Source: Synergistaceae bacterium (GTDB taxonomy: Bacteria; Synergistota; Synergistia; Synergistales; Synergistaceae). Taken from it: a DNA stretch of 59,050 bases. Numbering within the stretch: position 1 is the stretch's first letter; every line of letters starts with the position of its first letter. Positions 1 to 59,050 of this stretch are shown here, in pieces. The DNA lies in contig JAUNJZ010000013.1 of assembly GCA_030533085.1 (NCBI GenBank), forward strand, positions 1-59,050. The letters are read 5' to 3'. The notes beneath the pieces are model-generated. The model was not told the DNA's origin. It ran no database searches and saw only the letters and a program-made list of their open reading frames with translations. The translations under genes were made by a program, and so were the position numbers.

Positions 1-211
1 AATGTACGATATAAGCTTTTCGCGGTACTGTCAAGCGGCGGATTTTGTTTTTTCCCGACGGGCGGCGAGGGGGAAGGGCCGGAAGAAAAATACGGACGCG
101 ATAAAAAGAGGGAGGCTTTTCTGCGTATTATGCTGTGGAATTTGATTTGTTGTGATAAAATACTACGGTTGATTATGGAGTGTTGTAATAATTTGAAAGG
201 GGAAAAATAAA
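1..211. other. Upstream region of tig, no gene recognised
   Basis: No open frame with a start and ribosome binding site is convincing here. The last 90 bases are AT-rich, as expected for a promoter and leader of the tig gene, but I could not pick a -35/-10 pair with proper spacing. The only clear signal is a purine-rich ribosome binding site (AAAGGGG at 196-202) nine bases before the TTG start of tig. Confidence 0.4.
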
Positions 212-1579
212 TTGAAGACCGAGATTCTGTCGCAGGAAAAGAACGTTGTGGAGGCCGTGGCCCGTTTTACAGCCGAGGAGGTCGGCAAGGCTGTGGAGAG
301 TACCTACGGCAAGATATCAAAGCAGGCCAATATCAAGGGCTTCCGCAAAGGGAAGATCCCACGCAGGACGCTGGAGCTTTATTTCCCTAAGAGCAGCGTC
401 TACGCGGAGACGGTTGAGAATATCGTTCCTGACGCGATAGATAAGATGATCGAGGAGTACGAGCTGAAGCTTATAGAGGAGCCTGAGGTGCGCCCCGGAG
501 TGCTGAAGGAGGGGGAGCCTTACGAGGTGACGGTGAAGTTCGAGGTCACTCCCGAGGTCAATCTTCCCGATTTGGCCGAGGTCGAGGCGGAGAAGACGAT
601 TTTTGAGGCGACGGAGCAGATGCTGGAAGATCAGGTCGCGCGCATCGTCGAGAGCCGTTCGGAAGTCGTTCCCACATACGAGGAGCGCCCCGTCACGAAG
701 GAGGATTATGTTTCCGTAAAGTACGATACGTTCGTAACTCACGAGGACGGCAGCGAGACTAAGGCCGAGGAGGGGCTGAAGACGGAGATTTTCCTTGGCT
801 CCGCCACCATACGTCCCGAGGTGGCTGACGCTATAGTCGGGAAGAAGCCCGGCGACAGCGTTTCCGTAGAGCTTCCTATAGAGGGCGCCGAGGCGAAGCA
901 GGATAAGGCCGTTAAGAGCCGCTATGAGATAGAGCTGCTGGGTATCATGAAGAAGAATACTCCTGAGCTGACGGATGAGTTTGTCGCGGAGCTCACGCAG
1001 TCGAGGCAGAAGTCTGTCGCGGAATTTAAGGAAGAGGTCAGGAAGCAGCTTCAGGCGGCGGCGGAGAGGCAGAGCCTCGAAAGTCTCAGGGATTCGGCGG
1101 TGAACAGGATTGCCGAGCTTGCCGAGGTCGAGCTGCCGGAGAGCCTTATCAAACGCCAGAAGGATTCCATCAGGGCGCAGCAGGCGGAGCGGATCAAGCG
1201 CGAAAATAATATGACGATGGAAGAGCTGTTTGAAAAGAGCGGAATGGATAAGGAAGGCTATGACAATGAGCTGGAGACGGCGGCAAGGAATATAGTCCGC
1301 CGCGCCCTCGTGCTGGAGGCGATAGCCGACGCCAACGATATAGAGTGGACTCCCGAGGAGCTTACGCAGGAGATAGCTTCGGTCGCCCGCAATGCCGGCG
1401 TCGACCCGAAGAAGCTGGAGGAATATATCTACGGCGACCGCGGCAGGCTCTTTGAGATGGCGGAGAAGATACGCAACCGCAAGACGGTGGATTTCATCGT
1501 AACGGCCGTGAAGGTGGCAGAGGTTCCGGAGAAGAAGCAGGCGGAGGCCGCCGAACAGGTGGAGAAGGAGGCGGAGTAG
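212..1579 (+). CDS. tig: Trigger factor, ribosome-associated chaperone and peptidyl-prolyl isomerase
   Basis: Trigger factor binds the ribosome exit tunnel and shields nascent chains; its middle domain is an FKBP-type prolyl isomerase. The 455-residue length is normal. The ribosome-binding signature GFRKGKIP lies at residues 43-50, the FKBP-like region is roughly 160-245, and the rest is the charged helical C-terminal chaperone domain, ending in a Lys/Glu-rich tail. The start is TTG at 212, chosen because AAAGGGG sits nine bases upstream and the N-terminus then matches the family. It is followed 57 bases later by clpP, so the chaperone and the ClpXP protease are probably co-expressed, an order seen in many bacteria. 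Confidence 0.95.
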   Translation: MKTEILSQEKNVVEAVARFTAEEVGKAVESTYGKISKQANIKGFRKGKIPRRTLELYFPKSSVYAETVENIVPDAIDKMIEEYELKLIEEPEVRPGVLKEGEPYEVTVKFEVTPEVNLPDLAEVEAEKTIFEATEQMLEDQVARIVESRSEVVPTYEERPVTKEDYVSVKYDTFVTHEDGSETKAEEGLKTEIFLGSATIRPEVADAIVGKKPGDSVSVELPIEGAEAKQDKAVKSRYEIELLGIMKKNTPELTDEFVAELTQSRQKSVAEFKEEVRKQLQAAAERQSLESLRDSAVNRIAELAEVELPESLIKRQKDSIRAQQAERIKRENNMTMEELFEKSGMDKEGYDNELETAARNIVRRALVLEAIADANDIEWTPEELTQEIASVARNAGVDPKKLEEYIYGDRGRLFEMAEKIRNRKTVDFIVTAVKVAEVPEKKQAEAAEQVEKEAE

Positions 1580-1636
1580 CCGCCTCGGTCCGCGATAAAA
1601 ATATAATATAAGCAATATGAAAAGGAGGAATATTAG

Positions 1637-2221
1637 ATGTCTTACTACGTTCCTATAGTTGTGGAGCAGTCGGGAAGAGGGGAGCGCTCCTACGATATAT
1701 ACAGCCGCCTTCTCAAGGACAGGATAATATTCCTGGGAACGGCGATCGACGATACTGTAGCGAATCTTGTCGTGGCTCAGCTTCTTTTTCTTGAGAGCGA
1801 GGACCCTGACAAGGACATTTCCATATATATAAACAGCCCCGGAGGCTCCGTTACATCCGGACTTGCGATTTACGACACTATGCAGTATATCAAGCCGGAT
1901 GTCTCTACCATCTGTCTGGGAATGGCGGCCAGTATGGGAGCCGTCCTTCTCACGGCGGGGGCGGAGGGCAAGAGGCTGGCGCTGCCGAATTCCCGCATCA
2001 TGATTCATCAGCCAATGGGCGGTATGCAGGGGCAGGCTTCAGATATCGAGATACACGCGAAGGAGATACTGAAGACCCGCGCCAGGCTGAACGGGATTCT
2101 GGCGGAGCACACGCATCAGCCTTTGGATAGGATAGAGGCCGATACGGACAGGGATTATTACATGTCCGCGGAAGAGGCTCTGAAATATGGAATCGTCGAT
2201 AAGATAATCGAAAAACGTTAA
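1637..2221 (+). CDS. clpP: ATP-dependent Clp protease proteolytic subunit
   Basis: ClpP is the tetradecameric serine peptidase that degrades unfolded substrates fed by ClpX or ClpA/C ATPases in the cytoplasm. All catalytic residues are visible: Ser99 in GMAASMGA, His124 in IMIHQPMGG, and an Asp near 169. The length of 194 residues is typical and there is no obvious long propeptide. A strong ribosome binding site (AAAGGAGG, about 1620-1627) precedes the ATG. It lies between tig and clpX; a hairpin in the 52-base gap before clpX may limit read-through. Confidence 0.97.
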
Positions 2222-2233
2222 CACAAAATCTGA

Positions 2234-2261
2234 TGAGGGGATTCCAGCGGGAGTCCCCTCA
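2234..2261 (+). terminator. Hairpin between clpP and clpX, possible attenuating terminator
   Basis: TGAGGGGA at 2234-2241 is perfectly complementary to TCCCCTCA at 2254-2261, and a short T-stretch (ATTTTG) follows. The T-run is weak, so this is more likely a partial terminator or mRNA-stabilising hairpin separating clpP from clpX than a complete stop. Confidence 0.4.
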
Positions 2262-2273
2262 TTTTGCTGCGAG

Positions 2274-3605
2274 GTGTCTGTTCGCGTGTACGAAAATGGT
2301 AACATCTTCAAGGATAAGAAGAAAAGATACTGCTCTTTCTGCGGGAAATCACAGAATGAGGTGGCAAGGCTTTTTGAAGGCAAGCCGAATGTCTTTATCT
2401 GTTCAGACTGCGTGCATATTTGCAATATAATGCTGAGGGGCGAACATCTGCACGACGATTACGCGGAGAAGGCGAAGGAAGCACGAAAGCCTGATTATGT
2501 TTCGCTGCCCTCCATTGATAAACTGCCCAAGCCGGTAGAGATAAAGGAATTTCTTGACCAGTATGTGATAGAGCAGTCGCAGGCGAAGAAGGTGCTTTCG
2601 GTTGCCGTCTACAATCATTACAAGAGGCTGCTGAATCCGGCGGTGGATGACGACGATGTGGAGCTTCCAAAGAGCAATGTGCTGCTCGTAGGCCCTACCG
2701 GAAGCGGTAAGACTTTGCTTGCGCAGACGCTCGCGAAGATGCTTCACGTCCCGTTCGCGATGACCGACGCGACGACGCTGACTGAGGCCGGTTATGTGGG
2801 GGAGGATGTCGAGAATATTCTTCTGCGTCTGCTTCAGGCGGCTGATTTCAATATAGAGTCCGCGGAGCGCGGGATCATTTATATCGACGAGATAGACAAG
2901 ATCGCCCGCAAGTCGGAGTCCACCTCTATAACGCGCGACGTTTCCGGCGAGGGGGTGCAGCAGGCGCTTCTCAAAATTATCGAGGGCACTGTGGCCAATA
3001 TTCCGCCCAAGGGAGGACGCAAGCATCCCAGCCAGGAGATGATTCCCATCAATACGAGCAATATTCTTTTCATCTGCGGCGGCGCCTTCGACGGTCTGGA
3101 GAAGATAATATCCCAGCGCACGAATGAAAAGCAGCTCGGCTTCGGCGGCGAGATAAATTCCAATGTCAACAGGCACAACAGCTTTGAGCTTTTGAAGAAG
3201 CTGGAGCCGGACGATCTCCGCCGTTACGGCTTTATCCCTGAGTTTATCGGCCGCCTGCCGGTGCTTGTCGCGCTGGAAGCCCTTTCGGAGGAGGCGCTGA
3301 TAAGGATACTTTCCGAGCCTAAGAACGCGCCTCTCAAACAATATAAGAAGCTTTTCGCGCTGGAGGGTATCACCCTTGATTTTACGGACGAGGCGGTAAA
3401 GACTATCGCGCGGAAGGCGGCCCGGCTCAATACCGGCGCTAGAGGGCTGCGGACGATACTTGAAAGTCTGATGCTGGATATGCAGTATGAGATACCCGGC
3501 AGGGATTCCGGCGTAACGACGCTGACGGTGACGGAGGAAGCTGTCGAGGGAAGAGAAAAGCCGCTCGCCGGAGGCGGTTCAAAAGAAGATGGACTTTCGG
3601 ATTAA
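2274..3605 (+). CDS. clpX: ClpX, AAA+ unfoldase of the ClpXP protease
   Basis: ClpX recognises tagged or native substrates, unfolds them with ATP and threads them into ClpP. The N-terminal C4 zinc-binding domain is complete (Cys20, Cys23, Cys43, Cys46), followed by Walker A GPTGSGKT at 140-147 and a Walker B region ending in DEIDK near 205. Total length is 443 residues. The chosen start is GTG at 2274, because the ATG codons downstream in this frame would cut into the family N-terminus; the ribosome binding site there is poor, so the start is less certain than the rest. The 3' end overlaps lon by 17 bases, implying translational coupling. Confidence 0.95.
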
Positions 3606-5925
3606 GGCGCGGGTATATCCTGTCGTTCCCGTCAGGGAGATGATCATCTTCCCGGGGGTCGTCTCGCCGCTTTTCATAAGCCGCCCAAAGTCGATATGCG
3701 CCGTTGAAGAGGGTGCGGAGAACGAGCGGCTGATTTTCATAACGGCTGAGAAGAAGCCATACGGGGAGACTGTAAATACAGATAATCTTTACAGCGTCGG
3801 CACTATATGCAGGATGCTGCAAAGCGTCCGCATGCCTGACGGTATGCTGAAGGTGGTCGTCGAGGGGGAGAAGAGAGGCAAGGCGGATAAATTCGCCGCG
3901 CGGGATTCTTTCATCAGCGCCGGAGTCGTCCCCTTTGATTCAAAGCGCGAGAAGATGACGCTTGAAATAAGCGCGCTGATGCGCCTCGTAAGGAGCGAGT
4001 TTGAAAAGAATGTGCAGCTCGACTCCAAGCTGCCTGACGACATTTTCCGCTCCGTGAGCGACATATTGGACCCGGAGGTGCTCTGCGATATAACAGCCTC
4101 TCACAGCCGTCTCGATATAACGGAGAAGCAGCGGCTGCTGGAGACTGTGAATGTCGTCGATAGGCTTTCGCTGCTGGTGAGGATGCTCAAGAATGAAAAT
4201 GAGCTGCTCAGCTATGAGCAGGAGCTTGAAGAGCGGGTGCAGGCTGAGATAGACAAGGATCAGCGTAATTATTACCTCCGCGAACAGCTCAAGGTGATCA
4301 ACGAGGAGCTCGGAGGGGAAAGCTCAGCCTCGGAGGTGGAGGAGCTGCGCGCTGCGGCGGCTGAATCCGGTATGCCTGAGGCGGTGATGCAGAAGGTGAC
4401 GAGGGAGATCGGGCGCTTCGCGAAGCTCGCGCCGCTTTCGCCGGAGGCCGCCGTGTCAAGGACTTACATAGAAACAATGATAGAACTGCCCTGGAAGAAA
4501 TCGACGGAGGACGACCTTGACATCGCCAACGCCAGAAAGGTGCTTAACGCTGATCATCACGGTCTTGAAGAGGTAAAGAGGCGCATCGTGGAGTTTCTCG
4601 CGGTCAAAAAGCGCGCCGGCAAGGATATGCGGGGGCAGGTGATATGCTTCGTCGGCCCTCCGGGGGTCGGAAAGACCTCTCTCGGCAAGTCTATAGCCCG
4701 CGCTATGGGCAGAAAGTTCATCAATATATCGCTGGGCGGTATGCATGACGAGGCGGAGATACGCGGACACCGCCGCACCTATGTCGGCGCGCTGCCGGGG
4801 CGCATCATACAGAAGATAAGGCAGTGCGGCTTCAATAATCCGCTGATTCTGATGGACGAGATAGACAAGCTCGCCTCCGACTACAGGGGCGACCCTTCCT
4901 CCGCGCTGCTCGAGGTGCTTGACCCGGAGCAGAACTGGAATTTCACGGATAATTTCCTTGAAGCGCCCTTCGACCTGAGCAAGGTGATGTTTATTACAAC
5001 TGCGAACAGCACGGCGACGATTCCGGGGCCGCTGCTTGACCGCATGGAGATAATCCCCCTGCCCGGATATGTGATGGAGGAGAAGCTGAAGATAGCGAAG
5101 AAGCATCTTATCCCGCGCATTATCAGGGAGCATGGGCTTACAAAGGATGAATTTTCCCTCTCCGACACGGCTTTGAAGGATATAATTTCCTCATACACGA
5201 TGGAGGCCGGAGTGCGCTCGCTCGACAGGCAGATTGCCAAGCTCGCGCGCAGGGTGACTATGGAGCTGTCGGAGGGCGGCGATGAGACGGAGGCTTCCGC
5301 TGTGCTGACAAAGGAGAGGGCGCGCGAGATACTGGGCGCGCCGAAGCTGCACAATACGCGGATACCTAAGGGCGACGCCGTAGGTACGGCGATAGGGCTT
5401 GCATGGACCGAAGCCGGCGGAGATGTGATACTTATCGAGTCGGCTGTGATGGACGGCGGCGGCAAGGTCTGTTATACGGGAAATCTGGGCGAGATCATGC
5501 AGGAGTCGGCGACGACGGCGCTCGCCTATCTGCGTTCGCACGCGGGAAGCTACGGACTTTCCGGCTTCGAGTGGAATAAAAAGGATATCCAGATACATGT
5601 GCCTGCCGGAGCCGTGCCAAAGGACGGCCCGTCCGCTGGGATAACGCTGGCGCTTTCACTCTGCTCTACGCTTACGGGGCGCGCGGTGAACACAGCCTTC
5701 GCCATGACGGGGGAGATGACTCTGCATGGCAATGTGCTGCCGATAGGCGGCATCAGGGAAAAGATTCTCGCCGCTAAACGCCTTGGCATAAAAGATATAT
5801 TACTGCCCGAGGATAACAGAGCCGATGTATCGGAGCTGAGCGAGTGGATACTTAAAGGGATGAAGCTGCATTATGTTTCGGATATATCCGAGGTTTTCGA
5901 GCTTGCGCTGAGGGCTGGTGTATAG
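3589..5925 (+). CDS. lon: Lon ATP-dependent serine protease
   Basis: Lon is a hexameric AAA+ protease for damaged and regulatory proteins. This 778-residue protein has the usual order: N-terminal substrate-binding domain (start [18 protein letters not shown]), a coiled-coil middle, Walker A GPPGVGKT near residue 355, Walker B LMDEIDK, and a C-terminal protease domain with the catalytic Ser in PKDGPSAG near 680 and the Lys in GGIREK near 725. Its ATG lies inside the end of clpX and its stop overlaps the possible GTG start of engB, so clpX-lon-engB look like one transcript. Confidence 0.96.
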
Positions 5926-5926
5926 A

Positions 5927-6553
5927 ATGGCAAACTGGAAATCCGAGCTTTACTGTACGGCTTTCAATAAGGAACAGCTGCCTCCGCCGGCGGCTTATGA
6001 GATAGTCTTTGTCGGCCGCTCCAACGTCGGCAAATCGACGCTTATCAACTCGCTGCTGGGGCGCAGGATAGCCAAGGTAAGCTCCAAGCCGGGGAAGACG
6101 CGCAGTATAAATTTTTACAATGTCGAAAGCGGGACGATGAAATTTTCTCTCGTCGATCTGCCGGGCTACGGCTACGCGGCGCGCGGCAGGGACGAGCGGA
6201 AGAGCTGGTGGAAGCTGATAGATGATTATTTCCGCGAGGAGAGGCCTATATCGTATGTCGTGCATCTGATAGATTTCCGTCACGGGCCGCTGGCGAATGA
6301 CGCGGAGCTTACGGAGTGGCTTGACGGCATGGGTATGCCGCGTCTTGTGGTCTTCACCAAGGGGGATAAAATTTCTCCGGGAAGGCGCAAGGGGCAGTAT
6401 AATACTATAATGCGCGCGGGGCTTGACTCTGTGCTGCCGCCGTTTATCACCTCCGGCATCAACGACGCGGAGATGGAAAAGCTGCGCGGCGGCATCGAAG
6501 ATGTGCTGCGCGAGATGATACGGCTGGACGCGATGGAGAACGACCAACAATAA
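5927..6553 (+). CDS. engB: EngB/YsxC-type ribosome biogenesis GTPase
   Basis: This small GTPase of the TrmE-Era-EngA-EngB class assists large ribosomal subunit assembly. G1 (GRSNVGKST), G3 (DLPGYG) and G4 (TKGDK) are all present, and the length of about 208 residues fits EngB/YihA/YsxC. I prefer ATG 5927; a GTG at 5918 would add three residues and overlap lon by eight bases. Either choice leaves the gene tightly coupled to lon, a common pairing. Confidence 0.93.
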   Translation: MANWKSELYCTAFNKEQLPPPAAYEIVFVGRSNVGKSTLINSLLGRRIAKVSSKPGKTRSINFYNVESGTMKFSLVDLPGYGYAARGRDERKSWWKLIDDYFREERPISYVVHLIDFRHGPLANDAELTEWLDGMGMPRLVVFTKGDKISPGRRKGQYNTIMRAGLDSVLPPFITSGINDAEMEKLRGGIEDVLREMIRLDAMENDQQ

Positions 6554-6645
6554 AACCTGCCCCAGAGTGCGGAACGGCCGTCATTTTGGGGATGGGACAG
6601 ATAAAAGGACGCGCCACCAGGCGCGCCCAATGAGGAGGAAAACGG

Positions 6646-9312
6646 ATGGAATCCGAGAAGAAGCAGTTAGGCAAGAGTTATGATCCCGTGCCGATCGAAG
6701 ACAAGTGGTACGCGAAATGGATCGAAGAGGGGCTTTTTAAGGCGGACCCGTCGTCGCCGAAGCCGGCCTTTTCAATAGTCATTCCGCCGCCGAATGTCAC
6801 AGGCTCGCTGCATGTCGGCCACGCGCTGGACAACACGTTACAGGATATACTCTGCCGCTCAAAGAGAATGCAGGGCTATGAGGTTCTATGGCTGCCGGGG
6901 ACGGACCACGCCGGGATAGCCACGCAGAATGTCGTCGAGCGTTCGCTGGCTCAGCAGGGGATATCCCGCCACGACCTCGGCCGCGACGAATTTGTGAGCA
7001 AGGTCTGGGAGTGGAAGGAGCTTTACGGCAGCACTATCATCAATCAGCTTAAAAAACTCGGCGCTTCCTGCGATTGGGACAGAGAACGCTTCACGATGGA
7101 CGAGGGGCTTTCCCGCGCGGTGCGCAAGATTTTTGTCGAGCTTTATAAAAAGGGACTCATTTACCGCGGCAAGTATCTGATAAACTGGTGTCCGCGCTGT
7201 CAGACGGCCCTCTCCGACCTAGAGGTCGAGCATGAGGAGCAGGACGGCAAATTTTACGAGGTTTCCTATAAATACGCCGATGGAGAAGAGGGCGCCGTGG
7301 TGGTCATGACGACGCGCCCCGAAACGATACTCGGCGATACGGCCATAGCCATTCATCCGCGCGACGAGAAGAACCGTCATTTGATTGGCAGGAAGGTCGT
7401 CGTTCCCCTTGTAGGGCGCGTAATACCGGTGATTGAGGACAATATGGTCGATCCGGAGTTCGGCTCCGGCTGCGTGAAGATAACTCCGGCGCATGACCCC
7501 AACGACTTCCTTGTCGGACAGCGCCACAATCTCGAACAGATACAGGTCATAGACGGCAAGGGGATTATGAACGAGAATGCCGGCAAGTACGCGGGACAGG
7601 ATCGTTTCGCGGCGCGCGAGGCCATTGTCGCCGACCTTGAGAGGGAGGGCGTCCTGCTCTCCGTCACGGATCTGCGTCATTCCGTAGGGCATTGTTACCG
7701 CTGCCATACCGTCATAGAGCCATATCTTTCGGAGCAGTGGTTCGTGCGCACGCGCCCGCTGGCGGACGCCGGCGTTGAGTCCGTGCGGGGCGGAAAGATC
7801 CGCTTCGTTCCCGAGCAGTGGACGAATGTCTATTATCAGTGGATGGAGAATATACGCGACTGGTGTATCTCTCGTCAGCTCTGGTGGGGGCATCGTATCC
7901 CTGCCTGGTACTGCGAGGAGTGCGGCGAAGTGATAGTTGATGAGACGGCCCCAGAGCGCTGCCCGAAATGCGGCTGCACGTCGCTGCGTCAGGATGAGGA
8001 TGTGCTTGATACATGGTTCTCCAGCGGGCTGTGGCCCTTCTCTACAATGGGCTGGCCGGAGGAGACGGAGACGCTGAAAAAGTTCTATCCCACCTCTGTG
8101 CTGGTGACCGGCTTCGATATAATCTTCTTCTGGGTCGCGCGAATGATAATGTTCGGCCTGGAGGGGATGAAGGGGGAGCAGCCCTTTAACGACGTTTATA
8201 TCCATGCCCTTGTGCGCGACGAAAAGGGGCAGAAGATGAGCAAGTCGCGCGGGAACGTTATAGACCCGCTGACGATAGTCAGGGATTACGGGGCGGACGC
8301 GCTGCGCCTCACGCTCGCCGCGCTGACAGTGCAGGGGCGCGACATATTCCTGTCAACAGAGAGGATATCCACATACCGTCTTTTCATGAATAAGCTGTGG
8401 AACGCCAGCCGCTTCGCGCTGATGAATCTTGAGGACGCGGAGGCCGGTGGCAAGATCGACGAAAAGGAGCTTCAGCTTCACGACAAATGGATACTGAACC
8501 GAGTTTCGCAGGTATCCGCCGAGATGACGCGGCTGCTTGACGGCTATTTCTTCGGCGAGGCTGCGCGGCTGATGTATGACTTTACCTGGGGCGAGCTATG
8601 CGACTGGTATCTTGAGCTTTCCAAGCCCGCGCTGCGCGGCGAGGAGGGCGAGGGCAGACGCAGAACGACGCAGGCCGTGCTGCTGGCGCTCTTTGAAGAT
8701 GTTCTCCGGCTGCTGCATCCGATAATCCCATTCGTGACGGAGGAGCTTTGGCAGGCCTTCCCATTCGGCGGCGGCCTCATAGAGCGGCGCGGCTGGCCGG
8801 AAAAGCGGGTCGCCGCGATAGACGAAAAGGTCATAGCCGATATGGAGTTCATTCAGCGCGTCGTGCGTTCGATACGCAATCTCAGGGCGGAGGCGCGTAT
8901 CGCGCCGCAGCAGATGATTCCCGAAGCGGCCCTGTCGGTGCATAACGACGAAAAGCTCGCGCTGCTGAAAAGCTGCGAAAAGCAGATAAGGCTGCTGACA
9001 AAGGCGGAAGCTTTGACTCTGGCGGCGGCAGACGGGAAGAAGCCGGAGCGCAGCCTCGCGGCAGTTCTCGACGAAGCGCAGATATACCTGCCTGTCGGAG
9101 AGCTTCTGGATGTAGAAAAGGAGCTTCAGCGCCTTAAAAACGACCTCGCCCGGCTTGAAAAGGATATAGAAAAGAGCAAGGGCAAGCTCGCGAACGAGAA
9201 GTTTGTAGAGAGAGCGCCGCGCGAGGTCATAGAGAAGGAAAAGAACACCCTCGCGGACAACGAGGCAAAGGCGCTGCGCATGAAGGAGAATTTAAAGAGC
9301 CTTGCGGAGTAA
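6646..9312 (+). CDS. valS: Valyl-tRNA synthetase
   Basis: This class I synthetase charges tRNA-Val and edits mischarged threonine. The HIGH-type motif appears as HVGH near residue 57 and the KMSKS motif near 530. CxxC pairs in the editing/insert region (CEECGEV and CPKCGC) suggest a zinc site. The C-terminus, from about residue 820, is the Lys/Glu-rich coiled-coil arm that contacts tRNA. Length 888 is typical. A GAGGAGG ribosome binding site precedes ATG 6646. The 92-base gap upstream holds a short GC-rich hairpin but no T-box features that I can see. Confidence 0.97.
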   Translation: MESEKKQLGKSYDPVPIEDKWYAKWIEEGLFKADPSSPKPAFSIVIPPPNVTGSLHVGHALDNTLQDILCRSKRMQGYEVLWLPGTDHAGIATQNVVERSLAQQGISRHDLGRDEFVSKVWEWKELYGSTIINQLKKLGASCDWDRERFTMDEGLSRAVRKIFVELYKKGLIYRGKYLINWCPRCQTALSDLEVEHEEQDGKFYEVSYKYADGEEGAVVVMTTRPETILGDTAIAIHPRDEKNRHLIGRKVVVPLVGRVIPVIEDNMVDPEFGSGCVKITPAHDPNDFLVGQRHNLEQIQVIDGKGIMNENAGKYAGQDRFAAREAIVADLEREGVLLSVTDLRHSVGHCYRCHTVIEPYLSEQWFVRTRPLADAGVESVRGGKIRFVPEQWTNVYYQWMENIRDWCISRQLWWGHRIPAWYCEECGEVIVDETAPERCPKCGCTSLRQDEDVLDTWFSSGLWPFSTMGWPEETETLKKFYPTSVLVTGFDIIFFWVARMIMFGLEGMKGEQPFNDVYIHALVRDEKGQKMSKSRGNVIDPLTIVRDYGADALRLTLAALTVQGRDIFLSTERISTYRLFMNKLWNASRFALMNLEDAEAGGKIDEKELQLHDKWILNRVSQVSAEMTRLLDGYFFGEAARLMYDFTWGELCDWYLELSKPALRGEEGEGRRRTTQAVLLALFEDVLRLLHPIIPFVTEELWQAFPFGGGLIERRGWPEKRVAAIDEKVIADMEFIQRVVRSIRNLRAEARIAPQQMIPEAALSVHNDEKLALLKSCEKQIRLLTKAEALTLAAADGKKPERSLAAVLDEAQIYLPVGELLDVEKELQRLKNDLARLEKDIEKSKGKLANEKFVERAPREVIEKEKNTLADNEAKALRMKENLKSLAE

Positions 9313-9314
9313 CG

Positions 9315-10607
9315 ATGCGCGAAGATTATGATTCTATAGAAAAAAAACTTTCCCAAATGGCAAGCCCGGGCATACGCCCGGGGCTTGCCCGTCTGGCCCG
9401 GCTGCTGCGCGAGGCAGGTATGCCGCAGGAAAAATTTACCGCGGTGCATATCGTCGGAACGAACGGCAAAGGCTCGGCGGCGGCGGCTATATATTCCGCG
9501 CTGCGAGCCTCAGGCTACAGCGCGGCGCTCTATACCAGCCCTCATCTCGTCGATTTTTCCGAACGTCTCATGATAGATGGCGAATGCGCGCCGGCTCAAA
9601 GCTGGCTTGCCGCGATAGATGAGATAGAGCGCGTAATAGAAAAAAATCCCTTTTTTGAAGACAACCGTCCGACATATTTTGAGCTTGTCACGGCGGCGGC
9701 GATTTTGATCATCGCGCGCGAGAGGCCGGAGGCGGCTGTCTTTGAGGCCGGTATGGGGGGGCGGCTGGACGCCTCGAATATCCTGAAGGATGTCGCGCTG
9801 AGCCTGATAACGCCGATAGGGCTGGATCACACGGAATATCTGGGGGAGAGCCTTGAGGAGGTGGCGGCGGAGAAGTTCGCCGTCATGAGAAGGGGAGTCC
9901 CCGCGCTGTTTTTCGGCGGCGAAGGGCTTAACAGGCAGTTCCGCGAGGCCGCCGCGCGTCAGGGGGCGGAGGCTCATATATTTTCAGAAGAATACCGGAT
10001 ATCGAATCGACGCTCTTCGCTGAAAGGAAACCGCTTTACGCTGACAGGGGGCGGGGAAGTCAGGGAATATTTCACGCCGCTTGCCGGAACATTTCAGGCG
10101 GAGAACGCGGCGCTCGCCGCGGCGGCGCTGAAGCTGCTCAGCCGCCGCTTTCCGCGTATCACCGAGGAGAGCGCGGCGCGCGGTATAGCCGCTGCTGAAT
10201 GGCCCGGAAGAATGGAGCTGCTTCGCGATGATCCTCCGCTTCTGCTGGACGGCGGTCACAACCCGCACGCTATGAGGCGGCTTGCGGAGACGATGGAGGA
10301 GATAAGCGAAGGGCGTCCTTTCAATATCGTCCTGGCTATGATGAGGGACAAGGATATAGAAACGGCGCTTGGCTGTCTGCGCCGCTTGAACGCCGTCATA
10401 TTCTGCACGGAAGTGCCGGGCAGCGAGCGTTCGCTGAGCGCGGAGGAGATGAAAGGGGCGGCGGAGCGGGCCGGGCTTACCGCGCGCGGCCCCTACAGAG
10501 AGCCGGAGCGCGCTTTGGCGAAGGCTTCGGCCGGCGGCGTTCCCGCAATCTGCTGCGGGAGTCTCTTTCTGGTCGGCTATATGAAGAGGAAGCTCAATGA
10601 ATTATAG
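9315..10607 (+). CDS. folC: Folylpolyglutamate synthase / dihydrofolate synthase
   Basis: FolC adds glutamate to dihydropteroate and to reduced folates, which retains folates in the cell. The Mur-ligase-like P-loop GTNGKGS is near residue 51, followed by the folate-binding region and the C-terminal ligase domain with DGGHNPHA near 314. The 430-residue length is normal. It starts two bases after the valS stop, and its 3' end overlaps the laccase-domain gene by 11 bases, so these genes are cotranscribed. Folate supply also matters to the histidine pathway at 50-56 kb, which uses tetrahydrofolate as one-carbon acceptor. Confidence 0.94.
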   Translation: MREDYDSIEKKLSQMASPGIRPGLARLARLLREAGMPQEKFTAVHIVGTNGKGSAAAAIYSALRASGYSAALYTSPHLVDFSERLMIDGECAPAQSWLAAIDEIERVIEKNPFFEDNRPTYFELVTAAAILIIARERPEAAVFEAGMGGRLDASNILKDVALSLITPIGLDHTEYLGESLEEVAAEKFAVMRRGVPALFFGGEGLNRQFREAAARQGAEAHIFSEEYRISNRRSSLKGNRFTLTGGGEVREYFTPLAGTFQAENAALAAAALKLLSRRFPRITEESAARGIAAAEWPGRMELLRDDPPLLLDGGHNPHAMRRLAETMEEISEGRPFNIVLAMMRDKDIETALGCLRRLNAVIFCTEVPGSERSLSAEEMKGAAERAGLTARGPYREPERALAKASAGGVPAICCGSLFLVGYMKRKLNEL

Positions 10608-11376
10608 GGGCTTCGTTACCGGCAAAAGCGAATATGGGCTTACTGTGGAGCTGACGATGCCGGAGGAATTGAGGGGGATCTTTTTCGCCCGCCTCTACGC
10701 CCGCGGCCCGCTCAACGACGGCGCGGAGGGAGAGCCGGAGCTGGTCTGGAAGCGGCTGTCGCGCGAATATGGTAATAGGGGGCTGGTCGCTCCGCGTCAG
10801 ATACACGGAACGACGATCATCGACGCGGACAATACCCAAATACTGCCCAAGAGGGCGGAGGCCGACGGAGTTTTTATCGAGAGCGGAAGGGAGGCGCTGG
10901 CGAGCCTGCGCTTTGCCGACTGCGCTCCGGTAGTCATAGCCGCCATGTGTGAAAAGCCGTGGATGGCGATACTTCATTCAGGCTTTAAGGGGACGCTGCT
11001 GAATATTACTGCCGCCGCCGTCAACGGCATATTCAAAAGATTTCCGGAGAGGCGCGGCGCTAAGCTCTGGGGCTGGATAGCTCCCGCCGTCGGCGGAGAA
11101 TGCTATTCGAGAGAGAAATCCGACCCCGCGAGCATAGAGGCGATGAAAAAATTTTCCGCCGTCAACCGCTGCGAGCGCGGCGGCCTCTGTTATTTCGATA
11201 TCAGGGGAGAGATTCGCCGGCAGCTCCTTGAATGCGGCCTTTCGGAAGAAAATATTTTTGTTTACGAGGGCTGTAACTGCTGTCACAGGGAATTTTTCTA
11301 TTCCTACCGCGGCGGCGACAGCTGCAAAAGAAATTTTTTGCTGGCCGGGGCTTCCATAAATCGCGAAAAAGTGTGA
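10597..11376 (+). CDS. Laccase-domain (YfiH/YlmD family) purine nucleoside phosphorylase-like protein
   Basis: The family was long called polyphenol oxidase or laccase-like; several members are now known as adenosine/inosine phosphorylases or cell-wall-linked enzymes. The hallmark metal-site residues are visible: the His in PRQIHGT, the Cys in FADCAPV, and the His in AILHSGFKG, followed by WIAPAVGGECYSR. Length 259 is typical. The start is the ATG at 10597 inside the end of folC. The true substrate in this organism is inferred from the family only. Confidence 0.88.
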   Translation: MNYRGFVTGKSEYGLTVELTMPEELRGIFFARLYARGPLNDGAEGEPELVWKRLSREYGNRGLVAPRQIHGTTIIDADNTQILPKRAEADGVFIESGREALASLRFADCAPVVIAAMCEKPWMAILHSGFKGTLLNITAAAVNGIFKRFPERRGAKLWGWIAPAVGGECYSREKSDPASIEAMKKFSAVNRCERGGLCYFDIRGEIRRQLLECGLSEENIFVYEGCNCCHREFFYSYRGGDSCKRNFLLAGASINREKV

Positions 11377-11416
11377 AAATACTAAATATGAGCCACAGCC
11401 GGAGAGGTGAGTGTTA

Positions 11417-12388
11417 ATGGATACGGTTCGGGTTGGAGTAGTCGGCGTAGGCCATCTTGGAATGCATCACGCGAGAGTATACACGGAGATACTTGGCGCG
11501 CAGCTTGCCGGCGTGGTGGATATAAACGATGAACGGGGACACGCGATAGCAGACCCGCTCGGCGTGCCTTCGTACAACGATTTTGAAACTTTTATCAGAG
11601 AATGTTCCCCTGACGCGGTGAGCATCGTCGTTCCGACAAGCGGCCATTACGAGATCGCTAAGACGGCGATGGAACATGGGCTGCACGTTCTGGTGGAGAA
11701 GCCGGTCACCACGAGCGTCGACGAGGCGGAAAAGCTGCTGCATCTGGCGGTGGAAAGGGACGTGCTGCTGCAGGTGGGGCACATAGAGCGCTTTAACAGC
11801 GCTGTGCAGCACGCGCGCGAATTTATCAAGGATCCCTATTTTATCCAGACGCGCAGAATGGGGCCCTTCTCGCCGCGCATCAGCGACGTCGGGGTCGTAC
11901 TGGATCTTATGATACATGACGTTGACATAATCCTTTCGATGATAAATTCCGACCTTGTTTCAATATCTGCTATAGGGCAGTGCATACGTACCGACCATGA
12001 GGACATAGCCTCCGTGCAGCTGCGTTTCGCCAACGGCGCTATGGCTCAGATACTTGTGAGCCGCGTATCGGAAAAACGGCTGCGCCAGATGGAGATAAGC
12101 GAAGCGGAGCGCTACATCACGGTCAACTACGAGACGCAGGACATCACGGTGCAGCGCTGCGTGCGGCAGAGCGGCGGAAATATCCTCGAAGTGATGGAGC
12201 ATCCGGTATTTCCTAAGACAGAGCCGCTGAAAATGGAGCTGCAGCATTTCATCTCCTGTATCAGAGAGGGAAAGCAGCCGATGGTGGGAATAAAGGACGG
12301 AAAGAGGGCGCTCGAAGTCTGCGTCGCGGCGCTGCGGCAGATCCACGAGGAAAAGAGGCAGAATTATTCGCTTCTTTCCGCAATCTGA
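11417..12388 (+). CDS. Gfo/Idh/MocA-family NAD(P)-dependent oxidoreductase
   Basis: The N-terminal Rossmann fold begins VGVVGVGHLGMHHARVY with the GxGxxG dinucleotide motif, and EKPVTT marks the conserved catalytic Lys region of the family. The protein is about 323 residues. I choose ATG 11417 over GTG 11411 because GGAGAGGTGA (11401-11410) is then correctly spaced. Homologues of this look occur next to lipid A genes (GnnA-type UDP-GlcNAc 3-dehydrogenases), but no lpx genes are visible here, so the substrate is unknown. An intrinsic terminator follows directly. Confidence 0.8.
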   Translation: MDTVRVGVVGVGHLGMHHARVYTEILGAQLAGVVDINDERGHAIADPLGVPSYNDFETFIRECSPDAVSIVVPTSGHYEIAKTAMEHGLHVLVEKPVTTSVDEAEKLLHLAVERDVLLQVGHIERFNSAVQHAREFIKDPYFIQTRRMGPFSPRISDVGVVLDLMIHDVDIILSMINSDLVSISAIGQCIRTDHEDIASVQLRFANGAMAQILVSRVSEKRLRQMEISEAERYITVNYETQDITVQRCVRQSGGNILEVMEHPVFPKTEPLKMELQHFISCIREGKQPMVGIKDGKRALEVCVAALRQIHEEKRQNYSLLSAI

Positions 12389-12431
12389 AAATCGGTCAAT
12401 GACATTCGGCGGATTAGGCGTTATCATTTAG

Positions 12432-12457
12432 AGAGAGGAGAATACCTCTCTTTTTTT
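12432..12457 (+). terminator. Intrinsic terminator after the Gfo/Idh gene
   Basis: AGAGAGG (12432-12438) pairs with CCTCTCT (12445-12451) over a six-base loop, and the run T7 covers 12451-12457. It closes the tig-to-oxidoreductase gene run and separates it from the next block. Confidence 0.85.
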
Positions 12458-12494
12458 AATGCGGAAGAGCTTTTTATGAGGGGCTGGTTTTGAT

Positions 12495-12728
12495 TTGTTT
12501 GATTTTCTGAAGAATGTGCCGTCAGTAAATATTCAGGCCTTTGTGGCGCTCGCGCTTTTCGGCGTATCGCTGCTTCTCGCGCGCATGGTCGTGAACATCC
12601 AGTCGGGAAAATGGCCAGGCAGTCAGGGCTGGGTGCTCTATCTGAGAATGGTGCTGGGGTTTACCTTCGCCGCCTCGATAGGGCTGGGAATATACAGCTT
12701 CGCGGGGGTAGACATTCTGTTCAGATGA
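12495..12728 (+). CDS. Small two-helix membrane protein of unknown function
   Basis: This 77-residue protein starts at TTG 12495 with GAGGGG about 11 bases upstream. It shows two hydrophobic segments (about residues 14-31 and 46-67) separated by a short basic loop, so it is probably an inner membrane protein. I do not recognise the family. It lies just after a terminator and 79 bases before meaB and may share its transcript. No catalytic motif is visible. Confidence 0.6.
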   Translation: MFDFLKNVPSVNIQAFVALALFGVSLLLARMVVNIQSGKWPGSQGWVLYLRMVLGFTFAASIGLGIYSFAGVDILFR

Positions 12729-12807
12729 CGGCGGAGAAGAGGCCGCCGCAAAAAAATATAAAGATACGTCATCCAGTCATATAATAATTTACAGGGAGAG
12801 TTGCAAT

Positions 12808-13743
12808 ATGGAAAAACTTCTCGCGCGCGCTCTGGCCGGAGACACCAGGGCAATCGGTCGGCTGATAAGCCTTGTCGAGGCGGATACGCCGTCATCCAAA
12901 GAGATAATGAAGGCGATATATCCAAAGACCGGAAAGGCCCAGGTGATAGGGATCACCGGCAGCCCCGGAGCCGGCAAGAGCACCTTTGTAAACAGACTTA
13001 TCGCGCGCTTCAAGGCTGAGGGCAAAAAGGTCGGAGTTATAGCGATAGACCCGTCAAGCCCCTTTACAGGCGGAGCCATCCTCGGAGACAGGCTGCGTAT
13101 GCAGGATCACGCCGTTGACAGCGACGTATTCATCCGCAGCATGGGCTCGCGCGGCAATCTCGGCGGGGTCAGCCGCGGAACGCACGAAGGGGCACTTATC
13201 CTCGACGCCTGCGGCTTCGACGTTGTAATTATAGAGACGGTCGGAGTCGGGCAGTCTGAGGTCGATATCGTGAAGATAGCGGATACAGTCTGTCTTATCC
13301 TCACCCCTGGCATGGGAGACGACGTACAGATAATGAAGGCCGGAATCATGGAGATAGCAGACATATTTGTCGTGAACAAGGCCGACAGGGAGGGGGCGGA
13401 CAAGGTGGCCGCCGACGTGCAGGTGATGCTGAAAATGCTCGGCGAACGCGAGTGGGTCCCACCCGTCGCGCTTGTCTCCTCAAACAAGAATACGGGAGTT
13501 GACGAAGTCCGCGAGATAATAAGAAAGCACGGCGACTACCTCAACAGCAGCGAGGAAGGCCGCCGCCGCCGCTGGTCTCAGCTGCAAATGGAGGTCGAGG
13601 CTATATTGAGGGGCGAGATCTCGCTGCTGGTGGAGCGCTCATGGAGCGCCCGCAGAAGCGACGAACTGATGGAGATGCTGTCGCAGCGCAAGGCCGACCC
13701 GTATACGCTGGCCGGAGATATAATAAAGACTCTGCTGAAATAG
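12808..13743 (+). CDS. meaB: MeaB/ArgK-type G3E GTPase, chaperone of B12-dependent methylmalonyl-CoA mutase
   Basis: MeaB protects and loads adenosylcobalamin-dependent methylmalonyl-CoA mutase. The P-loop GSPGAGKST is near residue 51, the base-specificity motif VVNKADR near 191, and the C-terminal dimerisation arm is present. Length 311 is within family range. A ribosome binding site (CAGGGAG) precedes ATG 12808. No mutase subunit is in the window; the usual partner genes would have to be elsewhere. The old name LAO/AO transport ATPase is considered a misannotation for this family. Confidence 0.9.
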   Translation: MEKLLARALAGDTRAIGRLISLVEADTPSSKEIMKAIYPKTGKAQVIGITGSPGAGKSTFVNRLIARFKAEGKKVGVIAIDPSSPFTGGAILGDRLRMQDHAVDSDVFIRSMGSRGNLGGVSRGTHEGALILDACGFDVVIIETVGVGQSEVDIVKIADTVCLILTPGMGDDVQIMKAGIMEIADIFVVNKADREGADKVAADVQVMLKMLGEREWVPPVALVSSNKNTGVDEVREIIRKHGDYLNSSEEGRRRRWSQLQMEVEAILRGEISLLVERSWSARRSDELMEMLSQRKADPYTLAGDIIKTLLK

Positions 13744-13779
13744 ATAATTTATATTTTATAAAGGGACGGGGGAAAACAA

Positions 13780-14880
13780 ATGAAAATAGCAACAGCTTCA
13801 GACCACGCCGGATACAGACTCAAAGAAGATATAAAAAGGCTGCTTGCCGGCGAGGGGCATGAGATTCTGGACTACGGAACGGCCTCCGGCGAGGTAAGCG
13901 TCGATTATCCGGACTGGGGCTTCCGGGCCGCCGACGCGGTCGCCAGCCATAAGGCGGAACGCGGCATACTTGTCTGCGGCACCGGCATCGGTATGAGCAT
14001 AGCGGCAAACAAGGTGCGGGGCATCCGCGCCGCGCTCTGCCACGACCATTTTACAGCCGTTATGAGCCGCCGCCACAACGACGCCAACATTCTCGTACTT
14101 GGGGCGCGCGTGCTCGGCTCCGACGTTGCCTCCGACATAGTCAGGGCATGGCTCGCCGAACCGTTCGAGGGAGGACGCCACAGCTTCCGCATTGACAAGA
14201 TCAGCGCTTACGAGGACGAGACTTCAAGCACGCACGAAGCCGCCGCCGCGGGAGGACGCACTGTCGTGATAGATCATCCGCTCGTGCGCCACAAGCTCGG
14301 CCTCATGCGCAATAAGGAGACCTCTTCAAAGGATTTCCGCGACCTCGTTCAGGAGGTCGCCGGGCTGATGGTCTACGAAATCACGCGTCATCTGCCTCTT
14401 GAGGAGGTAGAGATAGAGACCCCGGTCGCTACTACCAGCGTATTCACCCTATCCGGCAAGAAGCTTGCCATCGTTCCGGTGCTGCGTGCCGGCCTCGGCA
14501 TGGTGGAGGGGATTCTCAAGCTGGTGCCTAACGCCAAGGTCGGGCATATCGGCCTTTACCGCGACCCGAAGACGCTGAAGCCGGTCGATTACTACTGCAA
14601 GCTGCCGGCCGATATCTCTGAACGCGACATCTTTGTGGTGGATCCGATGCTCGCGACCGGCGGCTCCGCCGCGGCTGCCGTCAGCCATATCAGGGAGCGC
14701 GGAGGCAAAAGAATGTCGCTCGTTTCGCTGCTTGCCGCGCCGGAGGGCATCGCCAGATTCCATCAGGAGCATCCCGACGTTGATATCTACGTGGCGGCTG
14801 TGGACAGCAATCTCGACGACCACGGCTACATCGTTCCAGGATTGGGCGACGCCGGCGACAGGCTTTTCGGCACAAAATAA
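13780..14880 (+). CDS. Fusion of ribose-5-phosphate isomerase B and uracil phosphoribosyltransferase
   Basis: One uninterrupted 366-residue frame encodes two enzymes. Residues 1 to about 147 are Rpi[10 protein letters not shown] near the start, the active-site Cys in VCGTGIGMS, and [12 protein letters not shown]. Residues from about 165 to the end are Upp: [12 protein letters not shown], the PRPP-binding loop [10 protein letters not shown], and the uracil-binding C-terminus with [12 protein letters not shown]. RpiB makes ribose-5-phosphate, the precursor of PRPP, which Upp uses to salvage uracil to UMP. The linker is short (about 15-20 residues, Ala/Gly/Ser/Thr-rich). No frameshift is involved. 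Neighbours are meaB and envelope genes. Confidence 0.92.
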
Positions 14881-14899
14881 TTAACGAGGGGAGTACGGC

Positions 14900-15790
14900 T
14901 TGCTCTCAATATATCTCTTTACGCTCCTGACCTTCCTGTGGGGGCTGATCGGAACTCCGATAGCGATAGCGCTGGCGAGAAAATTCCGATTGCTCGACAT
15001 ACCGGGAGGAAGGAAAAAACATCACAGCATAATGCCCCGCGGCGCGGGGCTTGTGCTGTGGAGCGGTTATCTGATGTGGGCGCTCTTCACTGGCAATCCC
15101 GGAGTGGAGGTGCCCTATATCGCTACGGGGGCGTCGCTGATATTCATCGTCGGCTATATGGACGACATGCACCCGCTTCCGCCGCTCGCGCGCCTGCTCT
15201 TTCATCTGGCGGCCGCGGCATGGGTGATATACCCGCTGCCGGTGCCGCTCTGGCAGCGCGCTCTTTTCGTATTCTGGATCGCCGGAGCGACGAACGCCTA
15301 TAATCTGATAGACGGTATGGACGGCCTCTGCATGACGATAACGCTTATAACGGCGCTCTGCGCCCTCTTCGCAGGCGGCAGGGGAGTATGGCTGCCCTTC
15401 GCGGGACTTGTCTTCGGCGTGCTGCTGTGGAACTTCCCGCAGCCGCGCACCTTCCTTGGCGACGGCGGCAGCACGCTGATGGGCTATATCTGCTCCTCGC
15501 AGCTCGCCTGGAGCGTCTTTCCAAATATCTTCGGAGACGGATTTTTTCAGCTTGCCTTTATACTTTTGTTTTTGGGCGGAGTACCGGTCATCGATACGCT
15601 GGTCGCGATGAGCCGCCGCATATTGACGAAAAAATCCCCCTTTGAGCCTGACAGGGGGCACGCGCATCATAAACTTCAAGACGCCGGCCTGCCTAAATGG
15701 GGGGCGCTGATAGTGCTGGGCTGCGCTCACGCGCTGCTCGTCACAGCGGGTATGCGCCTTCTGGGGCTGCCGCTCTTTAATCTCTTATAA
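14900..15790 (+). CDS. WecA/TagO-like undecaprenyl-phosphate sugar-1-phosphate transferase
   Basis: This polytopic membrane enzyme of the MraY/WecA superfamily transfers a sugar-1-phosphate, probably GlcNAc-1-P, to undecaprenyl phosphate. Characteristic motifs are KKHHSIMPRGAG, the Asp pair in YMDDMHPLP, NAYNLIDGMDGL, FLGDGGSTLMG, and the His-rich DRGHAHHKL near the C-terminus. The 296 residues include about nine or ten hydrophobic segments. TTG 14900 follows a GAGGGGAG ribosome binding site. The next gene makes UDP-ManNAc from UDP-GlcNAc, supporting a role in surface or teichoic-like polysaccharide initiation. Confidence 0.88.
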   Translation: MLSIYLFTLLTFLWGLIGTPIAIALARKFRLLDIPGGRKKHHSIMPRGAGLVLWSGYLMWALFTGNPGVEVPYIATGASLIFIVGYMDDMHPLPPLARLLFHLAAAAWVIYPLPVPLWQRALFVFWIAGATNAYNLIDGMDGLCMTITLITALCALFAGGRGVWLPFAGLVFGVLLWNFPQPRTFLGDGGSTLMGYICSSQLAWSVFPNIFGDGFFQLAFILLFLGGVPVIDTLVAMSRRILTKKSPFEPDRGHAHHKLQDAGLPKWGALIVLGCAHALLVTAGMRLLGLPLFNLL

Positions 15791-15815
15791 TGAAAAATAG
15801 ATAGGAGGCTTCGCA

Positions 15816-16940
15816 ATGGAAAAGAAAAAGGTCGTATGCGTAATAGGAACCCGTCCCGAGGCCATTAAAATGGCTCCTGTAGTCATCGCGCTGCAAAAGC
15901 AGGGGCATTTCGACGTCAGGATATTGGCGACGGGGCAGCACGCCGCGATGCTTGATCAGGTGCTTGACTTTTTCAAACTTACCGCCGACAGAAATCTGCA
16001 TATAATGAAAGAACGCCAGACGCTGGACTACATCACCGCCTCGGTGCTGACCGGCGCGGGAGAATATTTCGACGACGAGCGTCCTTCCGCCGTGCTGGTA
16101 CACGGCGACACTACCACCACATTTGCGGCCGGACTGGCGGCCTTTTACCGCGGCATACCGGTAGGCCACGTCGAAGCCGGGCTGCGGAGCTGGAACATGC
16201 GGCTGCCCTTCCCCGAAGAGATGAACCGCGTGCTGATCGATAAAATAGTCACCTGGGGCTTTGCCCCCACCGCGCTAGCGGCCGATAATCTGAGAAAAGA
16301 GGGTATGCCGGAGAGCGCCGTCAGCATTACCGGAAACACGGTCATCGACGCGCTCTTTTATACAGTAGCGGCGCAGAAAAAGCCGGACTGCCCGGAGCTG
16401 CGCGCTCTGCCCGAAAAGGCCCCCTTTCTGCTCGTTACGGCACATCGCCGCGAATCGTGGGGAAAGCCGCTCGAGGATATATGCCGCGCGCTGATATCCA
16501 TCACCGAGGCGCATCCGGAGCTGTGGATGGTGATACCGATGCACAAAAATCCGGCGGTACGTGAGATAATACATAAATATCTCGACGGCAGGGAGCAGGT
16601 CATTCTCTGCGACCCGCTCGACTATCAGGATTTCGTCTGGGCGATGAACGCTTCAAAATTCATCCTCAGCGACAGCGGCGGCGTACAGGAGGAGGCCTCG
16701 GCCATCAGAAAGCCTGTGCTGATACTGCGCGACGTGACGGAGCGTCCCGAGGCAGTGGAGCGCGGCAGCGGCATTCTGGTCGGAGTGAACAGGGAAAAAA
16801 TAACAGAGAACGCCATGAGGCTGCTCAACGACCCGGAAGCGATACCGGCAATAGAGAAAAAATGCTGCTCTCAGCCCTTCGGAGACGGAACCGCGTCTCT
16901 GAAAATCGCTGAGATATTGAAGGAGAGCCTGCAAAATTAA
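15816..16940 (+). CDS. wecB: UDP-N-acetylglucosamine 2-epimerase (non-hydrolysing)
   Basis: The enzyme interconverts UDP-GlcNAc and UDP-ManNAc for surface polysaccharides. The N-terminal signature GTRPEAIKMAPV is at residues 8-19; VHGDTTTTFA, GHVEAGLRSW and SDSGGVQEEA mark the GT-B fold active site. Length 374 is standard. A GGAGGC ribosome binding site precedes ATG 15816. Its stop directly abuts the murA start, and the wecA-like gene is upstream, so the three form one envelope-precursor group. Confidence 0.95.
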   Translation: MEKKKVVCVIGTRPEAIKMAPVVIALQKQGHFDVRILATGQHAAMLDQVLDFFKLTADRNLHIMKERQTLDYITASVLTGAGEYFDDERPSAVLVHGDTTTTFAAGLAAFYRGIPVGHVEAGLRSWNMRLPFPEEMNRVLIDKIVTWGFAPTALAADNLRKEGMPESAVSITGNTVIDALFYTVAAQKKPDCPELRALPEKAPFLLVTAHRRESWGKPLEDICRALISITEAHPELWMVIPMHKNPAVREIIHKYLDGREQVILCDPLDYQDFVWAMNASKFILSDSGGVQEEASAIRKPVLILRDVTERPEAVERGSGILVGVNREKITENAMRLLNDPEAIPAIEKKCCSQPFGDGTASLKIAEILKESLQN

Positions 16941-18227
16941 ATGGGGATGAATGAAGAGAGAAAGCTTGCGGACAAAATGCTTGTCCGCGGCGGGAAGCCG
17001 CTGAACGGCACTGTAGATATCCAGGGGGCGAAGAACGCCGCTCTGCCCATTATGGCGGCCTCCATTCTGCTGCGCGGGCAAAGGCTGACGCTGGACGGCG
17101 TGCCGAATCTTTACGATATACAGACCATGCGCAGGCTTTTGTGTCATTTGGGAGCCGAAATCAGCTTTGATAAGCACCGCATGGTCATAGATGTGCCTGA
17201 GGAAATAAAATGTGAAACGCCGGTAGAGCTTGTGCGCCAGATGCGCGCCTCCTCTCTGGCGCTCGGCCCGCTGGTCGCGCGCTGCGGCCGCGCCCTGCTG
17301 CCGCTCCCCGGCGGATGCGTGCTTGGCAGCAGGCCGCTTGACTTCCATCTCAAAGGGCTTGCGAAGATGGGGGCGGAGATAGAGCTTAAGGGCGGAGCTG
17401 TAACGGCTACGGCCGGACGTCTCAAGGGGGCAAACATCACGCTGGATTTTCCCTCCGTAGGAGCTACGGAGAATCTGATGATGGCCGCGGCGTTGGCGGA
17501 GGGCGTCACCTTTATCGAAAACGCCGCCAAAGAGCCGGAGATATCCAATCTCGCGGAAATATTGCGGCTGATGGGGGCGCCGGTCAAAGGAGACGGCACG
17601 GAGACGATCCGCGTCACCGGCGTCGAGCGGCTGCATTCAGCCGCCGGGGAGATCATTCCCGACCGCATCGAGGCGGCGACATATCTGATGGCCGGAGTGA
17701 TAACGAACGGCAGCGTCACTGTGCGCGGAATACCGGCCGGCATCATGGATGCGGTGCTTGGCAAGCTGCAAGAGGCCGGCGTTGAGATAGATATATTCAA
17801 CGATGAGATATGCGCGAAATGCGCGGGGCCGCTTAAAGGCGTAACAGTGAGAACTCTGCCCTATCCCGGCTTTCCGACAGACACGCAGCCTCAGATGATG
17901 GCAGTGCTGACGCTGGCGGATGGAACGAGCGTCATTCACGAGAGCGTATTTGATTCGCGGCTGCTTCATATAAATGAATTTAAGAAGTTGGGGGCGAAGA
18001 TCGAGCTGCAAGACAACGTGGCCATCGTCACCGGAGTGAAGAAGCTTGCCGGGACGGAGGTCCATTCTTCAAATCTGCGCGCGGGCGCGGCGCTGATACT
18101 GCTCGGCCTCGCCGCCGAAGAGGAGACTCTTGTATGCGACCTCCAGCATGTTTGGCGGGGCTACGAGGGGCTTGTTGAGAAGCTTCGCTCGCTTGGAGCC
18201 GAGATAGAGATAGAAGCCGTCGAATAA
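16941..18227 (+). CDS. murA: UDP-N-acetylglucosamine 1-carboxyvinyltransferase, first peptidoglycan step
   Basis: MurA adds enolpyruvate from PEP to UDP-GlcNAc. The active-site loop contains Cys (PGGCVLGSRP), so the enzyme should be of the fosfomycin-sensitive Cys type. GGKPLNGTVDIQGAKNAALP near the N-terminus and the repeated inside-out barrel domains fit the family; length is 428. The ATG at 16941 immediately follows the wecB stop; an ATG six bases later or one at M14 is possible, since the ribosome binding site is poor. Confidence 0.95.
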   Translation: MGMNEERKLADKMLVRGGKPLNGTVDIQGAKNAALPIMAASILLRGQRLTLDGVPNLYDIQTMRRLLCHLGAEISFDKHRMVIDVPEEIKCETPVELVRQMRASSLALGPLVARCGRALLPLPGGCVLGSRPLDFHLKGLAKMGAEIELKGGAVTATAGRLKGANITLDFPSVGATENLMMAAALAEGVTFIENAAKEPEISNLAEILRLMGAPVKGDGTETIRVTGVERLHSAAGEIIPDRIEAATYLMAGVITNGSVTVRGIPAGIMDAVLGKLQEAGVEIDIFNDEICAKCAGPLKGVTVRTLPYPGFPTDTQPQMMAVLTLADGTSVIHESVFDSRLLHINEFKKLGAKIELQDNVAIVTGVKKLAGTEVHSSNLRAGAALILLGLAAEEETLVCDLQHVWRGYEGLVEKLRSLGAEIEIEAVE

Positions 18228-18243
18228 GAGGGAGGCGTGAGCT

Positions 18244-19080
18244 GTGGCAGAATATAACATTATCGAAAATATAAAGACATATGCCTTCGTAGGCGCGGCA
18301 GGCACAGGCAAAAGCCAGAGAGCGCAGCTCGTCGCCTCGCTTATGGACGCTGACTACATCATAGACGACGGCCTTGTCATACACAAGGGCAGCATAGTCT
18401 GCGGCAGAAGCGCGAAATCCGAACGTAATCAGGTGAGCGCCATCCGCCGCGCACTCTTTGAGTTTGACGACCACCGCAGGGAGGTAATAGCCTATTTCCG
18501 CTCCGTCGTCCCATGTTCGCTGATGGTGATAGCCACCTCGGACAACATGGCGGAACGCATACTGCGCAAATTGCAGCTTCCCATGCCGGAGCAGATAGTC
18601 CATATCGAGGATGTGGCGTCGCCGGAGGAGATATTGAAGGCGCGCCGCGAACGCTTCAGCAAGGGGCAGCATGTGATCCCCGTATCTCACGTGCTGGTGC
18701 GCAAGAACTTTGCCGGAAAGCTTGTGGGGCAGCTGCGCGTATTCTGGAAATCGAAGGACAGGCACGAGGGCGAAAAGACGATCGTGCGCCCGCCATTCAG
18801 CTTCTTCGGAGAGGTGCATATAGAGACGGAGGCGCTGGAAGAGCTGACATCTTTCATCGCCGGACGCACGGCGCAGGTATCCAGGGTCAACGAGGTCAAG
18901 GTCACTCCAGAGGATGAAGAGGCCGTCAGCATAGAGATAAAGCTCACGGTCACCGCCGGCGGCAAAAACTTCATCAGCGTGGCGAATCTTGTGAGAGAGC
19001 GCATCGCTGTGAGCCTGCGCTACTTTACCGGCCTCGACGTAAAGACTGTGGACGTAGTGATAGCGGAGGTGCTGATATGA
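18244..19080 (+). CDS. P-loop protein with Asp23-like C-terminal domain, function unknown
   Basis: The N-terminal half carries a clear Walker A motif GAAGTGKS at residues 17-24, resembling nucleotide-binding adaptor kinases, and continues with Arg/Lys-rich segments to about residue 180. The C-terminal 85 residues resemble Asp23/Gls24 (DUF322) proteins: a paired beta-strand region, then NLVRERIAVSLRYFTGLDV and a closing VDVVIAEVLI strand. GTG 18244 has a good GGGAGG site. It overlaps the next gene by four bases (ATGA). Asp23 domains are usually stand-alone envelope-associated proteins, so the combination is unusual; the neighbours murA and uppS suggest an envelope role. That is inference. Confidence 0.7.
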   Translation: MAEYNIIENIKTYAFVGAAGTGKSQRAQLVASLMDADYIIDDGLVIHKGSIVCGRSAKSERNQVSAIRRALFEFDDHRREVIAYFRSVVPCSLMVIATSDNMAERILRKLQLPMPEQIVHIEDVASPEEILKARRERFSKGQHVIPVSHVLVRKNFAGKLVGQLRVFWKSKDRHEGEKTIVRPPFSFFGEVHIETEALEELTSFIAGRTAQVSRVNEVKVTPEDEEAVSIEIKLTVTAGGKNFISVANLVRERIAVSLRYFTGLDVKTVDVVIAEVLI

Positions 19081-19739
19081 GCGAAAATGAAAATATACTT
19101 CTCAGCCTTTCTCCCGCCGAGCGTGAAGAGATGAAAAAGACGCTATGGCGCGAGACGATGAAAAACACTCTTCAATGCAGAGGCTGCGCGCTGGCCGAGA
19201 GCCGCCTGAAGGTCGTCTTCGGCGACGGCGACCCGAACAGCAGGCTGCTCTTTATCGGCGAAGGGCCTGGGGCGGACGAGGACGAGCAGGGAATACCATT
19301 CGTCGGCAAGGCGGGGCAGCTGCTCACGCAGATATTGACCGCCGCCGGCATCGACCGCAGAGAGGTTTACATAACAAACATCGTAAAGTGCCGCCCCCCC
19401 GGAAACCGCGTCCCGACCCCGGCGGAGTGCGTCGCCTGCGACAGACATCTGCAAACGCAGATAATGCTCATCAATCCGGCGCTGATAGTGCTGCTGGGCA
19501 ACACTCCCGCGCGCTGGATATTGCAGACTACGGAGGGGATAACGAAGCTGCGCGGCAGGTGGTTCGAATGGCGCGGAACTGCGGTAATGCCCATGTTTCA
19601 TCCAAGCTACCTGCTGCGCAACGCCAGCTCGAAAGAGGGGAGCCCAAAGCATCTCACCTGGCTCGATATACAGGAGGTCAAAAAACAGTGGGAGGCCGTC
19701 AAAGCCACCGGCTCCATCAGCGGGATAAGGTTCGGTTAA
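19077..19739 (+). CDS. Family 4 uracil-DNA glycosylase with Fe-S cluster
   Basis: The enzyme removes uracil from DNA. Family 4 features are all present: the cluster-binding cysteines in CRGCALAESR near residue 32 and in KCRPPGNR and CVACDRHL further on, the active-site motif GEGPGADEDEQGIPFVG, and the MFHPSYLLR motif near the C-terminus. Length 220 is typical. The start ATG overlaps the previous stop (ATGA), so translation is coupled to the P-loop/Asp23 gene. Confidence 0.93.
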   Translation: MSENENILLSLSPAEREEMKKTLWRETMKNTLQCRGCALAESRLKVVFGDGDPNSRLLFIGEGPGADEDEQGIPFVGKAGQLLTQILTAAGIDRREVYITNIVKCRPPGNRVPTPAECVACDRHLQTQIMLINPALIVLLGNTPARWILQTTEGITKLRGRWFEWRGTAVMPMFHPSYLLRNASSKEGSPKHLTWLDIQEVKKQWEAVKATGSISGIRFG

Positions 19740-19762
19740 AAAAAAGAGCGAGGGCAATAAAT

Positions 19763-20452
19763 ATGGAGAAGAAAAAACTGGAACATCTGGCGATAGTGAT
19801 GGACGGCAACGGCCGCTGGGCGAAGTCCAAAGGTCTGCCGCGCGTGATGGGGCATCACGCCGGCGTGAAGGCGGTGGAGCGCGTCGTGCGCGCCGCCAAA
19901 GAGCTGGGAATACCATATATATCGCTCTACGCCTTTTCCACGGAAAACTGGAATCGTCCAAAGGGCGAAGTGATGGGGCTGATGGGACTTTTCCGCTATT
20001 ACCTGCGCTCGAAGCTCGCGGAGCTTTGCCGCGAAGAGGTGCGTATGCGCTTTGCGGGAGATCTCGCCGCGCTGCCGCCCGATATAAGGGAGATACTGCG
20101 CGAGGCTGAGGAAAAGACAAAGGACTACAGCGGGACGCAGTTCATAACCTGCATCAATTACGGCGGCAGACGGGAGCTGCTGGACGCGATAAACAGGCTG
20201 TTGGCCTCGCCTCCCGAGGGGGGCGTGACGGAAGAGACGCTGCGCAGGGAGCTATATCTGCCCGATGTGCCCGACCCAGATCTGATAATCCGCACCAGCG
20301 GCGAGCTGCGCCTTTCAAACTTCTGGCTGTGGCAGAGCGCGTACAGCGAATATTATTTCACCAACAAATACTGGCCTGATTTTTATAAAGAAGACCTTGA
20401 AGAAGCGATAAAAGATTACTGCGAAAGGGAGCGTCGTTATGGAAAAGCTTAA
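19763..20452 (+). CDS. uppS: Isoprenyl transferase, undecaprenyl diphosphate synthase
   Basis: This cis-prenyltransferase makes the C55 lipid carrier for peptidoglycan and surface glycans. The signature HLAIVMDGNGRWAKSKGLPR is at the N-terminus with catalytic Asp in MDGNG; FSTENWNRP, CINYGGR and the C-terminal LIIRTSGELRLSNF follow. The true start is ATG 19763 with GAGGG just upstream, giving 229 residues; a longer open frame upstream in this phase is a shadow of the glycosylase gene. The end overlaps cdsA by 14 bases. The order uppS-cdsA-dxr-rseP is a classic bacterial cluster. Confidence 0.96.
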   Translation: MEKKKLEHLAIVMDGNGRWAKSKGLPRVMGHHAGVKAVERVVRAAKELGIPYISLYAFSTENWNRPKGEVMGLMGLFRYYLRSKLAELCREEVRMRFAGDLAALPPDIREILREAEEKTKDYSGTQFITCINYGGRRELLDAINRLLASPPEGGVTEETLRRELYLPDVPDPDLIIRTSGELRLSNFWLWQSAYSEYYFTNKYWPDFYKEDLEEAIKDYCERERRYGKA

Positions 20453-21272
20453 AGCGTTTTTGCGTTCAAGCCCCGATCTTCAGCTGCGCGCGTTCAGCAG
20501 CGTGCTAATCGTGCTTGCTGTGATAGGGGGGATAATACTGGGCGGCTACGTATGGGACGCCATCGTGATCCTTATCGCGACTCTCTCTTTATGGGAATTT
20601 TACAAGCTGCAATCCTCCCGCATATCGGCGTCGCCGGCGCTGGTAATGCTCTCCGGACTCTTCATACTGCTCGGAACGGCCCTCGGCATCATGAATCTTT
20701 CAACAATACTCTGCTCCATATCGGCTATAGCCTTTATTGCGCTTTTTCTTGAGGTCCTGAAGCGTCAGGTCTCAGGAGAGAGCAACGCGCTTGTCTCTAT
20801 GGGCGGCACGGTTGCCGGTATTGCCTACGTAATACTGCCCTGGTCCTTCATGATCCTGATACGTTCGCGCGAGCTTGGAGCGATGTTTCTGATAACGCTC
20901 TTCTTCTGCACATGGAGCTGCGACGTGGCGGCCTATTTCGTCGGCAGCCATCTTGGGAAAACTCCTCTTTGCAGCCAGGTCAGCCCGCATAAAACATGGG
21001 AGGGCTTCCTCGGCGGGGCGGCCGCCAGCCTTATGTGCGGCGGACTGCTGGCGCTATTCTTTTCATTCCCGCCGATGCCGCTTCTGCTGATGGGGCTGCT
21101 CTGCGGCATAGCCGGACAGCTTGGCGACCTTGGAGAATCCGTGCTCAAACGCGAGGCGGGAGTCAAAGACACCGGCTCTGTCATACCCGGCCACGGAGGA
21201 TTGCTTGACCGCTTCGACAGCATTCTCGTAAATGGTACGCTTGCCTTCGTCATATTCGAGCTGGTAGGATAG
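20439..21272 (+). CDS. cdsA: Phosphatidate cytidylyltransferase
   Basis: CdsA makes CDP-diacylglycerol, the branch-point of phospholipid synthesis. It is an integral membrane protein of 277 residues with about eight hydrophobic segments. The family signature is near the C-terminus: SPHKTWEGFLGG, then GDLGESVLKREAGVKDTGS and IPGHGGLLDRFDS, carrying the metal-binding Asp residues. The ATG lies within the end of uppS. Confidence 0.95.
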   Translation: MEKLKAFLRSSPDLQLRAFSSVLIVLAVIGGIILGGYVWDAIVILIATLSLWEFYKLQSSRISASPALVMLSGLFILLGTALGIMNLSTILCSISAIAFIALFLEVLKRQVSGESNALVSMGGTVAGIAYVILPWSFMILIRSRELGAMFLITLFFCTWSCDVAAYFVGSHLGKTPLCSQVSPHKTWEGFLGGAAASLMCGGLLALFFSFPPMPLLLMGLLCGIAGQLGDLGESVLKREAGVKDTGSVIPGHGGLLDRFDSILVNGTLAFVIFELVG

Positions 21273-21274
21273 AT

Positions 21275-22423
21275 ATGGCCAGCAAGATAAGGCTGGCCGT
21301 ATTCGGGGCCACAGGCAGCGTCGGCGGCGCAGTGCTCGATATATGCGCGCGCTTCCCTGAGATATTTGAGATAACCGCGCTGGCGGCGCGAAGCGACGCG
21401 AAAAAGCTGGCCGCGCTTGGGCGCAGACATGGGGCGAAGATTCTATGCCTCACAGAGCCAAAGGACAAAGGCTGGCGCGAAGAGGGCTTTACCTGCCTGA
21501 CCGGCAGAGGCGCTCTCAGCGAGATAGTGGAAAATCCGGAGGTAGAGCACGCGGTCTTCGCCTCCTCCGGCACAACGGCGATAGAGGCGCTGCAAAGGGC
21601 GCTGACGCGCGGCATAGACGTATCGCTCGCCAACAAAGAGAGCATAGTTGTGGCGGGGCCGTGGGTGATGCCGCTCGTCAAACGCGCGGGACAGCTTCGC
21701 CCCGTGGACAGCGAACACAGCGCGGTCTGGCAGTGCATAGAGGGGGCGGAGAAAAAGGAGCTGTCGCGGATATGGCTCACCGCATCAGGCGGGCCTTTTC
21801 GCGATTACAGCGCGGAGGAGCTGGAAAGAGTGACTCCCGCCGCTGCGCTCAACCATCCTGTATGGAGAATGGGCGCGAAAATAACGATAGACAGCGCCAC
21901 GCTGATGAATAAGGGTATAGAATGTATCGAGGCGATGCAGCTCTTCGCCCTGCCGTCGGAAAGGGTGAGCGCCCTTATTCATCCCCGTTCGCAGGTACAC
22001 GGCATGGCGGAATTTACCGACGGCACGGTCAGGCTGCTTTTGTCACCGGCGGATATGAGGCTTCCGGCCGCGGCGGCGCTCGCCTGGCCGAAGCGGCTGC
22101 CGCTGATGGAAAAGGGGCTGCCGCCGCTGGAGCCGGAGCAATGGGATCTGAGCTTCCGCGGCATAGACGAGAAGCTTTTTCCCTGCTTCGCCCTCGCGCG
22201 CGAAGCGGGGCGCGCCGGAGGGGCCTATCCGGCGCTGCTCGTCGGCGCTGATGAAAGCGCGGTTGAACATTTCCTGCGCGCTGAGATATCATATTGCGAT
22301 ATAGCGCGTGTGATATCCGGCGTGCTGGAAGGCTACCGCGGCTCCGCCCCCTCGTCGCTCGAAGAGGCGACTGCGCTGGTAGAGGAGGGCCGGGCGGCGG
22401 CTGACGAAATTTGCAGAAGATAA
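21275..22423 (+). CDS. dxr: 1-deoxy-D-xylulose 5-phosphate reductoisomerase
   Basis: Dxr converts DXP to MEP, the first committed step of the non-mevalonate isoprenoid pathway. The NADPH-binding FGATGSVGGAVLDI is at the N-terminus; LANKESIVVAGP, VDSEHSA and the ASGGPF loop follow, with NHPVWRMGAKITIDSATLMN typical of the metal and substrate site. Length is 382. It begins two bases after cdsA with GGTAGGAT upstream. Confidence 0.96.
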   Translation: MASKIRLAVFGATGSVGGAVLDICARFPEIFEITALAARSDAKKLAALGRRHGAKILCLTEPKDKGWREEGFTCLTGRGALSEIVENPEVEHAVFASSGTTAIEALQRALTRGIDVSLANKESIVVAGPWVMPLVKRAGQLRPVDSEHSAVWQCIEGAEKKELSRIWLTASGGPFRDYSAEELERVTPAAALNHPVWRMGAKITIDSATLMNKGIECIEAMQLFALPSERVSALIHPRSQVHGMAEFTDGTVRLLLSPADMRLPAAAALAWPKRLPLMEKGLPPLEPEQWDLSFRGIDEKLFPCFALAREAGRAGGAYPALLVGADESAVEHFLRAEISYCDIARVISGVLEGYRGSAPSSLEEATALVEEGRAAADEICRR

Positions 22424-22439
22424 GCGGAGGAAAAAAGAG

Positions 22440-23489
22440 TTGTTGAGTATAATATCTTTTCTGATAGTGATAGCGATATGCGTCATCTCGCACGAAGGGG
22501 GCCATTTCTGGGCGGCGCGCTTTCGCGACGTTATGGTGCATGAATTTTCATTCGGCATGGGGCCGTCTGTTTGGAGCCGCCAAAAGGGGGAGACGCTGTA
22601 TTCATTCCGCGCCTTTCCAATAGGCGGCTTTGTAAAGCTGGAGGGCGAAGACGCGGCGGAGGAGGAAGGCGGCCTTTCGGAAGAGGGCTGCGACCCGTCG
22701 CGCTCGCTGGCGAATAAAAAGCCGTGGGAGCGGATTCTGATAATCGGAGCCGGAGCGGCCGTCAACATCGCCCTGGCGTGGCTGCTGACAGCCGTCTATC
22801 TCTCCGGCTACGGCGTCTACAACATGGAAGAGGCGAAGCTGGGCAACATCATGGAAGGAACGCCGGCTTACAGCGCCGGATTCCAGAGCGGCGACGTGAT
22901 AAAAAGCATCGACGGCAAAGAGCTGAAAAGCTGGCCGGACATCAGAAAAAACATTCAGGCCGAGGACAAGGTCGGCGACCGCTTTGAAATAATCGTCGAA
23001 CGCGGCGGGGAAGAGAAGCGTTTCTCCGTGGACATCCCGGTCAGTAAGGAGGCCGGAGGACGTCTGCTCGGCGTTCAGCCGTCGCATGAAAAATATCCCT
23101 TCTTCAAGGCGCTCGGAGCGGCCTTCACATATTCGTGGCATATGAGCGTGGAGATACTGCGCGGGCTATGGATGGCTCTCACCGGACAGATAAAGGCGGA
23201 CGTTACAGGCCCCGTAGGAATAGCCACGATGGCCGGAGACGCTCTGAAAGACGGCTTCTGGACATTTATAGCCTTCCTCGGAGTGATAAACCTCAACCTC
23301 GGCCTTCTCAACCTTCTGCCATTTCCCGCGCTTGACGGCGGCAGGATAATATTCATCTTGATCGAGCTGGTCACGCGCAGAAAAGTGCCGGAAAAGATAG
23401 AGACGATGATACACTACGCCGGCTTCATGATACTGCTGGCGCTGATACTTCTCGTCACAGGCAAAGACATCTACAGACTGATGCGATAG
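22440..23489 (+). CDS. rseP: RseP-type site-2 zinc metalloprotease
   Basis: This intramembrane protease cleaves anti-sigma factors or remnant signal peptides in the inner membrane. HEGGH (HExxH) lies near residue 20 in the first membrane helix, a single PDZ domain occupies about 130-200, and the second active-site element LNLLPFPALDGGR near 290 supplies the Asp ligand. Total 349 residues. TTG 22440 is chosen because of the GCGGAGGA site. It is part of the dxr-rseP-ispG order. No anti-sigma factor is visible here. Confidence 0.94.
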   Translation: MLSIISFLIVIAICVISHEGGHFWAARFRDVMVHEFSFGMGPSVWSRQKGETLYSFRAFPIGGFVKLEGEDAAEEEGGLSEEGCDPSRSLANKKPWERILIIGAGAAVNIALAWLLTAVYLSGYGVYNMEEAKLGNIMEGTPAYSAGFQSGDVIKSIDGKELKSWPDIRKNIQAEDKVGDRFEIIVERGGEEKRFSVDIPVSKEAGGRLLGVQPSHEKYPFFKALGAAFTYSWHMSVEILRGLWMALTGQIKADVTGPVGIATMAGDALKDGFWTFIAFLGVINLNLGLLNLLPFPALDGGRIIFILIELVTRRKVPEKIETMIHYAGFMILLALILLVTGKDIYRLMR

Positions 23490-23500
23490 GAGCCGGAAAA

Positions 23501-24547
23501 ATGGGAAGCAGAAAAGCGGTAGTTATCGGAGGGCTTCAAATAGGAGGGGGCGCGCCGGTCAGGGTGGAAAGTATGCTCAAAAGCCGCCTCACAGAGCCGC
23601 GCGAATGCGTTGAAGAATGCGAGGCGCTTGCCGCCGCCGGCTGCGAACTGGCAAGGGTGGCACTGCCTGACGAAAGCCTCGCCGCACCCTTCGCGGAGCT
23701 GATAAAAAACAGCCCTATTCCATTAATGGCGGATATACATTTCAGCCATAAGCTCGCGCTCGCGGCTCTGGCCGCCGGCGCTCCATCAATCAGGATAAAT
23801 CCGGGCAACATGAGCGGAGAGGCCGGACTTAACGAGGTAACGGCCGCCGCCCGCGACCGCGGCGCAGTGATACGCATCGGGGCGAACGGAGGTTCGCTCG
23901 GCGGCGCGCAGCTCGAAAAATGCGCCGGAGACCGCGGAGCCGCGCTCGTCCTTGCGGTAGAGGAGCAGCTTCGCCCGCTGCTCGATAAGGGCTTCTCAGA
24001 TATAATAATCTCCGCGAAATCATCATCAGTCGCGGAGACAGTGCGCGCAAACTCGATACTCGCCGGAAAATACGAGCTGCCGCAGCATATCGGCATAACG
24101 GAGGCCGGAAACGGCAACGCCGGAATCGTCAAAGGAGCCGCCGGCATAGCTCTGATGCTCGCGCGCGGCATAGGCGACACGATCCGCGTCAGCCTCACCG
24201 CCCCCGGAACGGAAGAGGTGGAGACCGGCTACAATATCCTCAAAGCGCTGGAGCTGCGCAGCCGCGGCTGGAATCTCGTCAGCTGCCCGACATGCGGACG
24301 CAGGCGCATCGAGGTGGCCGAGCTGGTGGAGAGGCTGAAAAAAATGCTCCCCCCGACCGCGCTCGACGGAGTCACCATCGCCGTAATGGGCTGCGAAGTC
24401 AACGGCCCGAAAGAGGCGGCGGGGGCGGATTTCGGCATCGCCGGCAGCCCCGACGGCTTCATCGTATTCAGAAAGGGAAGCTTTGTCAGACGCGGCGCGA
24501 TGGAAGAATTTGAAAAAATTATAGAGCGGGAAATAATCAATTACTAA
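23501..24547 (+). CDS. ispG: 4-hydroxy-3-methylbut-2-en-1-yl diphosphate synthase (IspG/GcpE)
   Basis: IspG is a 4Fe-4S enzyme that makes HMBPP late in the MEP pathway. The TIM-barrel part shows ADIHFSHKLALAA and SIRINPGN; the C-terminal cluster-binding region contains SCPTCGRRR and GCEVNGPKEA, giving the three conserved cysteines and the Glu ligand. Length 348 matches the short bacterial form. It ends the long plus-strand run; the next gene has its own promoter. Confidence 0.95.
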   Translation: MGSRKAVVIGGLQIGGGAPVRVESMLKSRLTEPRECVEECEALAAAGCELARVALPDESLAAPFAELIKNSPIPLMADIHFSHKLALAALAAGAPSIRINPGNMSGEAGLNEVTAAARDRGAVIRIGANGGSLGGAQLEKCAGDRGAALVLAVEEQLRPLLDKGFSDIIISAKSSSVAETVRANSILAGKYELPQHIGITEAGNGNAGIVKGAAGIALMLARGIGDTIRVSLTAPGTEEVETGYNILKALELRSRGWNLVSCPTCGRRRIEVAELVERLKKMLPPTALDGVTIAVMGCEVNGPKEAAGADFGIAGSPDGFIVFRKGSFVRRGAMEEFEKIIEREIINY

Positions 24548-24593
24548 ACCATTATAAATATCAGGTTTATTTTAATCCTCATCAAAAAATGTA

Positions 24594-24622
24594 TTGACTA
24601 ATCTGGAATATAAATATAAGAT
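24594..24622 (+). promoter_or_regulatory. Sigma-70-type promoter of arcA
   Basis: TTGACT (24594-24599) and TAAGAT (24617-24622) are separated by exactly 17 bases in an AT-rich gap after ispG. Predicted transcription starts near 24630, about 90 bases before the arcA ATG. Confidence 0.65.
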
Positions 24623-24716
24623 AGTCATGTAATATTGCTGTGGCAACTTTTCTACATTCTGCAAAAAAATAAAGAACGGCGGCTTGTGTTTTTTAAGAGA
24701 CTTAGGGGGTGTAAAA

Positions 24717-25955
24717 ATGAACCAGGAAAGCCAATTCAGTGTATTTTCGGAGACAGGAGCGCTGCGTCAGGTGATGCTGCACAGACCGGGCAAAGAGATC
24801 GACAGGCTCACCATCGAGAACATGGACGAACTGCTTTTTGACGATCTTCTGTGGCTCAAACAGGCGCAGAAAGAGCATGACAACTTCGCCGAAATATTGA
24901 GAAACAACGGCACGGAGGTGCTGTATTTCAGCGACAGCCTTGCGGAAGTGATAGCGCGAAAGGATGTGCGCGAAGAGCTTATAGGCGACGTATTCAGATT
25001 TGAATGCCTCGACAGGCGGCTTTCGGAGGCATTCAAGCCGGTACTGATGGAAATGCCGGCGAAGGAGCTTGCGGATCATCTGATCGAAGGCTACACGAAA
25101 AAAGAGGTAAAGGCGATCTGCCCGTGCGGTTTAAGCCTCGTCTCATCAGTTGAAAACGGCAGCGACTTCATCATCCACCCGATACCGAACCTCTACTTCC
25201 AGAGAGACCCGGCCGTAACGGTCGCAAACGGCATAGTGATAGCGCAGATGACATTTGAAGCCCGCAGGATAGAGCCTCTCTACTGGAAATACATCACCAA
25301 CTACCACCCGCGATTCAAAGGAATGCAGATACTGTTCGGCGATGCCCCCGACGAAGTGTGGCCGCAGAAGGCGGAGGGGGGCGACCTGCTTGTCATTTGC
25401 GAAAACGCTATGGCCATAGGCGTCTCACAGCGCACAGCCCCGACCACGGTACAGAGGATAGGGCGCAACCTTGCCGCAAAAACGCCTATCAAGCGCGTAT
25501 TCGCCTTTGAAATACCCAAAGGGCGCTACTGTATGCATCTGGACACGGTATTCACGATGGTGGACCGCGATGCCTTCTGCATCTATCCGCCGATACTCGA
25601 ATCGCTCAAAGTCTGGCAGCTCGACTATTCAGATGAAGGGCGGCTCATGCGCCTTGAACAGAAAGAGGACTGGCAGCGCGCCGTCGCGGAGACTCTGGGC
25701 TTCGACAAACTCCGCCTGATAAAAATGGCGGCGAAGGACAAGGAAGAGACCGCGCGCGAACAGTGGCATGACGGCTGCAACACGCTCGCCATCGCCCCCG
25801 GCAAGGTCGTCACCTACAACCGCAACATCAATTCGGCAAAGCTGCTGCGTGACAACGGCATAGAGGTGCTGGAGCTGGAAGGGCCGGAGCTCGGCAGGGG
25901 ACGCGGAGGGCCGCGCTGCATGTCGATGCCGCTCAACCGCGCGCCAGTGAACTAG
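24717..25955 (+). CDS. arcA: Arginine deiminase
   Basis: ArcA hydrolyses arginine to citrulline and ammonia, the first step of the ATP-yielding arginine deiminase route. The catalytic Cys is in RCMSMPLNR at the C-terminus; FQRDPAVTV and HLDTVFTMVD carry the other active-site residues. The protein is 412 residues. I chose ATG 24717, which has AGGGGG upstream; a longer frame from 24684 would add an unlikely 11 residues. An ornithine carbamoyltransferase follows, but carbamate kinase is not in the window. Confidence 0.95.
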   Translation: MNQESQFSVFSETGALRQVMLHRPGKEIDRLTIENMDELLFDDLLWLKQAQKEHDNFAEILRNNGTEVLYFSDSLAEVIARKDVREELIGDVFRFECLDRRLSEAFKPVLMEMPAKELADHLIEGYTKKEVKAICPCGLSLVSSVENGSDFIIHPIPNLYFQRDPAVTVANGIVIAQMTFEARRIEPLYWKYITNYHPRFKGMQILFGDAPDEVWPQKAEGGDLLVICENAMAIGVSQRTAPTTVQRIGRNLAAKTPIKRVFAFEIPKGRYCMHLDTVFTMVDRDAFCIYPPILESLKVWQLDYSDEGRLMRLEQKEDWQRAVAETLGFDKLRLIKMAAKDKEETAREQWHDGCNTLAIAPGKVVTYNRNINSAKLLRDNGIEVLELEGPELGRGRGGPRCMSMPLNRAPVN

Positions 25956-25998
25956 CCATTAAAAATAGTTCATTAAAGGATAGTTTTATAAAATATCA

Positions 25999-26027
25999 TT
26001 TACACAGCGCTCAAAAAGAAGTAAAAT
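25999..26027 (+). promoter_or_regulatory. Sigma-70-type promoter of the ornithine carbamoyltransferase gene
   Basis: TTTACA (25999-26004) and TAAAAT (26022-26027) are spaced by 17 bases. The transcript would start near 26035 and carry a short leader before ATG 26072. It implies the carbamoyltransferase can be expressed without arcA. Confidence 0.65.
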
Positions 26028-26071
26028 GCAGTGCCTATAAAGCACCATAAATCTGAAGGGAGAAATTACAA

Positions 26072-27025
26072 ATGCCTGTGAATCTTCGTAACCGTCATCT
26101 GATTTCCTTGAAGCACCATACGCCGGCCGAGATAGAATATCTGCTCGACCTCGCGACCGACCTTAAAAACAAGAAGCGCGCCGGAATAAAGGGCGACCTT
26201 CTTGAGCGCAAAAATGTCGCTCTCATCTTCGAGAAGCCCTCGACCCGCACCCGCTGCGCCTTCACAGTCGCCGCGATAGATGAAGGCGGCCACCCTGAAT
26301 ATCTCGGCAAAAACGACATCCAGCTCGGCCACAAGGAAGACGTCGCCGACACGGCCCGCGTTCTCGGACGCATGTTCGACGGTATTGAATTCCGCGGCTT
26401 CAGCCAGAAGGTAGTGGAAGACCTCGCCAAATACGCCGGCGTTCCCGTCTGGAACGGCCTCACCGACGACTATCACCCGACGCAGGTCCTCGCCGACTTC
26501 CTCACGATCCGTGAAAACTTCGGCCGCCTCAAGGGAATCCGCCTCGTCTATGTCGGCGACGGGCGCAACAACGTCGCAAACTCGCTGATGATAGGCGCGG
26601 CGAAAATGGGTATGCACTTCGTGATAGGCGCTCCGAAAGAGCTGTTCCCCGACCCCGCCCTCGTCGCCGAGTGCGAACAGATCGCTAAAGAGTGCGAATC
26701 AGGCGCGACGATAACAGTCACAGACGACCCGAAAGCCGCCGTCAAAGGTGCCGACGCTATCTACACTGACGTATGGGCCTCGATGGGCGAAGAGGCGAAA
26801 GCCGCCGAGCGCAAGGCGCTGCTCCGTCCCTATCAGGTCAACAAAGAGCTGATAGCAGCCGCGGAGAACGACGACGTTATATTCCTCCACTGCCTCCCGG
26901 CGGTAAAAGGCAACGAAGTAACGGAAGATGTCTTCGAGTCGCGCCACGCGCGCCAGTTCGACGAGGCCGAGAACCGTATGCACACGATCAAGGCGGTAAT
27001 GGTAGCCAGCATAGGCAACTTCTAA
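26072..27025 (+). CDS. argF: Ornithine carbamoyltransferase
   Basis: The enzyme interconverts citrulline plus phosphate with ornithine plus carbamoyl phosphate. The carbamoyl-phosphate motif STRTR (in [12 protein letters not shown]), HPTQ in [12 protein letters not shown], and HCLPA near the C-terminus are all present. Length 317 is typical. GAAGGGAG precedes ATG 26072. Next to arcA it most likely works catabolically (arcB role), but sequence alone does not separate catabolic from anabolic enzymes, and the gene has its own promoter. Confidence 0.93.
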
Positions 27026-27054
27026 AAACAGCCGCCCACGCGGCGGCGCGAATG

Positions 27055-27104
27055 CAATAAAAAACGGCGGCCCCCGGGACATGTCAACTGCCCCCGGGGG
27101 CCGC
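27055..27104 (-). terminator. Strong terminator for the minus-strand tautomerase gene, between convergent genes
   Basis: GCGGCCCCCGGG (27067-27078) pairs perfectly with CCCGGGGGCCGC (27093-27104). On the minus strand the stem is followed by a T-run (complement of 27055-27064). The plus-strand side lacks a T-run, so it mainly ends the tautomerase transcript. Confidence 0.85.
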
Positions 27105-27113
27105 GTATATCGC

Positions 27114-27323
27114 TTAAAACTGCGGTTTTACAAACATATTTTCATCTTTGAAGCGCTTCATATGCTCGCCCCAATTTTCTTTTTCCACATCTTCGACAGA
27201 TACCGATACTACAGCCGGGTCAATCTTCAATTCTTCCGACAGGAATTTCTGCACCTTGACGGCAAGCTCAGCCTTGGTTTTGTCATCCCGTCCGGGAATC
27301 ATGCTGATATCCACATGCGGCAT
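27114..27323 (-). CDS. 4-oxalocrotonate tautomerase family protein (PptA-like)
   Basis: A 69-residue protein starting MPHVDISMIPGRDDKTK; after Met removal Pro1 would be the catalytic base, as in the tautomerase superfamily. The start MPH and the ESWQ-like segment (here KENWGEHM) resemble the E. coli PptA subgroup more than classical 4-oxalocrotonate tautomerase. A GAGGGAGG ribosome binding site precedes ATG. The physiological substrate is unknown. It lies downstream of the Fe-S aldo-keto reductase gene on the same strand. Confidence 0.82.
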   Translation of the reverse strand: MPHVDISMIPGRDDKTKAELAVKVQKFLSEELKIDPAVVSVSVEDVEKENWGEHMKRFKDENMFVKPQF

Positions 27324-27395
27324 AATGGCTTCCTCCCTCTTTCATGCACTGAATATTGCGCGGCGCTTATCTCCGTGCCGCTTCGCTTTCAGCCT

Positions 27396-28514
27396 TTAGC
27401 CGAAAGTCTGAACGACCTTGGCCAGCTCCTCGCGTATCGCGATATGCTGCGGGCAGGCCTGCTCGCATTTGCCGCAGCCGATGCAGTCGCCGGCGCGCCG
27501 CCTGCCGTGACGGACGACCAGCCATTCCTCCTGCGTCTTCGCTATTTCCAGATTGCCGTAAAGCGTCACATAATTCATCGCGGTGAAGGAGCCGGATATT
27601 CCGATGTCATTCGGACAGACCTTTGCGCAATAATCGCATGTGGTGCATGGAACGATAGGGATGGAACGCAGTATCCGCTGCGCCTCATCGACCACCTTTC
27701 TTTCATCCTGCGAAAGCGCCCTGAAATCCTTCATAAAGGAAAGATTGTCCTCCATCTGCTCGATATTGCTCATGCCGGATAAAACTGTGATTATACCCTC
27801 AAGCGAGGCGGCGTAGCGTACCGCCCACGACGCGACAGATGCCTCCGGCGCGGCGCGGCGGAAAAGCTCCGTCACAGCCTCCGGCGGCGTGGCAAGCATA
27901 CCGCCCTTGACAGGCTCCATGATAATAATCGGCTTGCCGTACTTTCTCGCTATCTCATAGCAGCGGCGGGACTGAATGGCGGGGTTTTCCCAGTCCGCGT
28001 AATTGATTTGAAGCTGGACAAACTCCATTTCGGGATGAAGCTTCAGAATCTCTTCCAGCTCCTCCGGCGTGGAGTGGAAAGAAAAGCCGACATGCTTTAT
28101 AAGCCCCTCCCGCTTCTTATCCTGAACAAAGCTCCACATATCGTAATCGTCGAAGAAATGTGTCCGCTGCTCGCCGAGATTATGCAGCAGGTAAAAATCA
28201 AAATAGCCCGCGCCGGTCTGCCTCAAAGATGTTTCAAACTGCGCGATGGCCTCCTCTCTCGTATTGCACTCGATCCAGGCGGCATTCTTCGTCGCAAGCT
28301 GAAAGCTTTCACGCGGATAACGCTCGACCAGCGCCTGACGTATAGCGTCCTCGCTGCCGGGGTAGGCCCAGGCGGTGTCAAAATAGGTGAAGCCCGCAGC
28401 CATAAAGCGGTCCACCATCTCCTTGACCTGCGCGACGTCTATCTCCTCGCCCTTCTTAGGCAGGCGCATAAGTCCGAAGCCAAGTTTTCCTATAGTATCT
28501 CCCAGATAAGCCAT
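27396..28514 (-). CDS. Aldo-keto reductase with C-terminal 2x[4Fe-4S] ferredoxin domain
   Basis: The N-terminal 280 residues form the aldo-keto reductase barrel (GFGLMRLPKKG, catalytic Tyr in FDTAWAYPGSE). The C-terminus holds two ferredoxin-type cluster motifs: CTTCDYCAKVCPND near 297 and CIGCGKCEQACPQH near 350. Such proteins are common in anaerobes and probably couple NAD(P)H or ferredoxin to small carbonyl reduction; substrates are not established. Length 372 is standard. The tautomerase gene follows 72 bases downstream and may share the transcript. Confidence 0.9.
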   Translation of the reverse strand: MAYLGDTIGKLGFGLMRLPKKGEEIDVAQVKEMVDRFMAAGFTYFDTAWAYPGSEDAIRQALVERYPRESFQLATKNAAWIECNTREEAIAQFETSLRQTGAGYFDFYLLHNLGEQRTHFFDDYDMWSFVQDKKREGLIKHVGFSFHSTPEELEEILKLHPEMEFVQLQINYADWENPAIQSRRCYEIARKYGKPIIIMEPVKGGMLATPPEAVTELFRRAAPEASVASWAVRYAASLEGIITVLSGMSNIEQMEDNLSFMKDFRALSQDERKVVDEAQRILRSIPIVPCTTCDYCAKVCPNDIGISGSFTAMNYVTLYGNLEIAKTQEEWLVVRHGRRRAGDCIGCGKCEQACPQHIAIREELAKVVQTFG

Positions 28515-28666
28515 TACCTTTCTCCCTCCGTACAGGCAGAGCCTGCTTTCAATTTATTTTATTTTTTAACGGGCCGCTTCTATTTTACACCGGATATGGG
28601 GCGGCGGCCAACGACCGCGCCCCGGCGCGCAGATCTATTCTTTTTTACCAGCGCGCCTTGCCCGCC

Positions 28667-29140
28667 CTACTTCAATTTGCCGTACTGCGCGTCGTCAACA
28701 GCCTCGCACCACTCGGTAGAGCCATCCTCTCCCGGGACCTCCACCGCAAGATGCGCGAACCAGCTATCCTTCGCGGCTCCGTGCCAGTGCTTCACTCCGG
28801 CCGGAATCACAACGGCATCTCCCGGATGAAGCTCGCGCGCCTCCTTGCCCCATTCCTGATACCATCCGCGTCCGGCGGTGCAGAGCAGTATCTGTCCGCC
28901 CACCTTCTTCGCGTGGTGAATGTGCCAGTTATTGCGGCAGCCCGGCTCAAAGGTGACGTTAGCGATGGGGACGCCCTCAGTGGTAAGCATAGCAAGATAG
29001 CTCTGGCCGGTAAAATATTGTGCATAAGCGTCATTCGGCTGCCCCAGCGGGAAGACGCTCTCCGGCGCGGCGGCCTGCGCGCGCGCCGCGAATGTGAAGA
29101 GCATTGCGATTGCAGCTGTGATTATCATATATTTTATCAT
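28667..29140 (-). CDS. Exported cupin-domain protein
   Basis: The mature part is a single cupin barrel: metal ligands are suggested by CRNNWHIHHA and the second motif PGDAVVIPAGVKHWHG. I place the start at ATG 29140 with GAAGGGAG upstream, because the protein then begins with a signal peptide (MIKYMIITAAIAMLFTFAAR, cleavage near AQA-AA). That gives 157 residues. The open frame continues 107 codons further upstream, without an obvious second start site. Similar proteins are sometimes annotated as carboxymuconolactone decarboxylase-like. The reaction is unknown. Confidence 0.8.
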   Translation of the reverse strand: MIKYMIITAAIAMLFTFAARAQAAAPESVFPLGQPNDAYAQYFTGQSYLAMLTTEGVPIANVTFEPGCRNNWHIHHAKKVGGQILLCTAGRGWYQEWGKEARELHPGDAVVIPAGVKHWHGAAKDSWFAHLAVEVPGEDGSTEWCEAVDDAQYGKLK

Positions 29141-29506
29141 TTCTCTTTCTCCCTTCAAAAGCTTTTCTGTGTTTTCGATTTTTGGCGCGACAGCGCCCCG
29201 CGCGTAATCAACGGATAATACGCGCATTCGGACAAGATGACATACAGAGTGGCGCCTCCCAGCAGCGTCTATATCATAATGGCAAATCCCCGTAATGTAT
29301 AATGCCTGATATAAATCGTCAGACATGCCGTTTTTGTATTTCTCCGCATATTCATTGAAAGCGGCTCCCGCGGCAATCAAAAAAATCCACGCGGCAGTCA
29401 AAAAAACACCCATTTTTATCACACAGCGGGCAATATATGATATGTCAAAAGCCTCTGTCAATATTATAATTATTTATGAATAAATCTATCAGCGGGAGGA
29501 TTTGCG
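29141..29506. other. Intergenic region between the divergent cupin and dhaK genes
   Basis: The 366-base gap holds no gene that I can support. On the minus strand a frame continuous with the cupin is open up to 29461 and could encode one hydrophobic segment, but the part nearest the cupin is Arg/His-rich and looks non-coding. On the plus strand TATAAT (29465-29470) with ATGTCA 17 bases upstream is a possible dhaK promoter, and GCGGGAGG precedes the dhaK ATG. Confidence 0.4.
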
Positions 29507-30496
29507 ATGAAGAAATTTATCAACGACGTCCAGGAAGTAGAGAAGCAGATGATTCAGGGAATGGCCAAAGCCTATCCGCAGTATGTGAGAAAGCTTGACT
29601 GCGGCAACGTCGTCGTGCGCGCGCAGGCCAAAGAGGGCAAGGTGGCGCTCATCAGCGGCGGCGGCTCCGGCCACGAACCGGCGCACGGCGGCTACGTGGG
29701 GGAGGGAATGCTCGACGCAGCCGTTGCCGGCGCGGTCTTCACATCTCCGACGCCCGACCAGATATATGAGGGCATCAAGGCGATAGCCACAGACAAAGGC
29801 GTGCTGATGGTGATAAAGAACTACACCGGCGACGTGATGAACTTTGAAATGGCCGGCGAAATGGCGGCTGACGAAGGCATAAAAGTCGCGCAGGTGGTAG
29901 TAGGCGACGACGTAGCCGTTGACGGCAGCCTATACACCGTAGGCCGCCGCGGCGTCGCCGGAACCGTATTCGTCCACAAAATCGCGGGCGCGAAAGCGGA
30001 GCTGGGCGCGGAGCTGGAAGAAGTTCAGGCGACGGCGCAAAAGGTAATCGACAACGTCCGCACGATGGGCGTGGCCATCGCCCCCTGCATCGTTCCCGCC
30101 GCGGGAACGCCGGGCTTCGAGCTGGCGGAGGACGAGATGGAAGTCGGCATCGGCATCCACGGCGAACCCGGAACACATAAGGAAAAGCTGCGTTCCGTCA
30201 ATGAAATAACCGACATGCTGCTTGATAAAATACTCTCCGACCTTGATTTCAGCGGCTCGGAAGTCGCCGTAATGCTCAACAGCTCCGGCGGGACGCCGCT
30301 GATGGAGCTCTTCGTCGCCTACGACCACGTTGCCGACGTGCTTGCTGAAAAGGGCGTGAAAGTCTACAAAAGCTACGTCGGAGAATATATGACCTCAATA
30401 GAAATGCAGGGCTTTTCGCTGACCCTCCTGCGCCTTGACGACGAGCTGAAAGAGCTGCTCGACGCGAAGGCCGACAGCATAGCCTTCAAGGCGTAG
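29507..30496 (+). CDS. dhaK: Dihydroxyacetone kinase subunit DhaK
   Basis: DhaK binds dihydroxyacetone covalently through a His as a hemiaminal; the phosphate comes from DhaL. GGGSGHEPAHGGYVG near residue 45 carries the substrate-site His and Gly-rich loop, and GIHGEPG near 223 carries the substrate-binding His. Length 329 is normal. It is the first gene of a dhaK-dhaL-dhaM operon, the PTS-dependent form. The EI and HPr proteins needed for phosphoryl supply are not in the window. Confidence 0.95.
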   Translation: MKKFINDVQEVEKQMIQGMAKAYPQYVRKLDCGNVVVRAQAKEGKVALISGGGSGHEPAHGGYVGEGMLDAAVAGAVFTSPTPDQIYEGIKAIATDKGVLMVIKNYTGDVMNFEMAGEMAADEGIKVAQVVVGDDVAVDGSLYTVGRRGVAGTVFVHKIAGAKAELGAELEEVQATAQKVIDNVRTMGVAIAPCIVPAAGTPGFELAEDEMEVGIGIHGEPGTHKEKLRSVNEITDMLLDKILSDLDFSGSEVAVMLNSSGGTPLMELFVAYDHVADVLAEKGVKVYKSYVGEYMTSIEMQGFSLTLLRLDDELKELLDAKADSIAFKA

Positions 30497-30521
30497 CGCG
30501 CGGAGGGGACGGAATAGAGGC

Positions 30522-31145
30522 ATGACCAATCAGCAGAAAGTCATCGCCATATTAAAGGGCATAGCTGCGCGCGTCATAGAGGAACAGCGCTTCCTGACGG
30601 AGCTGGACAACGTCATAGGAGACGGCGACCACGGAATAAACCTCGCGCGAGGCTTTAGTGAGGTTGATAAAAAACTGCCCTCTATGGCGGACAAAGATAT
30701 AGGCGCTATTCTAAAAACGACCGGCATGACGCTTGTCTCCACAGTCGGCGGCGCCTCCGGCCCGCTTTACGGCACGGCGCTGATACAGGCTGGCAAAGCC
30801 GCAGCCGGCAAATGCGAGATCTCCATGCCGGACTTCATCGCCATCATGGAAGCCGCCGTACAGGGGGTAATGACGCGCGGCAAATCCACCGCCGGAGAAA
30901 AAACGATGCTTGACGCGATGATACCGGCCAAAGAGGCTATGGAAAAGGAATACGCCGCATCAGGCGACGCTAAAACCGCGCTTGCGGCTGCCGCTGCTGC
31001 GGCCAGAGAGGGCGTCGAATATACAAAGACGATAATCGCCACCAAAGGGCGCGCAAGCTACCTTGGAGAGCGCAGCCTAGGGCATAGCGATCCGGGGGCG
31101 GCCTCCTTCACGCTCATGCTGGAAACAATCGCGGAGCTGGCCTAG
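30522..31145 (+). CDS. dhaL: Dihydroxyacetone kinase ADP-binding subunit DhaL
   Basis: DhaL carries tightly bound ADP that is phosphorylated by DhaM and passes the phosphate to dihydroxyacetone on DhaK. The metal and nucleotide motif VIGDGDHGINLARG is near residue 29, and the phosphate-binding loop VSTVGGASGPLYGT near 72. Length 207 is typical. It lies 25 bases after dhaK. Confidence 0.95.
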   Translation: MTNQQKVIAILKGIAARVIEEQRFLTELDNVIGDGDHGINLARGFSEVDKKLPSMADKDIGAILKTTGMTLVSTVGGASGPLYGTALIQAGKAAAGKCEISMPDFIAIMEAAVQGVMTRGKSTAGEKTMLDAMIPAKEAMEKEYAASGDAKTALAAAAAAAREGVEYTKTIIATKGRASYLGERSLGHSDPGAASFTLMLETIAELA

Positions 31146-31154
31146 GAGCGGGCA

Positions 31155-31535
31155 ATGGTCGGGCTTGTAATAATATCCCACTCGCGCGCCCTCGCCGAAG
31201 GAGTAGTCGAGCTGGTGAAAATGATAGCGGACGACGTGCCTGTCGCCGCGGCGGGCGGCCGTGACGACGGAGGACTCGGCACCAGCTTTGAGAAGATAAG
31301 CCGCGCGATAGAAGAGACGGACGGCGGAGACGGCGTGATTCTTCTCATGGACATGGGCAGCGCCGTGATGACCGCGGAAATGGCGGTTGAAAACATGGAG
31401 GGACGCGAAATAATAATGGCGGACGTCCCTATAGTTGAAGGCGCCGTTGCGGCAGCCGCGGAAGCGTCAGCCGGAAGCAGCCTCAAAGACATCGCCGCGT
31501 CGCTGGACGAAGTACGGAATATCAGAAAATTCTAA
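31155..31535 (+). CDS. dhaM: PTS-type phosphocarrier subunit DhaM
   Basis: DhaM is an EIIA-Man-like protein that takes phosphate from HPr and rephosphorylates ADP on DhaL. The phosphorylatable His is in IISHSRALAEG near residue 9, and ILLMDMGSAVMTAEMA matches the family. At 126 residues it is the short single-domain form found in Gram-positives and anaerobes, without the HPr/EI fusion of the E. coli protein. It starts nine bases after dhaL and a GC-rich hairpin follows. Confidence 0.92.
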   Translation: MVGLVIISHSRALAEGVVELVKMIADDVPVAAAGGRDDGGLGTSFEKISRAIEETDGGDGVILLMDMGSAVMTAEMAVENMEGREIIMADVPIVEGAVAAAAEASAGSSLKDIAASLDEVRNIRKF

Positions 31536-31566
31536 CAGCTGCGGCGGTATAATTGTTCGCGGAGGG

Positions 31567-31594
31567 GCGGCGCACGGATAAAAGCGCCGCTCTT
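31567..31594 (+). terminator. Probable terminator of the dhaKLM operon
   Basis: GCGGCGC (31567-31573) pairs with GCGCCGC (31584-31590) and TCTT follows. The T-run is short, so efficiency is uncertain. Confidence 0.5.
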
Positions 31595-31759
31595 TACGTT
31601 GCTGCAATTTATAAGAATTTTAGCTTGGCAAAGATGATAGATTCAACGTATCACCTTAATGAAATATTTTTATATGAATGATACGACCTTTTCCATTATG
31701 TAAGCAAGCGGCTACAGATTGCGGCTTTACAGCTTATTGGCAGACTGTTATAGTATATT

Positions 31760-31821
31760 CAGCCGGTCAATATAAATGCTGATTAAATTTTTATCCGCGT
31801 AATTGGAAAGGAGTGGCTTGC
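31760..31821 (+). repeat. Repeated leader of the tandem membrane-protein genes, copy 1
   Basis: The 50-60 bases before each of the three membrane-protein genes are related: a block reading about CAATATAAA, an AT-rich spacer, then TTATATCCGCGTAATT, a purine-rich ribosome binding site and CATG TTG. Copy 2 is at about 32271-32331 and copy 3 at 33329-33390. Copies 1 and 3 share a further upstream block (GGCTTTACAGCT at 31723-31734 and 33292-33303). The leaders were therefore duplicated with the genes. Confidence 0.7.
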
Positions 31822-32190
31822 ATGTTGCGTCTAGTGTTGTGGTTGCGCTATCGTGATTCTTTTTTTTACGTAACATACACTTTCTTTTGTATCTTGAATA
31901 ATTATCTTAACCATAATCAAGCTATGGTGAATCTTTATATCAACAACAGAGGCGGTTATTATCTGGCTCAATGCGGTATCATTTTAACGCATTTCGTTAT
32001 AATACATTACTGGCGGCTGGTACGCAGAAAAAGGAAACAGGATTACTGGTCGCTCCAGTTTTTGAATAAGCCTTTGGTATCTGTTTTAACTTCTTTTACC
32101 CTCGCGTTAATCGTCTACTTTATAATGTCCTGGCTGCGAGCAATACCATTTGCAGTGGCGGTAATGGCGACTGTGGAGCAAGGACGCTGA
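31822..32190 (+). CDS. Unrecognised membrane protein, tandem family copy 1 (single repeat unit)
   Basis: I do not recognise this family. From ATG 31822 (AAAGGAG eight bases upstream) the protein has 122 residues and about three hydrophobic segments. It carries the family landmarks AMVNLYINNRGGYYLAQ, QDYWSLQFLNKPL and SVLTSFTLALIVYF. It corresponds only to the N-terminal half of copy 2: homology stops near the TGA, and the following 140 bases show no trace of the second half, so this copy was truncated or is an original single-unit form. The DNA is markedly more AT-rich than the flanking dha and nadE genes. Confidence 0.65.
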   Translation: MLRLVLWLRYRDSFFYVTYTFFCILNNYLNHNQAMVNLYINNRGGYYLAQCGIILTHFVIIHYWRLVRRKRKQDYWSLQFLNKPLVSVLTSFTLALIVYFIMSWLRAIPFAVAVMATVEQGR

Positions 32191-32331
32191 TAACGCTTTC
32201 AAAAAGACTGGAAAAGGCATCCAGAAGTTTTGCCCCCGTGCCTTTCTTGTGAGTCCGTCAACAATATCAATAGTCAGTCAATATAAATTGCCAATTATTT
32301 ATATCTGCGTAATTTAGAAAGAGTGGTTCGC

Positions 32332-33075
32332 ATGTTGCCTCATTATTATTATGGAGAATCATTTTTTGTAACAATATACGGCCTTTTTTGTGGGTTGAAT
32401 TATTGGCTTAATTATAATCAAGCTATGGTGAATCTTTATATCAACAACAGAGGCGGTTATTATCTGGCTCAGTTCGGTATTATTCTGGCGCATTTCGCTA
32501 TAATACATTACTTCCGGCTGGTACGCAGAAAGAGACAAAAACAGGATTACTGGTCGCTCCAGTTTTTTAACAAGCCATTGATATCTGTTTTAACTTCTTT
32601 TACCCTCGCGTTGATCGTTTACTCTATAATATCCTGGCTGCAGGCGATACCTTTTACAGAGTGGGTAAGGATAACTATGGAGCATGGAGCTCAAATAACT
32701 CCCTCAGCAGGGCAGGGAATGACATTGCCGCGCCGTAGTCCGCTGAAACCGTTACATCAGTATCCCCTTAACAGGATAATTTCTGATAAAGTATATGGAC
32801 TGACGGCATACGTATATTATAATCACAGGTGGCTGTATCATTCTCTTAGAGTCGGCTTTTTCATATTCCTGTTTTTTGCGGTGCAGAATTACAGGCGGGC
32901 GCAAAAAGAATACAACGACAGAGGCGAGGGCCTTTTTGACCAGCCTCTTACATTTACCTTGACTTCATTTTTGATAGCGGCAGTGATTTTTGTCATTTTT
33001 ATTTTATTTGGCTATATGGCTCTGATTCTGATAGTCTCGTGGGTATTAATAATGCATCGTAGCTATGACAGGTAA
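32332..33075 (+). CDS. Unrecognised membrane protein, tandem family copy 2 (two repeat units, full length)
   Basis: This 247-residue protein is the only complete copy. It consists of two related halves. The first has YINNRGGYYLAQFGI, a basic linker, FFNKPLISVLTSFTLALIVY; the second has YYNHRWLYHSLRVGF, YRRAQKEYNDRG, LFDQPLTFTLTSFLIAAVIF. The shared pattern Y-x-N-x-R, then Tyr/Arg-rich linker, then a PL-x3-LTSF motif entering a hydrophobic helix, shows internal duplication. About five or six hydrophobic segments suggest an integral membrane protein. ATG 32332 has GAAAGAG upstream. No function can be assigned; neighbours dhaM and nadE are not informative. Confidence 0.65.
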   Translation: MLPHYYYGESFFVTIYGLFCGLNYWLNYNQAMVNLYINNRGGYYLAQFGIILAHFAIIHYFRLVRRKRQKQDYWSLQFFNKPLISVLTSFTLALIVYSIISWLQAIPFTEWVRITMEHGAQITPSAGQGMTLPRRSPLKPLHQYPLNRIISDKVYGLTAYVYYNHRWLYHSLRVGFFIFLFFAVQNYRRAQKEYNDRGEGLFDQPLTFTLTSFLIAAVIFVIFILFGYMALILIVSWVLIMHRSYDR

Positions 33076-33211
33076 CGCAGCAGAAAATCTCTCCACCCTC
33101 TGATTAAGCGCGTCGCGGCTGCCGGTCAATATGCGGCAGATGGCGCAGGCCGCGCAGAGCGTCAACGCCCGTGAGCCGCGGCAAAAGTAATGACGGCGGT
33201 ACTGCTTTTGT
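32933..33211 (+). repeat. 279-bp perfect direct repeat, first copy
   Basis: By direct reading, 32933-33211 and 34042-34320 are identical (offset 1109). The repeat spans the last third of the membrane-protein genes, their stop codon and a 136-base GC-rich tail. Just upstream single mismatches appear, and the N-terminal halves are clearly diverged, so the 3' parts were copied or converted recently. Confidence 0.9.
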
Positions 33212-33390
33212 AATAAAACAAACTCCGCATGCCGCACTGGGCTATCATTATACAGTTTTTAAATTCCCGCGCTTCGGCGCTTACAAGCTGTGGCTTTACA
33301 GCTGATTGACATGCTGTTATAGTAGCTTCAGCCAGCCAATATAAAGGCAGAGAATTTATATCCGCGTAATTTGGAAGTGGGGTGTGGTGC
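33076..33390. other. Gap between copies 2 and 3 of the membrane-protein family
   Basis: The 315-base gap starts with the GC-rich 3' tail (33076-33211) of the direct repeat, which includes the inverted pair CTGCCG/CGGCAG around 33120-33138. It ends with the repeated leader of copy 3 (33283-33390). A minus-strand frame across the tail is open but has no start signal and recurs identically behind copy 3; I regard it as non-coding. No separate gene is supported. Confidence 0.5.
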
Positions 33391-34184
33391 ATGTTGGATC
33401 TGCTGGTGTGTTTAGTGGTGAGTCTAGTGTTGTGTTGGCGCTATCATGATTCATTTTTCTTTATGACATTCTTTTTCTTTTGTATTTTGAATATTTATCT
33501 TAATTATAATCGAGCTATGGTAAATCTTTATATCGATAACAGAGGCGGATATTATCTGGCCCAGTTCTGCATCTTATTAGTGCATTTCATTATAATACAT
33601 TACTACCGGCTATCATACAGAAAGAAGAAACAGGATTACTGGTCGCTCCAGTTTTTGAATAAGCCCTTGATGTCTGTTTTAACCTCTTTTACCCTCGCGT
33701 TAATAGTCTATTTTATAATGTTCTGGCTGCAGGCAATACCATTTGAATTGGCGGTAATGGAGGCTATGAAGCATGGGTCTCAATAACGCCCTCGGCAAGG
33801 CAGGTAAAGACATTGCCGCGTAGTGCGATCAAACAGTTCTATGGTCATGACATAATAAACAGAATAATTGCTGATAAAGTATATGAGCAGACGGCAAAAG
33901 TATATGGATTGACGGCATACGTATATTATAATCACAGGTGGCTGTATAATTCTCTTAGGGTCGGCTTTTTTATATTTCTGTTTTTCGCTGTGCAGAATTA
34001 CCGGCGGGCGCAAAAAGAATACAACGACAGAGGCGAGGGCTTTTTTGACCAGCCTCTTACATTTACCTTGACTTCATTTTTGATAGCGGCAGTGATTTTT
34101 GTCATTTTTATTTTATTTGGCTATATGGCTCTGATTCTGATAGTCTCGTGGGTATTAATAATGCATCGTAGCTATGACAGGTAA
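33391..34184 (+). pseudogene. Tandem membrane-protein family copy 3, split by a one-base frameshift
   Basis: From ATG 33391 a 131-residue N-terminal half ends at TAA within CTCAATAACG near 33786. Copy 2 reads CTCAAATAAC at this place, so copy 3 lacks one A. Restoring that base would continue the frame through ACGCCCTCGGCAAGG into the second half (CCGCGTAGTGCG, then ADKVYEQTAKVYGLTAYVYYNHRW) to the stop at 34184. The second half remains open from about 33813 with only a TTG start. Either the gene is inactivated, two half-proteins are made, or the base loss is a sequencing error. A nine-residue segment (EQTAKVYGL region) is duplicated relative to copy 2. Confidence 0.75.
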
Positions 34185-34320
34185 CGCAGCAGAAAATCTC
34201 TCCACCCTCTGATTAAGCGCGTCGCGGCTGCCGGTCAATATGCGGCAGATGGCGCAGGCCGCGCAGAGCGTCAACGCCCGTGAGCCGCGGCAAAAGTAAT
34301 GACGGCGGTACTGCTTTTGT
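34042..34320 (+). repeat. 279-bp perfect direct repeat, second copy
   Basis: Identical to 32933-33211. After 34320 the two copies diverge: this one runs into the nadE leader, the other into a decayed version of the same sequence (TAATAAAACAAACTCCGCA versus GATAAAATAAGCTCTGCA), which suggests the nadE-proximal copy keeps the older context. Confidence 0.9.
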
Positions 34321-34374
34321 GATAAAATAAGCTCTGCACAAAATTCAGCGGCTTTTGAAGGTGAGGCTGACGGC

Positions 34375-35124
34375 ATGGAGATCTATCGGGACCCGGAAAA
34401 GATAACGCGCTTTCTGGTGAGTTGGATAAAGGAAAAGTTCGGCGTGGCCGGAGCAAAGGGGGCGGCTCTCGGCATCAGCGGGGGCATAGATTCCGCCGTG
34501 CTGGCGGCGCTGCTCGCGAGGTCGCTGGGGGCCGATAATGTGCTGGGAGTGATAATGCCCTGCCACAGTACGCGGATAGACGAGGATTACGCAATGCTGC
34601 TGGCCGAAGCGATAGGTATAAGGACGGTAAAGGCAGATCTGACATCTTCCTACGACACGCTGAAAAAAGAGATAGAAAAGACACTTCCCGAATTGAATGC
34701 GCTTTCCTCCGCGAATATCAAACCAAGACTACGCATGACAACGCTTTACGCCATAGCCCAGCAGTACGGATATCTTGTCTGCGGAGGCAGCAACAAGGAT
34801 GAAATTACCTTCGGATATTTCACGAAATACGGAGACTCGGCCGTTGACCTCATGCCGATGGCGGATCTGCTCAAGGGGGAGGTTCGCGCTCTCGCGGAAT
34901 ATCTAGGCGTACCGAGGGAGATCATAGAGCGTCCTCCTACCGCCTCTCTATGGGAGGGGCAGACCGACGAAGCGGAGATGGGGCTGACTTACGACGAGCT
35001 GGACCGCTATATCGCCACAGGGCGCGCCTCTGAGGCGACGGAGGCGAAAATCAAGGCGGCAATTACACGTTCCGGGCATAAAAGACTTTTTGCACCGATG
35101 GCAAAACTGCCCGAGAACTTATGA
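34375..35124 (+). CDS. nadE: NH3-dependent NAD+ synthetase
   Basis: NadE amidates deamido-NAD with ammonia in the last step of NAD synthesis. The PP-loop motif LGISGGIDSAVLA is near residue 33, GGSNKDE and ERPPTASLWEGQTDE are typical of the family. At 249 residues it lacks the glutaminase domain, so it uses free ammonia, which suits an amino-acid fermenter. The ribosome binding site AAGGTGAGG is slightly distant from ATG 34375. The GC content returns to genome level here. Confidence 0.94.
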   Translation: MEIYRDPEKITRFLVSWIKEKFGVAGAKGAALGISGGIDSAVLAALLARSLGADNVLGVIMPCHSTRIDEDYAMLLAEAIGIRTVKADLTSSYDTLKKEIEKTLPELNALSSANIKPRLRMTTLYAIAQQYGYLVCGGSNKDEITFGYFTKYGDSAVDLMPMADLLKGEVRALAEYLGVPREIIERPPTASLWEGQTDEAEMGLTYDELDRYIATGRASEATEAKIKAAITRSGHKRLFAPMAKLPENL

Positions 35125-35161
35125 TTCATAAAAATTTAATCTAATCCATGAGGTGATTCTT

Positions 35162-35908
35162 TTGTCAGGACATTCGCATTGGGCGGGTATCAAACACAGG
35201 AAGGCGGCGCAGGACGCAAAGAAGGGCGTAGCTTTCCAGAAGCTTGTCAAGGACATAATCGCTGCCGCTAAGGACGGCGGCGGAGACCCAAACAATAATT
35301 TCCGTCTTAAAGTCGCCATTGAGCGCGCAAAGGCCGGAAATGTGCCGGTAGACAACATAGAGCGCGGCATCAAGCGCGGTACCGGCGAGTTCGGCGGCCC
35401 GATGGAGGAGATCTATTACGAGGGCTACGGCCCCAACGGCGTGGCGGTGATGGTGCAGGCTATGACCGACAACAGAAACCGCACCGCGCCGGATATGCGC
35501 TCCCTCTTTTCAAAGAGCGGCGGCGCTATAGGCGAGATGGGCTGCGTCGCGTGGAATTTCGACCGCCGCGGCGTTGTCGAGATCAGCGGCGGCGGGATAG
35601 ACGAGGACGAGCTTATGATGGCGGCTCTCGAAGCCGGCGCGGACGACCTTGAAAGCTCCGACGAAGGCTTTGAAGTTACCTGCGACCCGAATGTGCTCTC
35701 TCAGGTGGGGCAGTCTCTGAAGGGGGCAGGCTATAACGTCGATACGATGGAGGTTCAGATGATACCTAAGAATACAGTCTCCATCAACAACGCCTCGGAC
35801 GCGGCGAAAATGCTTGCTATGATAGAGCGTTTCGAGGATCACGACGACGTTCAGGCGGTTTACGCCAACTTCGATATCCCGGAAGAGATTCTGGCGCAGC
35901 TTGACTGA
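35162..35908 (+). CDS. yebC: YebC/PmpR family protein
   Basis: YebC-family proteins have been described as transcriptional regulators and more recently as translation factors relieving polyproline stalling. The N-terminal SGHSHWAGIKHRKAAQDAKK and the following RGIKRGTGE region are the family signature. I choose TTG 35162 over GTG 35153, because homologues start at this residue and GAGGTG is correctly placed; that gives 248 residues. The gene overlaps ruvC by eight bases. The yebC-ruvC-ruvA-ruvB order is widely conserved. Confidence 0.94.
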   Translation: MSGHSHWAGIKHRKAAQDAKKGVAFQKLVKDIIAAAKDGGGDPNNNFRLKVAIERAKAGNVPVDNIERGIKRGTGEFGGPMEEIYYEGYGPNGVAVMVQAMTDNRNRTAPDMRSLFSKSGGAIGEMGCVAWNFDRRGVVEISGGGIDEDELMMAALEAGADDLESSDEGFEVTCDPNVLSQVGQSLKGAGYNVDTMEVQMIPKNTVSINNASDAAKMLAMIERFEDHDDVQAVYANFDIPEEILAQLD

Positions 35909-36425
35909 CGAAAAAAAAGAGGGCGCTCTGCGCGCTCTGGGAATAGACCCCGGTCTCGGCACTCTGGGCTACGGGGTCGTTTCGCAATATGGCGGCGGGC
36001 TGGCGTGCGAATGTTACGGAGTGATAAAGACGCCCCCCGGGCTTACGCTGGCGAGCCGTCTTTCATTGCTTTACGACGAGCTGAAAGCTGTCGCGGAAAA
36101 ATATCCGCCTGATATGGTTGCCGTGGAGAAGCTTTTTTTCGGCCGCAATGTTACGACGGCTGAAATGGTGTGGCAGGCGAGGGGGGTCGTGCTGCTGATG
36201 GCGGCGCAGCTCGGCTTTGAGCCTTACGAGGTGAAGCCGAGCGAGGTAAAGCTTGCGGTCTGCGGCTACGGCGGCGCGGAGAAGGGGCAGGTGCAGGGTA
36301 TGGTGGCTCATCTGCTGGGGCTTGCGAAGAATCCCAGCCCCGACGACGCGGCGGACGCGCTGGCAATCGCTATAGCGGGGCTTGCGCTGCACTCCTACGA
36401 CAGAAATATTCTGAGAGGATACTGA
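35901..36425 (+). CDS. ruvC: Holliday junction resolvase RuvC
   Basis: RuvC cleaves Holliday junctions processed by RuvAB. The acidic active site is visible: Asp in LGIDPGLGTLGYG, Glu in VAVEKLFFGRN, and the Asp pair in PSPDDAADALA near the C-terminus. Length is 174. The TTG start at 35901 overlaps the yebC stop, consistent with coupling. Confidence 0.94.
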   Translation: MTDEKKEGALRALGIDPGLGTLGYGVVSQYGGGLACECYGVIKTPPGLTLASRLSLLYDELKAVAEKYPPDMVAVEKLFFGRNVTTAEMVWQARGVVLLMAAQLGFEPYEVKPSEVKLAVCGYGGAEKGQVQGMVAHLLGLAKNPSPDDAADALAIAIAGLALHSYDRNILRGY

Positions 36426-36426
36426 A

Positions 36427-37023
36427 ATGATAGATTTCCTGCGCGGAACGCTGTCCGCAATATCAAAAGAGAGCCTGATCATCGATGTGGCGGGCTTCGG
36501 CATCGAGCTGTATCCCACAAGGGCGCTGATGGCCTCGGCTGTCGTCGGCGAGGAGCTTAAATGCCTTGCCTATTTGCAGATAAGCGACGCGGGGCTGGCG
36601 ATGTTCGGCTTCGCCTCCGAGCAGGAGCGGGATTTTTTTCTTGAGCTGCTGCAGGTCAAGACGATAGGCGGCAAGCTCGCGATCACGCTGATGCGCTCTC
36701 TGGAGCTGGGGCGTATCGTAGAGGCGATCAGAGCCGGAAACGTATCCATGCTATCCGTTCCTGGGCTGGGGGCGAAGCGCGCGGAGCGTATATGCTTTGA
36801 GCTTAGGAGCAAGATTGAGAAAAAATTCTCTTCATTCTCAGATCTGTCCGCCGCTCCGGCCTCTTTTGACTCTTTTGTTACGGAGGCGCTTTCCGGCCTC
36901 GGCTTCTCGCACGGCGAGTGCGTGAAGGCTATCGCGACGGCAAAGGCTCAGGCGGAGGACGACGTCGAATGGACGGAAGAAAGCCTGCTGATGGCGTCGC
37001 TTGGCATACTTCAGCGCAGGTAG
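36427..37023 (+). CDS. ruvA: Holliday junction branch migration protein RuvA
   Basis: RuvA binds the four-way junction and recruits RuvB. The N-terminal OB-fold starts MIDFLRGTLSAIS, the helix-hairpin-helix region (LLQVKTIGGKLAITLM and VPGLGAKRAERI) follows, and a C-terminal RuvB-binding domain ends the 198-residue protein. It starts one base after ruvC. Confidence 0.94.
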   Translation: MIDFLRGTLSAISKESLIIDVAGFGIELYPTRALMASAVVGEELKCLAYLQISDAGLAMFGFASEQERDFFLELLQVKTIGGKLAITLMRSLELGRIVEAIRAGNVSMLSVPGLGAKRAERICFELRSKIEKKFSSFSDLSAAPASFDSFVTEALSGLGFSHGECVKAIATAKAQAEDDVEWTEESLLMASLGILQRR

Positions 37024-37034
37024 GGGGATAAAAA

Positions 37035-38102
37035 ATGGAAAAGAACAATCCCGACAACAAGCTGATAGAGACTATGCGCCGCGAGAAAGAGGAAGAGACG
37101 CACACTCTGCGCCCTCAGGCGCTGAACGATTTCATAGGACAGAGCGCCCTTAAAGACAAGCTGACGATTTTTATGACCGCCTCGCTGAGACGCGAGGAGC
37201 CGCTTGACCACACGCTCTTTTACGGCCCTCCCGGGCTTGGAAAGACGACGCTCGCAGGAATAATCGCAAAGGAGATGAAGGGCAGCCTGCGCGTGACGAC
37301 CGGCCCCGCTCTTGAGCGGGCGGGCGACCTGGCCGCCATACTCTCCAACATACAGCAGAACGACGTGCTTTTTATCGACGAGATACACAGAATGTCGGCC
37401 AATATCGAAGAGATACTTTACCCGGCGATGGAGGATTTTTCTCTCTCCATAGTCGTGGGGAAGGGGCCTCTGGCGCGCAGCATACGGCTGGCGCTGCCCA
37501 AGTTTACGCTGATAGGCGCGACGACAAGGCTGGGGCTGCTGACCTCGCCGCTCAGAGCGCGCTTCGGCATCGTAGAGCAGCTAAGCCTCTATTCGTCGGA
37601 GGAGCTGACGGCGATCGTAAGACGCGGAGCTGGTGTGCTCGGCGTGAATATTGAGGACGACGCGGCGGAGGAGATAGGACTTCGTTCACGCGGTACGCCG
37701 CGCGTGGCGCTGCGCCTTCTCAGGCGCGTGCGCGACGTTGCCGAAGTGAAACAGGCGCCGCGCGTTCAGCGCGACCTTGCCCGATACGCCCTTGATATGC
37801 TCGGCATCGACCCGGAGGGGCTGGACGACGGCGACCGTAAATTTCTGCGCGCGCTGATAGAGCTATTCGACGGCGGCCCTGTTGGCCTCTCGACGCTGGC
37901 GGCCGCTCTCAACGAGGACGCGCAGACGATAGAGGACATCTATGAGCCGTATCTGATACAAAAAGGGCTGCTCGAACGCACCCCGCGCGGACGGCGCGCC
38001 ACCCGCAACACATGGGACTATCTGGGCATACCGGTATCGCCGCATTTCACGCAGTACCAGCAGAGTCAGCAGAGTCTCTTCAGCCCGGAGGAGGAATCAT
38101 AG
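37035..38102 (+). CDS. ruvB: Holliday junction helicase RuvB
   Basis: RuvB is the AAA+ motor for branch migration. [12 protein letters not shown] opens the conserved part, Walker [10 protein letters not shown] is near residue 66, Walker B IDEIHR near 116, an arginine finger lies in TSPLRARFG, and the C-terminal winged helix closes the 355 residues. A GGGGGAT ribosome binding site precedes ATG 37035. Confidence 0.96.
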
Positions 38103-38103
38103 A

Positions 38104-38325
38104 ATGAATCAGCTCGGAAAGGCGCTCATAGCTCTGGGACTGCTGATAACGGCTGCCGGCCTGATAATGCTGCTCGCCGGAAAGCTGAATATTCCCTTTG
38201 GCAAGCTTCCCGGAGATATCACATATCAGAAAAAGAATCTTACGGTATTCGCCCCATTCGGCACAATGCTGGTCGTCAGCCTTATACTGACGCTTATCTT
38301 CAATATTTTTTCAAGATGGAAATGA
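38104..38325 (+). CDS. DUF2905 family small membrane protein
   Basis: A 73-residue protein with two hydrophobic helices (about residues 6-27 and 50-69) around the conserved LNIPFGKLPGDITYQKKN loop, the hallmark of DUF2905. The family is frequently found next to ruvB in clostridia and relatives; its function is not known. It starts directly after ruvB and overlaps the next gene by ten bases. Confidence 0.85.
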   Translation: MNQLGKALIALGLLITAAGLIMLLAGKLNIPFGKLPGDITYQKKNLTVFAPFGTMLVVSLILTLIFNIFSRWK

Positions 38326-39764
38326 AGAAATATATCTTTATCGTCATTTTATTGCTCGCCCTCACCTCCGCCTCGCCCTCGCAGGCCCGCGAAGTGACTG
38401 TGCTGCTCATGGAAAACGCGGCGCGCTGTTCTATTGGCGGGAACGCCCTCATAATAAGGGACGCCGGTGGCAGGAGCACAAAGCCGTTCAGCGGCTCCTT
38501 TCAGATAAATTATTCCAAAGGCGCGATGACCGCCGGAAAATACTCATATAAACTGCCCGCGGTCATTACAAGCAGCTCGCCGCTCGCCTGCGGAGGAATA
38601 AAACATCATGGTTCGCTGGTCATAGAAGCCGGTTCGCGCGGCCTTAACGTTATCAACAGAGTGAATATGGAGGACTATCTGAAAGGCGTTCTTAAAAGCG
38701 AGATGAGCCCCGGCTGGCCGCTGGAGGCGCTGAAGGCGCAGGCCGTGCTGGCGCGCACCTATACGCTTTCGTCAAAGAAGCATGGCCGTTATGACGTCTG
38801 CTCGCGCGTTCATTGTCAGCTCTACGAGGGGACGGAAGGGGAAGCCCGCGCGATAATAGAAGCTGTTACGGCGACCGCCGGCGAAATACTTACCTATTCC
38901 GGCGCCCCCGCGCAGATATTCTATTTCGGAGACAGCGGCGGAATGACGACCTCTGCAAAATCAGTATGGGGCAAGGATATACCATATCTTGCCGCCAGAG
39001 CGGATCCGCTTCCGTCAAAGGGGCCGAACGCCGCGTGGCAGGCGACAGTATCCATGAGCCAGATAGAAAGCCGCCTCTCCGCGGCTGGAATCCGTGTCGG
39101 AACGATATCCTCGCTGCGCCCTGTCAGGCGCGACGAAAGCGGACGAGTGCTGCAGCTTGAAGTAAAAGGCAGCGGCGGCAGTCAGCTCATAGCCGGGAGC
39201 AAATTCCGCACGGCGCTCGGAACCGGCGTGATAAAAAGCACCCTCTTTGAATTTAACAGCCGCAGCGCCTACAATCCCACGGTTCAGCCGGCGCGGGAAA
39301 CGGCGGCAGCGCCGGAGGCGGCCGTACAGCCGGAGCGGAGTTATCCCGCTAATATAGACGCTTCGACAATGCCGGAGAGCGACGAAGACAAGCTTGTATG
39401 GATGGCGAAAAATAAAATCTTCACCACGGCGGAGCTGATGGCGATGATAGGCAAATCTAAAGAATATCCGCGCTTTGTCGCTGAGGGCGAGGCGCGCATG
39501 AGCGGCAAAAAAATTCCCGTCAGCCGGACGGAGCCGCGCCCTCAAAGCGCCGCCCCACAACCAGCCGCAGCCTCCGCGCCCACGGCGACGGCGCTTTCAA
39601 TGGAGGCGGCGAACTCGCGGAATGTGACGATATTCGGCAGAGGAACGGGACACGGCGTAGGCTTCCCGCAGTGGACGGCAAAATCGCTGGCCGAGGCCGG
39701 ATGGAGCTACATAAAAATGCTTGAATACTATTTCCCCGGAACCACTTTGAAAAAGGAACTTTAG
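38316..39764 (+). CDS. Exported SpoIID/LytB-domain protein
   Basis: The SpoIID domain is a peptidoglycan-active fold (lytic transglycosylase in sporulating bacteria). A signal peptide spans about residues 1-24 (hydrophobic core IFIVILLLALTSA). The domain is recognised by YLKGVLKSEMSPGWPLEALK, QAVLARTY, and the terminal GRGTGHGVGFPQWTAKSLAE. Between about residues 325 and 430 there is an Ala/Pro-rich insertion that splits the domain. No sporulation genes are visible, so a general cell-wall role (SpoIID/LytB-like in non-sporeformers) is more likely. Length 482; the stop abuts queA. Confidence 0.85.
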   Translation: MEMKKYIFIVILLLALTSASPSQAREVTVLLMENAARCSIGGNALIIRDAGGRSTKPFSGSFQINYSKGAMTAGKYSYKLPAVITSSSPLACGGIKHHGSLVIEAGSRGLNVINRVNMEDYLKGVLKSEMSPGWPLEALKAQAVLARTYTLSSKKHGRYDVCSRVHCQLYEGTEGEARAIIEAVTATAGEILTYSGAPAQIFYFGDSGGMTTSAKSVWGKDIPYLAARADPLPSKGPNAAWQATVSMSQIESRLSAAGIRVGTISSLRPVRRDESGRVLQLEVKGSGGSQLIAGSKFRTALGTGVIKSTLFEFNSRSAYNPTVQPARETAAAPEAAVQPERSYPANIDASTMPESDEDKLVWMAKNKIFTTAELMAMIGKSKEYPRFVAEGEARMSGKKIPVSRTEPRPQSAAPQPAAASAPTATALSMEAANSRNVTIFGRGTGHGVGFPQWTAKSLAEAGWSYIKMLEYYFPGTTLKKEL

Positions 39765-40814
39765 ATGAAAATGGATCTTTCAAAAACGGCGGCCTACGAT
39801 TATGAGCTGCCAAAAGAGCTGATAGCGCAGGAACCGGCGGAACCTCGCGATTCCTCGCGGCTGCTTGTAGTTCACAGAGAAAGCGGCTGGAGCGAAGACC
39901 GGATATTCCGCGATATAGCTGAATACCTCCGCGCCGGCGACCTGCTTGTGCTCAACGACACGCGCGTCCTGCCGGCGCGCGTAGAGGGAATAAAAAAGGG
40001 CGGAGGCGGGGCGAAGGTGGAAATATTTTTCCTCAACCCCGGAGATACGCCGCGGCAATGGAACGCGCTCGTGCGCCCCGGACGCAAGCTGCCGGAGGGA
40101 ACGCGCGTCGCTCTGGACGAGCGGAACGAGGTAACAGTGGGGGCGCGCCTTGAAGACGGATTGCGCACTATAATATTCGCGCCGGAGAGCGACCCCTTTG
40201 AGCTGATACACAGATTCGGCGAAACGCCTCTGCCTCACTACATAACGAATACGCACGCCGACCCAGAGCGCTATCAGACCGTTTACGCCAGACGCGAAAA
40301 GGAAAATTCCGTGGCCGCCCCGACGGCCGGACTGCACTTCACCCCCGAACTGCTGAAAAAGCTCGATGAAAAGGGGGCGCGCCGCGCCTTCGTGACGTTA
40401 CAGGTTGGACTTGGCACATTCCGCCCCGTCAAAGCCGAAAATATACGCGACCACATCATGCACAGGGAAATCTGCGAAATACCGCCGGAGACGGCGGCGC
40501 TGATAAACGAGACCAAAAAGGAAAAGGGACGCGTCGTCGCCGTCGGAACGACGGTAGTGCGCACGCTGGAATCCTTCGCCGCGCAATACGGCGGAATAAT
40601 CCCCGGCTCTCTGGCGACAAGGCTCTTCATCAGCCCCGGCTATAAATTCCAGGTAACAGACGCGCTGATAACCAACTTCCACCTGCCGATGAGCACGCTG
40701 CTGATGCTGGTCTCCGCCTTCGGCGGCTACGAAACGATGATGCGCATATACAAAGAGGCGGTGGAGAAGCGCTACCGCTTCTTCTCCTTCGGCGATTCAA
40801 TGTTTATAGAATAA
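39765..40814 (+). CDS. queA: S-adenosylmethionine:tRNA ribosyltransferase-isomerase
   Basis: QueA transfers and isomerises the ribosyl moiety of SAM to preQ1-tRNA, forming epoxyqueuosine. The N-terminal YDYELPKELIAQEPAEPRDS and conserved LNDTRVLPAR, PLPHYI, APTAGLHFT and VVAVGTTVVRTLE motifs identify it; length 349. Here the gene begins with MKMDLSKTAAY right after the SpoIID-like stop. The DUF2905-spoIID-queA tail after ruvCAB is a familiar arrangement in Firmicutes and Synergistota. Confidence 0.95.
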   Translation: MKMDLSKTAAYDYELPKELIAQEPAEPRDSSRLLVVHRESGWSEDRIFRDIAEYLRAGDLLVLNDTRVLPARVEGIKKGGGGAKVEIFFLNPGDTPRQWNALVRPGRKLPEGTRVALDERNEVTVGARLEDGLRTIIFAPESDPFELIHRFGETPLPHYITNTHADPERYQTVYARREKENSVAAPTAGLHFTPELLKKLDEKGARRAFVTLQVGLGTFRPVKAENIRDHIMHREICEIPPETAALINETKKEKGRVVAVGTTVVRTLESFAAQYGGIIPGSLATRLFISPGYKFQVTDALITNFHLPMSTLLMLVSAFGGYETMMRIYKEAVEKRYRFFSFGDSMFIE

Positions 40815-40844
40815 GAAGCGATTCCCACCTTTTCAAACAAGAGG

Positions 40845-40889
40845 GATTTATATTTTTTATGCCTAAAATTTGCATAAAAAATATAAATC
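40845..40889 (+). promoter_or_regulatory. 18-bp perfect inverted repeat in the promoter of the ATPase/RloB-like pair
   Basis: GATTTATATTTTTTATGC (40845-40862) and its exact complement (40872-40889) are separated by nine bases. The right arm contains the -35 element of the promoter at 40870-40898. It could be an operator for a dimeric repressor or a hairpin ending queA transcription; a terminator T-run does not follow on the plus strand. Confidence 0.85.
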
Positions 40890-40898
40890 TGTTATACT
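40870..40898 (+). promoter_or_regulatory. Sigma-70-type promoter of the ATPase/RloB-like pair
   Basis: TTGCAT (40870-40875) and TATACT (40893-40898) are separated by 17 bases. The predicted transcript starts near 40905, a few bases before the AGAGAGGTGAGA ribosome binding site, which argues that translation begins at ATG 40918. Confidence 0.7.
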
Positions 40899-40917
40899 CT
40901 TTAGAGAGGTGAGAATC

Positions 40918-42186
40918 ATGATTTTGGAATTCAGCATAGAAAATTTTCAGGTTTACAGTACCGAGGTTAAATTCAACCTGGAAGCGGATCTGAGAACAAA
41001 GAAATTCCGTTCCAATGTTATCGCTTCGCAGCAGGGAAATATCCTGAAAACAGCCGCCATTTACGGGCCGAATAATACCGGGAAAACATGTTTGATGAAC
41101 GCGTTCCGCGCATACCAGGCTGTACTGCTGAATAAGCCGATTAAATTCCGCTCAAACTTGTTTACTGATTCAGACGCTTTCAGCTTAGGCGCCGTTTTTT
41201 TATGGAACGGTAAAAGATATGAGTACTTTTTCCGGTACGACACAAAGTTAAGAATATTTATAGAAGAGGGCTTTTCGCATATCTATCTTGACAGATACGG
41301 AAACAAATCAAAAGAGCTGTTTTTCTATAGAAACACAGAAAATAAGAGCGCTGTCAGCGGTAGTGACAAACTTAAAGAGGCTATAAAACTTTCTTCTAAA
41401 GACAATATCCTGATAAACACACTGGACGCTGCTGAATTTCCTCTGTTACAGGAGGCGCGAGAGGCGCTAAAGGGTTTTGCCGAGAATGTCACAGTATTGT
41501 CAATGCAGTCGCTGCCGCCATATAAAACGATAGAAATGCTCAAAACCCCAGAAAGTCCAGAGGCAAAGCAAATCATCGAACTCATAAAAAAGTCCGATCT
41601 TGATATTGATGATTTTAAATATGACGAAAGATTTTCAGAAGGCGTTTTATTTGAGGCAGATGAAGAGACTGAAAGGGCTAGAGGACTCCAGCACCTCGAA
41701 AAGGCTGCGGATGTTTTTAAATTGACATCCATCCATAAAGGAAAGGCGCTGCCGAGTATAATTTTTGATTCGCTGGGCACAAAGAAAATAGTCTCGCTCG
41801 CAGGCTATCTGGTTGAATGCCTGAATAAAGGCGGCTGCCTGCTTATCGACGAACTGGACAGCGGCATTCACTTTAAACTTTCACGCGCTATAGTCTCTGT
41901 CTTCAACAGTTCACTGAACGACCGCGCACAAATGATTTTTTCAACGCATGACGCGAGCCTGCTTGATATAAAAACGCTCTTCCGCAAAGAACAGATATGG
42001 TTCACAGATAAGGTCGAGGATGAAGTGTATCTCTACTCGCTATCCGACTTTACGGCGGAAAATTCAGGCATACGCGCCGATTCGGATCTCTATGAACGCT
42101 ATGCAAAGGGATTTTTGGGGGCGCTGCCAGACCCTTCGTTGATAGATGTTCTTATAGACATACATGGCGGTGAACAAAATGAATAA
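40918..42186 (+). CDS. AAA ATPase of the AbiLi/RloA type (putative phage defence)
   Basis: This 422-residue cytoplasmic ATPase starts MILEFSIENFQ, typical of SMC-like/OLD-type ATPases in defence loci. Walker A GPNNTGKT lies near residue 48. DSLGTKKIVSLAGYL is the signature region of the RloA/AbiLi (AAA_15/AAA_21) group, followed by Walker B GGCLLIDELDSGIH and a switch His in STHDASLL. ATG 40918 is fixed by the promoter and ribosome binding site. The partner gene downstream is translationally coupled (overlapping ATG/stop) and RloB-like, as in AbiL and RloAB pairs. Lower GC than neighbours points to acquisition. Defence function is inferred, not shown. Confidence 0.75.
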   Translation: MILEFSIENFQVYSTEVKFNLEADLRTKKFRSNVIASQQGNILKTAAIYGPNNTGKTCLMNAFRAYQAVLLNKPIKFRSNLFTDSDAFSLGAVFLWNGKRYEYFFRYDTKLRIFIEEGFSHIYLDRYGNKSKELFFYRNTENKSAVSGSDKLKEAIKLSSKDNILINTLDAAEFPLLQEAREALKGFAENVTVLSMQSLPPYKTIEMLKTPESPEAKQIIELIKKSDLDIDDFKYDERFSEGVLFEADEETERARGLQHLEKAADVFKLTSIHKGKALPSIIFDSLGTKKIVSLAGYLVECLNKGGCLLIDELDSGIHFKLSRAIVSVFNSSLNDRAQMIFSTHDASLLDIKTLFRKEQIWFTDKVEDEVYLYSLSDFTAENSGIRADSDLYERYAKGFLGALPDPSLIDVLIDIHGGEQNE

Positions 42187-43081
42187 ATTTCCGCCGTTCT
42201 TGCAGCGCCAAAGATTTCGGCGCTCCGTATGTTTGATCCTTGAAGGATACGAGGAATATTATTATTTTAAGAAACTCCTGACTTTGGGTGTATTTTCTCC
42301 CGTTTACGATATCAGACTTATCAATGCGAAAAGCGCAAGCAGTATTCCTGCAAAATATCAGGATGCGCTTGCAGGCAACTCATATTCGATAGTTTTGATT
42401 GTCTGCGACAGGGATAGAAAACCGCAGGAATATCTCAGGATACTTCGTGGAATTGAAGATATCGTTGGAAACGGCAGGGGAGAAGAAATTATTACTTTTA
42501 CTCGTCCATGCACTTTACAGGTCATTTTATATCACTTTGGCGAAGCTGCATTGACAACTCAGGCAAAACGCGCAGCAAGAGCCGACGTGCTACGCCTGAC
42601 AGGCGTGGCGGATTACGACGCCCACCAGGCTCAGTTGAACGATATCTGTAGTAAAATACACCGTAAAAGCTGGGATGCCATGCGCGAACGCCTGAAACTA
42701 CTAAGCGCCAATCCAGATGATATACCGTCAAGCAACATGGGTTTGCTTTTTGAACGGTTATGCGCTGATGATTTTGCATGGATTGATGACTTGAATAAGA
42801 GCATTCTTGCGAGATATAACGAGGCGACTGAAATGCCGACAATAATGTACGGAACAAAAAACTGCCCAGACGTGCGCAGCTCGCTTGCGGAAACAGAGGC
42901 CGGAGGGCTGGATATAGAATTCAGAAGCTTTGACGGCAGCGTAACAAATCTTAAAGAATTCATCCGCCTGCGCGACAGCCGCGCGGAATTTGACGAGATA
43001 AAGAAAAACGGCCTGATTGGCATTCCCTGCTTCGTAACGGAAGAGGGAAAAATATGTTTTGATATCAGTGAAGTCAAATAA
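42179..43081 (+). CDS. RloB/AbiLii-like protein fused to a glutaredoxin-like domain
   Basis: Residues 1 to about 210 look like RloB, a TOPRIM-like nuclease fold: the acidic motif LEGYEEYYYFKKLL (EGxxExxxYF), VLIVCDRDRKP (DxD), and FTRPCTLQVILYHFGE, which recalls the PC-x-L-HF motif of RloB. Residues from about 219 on read as a glutaredoxin-like domain: MPTIMYGTKNCPDVR, NLKEFIRLRD, AEFDEIKKNGLIGIPCFVT. The CxxC site is CPDV, so only the first Cys remains; the cis-Pro segment GIPCF is kept. An internal ATG at 42833 with GAGG upstream could also yield the glutaredoxin part alone. ATG 42179 overlaps the ATPase stop; 42164 is a possible alternative. Confidence 0.65.
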   Translation: MNKFPPFLQRQRFRRSVCLILEGYEEYYYFKKLLTLGVFSPVYDIRLINAKSASSIPAKYQDALAGNSYSIVLIVCDRDRKPQEYLRILRGIEDIVGNGRGEEIITFTRPCTLQVILYHFGEAALTTQAKRAARADVLRLTGVADYDAHQAQLNDICSKIHRKSWDAMRERLKLLSANPDDIPSSNMGLLFERLCADDFAWIDDLNKSILARYNEATEMPTIMYGTKNCPDVRSSLAETEAGGLDIEFRSFDGSVTNLKEFIRLRDSRAEFDEIKKNGLIGIPCFVTEEGKICFDISEVK

Positions 43082-43121
43082 TCGAAGATACAAAAATAAA
43101 CTTTTAAAGCGAGGGATAAGA

Positions 43122-44183
43122 ATGCAACAGGAAGGAAGGAAGGAAGGAAGGAAGGAAAATTTTATTGAACTGGAGTTTGTTCGAGTAGCGGCATGTTTAA
43201 TGGTAATAGTATTACATGTAGCCGCGGCAAATTTCTATACCTTTGGCCCGCATTGGGCTGTCTCAAACACAATTCATAGCTTTGTCCGCAGCTGCGTTCC
43301 GCTGTTTTTCATGATAAGCGGCGCGCTTTTGTTAAAGAAAGGAGCGGCCGACGATCTCTCCTTTTTTATCAGAAAAAGATTTGTCAGGATTTTGCCATCG
43401 CTGATTTTCTGGTCTTCGCTGAGCTGTCTGGCATACGTCTGCTTAAAATCAGAACCTCCCGTATACTTCTTTTTAAGATTTTTTGGCACCAGCGGATTCT
43501 ACCATCTGTGGTATCTGTACGCTTTGGTTGGTCTCTATCTGCTGATACCGATAGTGGGAAAATGGTATGTCAACTCTTCCGGACGTGAGATAGCTTTCTT
43601 TCTGGCGGTATGGTTTGCGGCCTGTTCCTGTTCTACCGCTTCGTCGCTTGTCAGCGAGTTATCCGGAAGAAACGCTGACATGCTGAAGCTGTATAATATA
43701 TCGGAATTTGCAAGCTATATCGGCTTCTTCGTTCTCGGTACATTCCTCTTTGAAGAGAGAAACCGCTATCTGATTGAAAAAGTGAAGCCGCTTGCCGCGT
43801 TCCTCGTCTTTGTTATCTGCGGCCTGATGATTGCCGGAATGACCGCTGTCTATTCCGAATATATGTCCCAGCCCAATCAGTTGTTTTACAAATACAGATG
43901 TCCTTTGGTAATTATCGCGGCGGTATCCTTTTTTATTTTTTCAATGAGGCTGAAGTATAACAATACCAGAATAAATACTCTCATCGCTAAAATATCAAAA
44001 TACAGCTTTGGAATATACTGCGTTCACGCCTTCGTCCTATACAAAATACCCGTAAGCGAACTTTGCTCCATGACAGGCATTACATGGCTCACAATATTGT
44101 TGGTGAGTATCTTTGTATTCCTCGTTTCTCTGATGATCTCCGTGATATTAAAAAAATTGCCGCTTCTGTCGAAGGTCGTTTGA
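43122..44183 (+). CDS. Acyltransferase family 3 membrane protein with a phase-variation-type repeat
   Basis: Acyltransferase-3 proteins O-acetylate surface polysaccharides or related glycans. The N-terminal helix has ELEFVRVAACLMVIVLHVA with the catalytic-type His, followed by SCVPLFFMISGALLL and RKRFVRILPSL; about ten hydrophobic segments complete the 353 residues. The start at ATG 43122 has GCGAGGGA upstream. Codons 3-11 are made of seven AGGA units (encoding EGRK repeats), so gain or loss of one unit would shift the frame. The gene follows the RloB-like gene by 40 bases and ends in a strong terminator. Confidence 0.85.
   Translation: MQQEGRKEGRKENFIELEFVRVAACLMVIVLHVAAANFYTFGPHWAVSNTIHSFVRSCVPLFFMISGALLLKKGAADDLSFFIRKRFVRILPSLIFWSSLSCLAYVCLKSEPPVYFFLRFFGTSGFYHLWYLYALVGLYLLIPIVGKWYVNSSGREIAFFLAVWFAACSCSTASSLVSELSGRNADMLKLYNISEFASYIGFFVLGTFLFEERNRYLIEKVKPLAAFLVFVICGLMIAGMTAVYSEYMSQPNQLFYKYRCPLVIIAAVSFFIFSMRLKYNNTRINTLIAKISKYSFGIYCVHAFVLYKIPVSELCSMTGITWLTILLVSIFVFLVSLMISVILKKLPLLSKVV
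43129..43156 (+). repeat. Tetranucleotide repeat (AGGA)7 at the start of the acyltransferase gene
   Basis: Seven uninterrupted AGGA units lie within the first dozen codons. The unit length is not a multiple of three, so slipped-strand changes would switch the gene between full-length and truncated product, as in known contingency loci. Confidence 0.9.
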
Positions 44184-44193
44184 TAAGGAAATT

Positions 44194-44236
44194 AAGCAAG
44201 GGAGTCCCGGCGTTTCAGGGCCCCCCTTGCTTTTTT
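44194..44236 (+). terminator. Terminator after the acyltransferase gene
   Basis: AAGCAAGGG (44194-44202) pairs with CCCTTGCTT (44224-44232) and T6 covers 44231-44236. It separates the plus-strand acyltransferase from the converging aminotransferase gene and partly overlaps the latter's stop codon. Confidence 0.85.
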
Positions 44237-45068
44237 AACTGAGCCAGCGCTCCATATTTGACAGGAAAAGCCTGTAAAGATGCGCCGCTACTGGGCCGGG
44301 GCGGCCGGAGCCTATTGTCAGGCCGCCGACGCGCACGACGGAGAGCACTTCGTTTACCGTGCCGGTGATGAAAGCCTCATCCGCGACGGCAAGCTCTTCT
44401 TCGCGCGGACAGCGTTCCTCTACGGTAAAACCGTTCTCGCGAGCAAGCGTGAGGACGACATTGCGCGTTACTCCGTCAAGCACGCGCCCTGTGGGAGCGG
44501 TGATGATTCTGCCGTCTTTGCAGAGGAAGAAGTTGTTCGTCATCGCCTCGGTGATTTCACCGCCGGGCATGTAGAGCGACTCGTGGTTTTCTTTATCGCC
44601 GCCGCCAAGCGGTATGAGGGCGAAAAGATAATTGACGCTCTTGCAGAGCGGGAACGGGCGCTCCATTCTGTTCGGCACGAGCGTCGCTCCGCGCCTGCGC
44701 TCTTCTTCCGGCGTTTTATTTATGCCGCCGAATAGAACGAAGAAGCGCGGCTCCGGGAAGAAGCCCTTATCATTTATATCCCCGCCTGTTATATAGGGGC
44801 GCACAAGCCCATCGGATGGGCAGCCGTCCATTCCTACGCCGGTTTTTATGATATCCGGCAGCAGTGGAATTATCTTATCGGCGGCTATTCCCGCCAGCCT
44901 CGCGCTCTCGGCGAAGCGTTCGAGATGCATATCCAGAGCGAAGAGCCTGCCGTCATAGATACGCGCCGCCTCAAATACCGCGGCGCCGCGCTGAATTGCC
45001 ATATCTGTAACAGGGAGCTGACATTCGGAGATAGGCGCGTATTTACCGTTGATGTAGCAGAGCGGCAT
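44235..45068 (-). CDS. Class IV aminotransferase (branched-chain or D-amino-acid type)
   Basis: A PLP enzyme of fold type IV. The N-terminal YINGKYAPISECQLPVTDMA and RGAAVFEAARIYDGR motifs are family hallmarks; the PLP Lys is in LCKSVNYLFAL near residue 144, and GGEITEAMTNNFFL plus GVTRNVVLTLA complete the site. Length 277 fits IlvE, D-alanine aminotransferase or 4-amino-4-deoxychorismate lyase; the sequence alone does not decide. It is a single-gene transcript between two terminators, with GGAAAGGAAGTGG upstream of ATG 45068. Confidence 0.85.
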   Translation of the reverse strand: MPLCYINGKYAPISECQLPVTDMAIQRGAAVFEAARIYDGRLFALDMHLERFAESARLAGIAADKIIPLLPDIIKTGVGMDGCPSDGLVRPYITGGDINDKGFFPEPRFFVLFGGINKTPEEERRRGATLVPNRMERPFPLCKSVNYLFALIPLGGGDKENHESLYMPGGEITEAMTNNFFLCKDGRIITAPTGRVLDGVTRNVVLTLARENGFTVEERCPREEELAVADEAFITGTVNEVLSVVRVGGLTIGSGRPGPVAAHLYRLFLSNMERWLS

Positions 45069-45181
45069 TTTATACCACTTCCTTTCCGGAAATATAAGAC
45101 GCTATCAGTATAAGGCGACAGCCCCTCGCTGTCTAATATTTTTCAACCTTTTTGCGGCTTTTCGCTTCAAATCCGGCTGGC

Positions 45182-45220
45182 AAAAAATTCCCGCCCCGCA
45201 GAGTTTTCCGCGGGCGGGAA
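45182..45220 (-). terminator. Terminator of the Synerg-CTERM-like protein gene
   Basis: TTCCCGCCC (45188-45196) pairs with GGGCGGGAA (45212-45220). On the minus strand the stem is followed by T6 (complement of 45182-45187). Confidence 0.85.
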
Positions 45221-45280
45221 AAGGTTACATTTCTGTCACGTTATTTTTATGAAGCGCCGCTTTTCGCCTCCCCCCGGCTG

Positions 45281-46858
45281 TCAGCGCCGCCTTTTGAGCT
45301 TAATCACGGAGAGCGCCGCCGCCGCAATCAGCAAGCCGCCCCAGCCAGCGTTGCAGCCGCCGGAGCTGTCGGAGCTGCCTACATGTATATCAAAGCTTTC
45401 CTCCGTCCCCGGTATGACCGCGCCATTTTTATCAAGAGCGAAGAGGCTCATATTGAGCGTGGAATTACGATATTCCTGACTGATGGGGAAGTCATGCTTG
45501 AATTCATATATAGAATCGTATTCGTCCCATGCCTTTCCGTCGTAACGTCTGACGAGCGCTATCTTTGCGTCGCGCGACAGCAGCGTCGTATCGCCATTTT
45601 TCAGCTCGTAACGAACAGTCTGGGTATAATTGCGCACATTGTAATTGCCAGCTCCGTCGGCGCCCGTACCAATATCGGCGCTGGCCGGTATCGGTACGGC
45701 TACGCCATAGAGGGAAAGCGTCTTTCCGGGATTTACATTTATCTTTCCGCCGCTGATATCCTCGTTAAAGAACATTCCTTCAACAACGTCCTGCGAGGCT
45801 TCAACAAAATAATTCTCTTTGCTTTCAACGCCTTCGCCGCGTATTTCAGCCCTGACAAGCTCAAGCTTGTCGCCCTTCGCGAGCTTCACCAGCTTTCCAT
45901 CCCTTTGAGCGCCGTTGACGAGAAGCAGCGGCTCGCCGATATCATAGCGGTAGAACTCCACCCTGTCGGAGGATATGTCGCCGCAGTCGGCCAGATAGCC
46001 TATTTCCACTTTCTGTGTGGCGCAGCGCACATCGTCGATATTGTAAAGAATCGTGTGAATATGCCCCGCCCTGTATTCCCATGTGTCGTTCGCGCGCCAG
46101 CGCGCCGGAATCTCGTAGGAGTAGTCGTAAGGATTGCCTCCGTTCCAGTAGTTGCCGGGGAAGTTGTCGATATAGATGCGGCAGCCCTTATCTCGCGCAA
46201 ACTCATTTATCTTCTCCCAGTGCGGAGTGCCGTTTGAGAAGCGGCTGAGCAGCTTGTGTTCCACAACGCCGACTGTAAGCTCTCTGTCGTCGCTCGCCAG
46301 CTCATAATCTCCTGACATGGCGCTTACCACTATGCGGTAATTTCCTTCTTCCAGCTTGCTCATCGTCTCCCAGCCATTTATATCAAGGCTGGTTGCGCCG
46401 CCGAAAATCAGCGCGCTGAATTTATCGCTTGTCACAGCAACCTTCACATTCTGATTGCCGAAGCTGTCCGGGCTGGTTGGGTCATAGATCAAATCCGGCA
46501 GCGGCTCTGCTCTCAGCTTATCCGCGCTTTTTTCCGACCATGAGGCTGCCATGTAATAGTCCGTGGAGACGGCTTCCTGAGACGTCACCCCCGTGTCGTT
46601 TATAAGAATGCTGCGCAGATAGCGGAAGGTCGTGTCGTCGTCTGCGCGGCTGACTACGACCCGTATATCAAAGGAGGCCGCGACGCTCACATCCCTGCTG
46701 ATGGTCCCCATTACGAGGAAGTCCCTGTGCGGCGCGATTTTCCTGTCGTTTTCCGAAGGTATCGTTATTTTTAGCCCGATTGAGGCCTCGGCCAGGCTTC
46801 CCAAGGTGAATATAATCATAAGGATTAACGCCGGCAGCAATAGTCGTCTTTTACACAT
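45281..46858 (-). CDS. Secreted protein with Synerg-CTERM-like C-terminal sorting signal
   Basis: The protein has 525 residues from ATG 46858 (AGGGGAGAT upstream). A signal peptide covers about residues 1-27 (LLLPALILMIIFTLGSLAEA). The C-terminus has the tripartite tail SSDSSGGCNAG, a hydrophobic helix, and a basic end KLKRRR, which matches my recollection of the Synerg-CTERM signal of Synergistota. The body is a beta-rich extracellular region without a motif I recognise; several Tyr/Asp-rich segments suggest immunoglobulin-like modules. Likely exported and anchored or processed through the tail. No sorting protease is in the window. Confidence 0.75.
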   Translation of the reverse strand: MCKRRLLLPALILMIIFTLGSLAEASIGLKITIPSENDRKIAPHRDFLVMGTISRDVSVAASFDIRVVVSRADDDTTFRYLRSILINDTGVTSQEAVSTDYYMAASWSEKSADKLRAEPLPDLIYDPTSPDSFGNQNVKVAVTSDKFSALIFGGATSLDINGWETMSKLEEGNYRIVVSAMSGDYELASDDRELTVGVVEHKLLSRFSNGTPHWEKINEFARDKGCRIYIDNFPGNYWNGGNPYDYSYEIPARWRANDTWEYRAGHIHTILYNIDDVRCATQKVEIGYLADCGDISSDRVEFYRYDIGEPLLLVNGAQRDGKLVKLAKGDKLELVRAEIRGEGVESKENYFVEASQDVVEGMFFNEDISGGKINVNPGKTLSLYGVAVPIPASADIGTGADGAGNYNVRNYTQTVRYELKNGDTTLLSRDAKIALVRRYDGKAWDEYDSIYEFKHDFPISQEYRNSTLNMSLFALDKNGAVIPGTEESFDIHVGSSDSSGGCNAGWGGLLIAAAALSVIKLKRRR

Positions 46859-46926
46859 CTTGCATCTCCCCTTTACTGTTTTATACAGATACATTCATAA
46901 ATATTATATGCGGGGGATGAAATAAA

Positions 46927-46950
46927 AAAATACCCCTTTCGGGGTATTTT
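46927..46950 (-). terminator. Terminator of the MalT-like regulator gene
   Basis: AAAATACCCC (46927-46936) and GGGGTATTTT (46941-46950) form a perfect 10-bp stem with loop TTTC. On the minus strand it directly abuts the stop codon, and a T-run follows; the structure is symmetrical enough to work in both directions. Confidence 0.85.
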
Positions 46951-49406
46951 CAGGATAATTTCTTTATCAGTTCGCCTTTCGAGCGGACGGAGAGCTTTTT
47001 ATAGACGCTCTTTCTTATCACGCGCACTGTCCCCTCGGATATGCCCAGCCTCTCCGCGCTCTCCCTTGCGGAAAGGCCGTCCGCCAGCAGAGCGGCTACC
47101 TGTCCCTCGCGCTTTGTGAGCCGCGTCGTCCGCGGAAGCAGCTCCTCCTGAATTTTTCGCCTGCCCGCGGCCATGAGCGCCGAAAGTTTGAGTATTTCAG
47201 CCCTTCCCGCTACATTCAGCCTCTCCAGCAGCTCGCCTGTCTCTTCTCCCAGCTCGGCGAAGGGAAGCAGCACCTTGTCGGGCAGAGCGGCCTCCAGCGC
47301 CTCTTTCAGCAGCGCCGCCGCCTCACGCGGCTTTCCCTCGCGCTTTTTATCGACGGCGCGGTAAATAAGGAAGTAAATCAGCGGCAGCATCATATTGCGG
47401 CTCTCTGCGTTTTTCGTAAGTTCGCTGATGAGTCCGCGGAATTTGACAGGGTCGTTGTCCAGCAGCCACCCCGCGTAAGTTATGTGCGCGAATGGGCGCG
47501 CGGCCTCGTATACGCGTTCGTCTATGGCTCTGACGTCGCGGCACCATTGCGGTATTTTTTCTTTCAGACCGACGGCGGAGAAGAGAAAAGCAAGGCAAAG
47601 TCCGGCCGCCGTGAGATTGCTGTGCTCCTGCCCCTCCACGCCGATGCGCCGTATCTTTTCCGCGGCGGCGCTGAATGCGGCCGCGTCAGCGCGCAGAATC
47701 GCGGCGCGGGCCAGTGTCAGCTCCGCGCAGAGGGATACGCTGTCCTGATTTTTCGCCTCCGAAAGGTAGAGAGTTCTGTAAGACTCCGCCTCCGCGCGCT
47801 CCGCGTCGCCGGAGAGCAGCAGCATTTCTGCTTCCATAGCCGACGCCGCCCCCGTGCCGTGGCCGTCTGTCAGCCTGTGATAGCGGGGGAGTCCTCTTTT
47901 AAGCTCTTCCAGCGCGGAGGCAAGACGGCCGGAGCGCCGCCAGAAGAGACAGACGACCGAAGAAGCGCCGAATGTCCATGTGCCTGTAAGCGGAAATATG
48001 CCTGCGGCTCCGCCCAGCAGCGCGTAGGCTTTTTCGTGCGCCTCGGTCATGGCCGGCAGGTCGTTGAATACCAGAAAAAATTTTATAAATTCTATCTCGC
48101 CGCGAATCTTTCTCTGCCTTGTCTCGCCGTACAGCTCAGAGGCCGAAATTTCGTCCAGAAGCCGGAGGCAGCGGCCGAATAGCCTGTTATTGCCGCGCAG
48201 CAGGACATAAAGGGATATCTGCGTTATACGCTCTGGGCGGGCCGTCAGTATTTCACGCGGGCAATCCGTAAGCAGCTTTTCAATCAGCGCGCCGTCAGCG
48301 AAACCGACAAGCTCTGTAATATCCTTTGCTGCGAGGGGCAGTGAGAACAAGGCTTCATAATCGCCCGCACGCGCGCAGAAAAGCGCGGCGGCGAAAAGCT
48401 CGCCGACCGCGGCGCAGGCGGCGGCCGCCTGTCTGACGGCTCCGCGCCGAAATGCCTCCGGCTGCTGAGCGAATTTTCGCGCGAGGTAGGCGCGCATAAG
48501 GCTGTGGAAGACATAGCGCTCTTCAGCGGCGTCGCGGCGCACAAATGGGTCGTCGCGGAGCAGCAGCTCTTCATCCTCCGAAAGACGCTCCTTTCCCAGC
48601 ATCAGCGCCCCCTGTCTCGCGGAGAATTTGTCAAATAGCGAGAGGCGCAGCAGCATATCTCTTTCCTTTTCGTCAAGCTTATTCCAGAGCGCCGTTTCCA
48701 TAAGCTGCGATATATCGCGGGCAGATTCAAATTCGCCGCGCTCACTGTAGGCGGCCATTTGCAGACGCAGCGCGGAGATCCACCCCTCCGACGTCTTCAT
48801 CAGCTCGTCGAGCTGCGCCTCTGACAGCAGGACGCCGGAGAGGCTAAAGAGATTTTTTACATCCTCTCTTCCAAATGTGAGCAGATTGCCGTCGATCCTG
48901 TGTATCTTGGGATTCGTAACGGTAGCTGCCTCGCGGCGCAGCGGCTGCGTCAGCGCTATTATATGCAGGCCGCGGCAGCGGTGAGATGAGAGCGCGTCAA
49001 GCAGCCGCGCGGATATCTCAAAGCCGGCAAGCTGATAGTTGTCAAGGACTAATATTTTCCTCCCCTTGCAGCGAAAGCCGTCCATGACGGCGGATATCTC
49101 CGCAATGGTGGCGGCGGTAGGCAAAAGGAGCTTTTTCAGATATCGGGCGGCGTCAGGGTCGGCTTTGCCCAACAGCGAGGCGAGCGCCTCCCACGCATTT
49201 TCTGGCGGCTCTCCGAAAAAGGTGTGCCAGTGCGTCTCAAAGGAACGAAAAAAGGGGTCTCCAAGAGCTTCGGCGACGGCGGTAGTCTTACCGAAGCCGG
49301 AGCCTGCCTCGACAAGCGTCAGCGGATAGTCGGCGGCGCCTTTCAGCGCCTCTTTAAGCAAAGGCGGAATGTATATCGGCGTGCGAGCCGGTTTTCCCCG
49401 AACCAT
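46950..49406 (-). CDS. MalT-type (LAL) LuxR-family transcriptional regulator
   Basis: A large ATP-dependent activator of 818 residues. Walker A GSGFGKTT is near residue 37 and Walker B-like KILVLDNYQ near 116 (STAND/NACHT-like module). The middle consists of alpha-helical, TPR-like repeats rich in Ala/Leu/Glu. The C-terminal LuxR helix-turn-helix has RLTKREGQVAALLADGLSAR and ERLGISEGTVRVI. The inducer is unknown. It is next to the hut genes on the same strand, but a terminator separates them. ATG 49406 is preceded by GGGGAGGA at a somewhat long spacing. Confidence 0.88.
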   Translation of the reverse strand: MVRGKPARTPIYIPPLLKEALKGAADYPLTLVEAGSGFGKTTAVAEALGDPFFRSFETHWHTFFGEPPENAWEALASLLGKADPDAARYLKKLLLPTAATIAEISAVMDGFRCKGRKILVLDNYQLAGFEISARLLDALSSHRCRGLHIIALTQPLRREAATVTNPKIHRIDGNLLTFGREDVKNLFSLSGVLLSEAQLDELMKTSEGWISALRLQMAAYSERGEFESARDISQLMETALWNKLDEKERDMLLRLSLFDKFSARQGALMLGKERLSEDEELLLRDDPFVRRDAAEERYVFHSLMRAYLARKFAQQPEAFRRGAVRQAAAACAAVGELFAAALFCARAGDYEALFSLPLAAKDITELVGFADGALIEKLLTDCPREILTARPERITQISLYVLLRGNNRLFGRCLRLLDEISASELYGETRQRKIRGEIEFIKFFLVFNDLPAMTEAHEKAYALLGGAAGIFPLTGTWTFGASSVVCLFWRRSGRLASALEELKRGLPRYHRLTDGHGTGAASAMEAEMLLLSGDAERAEAESYRTLYLSEAKNQDSVSLCAELTLARAAILRADAAAFSAAAEKIRRIGVEGQEHSNLTAAGLCLAFLFSAVGLKEKIPQWCRDVRAIDERVYEAARPFAHITYAGWLLDNDPVKFRGLISELTKNAESRNMMLPLIYFLIYRAVDKKREGKPREAAALLKEALEAALPDKVLLPFAELGEETGELLERLNVAGRAEILKLSALMAAGRRKIQEELLPRTTRLTKREGQVAALLADGLSARESAERLGISEGTVRVIRKSVYKKLSVRSKGELIKKLS

Positions 49407-49510
49407 AAAAGGCCAATCCTCCCCTTCGCATACCCTCCGCGGCCTATTATCAACAAAGCTTTTAACCGTCCGCCTCTATTTTAGCATTATATCCGGCGCT
49501 GAACACAGTA

Positions 49511-49541
49511 AAAACGCTCCCTGTAAAACATAAAGGGAGCG
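49511..49541 (-). terminator. Terminator of the ftcD-hutI operon
   Basis: CGCTCCCT (49515-49522) pairs with AGGGAGCG (49534-49541). On the minus strand the stem is followed by TTTT (complement of 49511-49514), about 25 bases after the hutI stop. Confidence 0.8.
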
Positions 49542-49567
49542 CTTTTATTAAATTTTTTATTTAAGGC

Positions 49568-50812
49568 TTACGCTGCCCTTTCGCCGAGCTTGTAGACCTC
49601 TTCCACTGATGTTGAACCTGCGTGGTAGGCGAGGGTCGTCGGCGTTTCACCGTCGAGGACCAGGAAGTCGGCCTGTTTTCCTGCTTCGAGGCTGCCGACT
49701 TTCTTCGCGCGGTTTATCGCGTAGGCCGCGTTGAGCGTCGTCGCGGTCAGCGCCTCTTCGACCGTTAGGTCCATGTTCATCACGCCGAGACCGAATATGA
49801 AGGGGACTGACTCGCAGAAGCAGGAGCCGGGGTTGCAGTCTGTCGCCATAGCCACAGGAACGCCCCAATCGACCATCGCGCGCCCCCTGGCGTAGGGCTT
49901 TTTCAGGCTGTAGGCCGTAGCCGGAAGCAGTACCGCGATGGAGCCGGCTCTGCCCATTGCGCGCAGATTTTCCTCGCTCGCCGCGAGAAGGTGTTCCGCG
50001 GAGCGGGTCGCAAGCTCCGCCGCGAGTCCGGCGCCGCCGAGGTCGTGGACTTCGTCGGCATGTATTTTCGTCTCAAAGCCAAGCTCTTTCGCGGCTTTGA
50101 GCAGTCTGCGGCTCTGTTCTACCGAGAAGACCCCTTCTTCGCAGAAGACGTCGCAGAATTCGGCTATTCCCTGAGACTTCACGCGCGGCAGCATTTCGCC
50201 GATGAGTATTTCATCGACGAAGCGGTCCGCGTCGTTTTTCCATTCCAGCGGCACGGCGTGCGCTCCCATGAATGTCGGCACAACGTCAAGCGGCGTTTCC
50301 GCGCTTATTCTTTTTATCACTTCAAGCATTTTCAGCTCAAGCTCGAGCGAGAGGCCGTAGCCGCTCTTTATTTCGACCGTCGTCGTCCCTTTGGCGAGCG
50401 CGGAAAGAGCCAGCTTTTTCGTCGTCTGGAAAAGCTCTTCCTCTGTCGCGGAGCTGACGGCGTTTACGGAGGAGAGTATCCCGCCGCCGCGCTTGAGTAT
50501 CTCAAGGTAGGGGAGGCCGGCAAGACGCATTCCAAACTCATCCTCGCGGCGTTTCGCGAAGCATAGATGCGTGTGCGGGTCAACAAAGCCGGGGATCACA
50601 CAGGCGCCGCCGAAATCCTTTTCAAAGCAGAGCTGCGAGCGGTCAAGCCCCTTCGCAACATCTTCCTCCGCGCCGATTTTTTCAATGAGGCCGTTCGCGA
50701 CGAGCATCGCGCCGCCCTTTATCTCCCTGATTTCAGACTGCTCAGCGCCTGCGAGGGCTTTGCCTTTGTCCACAGGAGTGAATATCCGCATGTTCCTGTA
50801 GAGCTTTTTCAT
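49568..50812 (-). CDS. hutI: Imidazolonepropionase
   Basis: HutI opens the imidazolone ring to N-formimino-glutamate, the third step of histidine degradation. The metal-dependent amidohydrolase motifs are DPHTHLCFAKRREDEF near residue 76, IHADEVHDLGG near 246, and MATDCNPGSC near 320 with the catalytic Asp. Length 414 is usual. It lies two bases downstream of ftcD, so the two form an operon with ftcD first. Confidence 0.95.
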   Translation of the reverse strand: MKKLYRNMRIFTPVDKGKALAGAEQSEIREIKGGAMLVANGLIEKIGAEEDVAKGLDRSQLCFEKDFGGACVIPGFVDPHTHLCFAKRREDEFGMRLAGLPYLEILKRGGGILSSVNAVSSATEEELFQTTKKLALSALAKGTTTVEIKSGYGLSLELELKMLEVIKRISAETPLDVVPTFMGAHAVPLEWKNDADRFVDEILIGEMLPRVKSQGIAEFCDVFCEEGVFSVEQSRRLLKAAKELGFETKIHADEVHDLGGAGLAAELATRSAEHLLAASEENLRAMGRAGSIAVLLPATAYSLKKPYARGRAMVDWGVPVAMATDCNPGSCFCESVPFIFGLGVMNMDLTVEEALTATTLNAAYAINRAKKVGSLEAGKQADFLVLDGETPTTLAYHAGSTSVEEVYKLGERAA

Positions 50813-50814
50813 TA

Positions 50815-51738
50815 TTATTCCGCCTTTTCGCCCATAAGCTCAAGGAGCTGCAATTCAAGCACCTGCGCGGGGTCGAAATCCGCAATCTGGAGGTAATAGG
50901 CCGCGCTTTCGAGTATCGCGTTGACCGGTATCATGCCGTAGACTTCGGTTTCAATGACCTGAACGCCCCAGCGCTTCGCCTCCATGCGTATAGTCTCCAG
51001 TACGCGGTAGAGGGAATTTTTCTCGTAATCGACAAGGTTCATGCTCACCTGAGTTATGCCGCGCTCTTCAAGGGCGAGGCCGATGCCCTTCACGTGGCAG
51101 AAGCCGCCTGACGAGGCGCGGACGGCGTTCGCTATTTTTTTCGCGATGTTCACGTCGGCTGTGTCAAGATTGACGTTGAAGGCGACGAGGAACTTGCGCG
51201 CTCCGATGACGGTCGCGCCGGCGGTGGGGTGGAGCTGCGCCTCTCCGACGTCGGGCTTGCGGTCGGGGTTGCTTTTCGCCTCTTCTTTCAATACTTCATA
51301 CTGCCCCTTGCGGATGACTTCAAGCCGCTTCCGCTCCGGGCGCAGCGCCGCGTCTTCGTAGAAATAGACGGGGATTCCGGTCTCTTTATAGTAACGCTCG
51401 CCGAAGTCGTGCGCGAGCTTGATACATTCTTCCATAGTGATGTCCTTTATCGGGGTGAAGGGGACGACGTCCACCGCGCCTATGCGCGGATGTCCGCCCT
51501 GATGGGCGTTCATGTCGATGTGTTTTTGGGCAGTTTTTGCCGCTTCCAGCAGGGCTTCCTGAATTGGAGCGGGCGCTCCGACAAGGCTGACGACCAGACG
51601 GTTGTGGTCTTCGTCGGCGCGGTGGTCGAGAAGATATACGCCGCGTTTTCCCTTAAAGCAGTTCACTATCTCGTCTATTACATCCTGCCTTCTGCCTTCG
51701 CTGAAGTTTGGTACGCATTCGATCAACTGCATTGCCAT
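50815..51738 (-). CDS. ftcD: Glutamate formimidoyltransferase
   Basis: The enzyme moves the formimino group from N-formimino-glutamate to tetrahydrofolate, producing glutamate. MNAHQGGHPRIGAVDVVPF near residue 77 carries the catalytic His region. At 307 residues it has only the two formiminotransferase domains; the cyclodeaminase activity is supplied by the separate fchA gene at 55753-56382. ATG 51738 has GGCAGGAA upstream. First gene of the ftcD-hutI operon. Confidence 0.94.
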   Translation of the reverse strand: MAMQLIECVPNFSEGRRQDVIDEIVNCFKGKRGVYLLDHRADEDHNRLVVSLVGAPAPIQEALLEAAKTAQKHIDMNAHQGGHPRIGAVDVVPFTPIKDITMEECIKLAHDFGERYYKETGIPVYFYEDAALRPERKRLEVIRKGQYEVLKEEAKSNPDRKPDVGEAQLHPTAGATVIGARKFLVAFNVNLDTADVNIAKKIANAVRASSGGFCHVKGIGLALEERGITQVSMNLVDYEKNSLYRVLETIRMEAKRWGVQVIETEVYGMIPVNAILESAAYYLQIADFDPAQVLELQLLELMGEKAE

Positions 51739-51793
51739 AACTGATTCCTGCCTTTCAATTTTTTAGACGCCGTTTCCACAGCGATTTTACTTT

Positions 51794-51823
51794 AATCTAC
51801 CGCCAGCCGGACATAGCTGTCAA
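51794..51823 (-). promoter_or_regulatory. Promoter of the ftcD-hutI operon
   Basis: On the minus strand TTGACA (complement of 51818-51823) and TAGATT (complement of 51794-51799) are spaced by 18 bases. It lies between hutH and ftcD, so ftcD-hutI can be expressed separately from hutH. Confidence 0.55.
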
Positions 51824-51919
51824 GCGATGAAGCCGCCCTCTGTCAATATTACGTAAACAGACGCAGGACGGCTGAAATACTGTTCGCCGCGCAGGGCGGT
51901 CTTTTACCGACGCGGCTTC

Positions 51920-53446
51920 CTAATTAAGCTCGCCAGTTACCTTTTCAACGGCCTCTATTATCGCGCCGTTTTCCACCAGCTCCAGAGACTTCAGAAGAAG
52001 CGGCTGCATGAACTGATCCTTTTCGTAGAAGGGAACGTGCGCGCGGAACTCTTTGAATGCTGCGCCGGAGCCTTTGCCGGGTTTCAGCGGGGCGCGGAAG
52101 TCCATTCCCTGTGCCGCGTTGACCATTTCAATGGCTATGACGCGGTTAGTGTTGTCGAGTATCTGACGCGCCTTGCGCGCGCTGTAGCCGCCCATAGAGA
52201 CGTGATCCTCCTGATTTGCCGAGGTCGGTATGGAATCGACGACGGAGGGGTGCGCGAGCACCTTGTTTTCAGAGACGATAGCCGCCGCGGTGTACTGCGG
52301 AATCATGAAGCCGCTGTTTACGCCGCTTTCTGATACGAGGAACGGCGGCAGATCTGAAAGCTTGTGGTCTACGAGACGCGCCACGCGGCGCTCGGAGATG
52401 CTGGCAAACTCCGCGGCGGCGATGCCGAAGAAGTCCATCGCCATAGCGATAGGCTGCCCGTGGAAATTGCCTCCGCTGATTGCCTCTCCGTCTTTGTGGA
52501 AGATTATCGGATTGTCCGTGACGGAGTTGATCTCAATCTCGATTTTTTCCTTTACATAGCGGATCGCGTCGCGGCTCGCTCCGTGTACCTGCGGCAAGCA
52601 GCGCAGAGAGTAGGCGTCCTGAACGCGGTCCTTTTTATAAGCCTCGACAATTTCGCTCCCCTCGAGCAGACGGCGCATATTTTCGGCGACAGCCCCCTGT
52701 CCGGCCTGCGGACGAAGGTCGTGCGTCCTCTTGTCGAAGGCGTAGGGTACGGCGTGAAGCGCTTCCGCCGACATTGACGCGGCTATATCGGCGTTCTTTT
52801 CCATATTCATCGCGTCGATGACGCAGAGGGCGGCGACGGCGTTCATCACAGTCGTTCCGTTGTTGAGGGCAAGCCCCTCCTTGGCGTGCAGCTCGACCGG
52901 CTTCATGCCGACCTTCGCGAGCGCCTCCGAGGCCGCCATTTCTTTTCCCTGATAGACGACGCTGCCGTATCCAATAAGCGAAATGGCGATATGCGAGAGC
53001 GGGCAGAGGTCGCCGCTTGCTCCTACGGAGCCCTGGCAGGGAACGACGGGGTGTATACCGAGGTTCAGGTAATCTACCATCTGCTGCAATGTCTCGAGGC
53101 TGATGCCGGAGAAGCCGCGCGTCAGCGTGTTTATGCGCAGCAGCATTATGGCGCGCACCACATCTTCAGGATATGGCTCGCCGAAACCGCAGGCATGGCT
53201 CAGAAGAAGATTCTCCTGCAACTGGCGCGCCTTTTCGCGGGGAATGACAACGGAGGCAAGGTCGCCGAAGCCGGTGGTAACGCCGTAGACGACGCGCCCC
53301 TCTCTTGCCCATCCCTGAACCGCCTCGGCGCACTCCTTTATCTGCTCCTTCGCCTCCGGCGATATCTCGACCTTCCAGCCCTTCCGCGCTACATTCGCCA
53401 CATCTTGCAGGGTCAGCGATTTGCCATCCAAATAGACTGTTGTCAT
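51920..53446 (-). CDS. hutH: Histidine ammonia-lyase
   Basis: HutH releases ammonia from histidine to give trans-urocanate. The Ala-Ser-Gly triad forming the MIO cofactor is present in GSVGASGDLCPLSHIA near residue 143. From ATG 53446 (GGAGGAG upstream) the protein has 508 residues, typical of the family; an upstream frame would add six residues. It is divergent from hutU across a 224-base regulatory gap. Confidence 0.95.
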   Translation of the reverse strand: MTTVYLDGKSLTLQDVANVARKGWKVEISPEAKEQIKECAEAVQGWAREGRVVYGVTTGFGDLASVVIPREKARQLQENLLLSHACGFGEPYPEDVVRAIMLLRINTLTRGFSGISLETLQQMVDYLNLGIHPVVPCQGSVGASGDLCPLSHIAISLIGYGSVVYQGKEMAASEALAKVGMKPVELHAKEGLALNNGTTVMNAVAALCVIDAMNMEKNADIAASMSAEALHAVPYAFDKRTHDLRPQAGQGAVAENMRRLLEGSEIVEAYKKDRVQDAYSLRCLPQVHGASRDAIRYVKEKIEIEINSVTDNPIIFHKDGEAISGGNFHGQPIAMAMDFFGIAAAEFASISERRVARLVDHKLSDLPPFLVSESGVNSGFMIPQYTAAAIVSENKVLAHPSVVDSIPTSANQEDHVSMGGYSARKARQILDNTNRVIAIEMVNAAQGMDFRAPLKPGKGSGAAFKEFRAHVPFYEKDQFMQPLLLKSLELVENGAIIEAVEKVTGELN

Positions 53447-53638
53447 TTTAAGCTCCTCCTTCAAAGATTTTTAATTTTCTGTTTCATATCTTTATTTTGT
53501 GCTATAATAATTCCGTTCATAAAAACTATTTGGAAATTTGACGAAAATATGATGCTTTCGTGCTTTAATACTTTTCAATCCTAAACCTTTGCGCTACAAT
53601 TAGTATAGTCTTAAAATCGGCTAAGTCAAGGAGAAAAT

Positions 53639-53654
53639 TTTTGATATATCAAAA
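53639..53654. promoter_or_regulatory. 16-bp palindrome before hutU, possible operator
   Basis: TTTTGATATATCAAAA is a perfect palindrome at 53639-53654, ending just before the AAGGAGTG ribosome binding site of hutU. It fits a dimeric regulator binding between hutH and hutU or over the hutU leader. No dedicated HutR-like gene is seen; the regulator is unknown. Confidence 0.45.
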
Positions 53655-53670
53655 TTAAGGAGTGATTTAA

Positions 53671-55689
53671 ATGTACGACGCATCAGGAAAAGCATTGGAG
53701 CTCAGACTTGAATTCCCCAACGGACTTCCCCCGAAGCCGGAGTTCGATCCGGGCATCAGAAGAGCGCCCAACCGCGGACAGGTTCTTAACGACAAGGAAG
53801 TGGTGCTGGCGCTGAAAAACGCCCTGCGTTACATACCGGAAGAATATCACGAAGAGATAGCGCCGGAGTTCCTTGAAGAGTATAAGGAGCACGGACGCAT
53901 ATACGGCTACCGCTTCCGTCCCGCCGGAAAGCTCAGCGGCAAGCCGATCGACAGCTATAAAGGCAAATGCACCGAAGGCAAAGCCTTTCAGGTGATGATA
54001 GACAACAACCTCGACTTCGACGTGGCGCTTTATCCCTATGAGCTGGTCACCTACGGAGAGACTGGGCAGGTCTGTCAGAACTGGATGCAGTACCGGCTTA
54101 TAAAAAAGTATCTTGAAATAGTAACGCCGGATCAGACGCTGGTCGTACAGTCCGGGCATCCGCTAGGCCTCTTCCGCTCCCACCCCTCCGCGCCGCGCGT
54201 GATACTTACGAACGGCCTTATGGTAGGGCTCTTCGACGACCCGGAGAACTTCCGCCGCGCCACGGCGCTCGGCGTTGCGAACTACGGGCAGATGACCGCC
54301 GGCGGCTGGATGTACATCGGCCCGCAGGGAATAGTACACGGCACATACAACACACTGCTGAACGCCGGACGCAAAATGTTCCACCTACAGGAGGGCAAAG
54401 GGCTCGCCGGACATCTCTTCATCTCCTCCGGCCTCGGCGGAATGAGCGGGGCGCAGCCCAAAGCGGCGGAAATAGCGGGAGCGGCGGCCATCATAGCCGA
54501 AGTAGACCCCTCGCGCATAGAGACGCGCCACAGCCAGGGCTGGGTAAGCAGAAGAACGACCGACCTGGCCGAAGCCTTCAAATGGGCCGAAGAGGCCATG
54601 GCAGAAGGCAAAGCGCTCTCGATCGCCTACGAAGGCAACATAGTAGACCTCCTGCAATACGCCCTTGACAACGACAAAAAAGTCGAACTGCTCTCCGACC
54701 AGACCTCCTGCCACGCCGTCTACGACGGAGGCTACTGCCCGCAGGGAATCAGTTTTGAAGAAAGAACGCGCCTCCTCGCGGAAGACAAAGAAGAATTCAA
54801 ACGCCTCGTAGACAAAACGCTCAAAAAACACTTTGAGCTGATCAAAGCCCTCACAGCCAAAGGGACCTACTTCTTCGACTACGGCAACGCCTTCATGCGC
54901 GCCGTATTCGACGCCGGAGTGACGGAAATAGCGAAAAACGGAGAGAACACCTACGAAGGCTTCATCTTCCCCTCCTACGTGGAAGACATAATGGGGCCGC
55001 TCCTCTTCGACTACGGCTACGGCCCATTCCGCTGGTGCTGCCTCAGCGGAGATCCGGAAGACCTCAAAAAGACCGACCGCGCAGCCATGGACTGCATAGA
55101 CCCCAACCGCCGCTTCCAGGACCATGACAACTGGGTATGGATACGTGACGCGGAGAAAAACCGTCTCGTAGTAGGCACACAGTGCCGCATACTCTACCAG
55201 GACGAAGAGGGCAGAATGCGCATAGCCCTCAAATTCAACGAAATGGTAAGAAACGGAGAAATAGGCCCAGTAATGCTCGGCCGCGACCACCACGACGTAT
55301 CGGGAACAGACTCCCCCTACCGCGAGACCTCCAACATCAAAGACGGCAGCAACGTAATGGCAGAAATGGCCATCCACTGCTTCGCCGGCAACTGCGCCCG
55401 CGGCATGAGCCTCGTCGCCCTCCACAACGGCGGCGGAGTAGGCACCGGCAAATCCATAAACGGCGGCTTCGGCCTCGTACTCGACGGCAGCGAAAGAGTA
55501 GACAGAATAATCCTCGAATCGATGAGCTGGGACGTAATAAACGGAGTAGCGCGCCGCGCCTGGGCAAGAAACGAACACGCGATAGAAACAATAGAAAACT
55601 TCAACGCGAAACGCGGAGACGGACACATCACACTGCCCTACATAGCGGACGAAACATACCTTACGAAACTGGTAGAAAACAGCAAATAA
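53671..55689 (+). CDS. hutU: Urocanate hydratase, long form
   Basis: HutU adds water to urocanate using bound NAD+ as an electrophile, giving imidazolonepropionate. The NAD-binding and active-site segments are visible: SGLGGMSGAQPKAAEIAG near residue 249, GYCPQGISFEERT, FRWCCLSGDPEDL with the conserved Cys region near 453, and a Gly-rich NGGGVGTGKSINGG near 590. At 672 residues it belongs to the longer type (similar in length to vertebrate UROC1) rather than the roughly 555-residue enterobacterial form. AAGGAG precedes ATG 53671. fchA follows. Confidence 0.94.
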   Translation: MYDASGKALELRLEFPNGLPPKPEFDPGIRRAPNRGQVLNDKEVVLALKNALRYIPEEYHEEIAPEFLEEYKEHGRIYGYRFRPAGKLSGKPIDSYKGKCTEGKAFQVMIDNNLDFDVALYPYELVTYGETGQVCQNWMQYRLIKKYLEIVTPDQTLVVQSGHPLGLFRSHPSAPRVILTNGLMVGLFDDPENFRRATALGVANYGQMTAGGWMYIGPQGIVHGTYNTLLNAGRKMFHLQEGKGLAGHLFISSGLGGMSGAQPKAAEIAGAAAIIAEVDPSRIETRHSQGWVSRRTTDLAEAFKWAEEAMAEGKALSIAYEGNIVDLLQYALDNDKKVELLSDQTSCHAVYDGGYCPQGISFEERTRLLAEDKEEFKRLVDKTLKKHFELIKALTAKGTYFFDYGNAFMRAVFDAGVTEIAKNGENTYEGFIFPSYVEDIMGPLLFDYGYGPFRWCCLSGDPEDLKKTDRAAMDCIDPNRRFQDHDNWVWIRDAEKNRLVVGTQCRILYQDEEGRMRIALKFNEMVRNGEIGPVMLGRDHHDVSGTDSPYRETSNIKDGSNVMAEMAIHCFAGNCARGMSLVALHNGGGVGTGKSINGGFGLVLDGSERVDRIILESMSWDVINGVARRAWARNEHAIETIENFNAKRGDGHITLPYIADETYLTKLVENSK

Positions 55690-55752
55690 CCCAAAGGCAG
55701 GAGGCGCGCGCAAATAACGCCCGCCTCCGCAGAAAAACGGGAGTGACAGAAA

Positions 55753-56382
55753 ATGAAATTTGAAGAAATGACAGTAGGCGCCTTCATAGACGAACTCGCC
55801 TCCAACTCTCCGGCCCCCGGAGGCGGCAGCGTAGCCGCCCTCTGCGGCTCCCTGGCCTCCGGCCTCACCTCCATGGTAGGAAGCCTCACCGTCGGTAAAG
55901 AAAAATATAAAGACAATTGGGAAAGCATGGACAAAGTATTCAAAGAAAGCGAAGCGCTGCGCGCGGAATTCGTCAGACTGATGAACGAAGACACAGACAG
56001 CTTCAACCTCTTCATGGCCGCCATGAAAATGCCCAAAGAAAGCGACAGCGAGAAAGCCGCGCGCAAAGCGGCGATGGCAGAAGCTGCCAAAACTGCCACC
56101 GAAGTGCCGCTGCGCACCCTCGAAGCCTGCGCCTCAGCGGCGAAACTTGCCTGCGAAGCGGCCCAATACGGCAACCCCAACGCCGCAAGCGACGCGGGAA
56201 GCGCGGCGCTGCTCGCCGACGCGGCGGGAAAAGCCGCCTCTTACAACGTGCGTATAAACCTTCCCGGCGTAAAAGACGAACAATTCGCCGCCGAATGCCG
56301 CGCCAGAATGGCAAAGGCGCTCGAAAAAATAGCAGCGTACTCAGAAAAAACCGCCGCGCTGATGGACAAGGCGCTGGGGTAA
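55753..56382 (+). CDS. fchA: Formimidoyltetrahydrofolate cyclodeaminase (FchA/FTCD C-terminal type)
   Basis: This protein cyclises and deaminates 5-formimino-THF to 5,10-methenyl-THF and ammonia, completing the folate branch of histidine degradation. The family motif SPAPGGGSVAALCGSLASGL lies at residues 16-35, followed by helices rich in Ala and Glu. Length 209 is normal for stand-alone FchA. It follows hutU by 63 bases in one operon, with GGGAGTGA upstream. Some members act as methenyl-THF cyclohydrolase, a related reaction. Confidence 0.9.
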   Translation: MKFEEMTVGAFIDELASNSPAPGGGSVAALCGSLASGLTSMVGSLTVGKEKYKDNWESMDKVFKESEALRAEFVRLMNEDTDSFNLFMAAMKMPKESDSEKAARKAAMAEAAKTATEVPLRTLEACASAAKLACEAAQYGNPNAASDAGSAALLADAAGKAASYNVRINLPGVKDEQFAAECRARMAKALEKIAAYSEKTAALMDKALG

Positions 56383-56420
56383 GAAGGCATAAGCTTCCGC
56401 CCCATTAACAAAAGCAAAAA

Positions 56421-56457
56421 CTCCGCGATTTTAAAGTCTGACTTTAAAATCGCGGAG
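56421..56457. terminator. Bidirectional terminator between fchA and the rubrerythrin gene
   Basis: CTCCGCGATTTTAAAGT (56421-56437) and its exact complement (56441-56457) make a 17-bp stem with a three-base loop. A-runs and T-runs lie on both sides (AAAAA before, CTTTT after), so it can end both converging transcripts. Confidence 0.85.
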
Positions 56458-56483
56458 CTTTTAACTGACAGCGTTAAAGGGGC

Positions 56484-57017
56484 TTACCAGTTTTTCGCCT
56501 GTATCTCGAAGTAGGCCTGCGGGTGCTGGCAGACGGGGCACTTTTCCGGCGCCTTTTCCAGTTCGAATATCGCGCCGCAGTTGCGGCACTTCCAGAAGAG
56601 CTTGCCGCCCTTAGCGAAGACCGTTCCGTCCTCGACATTCTTCGCCAGCTCGCGGTAGCGTCTCTCATGCTCGGCCTCGACCTTGCCGATATTTTCAAAC
56701 ATCAGCGCCAGCTCGTTGAATCCCTCTTCACGCGCCTCTTTCGCCATGCGCGGATACATCTCCGTCCATTCCTCGTTCTCGCCGGCCGCCGCCGCGAGAA
56801 GGTTGGCAAGGGTGTCTCCGATGCCGGAAAGAGCCTTGAAATGCAGCTTCGCGTGCTCCTTCTCGTTGTCGGCCGTCTCCTGGAATATGGCCGCTATCTG
56901 CTCATAGCCGGCCTTCTTCGCGGTCGAGGCGAAAAAGGTGTACTTGTTGCGCGCCATCGATTCTCCGGCAAAAGCCTCCCAAAGATTCTTCTCTGTCTTG
57001 CTTCCTTTAAGTTCCAA
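56484..57017 (-). CDS. rbr: Rubrerythrin
   Basis: Rubrerythrins are non-haem di-iron peroxidases of anaerobes. The ferritin-like domain has the ligand motifs EAFAGESMARNKY and NEKEHAKLH, plus EVEHERRY near residue 130. The C-terminal rubredoxin part has CRNCGAIFE and CPVCQHPQAYF. From TTG 57017, chosen because GGGGAGGAA precedes it and the promoter lies just upstream, the protein has 177 residues. The frame extends to 57083 but that start would lie inside the promoter. Confidence 0.93.
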   Translation of the reverse strand: MELKGSKTEKNLWEAFAGESMARNKYTFFASTAKKAGYEQIAAIFQETADNEKEHAKLHFKALSGIGDTLANLLAAAAGENEEWTEMYPRMAKEAREEGFNELALMFENIGKVEAEHERRYRELAKNVEDGTVFAKGGKLFWKCRNCGAIFELEKAPEKCPVCQHPQAYFEIQAKNW

Positions 57018-57055
57018 TGTTATTCCTCCCCAGATATAAAGTTCCCACGCTTTAT

Positions 57056-57083
57056 ATTTTATATCGAAGTGAGAAATAAGCAA
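57056..57083 (-). promoter_or_regulatory. Sigma-70-type promoter of the rubrerythrin gene
   Basis: On the minus strand TTGCTT (complement of 57078-57083) and TAAAAT (complement of 57056-57061) are 16 bases apart. The inferred start of transcription is near 57049. It supports the TTG 57017 start. Confidence 0.55.
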
Positions 57084-57161
57084 GAAATATTAAAAAATAA
57101 AAATTATAATATGGCGGTTAATCGTGATTTTAAGGAAAGAACGATAAAAGCGCCCCAAATG

Positions 57162-57195
57162 AAAAGGCGGCCCTCCGCAGTTTGAGCGGGCCGCC
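57162..57195 (-). terminator. Terminator of the rhodanese-like gene
   Basis: GGCGGCCC (57166-57173) pairs with GGGCCGCC (57188-57195); on the minus strand TTTT (complement of 57162-57165) follows. Confidence 0.85.
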
Positions 57196-57231
57196 CTTTC
57201 ACATCCTTATTTTAAGAGAGGTAAAGGAAGC

Positions 57232-57651
57232 TTACCTTGCGGGCCTGATTATTACCACCTCGCCTACCCACTCGGTAAAGGTGGGCAGGTAGTAGACGTT
57301 CTTATAGCCAAAGTCGCAGAGCATCTGACCGGCCTCTTTACTGATCTTGTCATTCGCGCCGTATACGATGATGACCTTGTTCACGTCGGGAATCATTGTG
57401 TGGACGACGGCGTCAGCGAGCAGCTCGAAGGGGAGAGACTCCGCCTGCGGGATATGTCCGGCTTTGAAATCGGGAAGGCTGCGGACGTCGATTATAGCTA
57501 TCGGGCGATTCGTCTCAAGAAGGACGGCCACTTCCCGCGCCGATATCTTCTTCAGCGGGTAGACAGACGCCTCCGCCATACCGATCCCCGCCGTTCCCAT
57601 AATCAACAGCGCCGCCAGCATTACTCCGAATATTGATGCGAACTTCTTCAT
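57232..57651 (-). CDS. Exported rhodanese-like protein lacking the catalytic cysteine
   Basis: A signal peptide spans residues 1 to about 28 (hydrophobic core VMLAALLIMGTAGIGMAEA). The rest is one rhodanese domain: ISAREVAVLLE, IAIIDVRSLPDFKAGHIPQA and IIVYGANDKISKEAGQML. At the position of the catalytic Cys loop (usually VYCxxGxRS) the sequence is VYGANDKIS, so sulfurtransferase activity is unlikely and a binding role is more plausible. 139 residues, single gene. Confidence 0.8.
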   Translation of the reverse strand: MKKFASIFGVMLAALLIMGTAGIGMAEASVYPLKKISAREVAVLLETNRPIAIIDVRSLPDFKAGHIPQAESLPFELLADAVVHTMIPDVNKVIIVYGANDKISKEAGQMLCDFGYKNVYYLPTFTEWVGEVVIIRPAR

Positions 57652-57845
57652 TGGTAAATCCTCCGTTTGTTTTGATATTTTCGTGGTTATATTTATACCT
57701 TACTCCGCCGGTCGGATACAGGTATTTTTCTCTAATATCCGGCTCAGTAAAAGCTTTGTTTTTGACGCGGGAATGAAAAGGCGGGGGAGGGAACGGAAGA
57801 AAAGACTGCGCGCGGAATAATGGCGGCGGAAAATACAACAAGAAA

Positions 57846-57868
57846 GCCGGCCTTGCGGCCGGCCTTTT
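57846..57868. terminator. Hairpin terminator after the prepilin-like gene
   Basis: GCCGGCC (57846-57852) pairs with GGCCGGC (57857-57863) over the loop TTGC. TTTT follows on the plus strand (57865-57868), and on the minus strand the stem is followed by TTTCT. It most likely ends the minus-strand gene whose stop is at 57889. Confidence 0.7.
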
Positions 57869-57888
57869 AGTTGATTGATTATGTTGTG

Positions 57889-58806
57889 CTAGGGAAGCTG
57901 GCCAAGTTTTTCATAACCGGCGGTGTCCAGTGCCGCAATTAACGCTTCTTTTGTCTTATAAGGCTGGGTTGGATCTGCGGGAGAAATACAGGCGTATTTG
58001 TTTCGTACATATGTTATGCCGTCAACCACAACTACATATCCTCTTCGGATAGGTGTGGAATTAGCAGGCCACTGATTAACATCGGATTGTTCGTTGGCGA
58101 ATGTCACTGTGTACAAGATTTTCCCGCTATTGTCCGTTACAGGATAATTCCACCAATACAGTGCGCTAAGAGAAGGTCCTCTATAAAGACCGCTATTTTG
58201 GATATACGTCTCATAATAATCCTGTGCCATCTGTATTGGAGGATTAGCGGCGTAATAGTCTTCATAAAGCTTCGCTTTCCATTGGCTAATGGCGTTCTGG
58301 TTTGCTAGGCCTGTATAGGGAAGGTTCGCAGCCAAAAAGCTCAGCCACGAGGTCTCAAAACGATAGCGCGCGCTTGGGTCTACATCCTCATCGATATGCT
58401 TGGTGCATAGGATCCATTTCTTTTCCGCGCCGTCCACCAGATACCAGTGAAGCCCGATGGTTCCGCCGCTCTGGCAGAGGCCGTCGATGGCCGCGCTGTT
58501 GTCCGAAACGCTAAAAGTCACTCTGTTCCCGATATCGCAGTTGTCTATCGCACTTTGCAAAATTTCGGTGGTGGTTTTAGAGGCCGCGCTTGCCGCGCGT
58601 TCAACATTGAAAGCGGATAAAAGTGTGCGCCGGTTCGCCTGACAGACGACTTCCTCTGATTTTTCCAGCGGAGCGGAGGTTGAGACAACGAGTAATCCGG
58701 CAAGGATGCCGACGATTATGACGGCGACTAAAATCTCAACGAGGGTAAAAGCTCTGTTCTTAGCATATTTCTTATGAATGAATGAATGAATGAAATTTTT
58801 CTTCAT
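57889..58806 (-). CDS. Type IV prepilin-like (type II secretion pseudopilin-like) protein
   Basis: The N-terminus has the class III prepilin signature: a basic leader, then RA-FTLVEILVAVIIVGILAGLL with the conserved Glu at +5. Ala instead of Gly stands at position -1 of the cleavage site, which prepilin peptidases often tolerate. The leader is longer than usual (18 residues) because codons 5-11 contain a (TCAT)5 repeat. The remaining 280 residues form a large globular domain I do not recognise. A strong AGGAGGAG site precedes ATG 58806. It may be a minor pilin or pseudopilin. Confidence 0.8.
   Translation of the reverse strand: MKKNFIHSFIHKKYAKNRAFTLVEILVAVIIVGILAGLLVVSTSAPLEKSEEVVCQANRRTLLSAFNVERAASAASKTTTEILQSAIDNCDIGNRVTFSVSDNSAAIDGLCQSGGTIGLHWYLVDGAEKKWILCTKHIDEDVDPSARYRFETSWLSFLAANLPYTGLANQNAISQWKAKLYEDYYAANPPIQMAQDYYETYIQNSGLYRGPSLSALYWWNYPVTDNSGKILYTVTFANEQSDVNQWPANSTPIRRGYVVVVDGITYVRNKYACISPADPTQPYKTKEALIAALDTAGYEKLGQLP
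58774..58793 (-). repeat. Tetranucleotide repeat (TCAT)5 at the start of the prepilin-like gene
   Basis: Five ATGA units on the plus strand (TCAT on the coding strand) follow the start codon by about four codons. A change of one unit would shift the frame of the entire protein. Confidence 0.85.
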
Positions 58807-59050
58807 TATTTTCTCCTCCTAGACATTATTGTTCATAAATGATATTATATATCCAAAGATAATCCTATTTTCGAATATCTAACCATATCTTTCAAAAAAA
58901 GAATATATCTTGAAGACAACTATAATCATAAAAGGAGTAAAAGTCAATAAAGAATTCAACTTCCGCAGGGCGACAGCATTTACTTGTTAATTGCTAAAGT
59001 AACCGCGAGTAGTATTTTCTCAAAGTCGCGTTTAGTTCAGCAAGAAGTCC

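What the first reader, a model, noticed from the sequence alone, without database searches (positions are those of the whole stretch)
42179..43081. Glutaredoxin-like domain fused to an RloB-like protein, with one active-site Cys and an internal start
Residues from about 219 on read as a glutaredoxin-related domain (MYGTKNCPDV, NLKEFIRLRD, KKNGLIGIPCF) joined in frame to the RloB-like part. I know of no described defence effector with this fusion. The second Cys of CPxC is Val, so it may be a monothiol or sensing domain. An internal ATG (42833) with GAGG eight bases upstream could yield the domain alone. A redox-gated effector would be new; this is inference.
Basis: partly seen in the sequence, partly recalled or inferred. 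Interest (0 to 1): 0.72.

Follow-up and report, generated by a model that had tools for sequence, protein, structure and literature searches.

The report
Defence gene joined to native glutaredoxin-like gene
A two-gene AbiL-type phage-defence module has landed between two neighbouring housekeeping genes and its last gene has no stop codon of its own, so the effector reads on into a small native glutaredoxin-like gene; the join is real in the sequence but looks like a by-product of the insertion rather than a new redox-controlled weapon.

Summary
The 300-codon ORF (42179-43081) and its two parts are real, but they are two genes of different origin. Residues 1-210 are an RloB/AbiLii-type Toprim-like effector paired with an AbiLi ATPase (40918-42186). 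About 27 intact relatives all stop at the point matching window residues ~209-213, and none carries a Grx domain. Residues 219-300 match a separate ~80-aa glutaredoxin-like protein. In four genomes of the same family that gene stands alone, 12-19 nt after queA, in the conserved order ruvC-ruvA-ruvB-DUF2905-spoIID-queA-grx. In the window the low-GC AbiL module sits between queA and grx, and the effector's stop is missing. The internal ATG at 42833 is the native grx start, with a GAGG ribosome site at the native position. Val in CPDV is normal: all four queA-linked free copies have it. The Grx part evolves no faster than its free relatives. The chimera, seen in 1 of 188 genomes of the phylum, is most simply explained by insertion plus loss of a stop codon. 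A redox-gated effector is not excluded but has no positive support. A palindrome over the -35 box, conserved upstream of this AbiL subfamily, is a separate lead.

The parts
39765..40814 (+). queA, native gene on the left of the insertion
   Evidence: Pfam Queuosine_synth 7e-130; same gene order in four relatives
40845..40889 (+). Palindrome (18-bp arms, 9-nt loop) upstream of abiLi; core 40852-40882 conserved in the AbiL subfamily
40870..40898 (+). Promoter-like TTGCAT-17-TATACT overlapping the palindrome
   Evidence: consensus match only
40918..42186 (+). AbiLi-type AAA ATPase
   Evidence: PADLOC AbiLi 6e-64; L042 64% identical
42179..42808 (+). RloB/AbiLii-type Toprim-like effector, complete to the usual C-terminus but without stop codon
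   Evidence: PADLOC AbiLii 1e-7; ends of ~27 relatives; OLD/GajA Toprim fold
42809..42832 (+). Junction (ARYNEATE): former grx leader with GAGG ribosome site at 42821-42824, now read as linker
   Evidence: match to the queA-grx leader of G128
42833..43081 (+). Native glutaredoxin-like gene (CPDV), with its own start
   Evidence: free ORFs in 13 genomes, directly after queA in four; alignment

Best explanation
An AbiL-type two-gene phage-defence module (AbiLi ATPase plus AbiLii/RloB Toprim nuclease-like effector, with its own promoter) inserted between queA and a small native glutaredoxin-like gene. The effector's stop codon was lost at or after insertion, so it reads through the old queA-grx leader into grx. 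Shown by sequence: the module and native parts, where each ends, the missing stop, the native start and ribosome site. Inferred: ribosomes make an effector with a C-terminal Grx appendage behind a flexible linker, and also start at 42833 to make free Grx. Taken from the family: AbiLi senses infection and controls AbiLii, whose Toprim domain harms the cell, probably by cutting nucleic acid, and aborts infection. The Grx part most likely keeps its housekeeping thiol role and is roughly neutral for defence.
For: Free grx directly after queA in G138, G137, G127, G128. About 27 intact RloB relatives end at window residue ~209-213 and none has Grx. RloB part absent from the other 187 genomes of the phylum. 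Only one grx copy in the own genome. GC 58-60% in queA against 40-45% in the module. Module homology with L042 begins at the palindrome, 40852. Junction resembles the G128 leader (0.4% of random 20-mers as good; 3 of 115 ribosome-site leaders). Grx part keeps all invariant residues and is not faster-evolving. Model: confident to residue ~211, disordered linker after it.
Against: The junction resembles only one of four native leaders clearly. No empty site from the same genus is held. A target-site duplication could not be established (p 0.03 by shuffles, about 6% of control positions as good). No data on which proteins are made.
Confidence: 0.8

Rival explanations
1. The fusion has been kept because the Grx domain gates, localises or stabilises the Toprim effector by thiol chemistry: a redox-gated defence effector.
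For: The frame is open across the junction, and the Cys and all invariant Grx residues are retained.
Against: No second example in about 28 relatives or 188 genomes. Retention is equally expected if the only grx copy is still made from its own start. Val is not a special change.
Confidence: 0.05
2. Assembly or base-calling error hides a stop or frame shift in the 24-nt junction; the genome has two separate genes.
For: Draft genome in 76 contigs. The stop is due within a few codons of the junction, and a two-base change there (for example one TA step in GATATAAC) would restore a stop, AGA-TAA.
Against: The protein aligns without gaps to its relatives up to residue ~209-210, so the error would have to lie in a very short stretch. 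Nothing in the sequence points to one.
Confidence: 0.13
3. The Grx segment is an ordinary part of this RloB subfamily.
For: None found.
Against: All intact relatives end before it, and the segment exists as a free gene elsewhere.
Confidence: 0.01

Closest known systems
AbiL (AbiLi/AbiLii) abortive-infection system of Lactococcus; RloB family PF13707
   Same: Two overlapping genes, AAA ATPase then RloB-type Toprim effector. F. nucleatum AbiLii is toxic to E. coli (PMC3985639).
   Different: Distant subfamily (RloB part 16-23% identical to the plasmid and phage examples); own palindromic promoter; effector runs into grx here.
UXX-star glutaredoxin-like family 1 (NF041114; PMC13188914)
   Same: Small Grx-like protein with one active-site Cys/Sec and no second Cys; free relatives match the model.
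   Different: The window copy scores 12.8 bits, far below the cut-off of 72; Cys, not Sec; CPDV.
PARIS, Gabija and OLD nucleases
   Same: ATPase plus Toprim logic; model matches OLD Z 10.2 and GajA Z 9.9. PMC10440598 relates RloB to OLD Toprim.
   Different: Different families by sequence; the Toprim part is a separate protein, unlike in GajA and OLD.

Membership tests
AbiL system | AbiLi-type AAA ATPase as first gene | tested here: met
   PADLOC AbiLi 6.3e-64
AbiL system | RloB/AbiLii-type second gene, overlapping the first | tested here: met
   PADLOC AbiLii 1.1e-7, and 17 of 17 subfamily members match; start 42179 lies inside abiLi, which ends at 42186
AbiL system | Protection against phage | not testable with these tools
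   needs an experiment
Pfam RloB PF13707 | Score above the gathering cut-off | tested here: not met
   16.3 bits against 31.5; relatives score better, best 1.4e-7
OLD-type Toprim | Conserved Glu and D-x-D motifs | tested here: met
   E22, D77 invariant and D79 nearly so in 17 relatives; all three invariant
OLD-type Toprim | Toprim fold | tested here: met
   VIA Z 10.2 to 6nk8, 9.9 to 8j4t; modest margin over lumazine synthase at 8.3
UXX-star family 1 (NF041114) | Score above the curated cut-off | tested here: not met
   12.8 bits against 72
Glutaredoxin-like fold | Thioredoxin-like fold of the C-terminal part | tested here: inconclusive
   pLDDT 54 for the domain alone; homologues hit Pfam Glutaredoxin

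The most novel reading that the evidence does not exclude
The chance fusion has been co-opted: the Cys of the native glutaredoxin-like domain controls or stabilises the AbiLii Toprim effector, giving a thiol-responsive abortive-infection protein, with free Grx as a second product of the internal start.
Probability: 0.05. Interest if true: 0.65.

Novelty: new member of a known kind. Interest (0 to 1): 0.3.

Why it matters
It is a clear example of how a moving defence module can fuse to a host gene simply by losing a stop codon, and a caution against reading every domain fusion in a defence gene as functional design. If the Grx tail did affect the effector, this would be a lineage-specific case in which to study how such control begins.

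Tried and rejected
Grx as an ordinary part of RloB: rejected, no relative has it. Val as a fusion-specific loss of the second Cys: rejected, the queA-linked free copies all have CPDV and the others CPDT or CPKT. Decay or speeding-up of the Grx part after fusion: not seen. Target-site duplication of the queA end: suggestive only. Single-protein scans of genome contigs, IMG/VR, plasmids and phages with the RloB part found nothing; a two-row alignment was needed. Exact junction 27-mer in IMG/VR: none. Papers with both RloB and glutaredoxin: none in the held library. Structure of Grx alone: too poor to search with.

Full report
Observation. The frame 42179-43081 is open across both parts. The RloB-like part scores as AbiLii in PADLOC (1e-7) and weakly as Pfam RloB (E 0.011, below the cut-off). 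The overlapping gene before it is a strong AbiLi ATPase (6e-64). The last 82 residues hit no Pfam model on their own, but they have clear relatives that do.

The Grx part is a native gene. A search of 188 genomes of the phylum found the 82-aa segment in 13 genomes; the 12 besides the window's own have it as short free reading frames, 84-123 codons where complete. In the four closest (G138, G137, G127, G128, same family) it lies directly after queA, in the order ruvC-ruvA-ruvB-DUF2905-spoIID-queA-grx, which is the order of the window apart from the AbiL module. The gap from queA stop to grx start is 12-19 nt and holds the ribosome site. All four free copies start at the Met equivalent to window 42833 and have C-P-D-V. 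The own genome holds no second copy.

The RloB part is a complete effector without Grx. A scan of species genomes gave 30 relatives. The best, L042 from a Peptococcaceae MAG, is 65% identical over window residues 1-210, with an AbiLi 64% identical beside it. About 27 intact relatives end within a few residues of the same place, typically W-I-D-x-I-N-x-x-L then stop; L042 ends WIDDINASILT-stop where the window reads WIDDLNKSIL-ARYNEATE-MPTIMYG. None has a Grx domain. One relative (L066) diverges early and runs on into unrelated residues; L069-L071 are partial or broken. Within the phylum the RloB part occurs only in this genome.

Junction. The 24 nt between residue 210 and the Grx Met hold GAGG at 42821-42824. 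The 20 nt before the Met resemble the queA-grx leader of G128 better than all but 0.4% of random 20-mers and all but 3 of 115 leaders with a ribosome site, though they do not clearly resemble the leaders of the other three. GC falls from 58-60% in queA to 40-45% in the module. This supports insertion of the module between queA and grx with loss of the effector's stop. A duplication of the queA end at the insertion is possible but not shown. How the stop was lost is open; a two-base step in GATATAAC is one simple route (inference).

Has the Grx part changed since? Its identity to free copies (53-63%) is no lower than among free copies (49-59%, apart from the close G127-G128 pair at 88%), and replacement changes are far fewer than silent ones (dN about 0.23, dS about 1.0 against G138, near saturation). 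All invariant family residues are kept. This is expected if the gene still works from its own start; it does not call for a role in defence. The age of the fusion is unknown, so much of this signal may predate it.

Structure. The model of the chimera is confident for residues about 12-210 (block means 85-97) and poor after that. The confident part matches OLD Toprim domains (Z 10.2) and GajA (Z 9.9), a modest margin above unrelated rows at about 8.3. The Grx part was not modelled well, with or without the rest; the alignment gave it no homologous rows. PMC10440598 also relates RloB to OLD Toprim domains.

How it works. Best reading: an AbiL-type abortive-infection pair under its own promoter, whose effector carries the Grx protein as an incidental tail; free Grx is probably also made from 42833. 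The steps from infection sensing to cell damage are taken from the family and not shown here.

Side finding. Upstream of abiLi a palindrome, consensus ATTTTTTATGCAAAAATATTGCATAAAAAAT, overlaps the -35 box at a nearly fixed distance from the -10 box. 23 of 28 subfamily members match at 25 or more of 31 positions, against a maximum of 22 in shuffled upstream regions; eight more distant AbiL operons lack it. The consensus was drawn from the same, related sequences, so the figure overstates independence, but its spread over Clostridia, Spirochaetes, a Haloplasmataceae bin and this genome makes an operator plausible.

Noticed in passing
40845-40898; also upstream of abiLi in L031, L042-L053, L055, L058-L060, L062, L064, L065, L067, L068: Palindrome ATTTTTTATGCAAAAATATTGCATAAAAAAT over the -35 box, conserved in this AbiL subfamily and absent from eight distant AbiL operons: a likely operator with no known binder and no regulator gene in the operon.
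   Followed up: partly
43129-43157: Perfect (AGGA)7.2 tract inside the first codons of an acyltransferase-3 gene (43122-44183): a candidate phase-variation switch.
   Followed up: partly
43122-44183: The acyltransferase gene has the low GC of the AbiL module (42-45%), and none of the downstream neighbours seen in the relatives matches it; the stretch right of grx may be a second insertion site.
   Followed up: no
L042:4027-4671; L031:8494-9084: Recombinase-like ORFs (judged by eye, not by a family search) lie near the AbiL pair in these two relatives, so the module may travel with such elements.
   Followed up: no

Follow-up and report, generated by a model that had tools for sequence, protein, structure and literature searches.

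A predicted AGGA-repeat switch at the start of an acyltransferase gene in a Synergistaceae bacterium and tetranucleotide tracts across the family

Introduction

Can a short repeat just inside the start codon of a membrane acyltransferase gene switch that gene on and off? The question is raised by a stretch of 59,050 nucleotides from a Synergistaceae bacterium (hereafter the window), in which the coding sequence of an acyltransferase opens into a run of AGGA units. Tetranucleotide contingency loci are best studied in Haemophilus and Neisseria, and a mixed surface decoration is a classic means of escape from phages and host recognition. Among such loci is oafA, whose discovery paper is said to be that of Fox et al. 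in 2005. According to the excerpts on which our citations by PMC number rest, oafA of nontypeable Haemophilus influenzae is a LOS O-acetylase gene switched by GCAA repeats, and alleles without repeats, which are not phase-variable, also exist in H. influenzae (PMC3938747). LOS acetylation in the oafA ON variants inhibited the production of LOS-specific antibodies and protected against opsonophagocytic killing (PMC11868660). Among the papers listed by searches of the open-licence PMC literature (in two of them the best 15 of 76 and 12 of 460), and in the excerpts of PMC3711429, we found no report of repeat-mediated phase variation in Synergistota, which agrees with the initial annotation of this DNA, where the phenomenon had been called poorly described in the phylum. 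Tetranucleotide contingency loci are apparently unreported so far for Synergistota.

A perfect AGGA tract lies just inside the acyltransferase gene

Sequence reading and Tandem Repeats Finder gave a tract of 29 bp at 43129-43157 (AGGA x 7.25, 100% matches), whose onset lies 7 nt after the A of the acyltransferase ATG (43122). The unit is perfect, its 4 bp are not a multiple of three, and the 7.25 copies stand just inside the coding start (Table 1). The initial annotation had placed (AGGA)7 just after the start codon, and seven whole units do occupy 43129-43156, with one extra base at 43157. It had also assigned the peptide EGRKEGRK to codons 3-11; the tract does encode this peptide, but at codons 4-11, and its onset falls inside codon 3. 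In 100 simulated sequences of 59 kb (first-order Markov, with the dinucleotide transitions of the window), the longest period-4 run was 16 bp against the 29 bp observed, which rules out a chance origin of the AGGA run.

Table 1. Coordinates of the features in the window.
Feature	Position	Strand	Basis
Shine-Dalgarno-like GAGGG, 6 nt 5' of the ATG	43111..43115	+	Sequence reading
Acyltransferase ATG start codon	43122..43124	+	ORF list, sequence, start scan
Perfect (AGGA)7 with one further base, a predicted switch by slipped-strand mispairing	43129..43157	+	Sequence, Tandem Repeats Finder, frame arithmetic
Acyltransferase-3 (PF01757) gene, 353 aa, MQQEGRKEGRKENFIELEFVRVAAC..., ON at 7 units	43122..44183	+	ORF, Pfam, PHROG, alignment
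Putative intrinsic terminator, GCAAGGG...CCCTTGC then six T	44196..44236	+	Sequence reading; scan listed the inner part, 44216-44229
Prepilin-like gene, 305 aa, PF07963, ON, start-proximal tetranucleotide tract	57889..58806	-	ORF, Pfam, frame arithmetic
(TTCA)5.25 tract of the prepilin leader; its onset is 12 nt from the A of the prepilin ATG	58774..58794	-	Tandem Repeats Finder

At seven units, frame arithmetic puts the ATG in frame with a product of 353 aa, that is, ON (this length is counted from the ATG at 43122; the program's ORF list starts the gene at an upstream TTG). From the same ATG, the ORF falls to 12 aa with five units, 20 with six, 16 with eight and 24 with nine, and the full frame is restored at four or ten units. 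Across counts of 3 to 12, every number apart from 4, 7 and 10 closes the ORF after 12-28 codons. The starts open into the tract within 90 nt upstream were TTG 43059, GTG 43068, ATG 43122 and two ATA codons, all in frame with the gene. No ATG, GTG, TTG, CTG, ATT, ATC or ATA over the same distance was open into the tract in the other two frames, which rules out rescue of the OFF state by an alternative start. With only truncated ORFs at six or eight units and no rescuing start, changes in unit number should abolish the acyltransferase. By this arithmetic the frame shift that had been predicted on gain or loss of a unit holds, the ORF collapsing to 16 or 20 aa, respectively.

We consider it likely (probability about 0.85) that the tract is a slipped-strand translational contingency switch of the acyltransferase. 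Slipped-strand mispairing at replication would add or remove 4-bp units within the acyltransferase gene, and the ATG would share a frame with the acyltransferase body only at counts congruent to 7 modulo 3 (4, 7, 10...). Cells ON and cells OFF for this one membrane acyltransferase would then coexist in a clonal population, giving a mixture with and without one acyl decoration, and the benefit could be escape from phage or host recognition. The phage angle is plausible because an abortive-infection pair, detected by PADLOC as AbiLi-like (E 2.1e-64) and AbiLii-like (E 7.4e-8), lies directly 5' of the acyltransferase at window 40912-43081.

By design the locus is like oafA in that a tetranucleotide tract stands in an O-acetylase-type gene, and the tract-free AT3 homologues found here are like the repeat-free oafA alleles. 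Unlike oafA, it belongs to another phylum and uses another unit, AGGA here and ACAG in a relative (PMC3938747, in excerpt).

The encoded protein is an AT3 family member

By the features tested, the product is a member of the AT3 family, as had been claimed from the sequence. It matched PF01757 with E 9.3e-37, covering positions 2-325 of the 326 in the profile, and the PHROG 'O-acetyltransferase' with E 2.1e-25. The excerpted description of AT3 proteins gives the motifs R-X10-H in TMH1 and RXXR at TMH3 (PMC9833829). Both were present in the alignment, the first as R21 and H32 and the second as R-F-V-R after the R-K of loop 2-3, and both are intact in the G043 ortholog described below as well. 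The protein is like OafB in being a PF01757 member with these two motifs; unlike OafB, it is a stand-alone AT3 protein of 353 aa with no SGNH domain (PMC9833829). The phase variation of an OafB homologue is epigenetic according to the excerpted report (PMC9558356), whereas the switch predicted here is repeat-based.

The AlphaFold2 model, built from nine aligned sequences, had a mean pLDDT of 82.7 and a pTM of 0.86. Its top Foldseek match, HGSNAT, was weak (TM 0.47, E 0.075), and searches against the sequences of solved structures (up to E 0.1) and against NCBIfam gave no match. By analogy with its family, the enzyme is most likely to acylate, probably with acetyl groups, a glycan that is exported or displayed on the cell surface. 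Among the window ORFs no glycan cluster adjoins the gene, whose neighbours are the AbiL-like pair and an aminotransferase-like gene, and its target is therefore a guess.

Start-proximal tracts recur in the same genome

Tetranucleotide tracts were counted over the 2.63-Mb genome with two degenerate-pattern scans that covered all 33 tetranucleotide classes, and from which tracts below 23-26 bp can escape. The scans returned four perfect tracts, (AGGA)7, (ACAG)7.5 on C1, (CAGG)6 on C2 and (GAAG)5.5 on C37, the first two being the longest; Tandem Repeats Finder added a fifth, the 21-bp (ATGA)5 at window 58774. No other di- to heptanucleotide tract exceeded the thresholds in 363 kb of own sequence (window included), where mononucleotide runs were limited to three, each of 9.

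For four of these five tracts, the distance from the A of an ATG to the onset of the tract is 7, 9, 12 and 21 nt. Against position density, this start-proximity has a P of about 3e-6 by a generous count in which 2.8% of positions qualify, and a P of 9e-5 without the window (ATGA)5 tract, which was found only through being in the window. Two of the four start-proximal tracts are ON (the acyltransferase and the window prepilin) and two are OFF (the C2 prepilin and the C37 protein). Loss or gain of one unit would leave 24 or 12 aa of the window prepilin, and its paralogue on C6, 61% identical, has no tract. The C2 prepilin-like gene carries (CAGG)6 just after ATGCGAATA (L098:3341-3364, G000:C2:45340). 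The C37 gene encodes a protein of 1551 aa with a signal-peptide-like start and no Pfam match, and has (GAAG)5.5 after its ATG (L037:1980-2001, G000:C37:17980).

Tracts in other Synergistaceae genomes are found in both phases

Among 52 family genomes, 4-periodic matches were obtained in at least 19 with a 24-mer and at least 37 with a 27-mer, in part chance matches to the degenerate patterns; some genomes, for example G022, G026, G035 and G046, have several long true tracts each. We examined 60 unique tracts, a partial and non-random sample among the matches listed, and 43 of them had a Shine-Dalgarno sequence and a start open to the tract within 60 nt, compared with 5142 of 20000 random positions. 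The remaining 17 had no such pair within 60 nt, so not every family tract is a start-proximal switch. Unit numbers differed between related copies. Four G026 elements, 85-88% identical in their pairwise matches, had 12.75, 10.75, 14.75 and 13.75 units of GCAA, and the AACC count was 6.75 in G004 and 7.75 in G003.

Phase was assigned to 12 gene-body tracts in six genomes, chosen because a start lay upstream and one frame held a body of 87 aa or more: four in the genome of the window, two in G043, two in G004 (a GT8 glycosyltransferase and a Big_2/GLUG protein) and four in G020, G022 and G032. Three were ON and nine OFF, near the 1:2 of random phase; two of the 12 start with GTG or TTG, and several have a weak Shine-Dalgarno sequence.

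TCTG repeats are present at L107:2751-2816 and L129:2510-2540, where they code for SVCLSVCLS, the hydrophobic core in a signal-peptide-like start. The gene product is small and rich in tyrosine and proline; the gene is ON in G022 and OFF in G020.

The ortholog has a different tract at the same place

A search of the genome contigs found five relatives of the acyltransferase, and a gene at E 1e-40 or better was present in 2 of 185 Synergistota genomes, the window's own included. The best relative lies in a Synergistes sp. MAG, another genus (L006, contig G043:C30), with 44-46% identity and a different gene neighbourhood. Its start reads ATGAACAAA, followed by (ACAT)3(ACAG)4 at the same place as the AGGA tract. 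This ortholog is OFF: the ATG leads to a 15-aa peptide and an intact open body of 343 aa stands in another frame, to which one added unit would join the ATG by frame arithmetic. Related loci are thus found in both phases with intact bodies, the acyltransferase ON and its ortholog OFF. A second tract gene of G043 (L147:2400-2962, G043:C114), a GNAT acetyltransferase whose neighbours form a DegT/FdtA/epimerase sugar cluster, has (ACAA)3(ACAG)6 after its ATG and is OFF too. That the acyltransferase and its ortholog differ in tetranucleotide at a shared position, and in phase, fits selection for a switch and not for a peptide. The phase variation suggested by the initial annotation accordingly gains support from the frame arithmetic, from an OFF relative with a different unit and from the two ON and two OFF start-proximal tracts of the own genome.

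Three other explanations were weighed against this background. The tract could be a neutral microsatellite, produced by chance slippage and in frame by accident, with a rate of variation too low to be useful. By the standard of H. influenzae tracts, seven units are short for fast switching, so the switching rate may be low or modest, and this shortness speaks for neutrality, as do the 17 of 60 family tracts that are not clearly start-proximal. Against it stand the different unit in the OFF phase at the same place in the ortholog, the closeness of four of the five own-genome tracts to a start codon (21 nt or less) and the intact bodies that follow OFF tracts, and we hold neutrality to be unlikely.

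Alternatively, the repeat could be kept for its product, either a basic EGRK-rich tail or a purine-rich, Shine-Dalgarno-like stretch that tunes initiation; AGGAAGG does resemble the Shine-Dalgarno core and adjoins the start. The N-terminus of the ortholog, NKTYIHTDRQTD..., is nevertheless wholly unlike that of the acyltransferase and has no Shine-Dalgarno-like unit, and the distant AT3 proteins (22-31% identity) have ordinary N-termini with neither tract nor EGRK tail. Residues 1-9 of the acyltransferase are predicted to be disordered, with a pLDDT below 50 in the AlphaFold2 model, which makes a structural role for the tract-coded residues improbable. On these three results a functional peptide tail was rejected, and retention for the product in either form is very improbable. 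Finally, assemblies can miscount repeats, and the true majority state could be 6 or 8 AGGA units, yet 29 bp lie well inside a short read and a count of seven, being in frame, agrees with the gene being intact. An artefact is very unlikely.

Leader ORFs and a restriction specificity gene carry further tracts

Besides the contingency switch that we propose for the acyltransferase, in which the tract is inside the gene itself, many family tracts were located inside short leader ORFs, with the start codon 18-65 nt 5' of the tract in those measured. They lie mostly 120-600 nt 5' of same-strand genes, often of exported type (lipoprotein-like, YadA-type adhesin, prepilin-like, GLUG and DUF6273 proteins), the remainder being methyltransferases, a flavoprotein and DUF1266. 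The dispersed leader ORFs often start MVFTDA and comprise L101-L126 and L142-L146 (g10-g12 genera), L133-L137 (G015) and L138, L139 and L141 (G046). Small-RNA genes with their own promoters were considered as the identity of these tracts and rejected, because a Shine-Dalgarno sequence with a start and same-strand downstream genes fit leader ORFs better.

In 14 of 19 selected leaders, which include mutually related copies and are not independent, two frames closed within 35 nt and one stayed open for at least 50 nt, a pattern seen at 2069 of 10726 control positions. The other five depart from it, which counts against a uniform leader model. In the G046 copies L138, L139 and L141 two of the frames meet a stop 3 and 10 nt beyond the tract. 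The third continues and enters (L138) or passes (L139, L141) a hairpin with a stem of about 18 pairs and T's behind it. The upstream ATG of L138 meets a stop before the tract, and this copy is not a clean case. Among four loci scanned for promoters and terminators, a long-stem terminator was called in L138 only; the hairpins of L139 and L141 were recognised by sequence reading. In the own genome, the C1 tract, (GTCT)7.5 at L018:3258-3287 (G000:C1), occupies what may be a short leader ORF, with a long-stem hairpin that has no T run behind it, 178 nt 5' of a TAXI-type (NMT1_3) solute-binding gene.

By analogy, the leader tracts are possible phase-variable attenuators of the pil1 kind. The pil1 leader peptide of Streptococcus gallolyticus, with its GCAGA repeats, resembles the leader-type tracts of the relatives and of the own C1, differing from the Synergistaceae leaders in its pentanucleotide unit and from the acyltransferase in being a leader peptide (PMC3894217, in excerpt).

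We see about even odds that a tetranucleotide 'phasome', comparable to the one in Haemophilus influenzae, operates in Synergistaceae in three layouts. The first would consist of tracts just after the starts of surface or surface-sugar genes (the acyltransferase, prepilins, the GT8 glycosyltransferase, the GNAT acetyltransferase and large exported proteins), and the second of a tract that separates the target-recognition parts in a type I restriction specificity gene. In the third, one of the three frames of a leader ORF would continue beyond the tract and, in some copies, enter or cross a hairpin in the manner of pil1; if true, this would be a family-wide version of the mechanism described in Streptococcus (PMC3894217, in excerpt). 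Tetranucleotide contingency loci appear to be abundant in several Synergistota genera.

At L140:2700-2746 (G046:C36), (ACAG)11.75 separates two open frames, each with a match to type I restriction specificity domains (PF01420), and this locus is a probable phase-variable HsdS. An Rfam search of 12 loci returned no family at the tracts and, elsewhere, only two cobalamin riboswitches and one tRNA. The two riboswitches (L102:3366-3488 and 3908-4111, minus strand) lie 5' of a G022 MVFTDA leader element and on the same strand.
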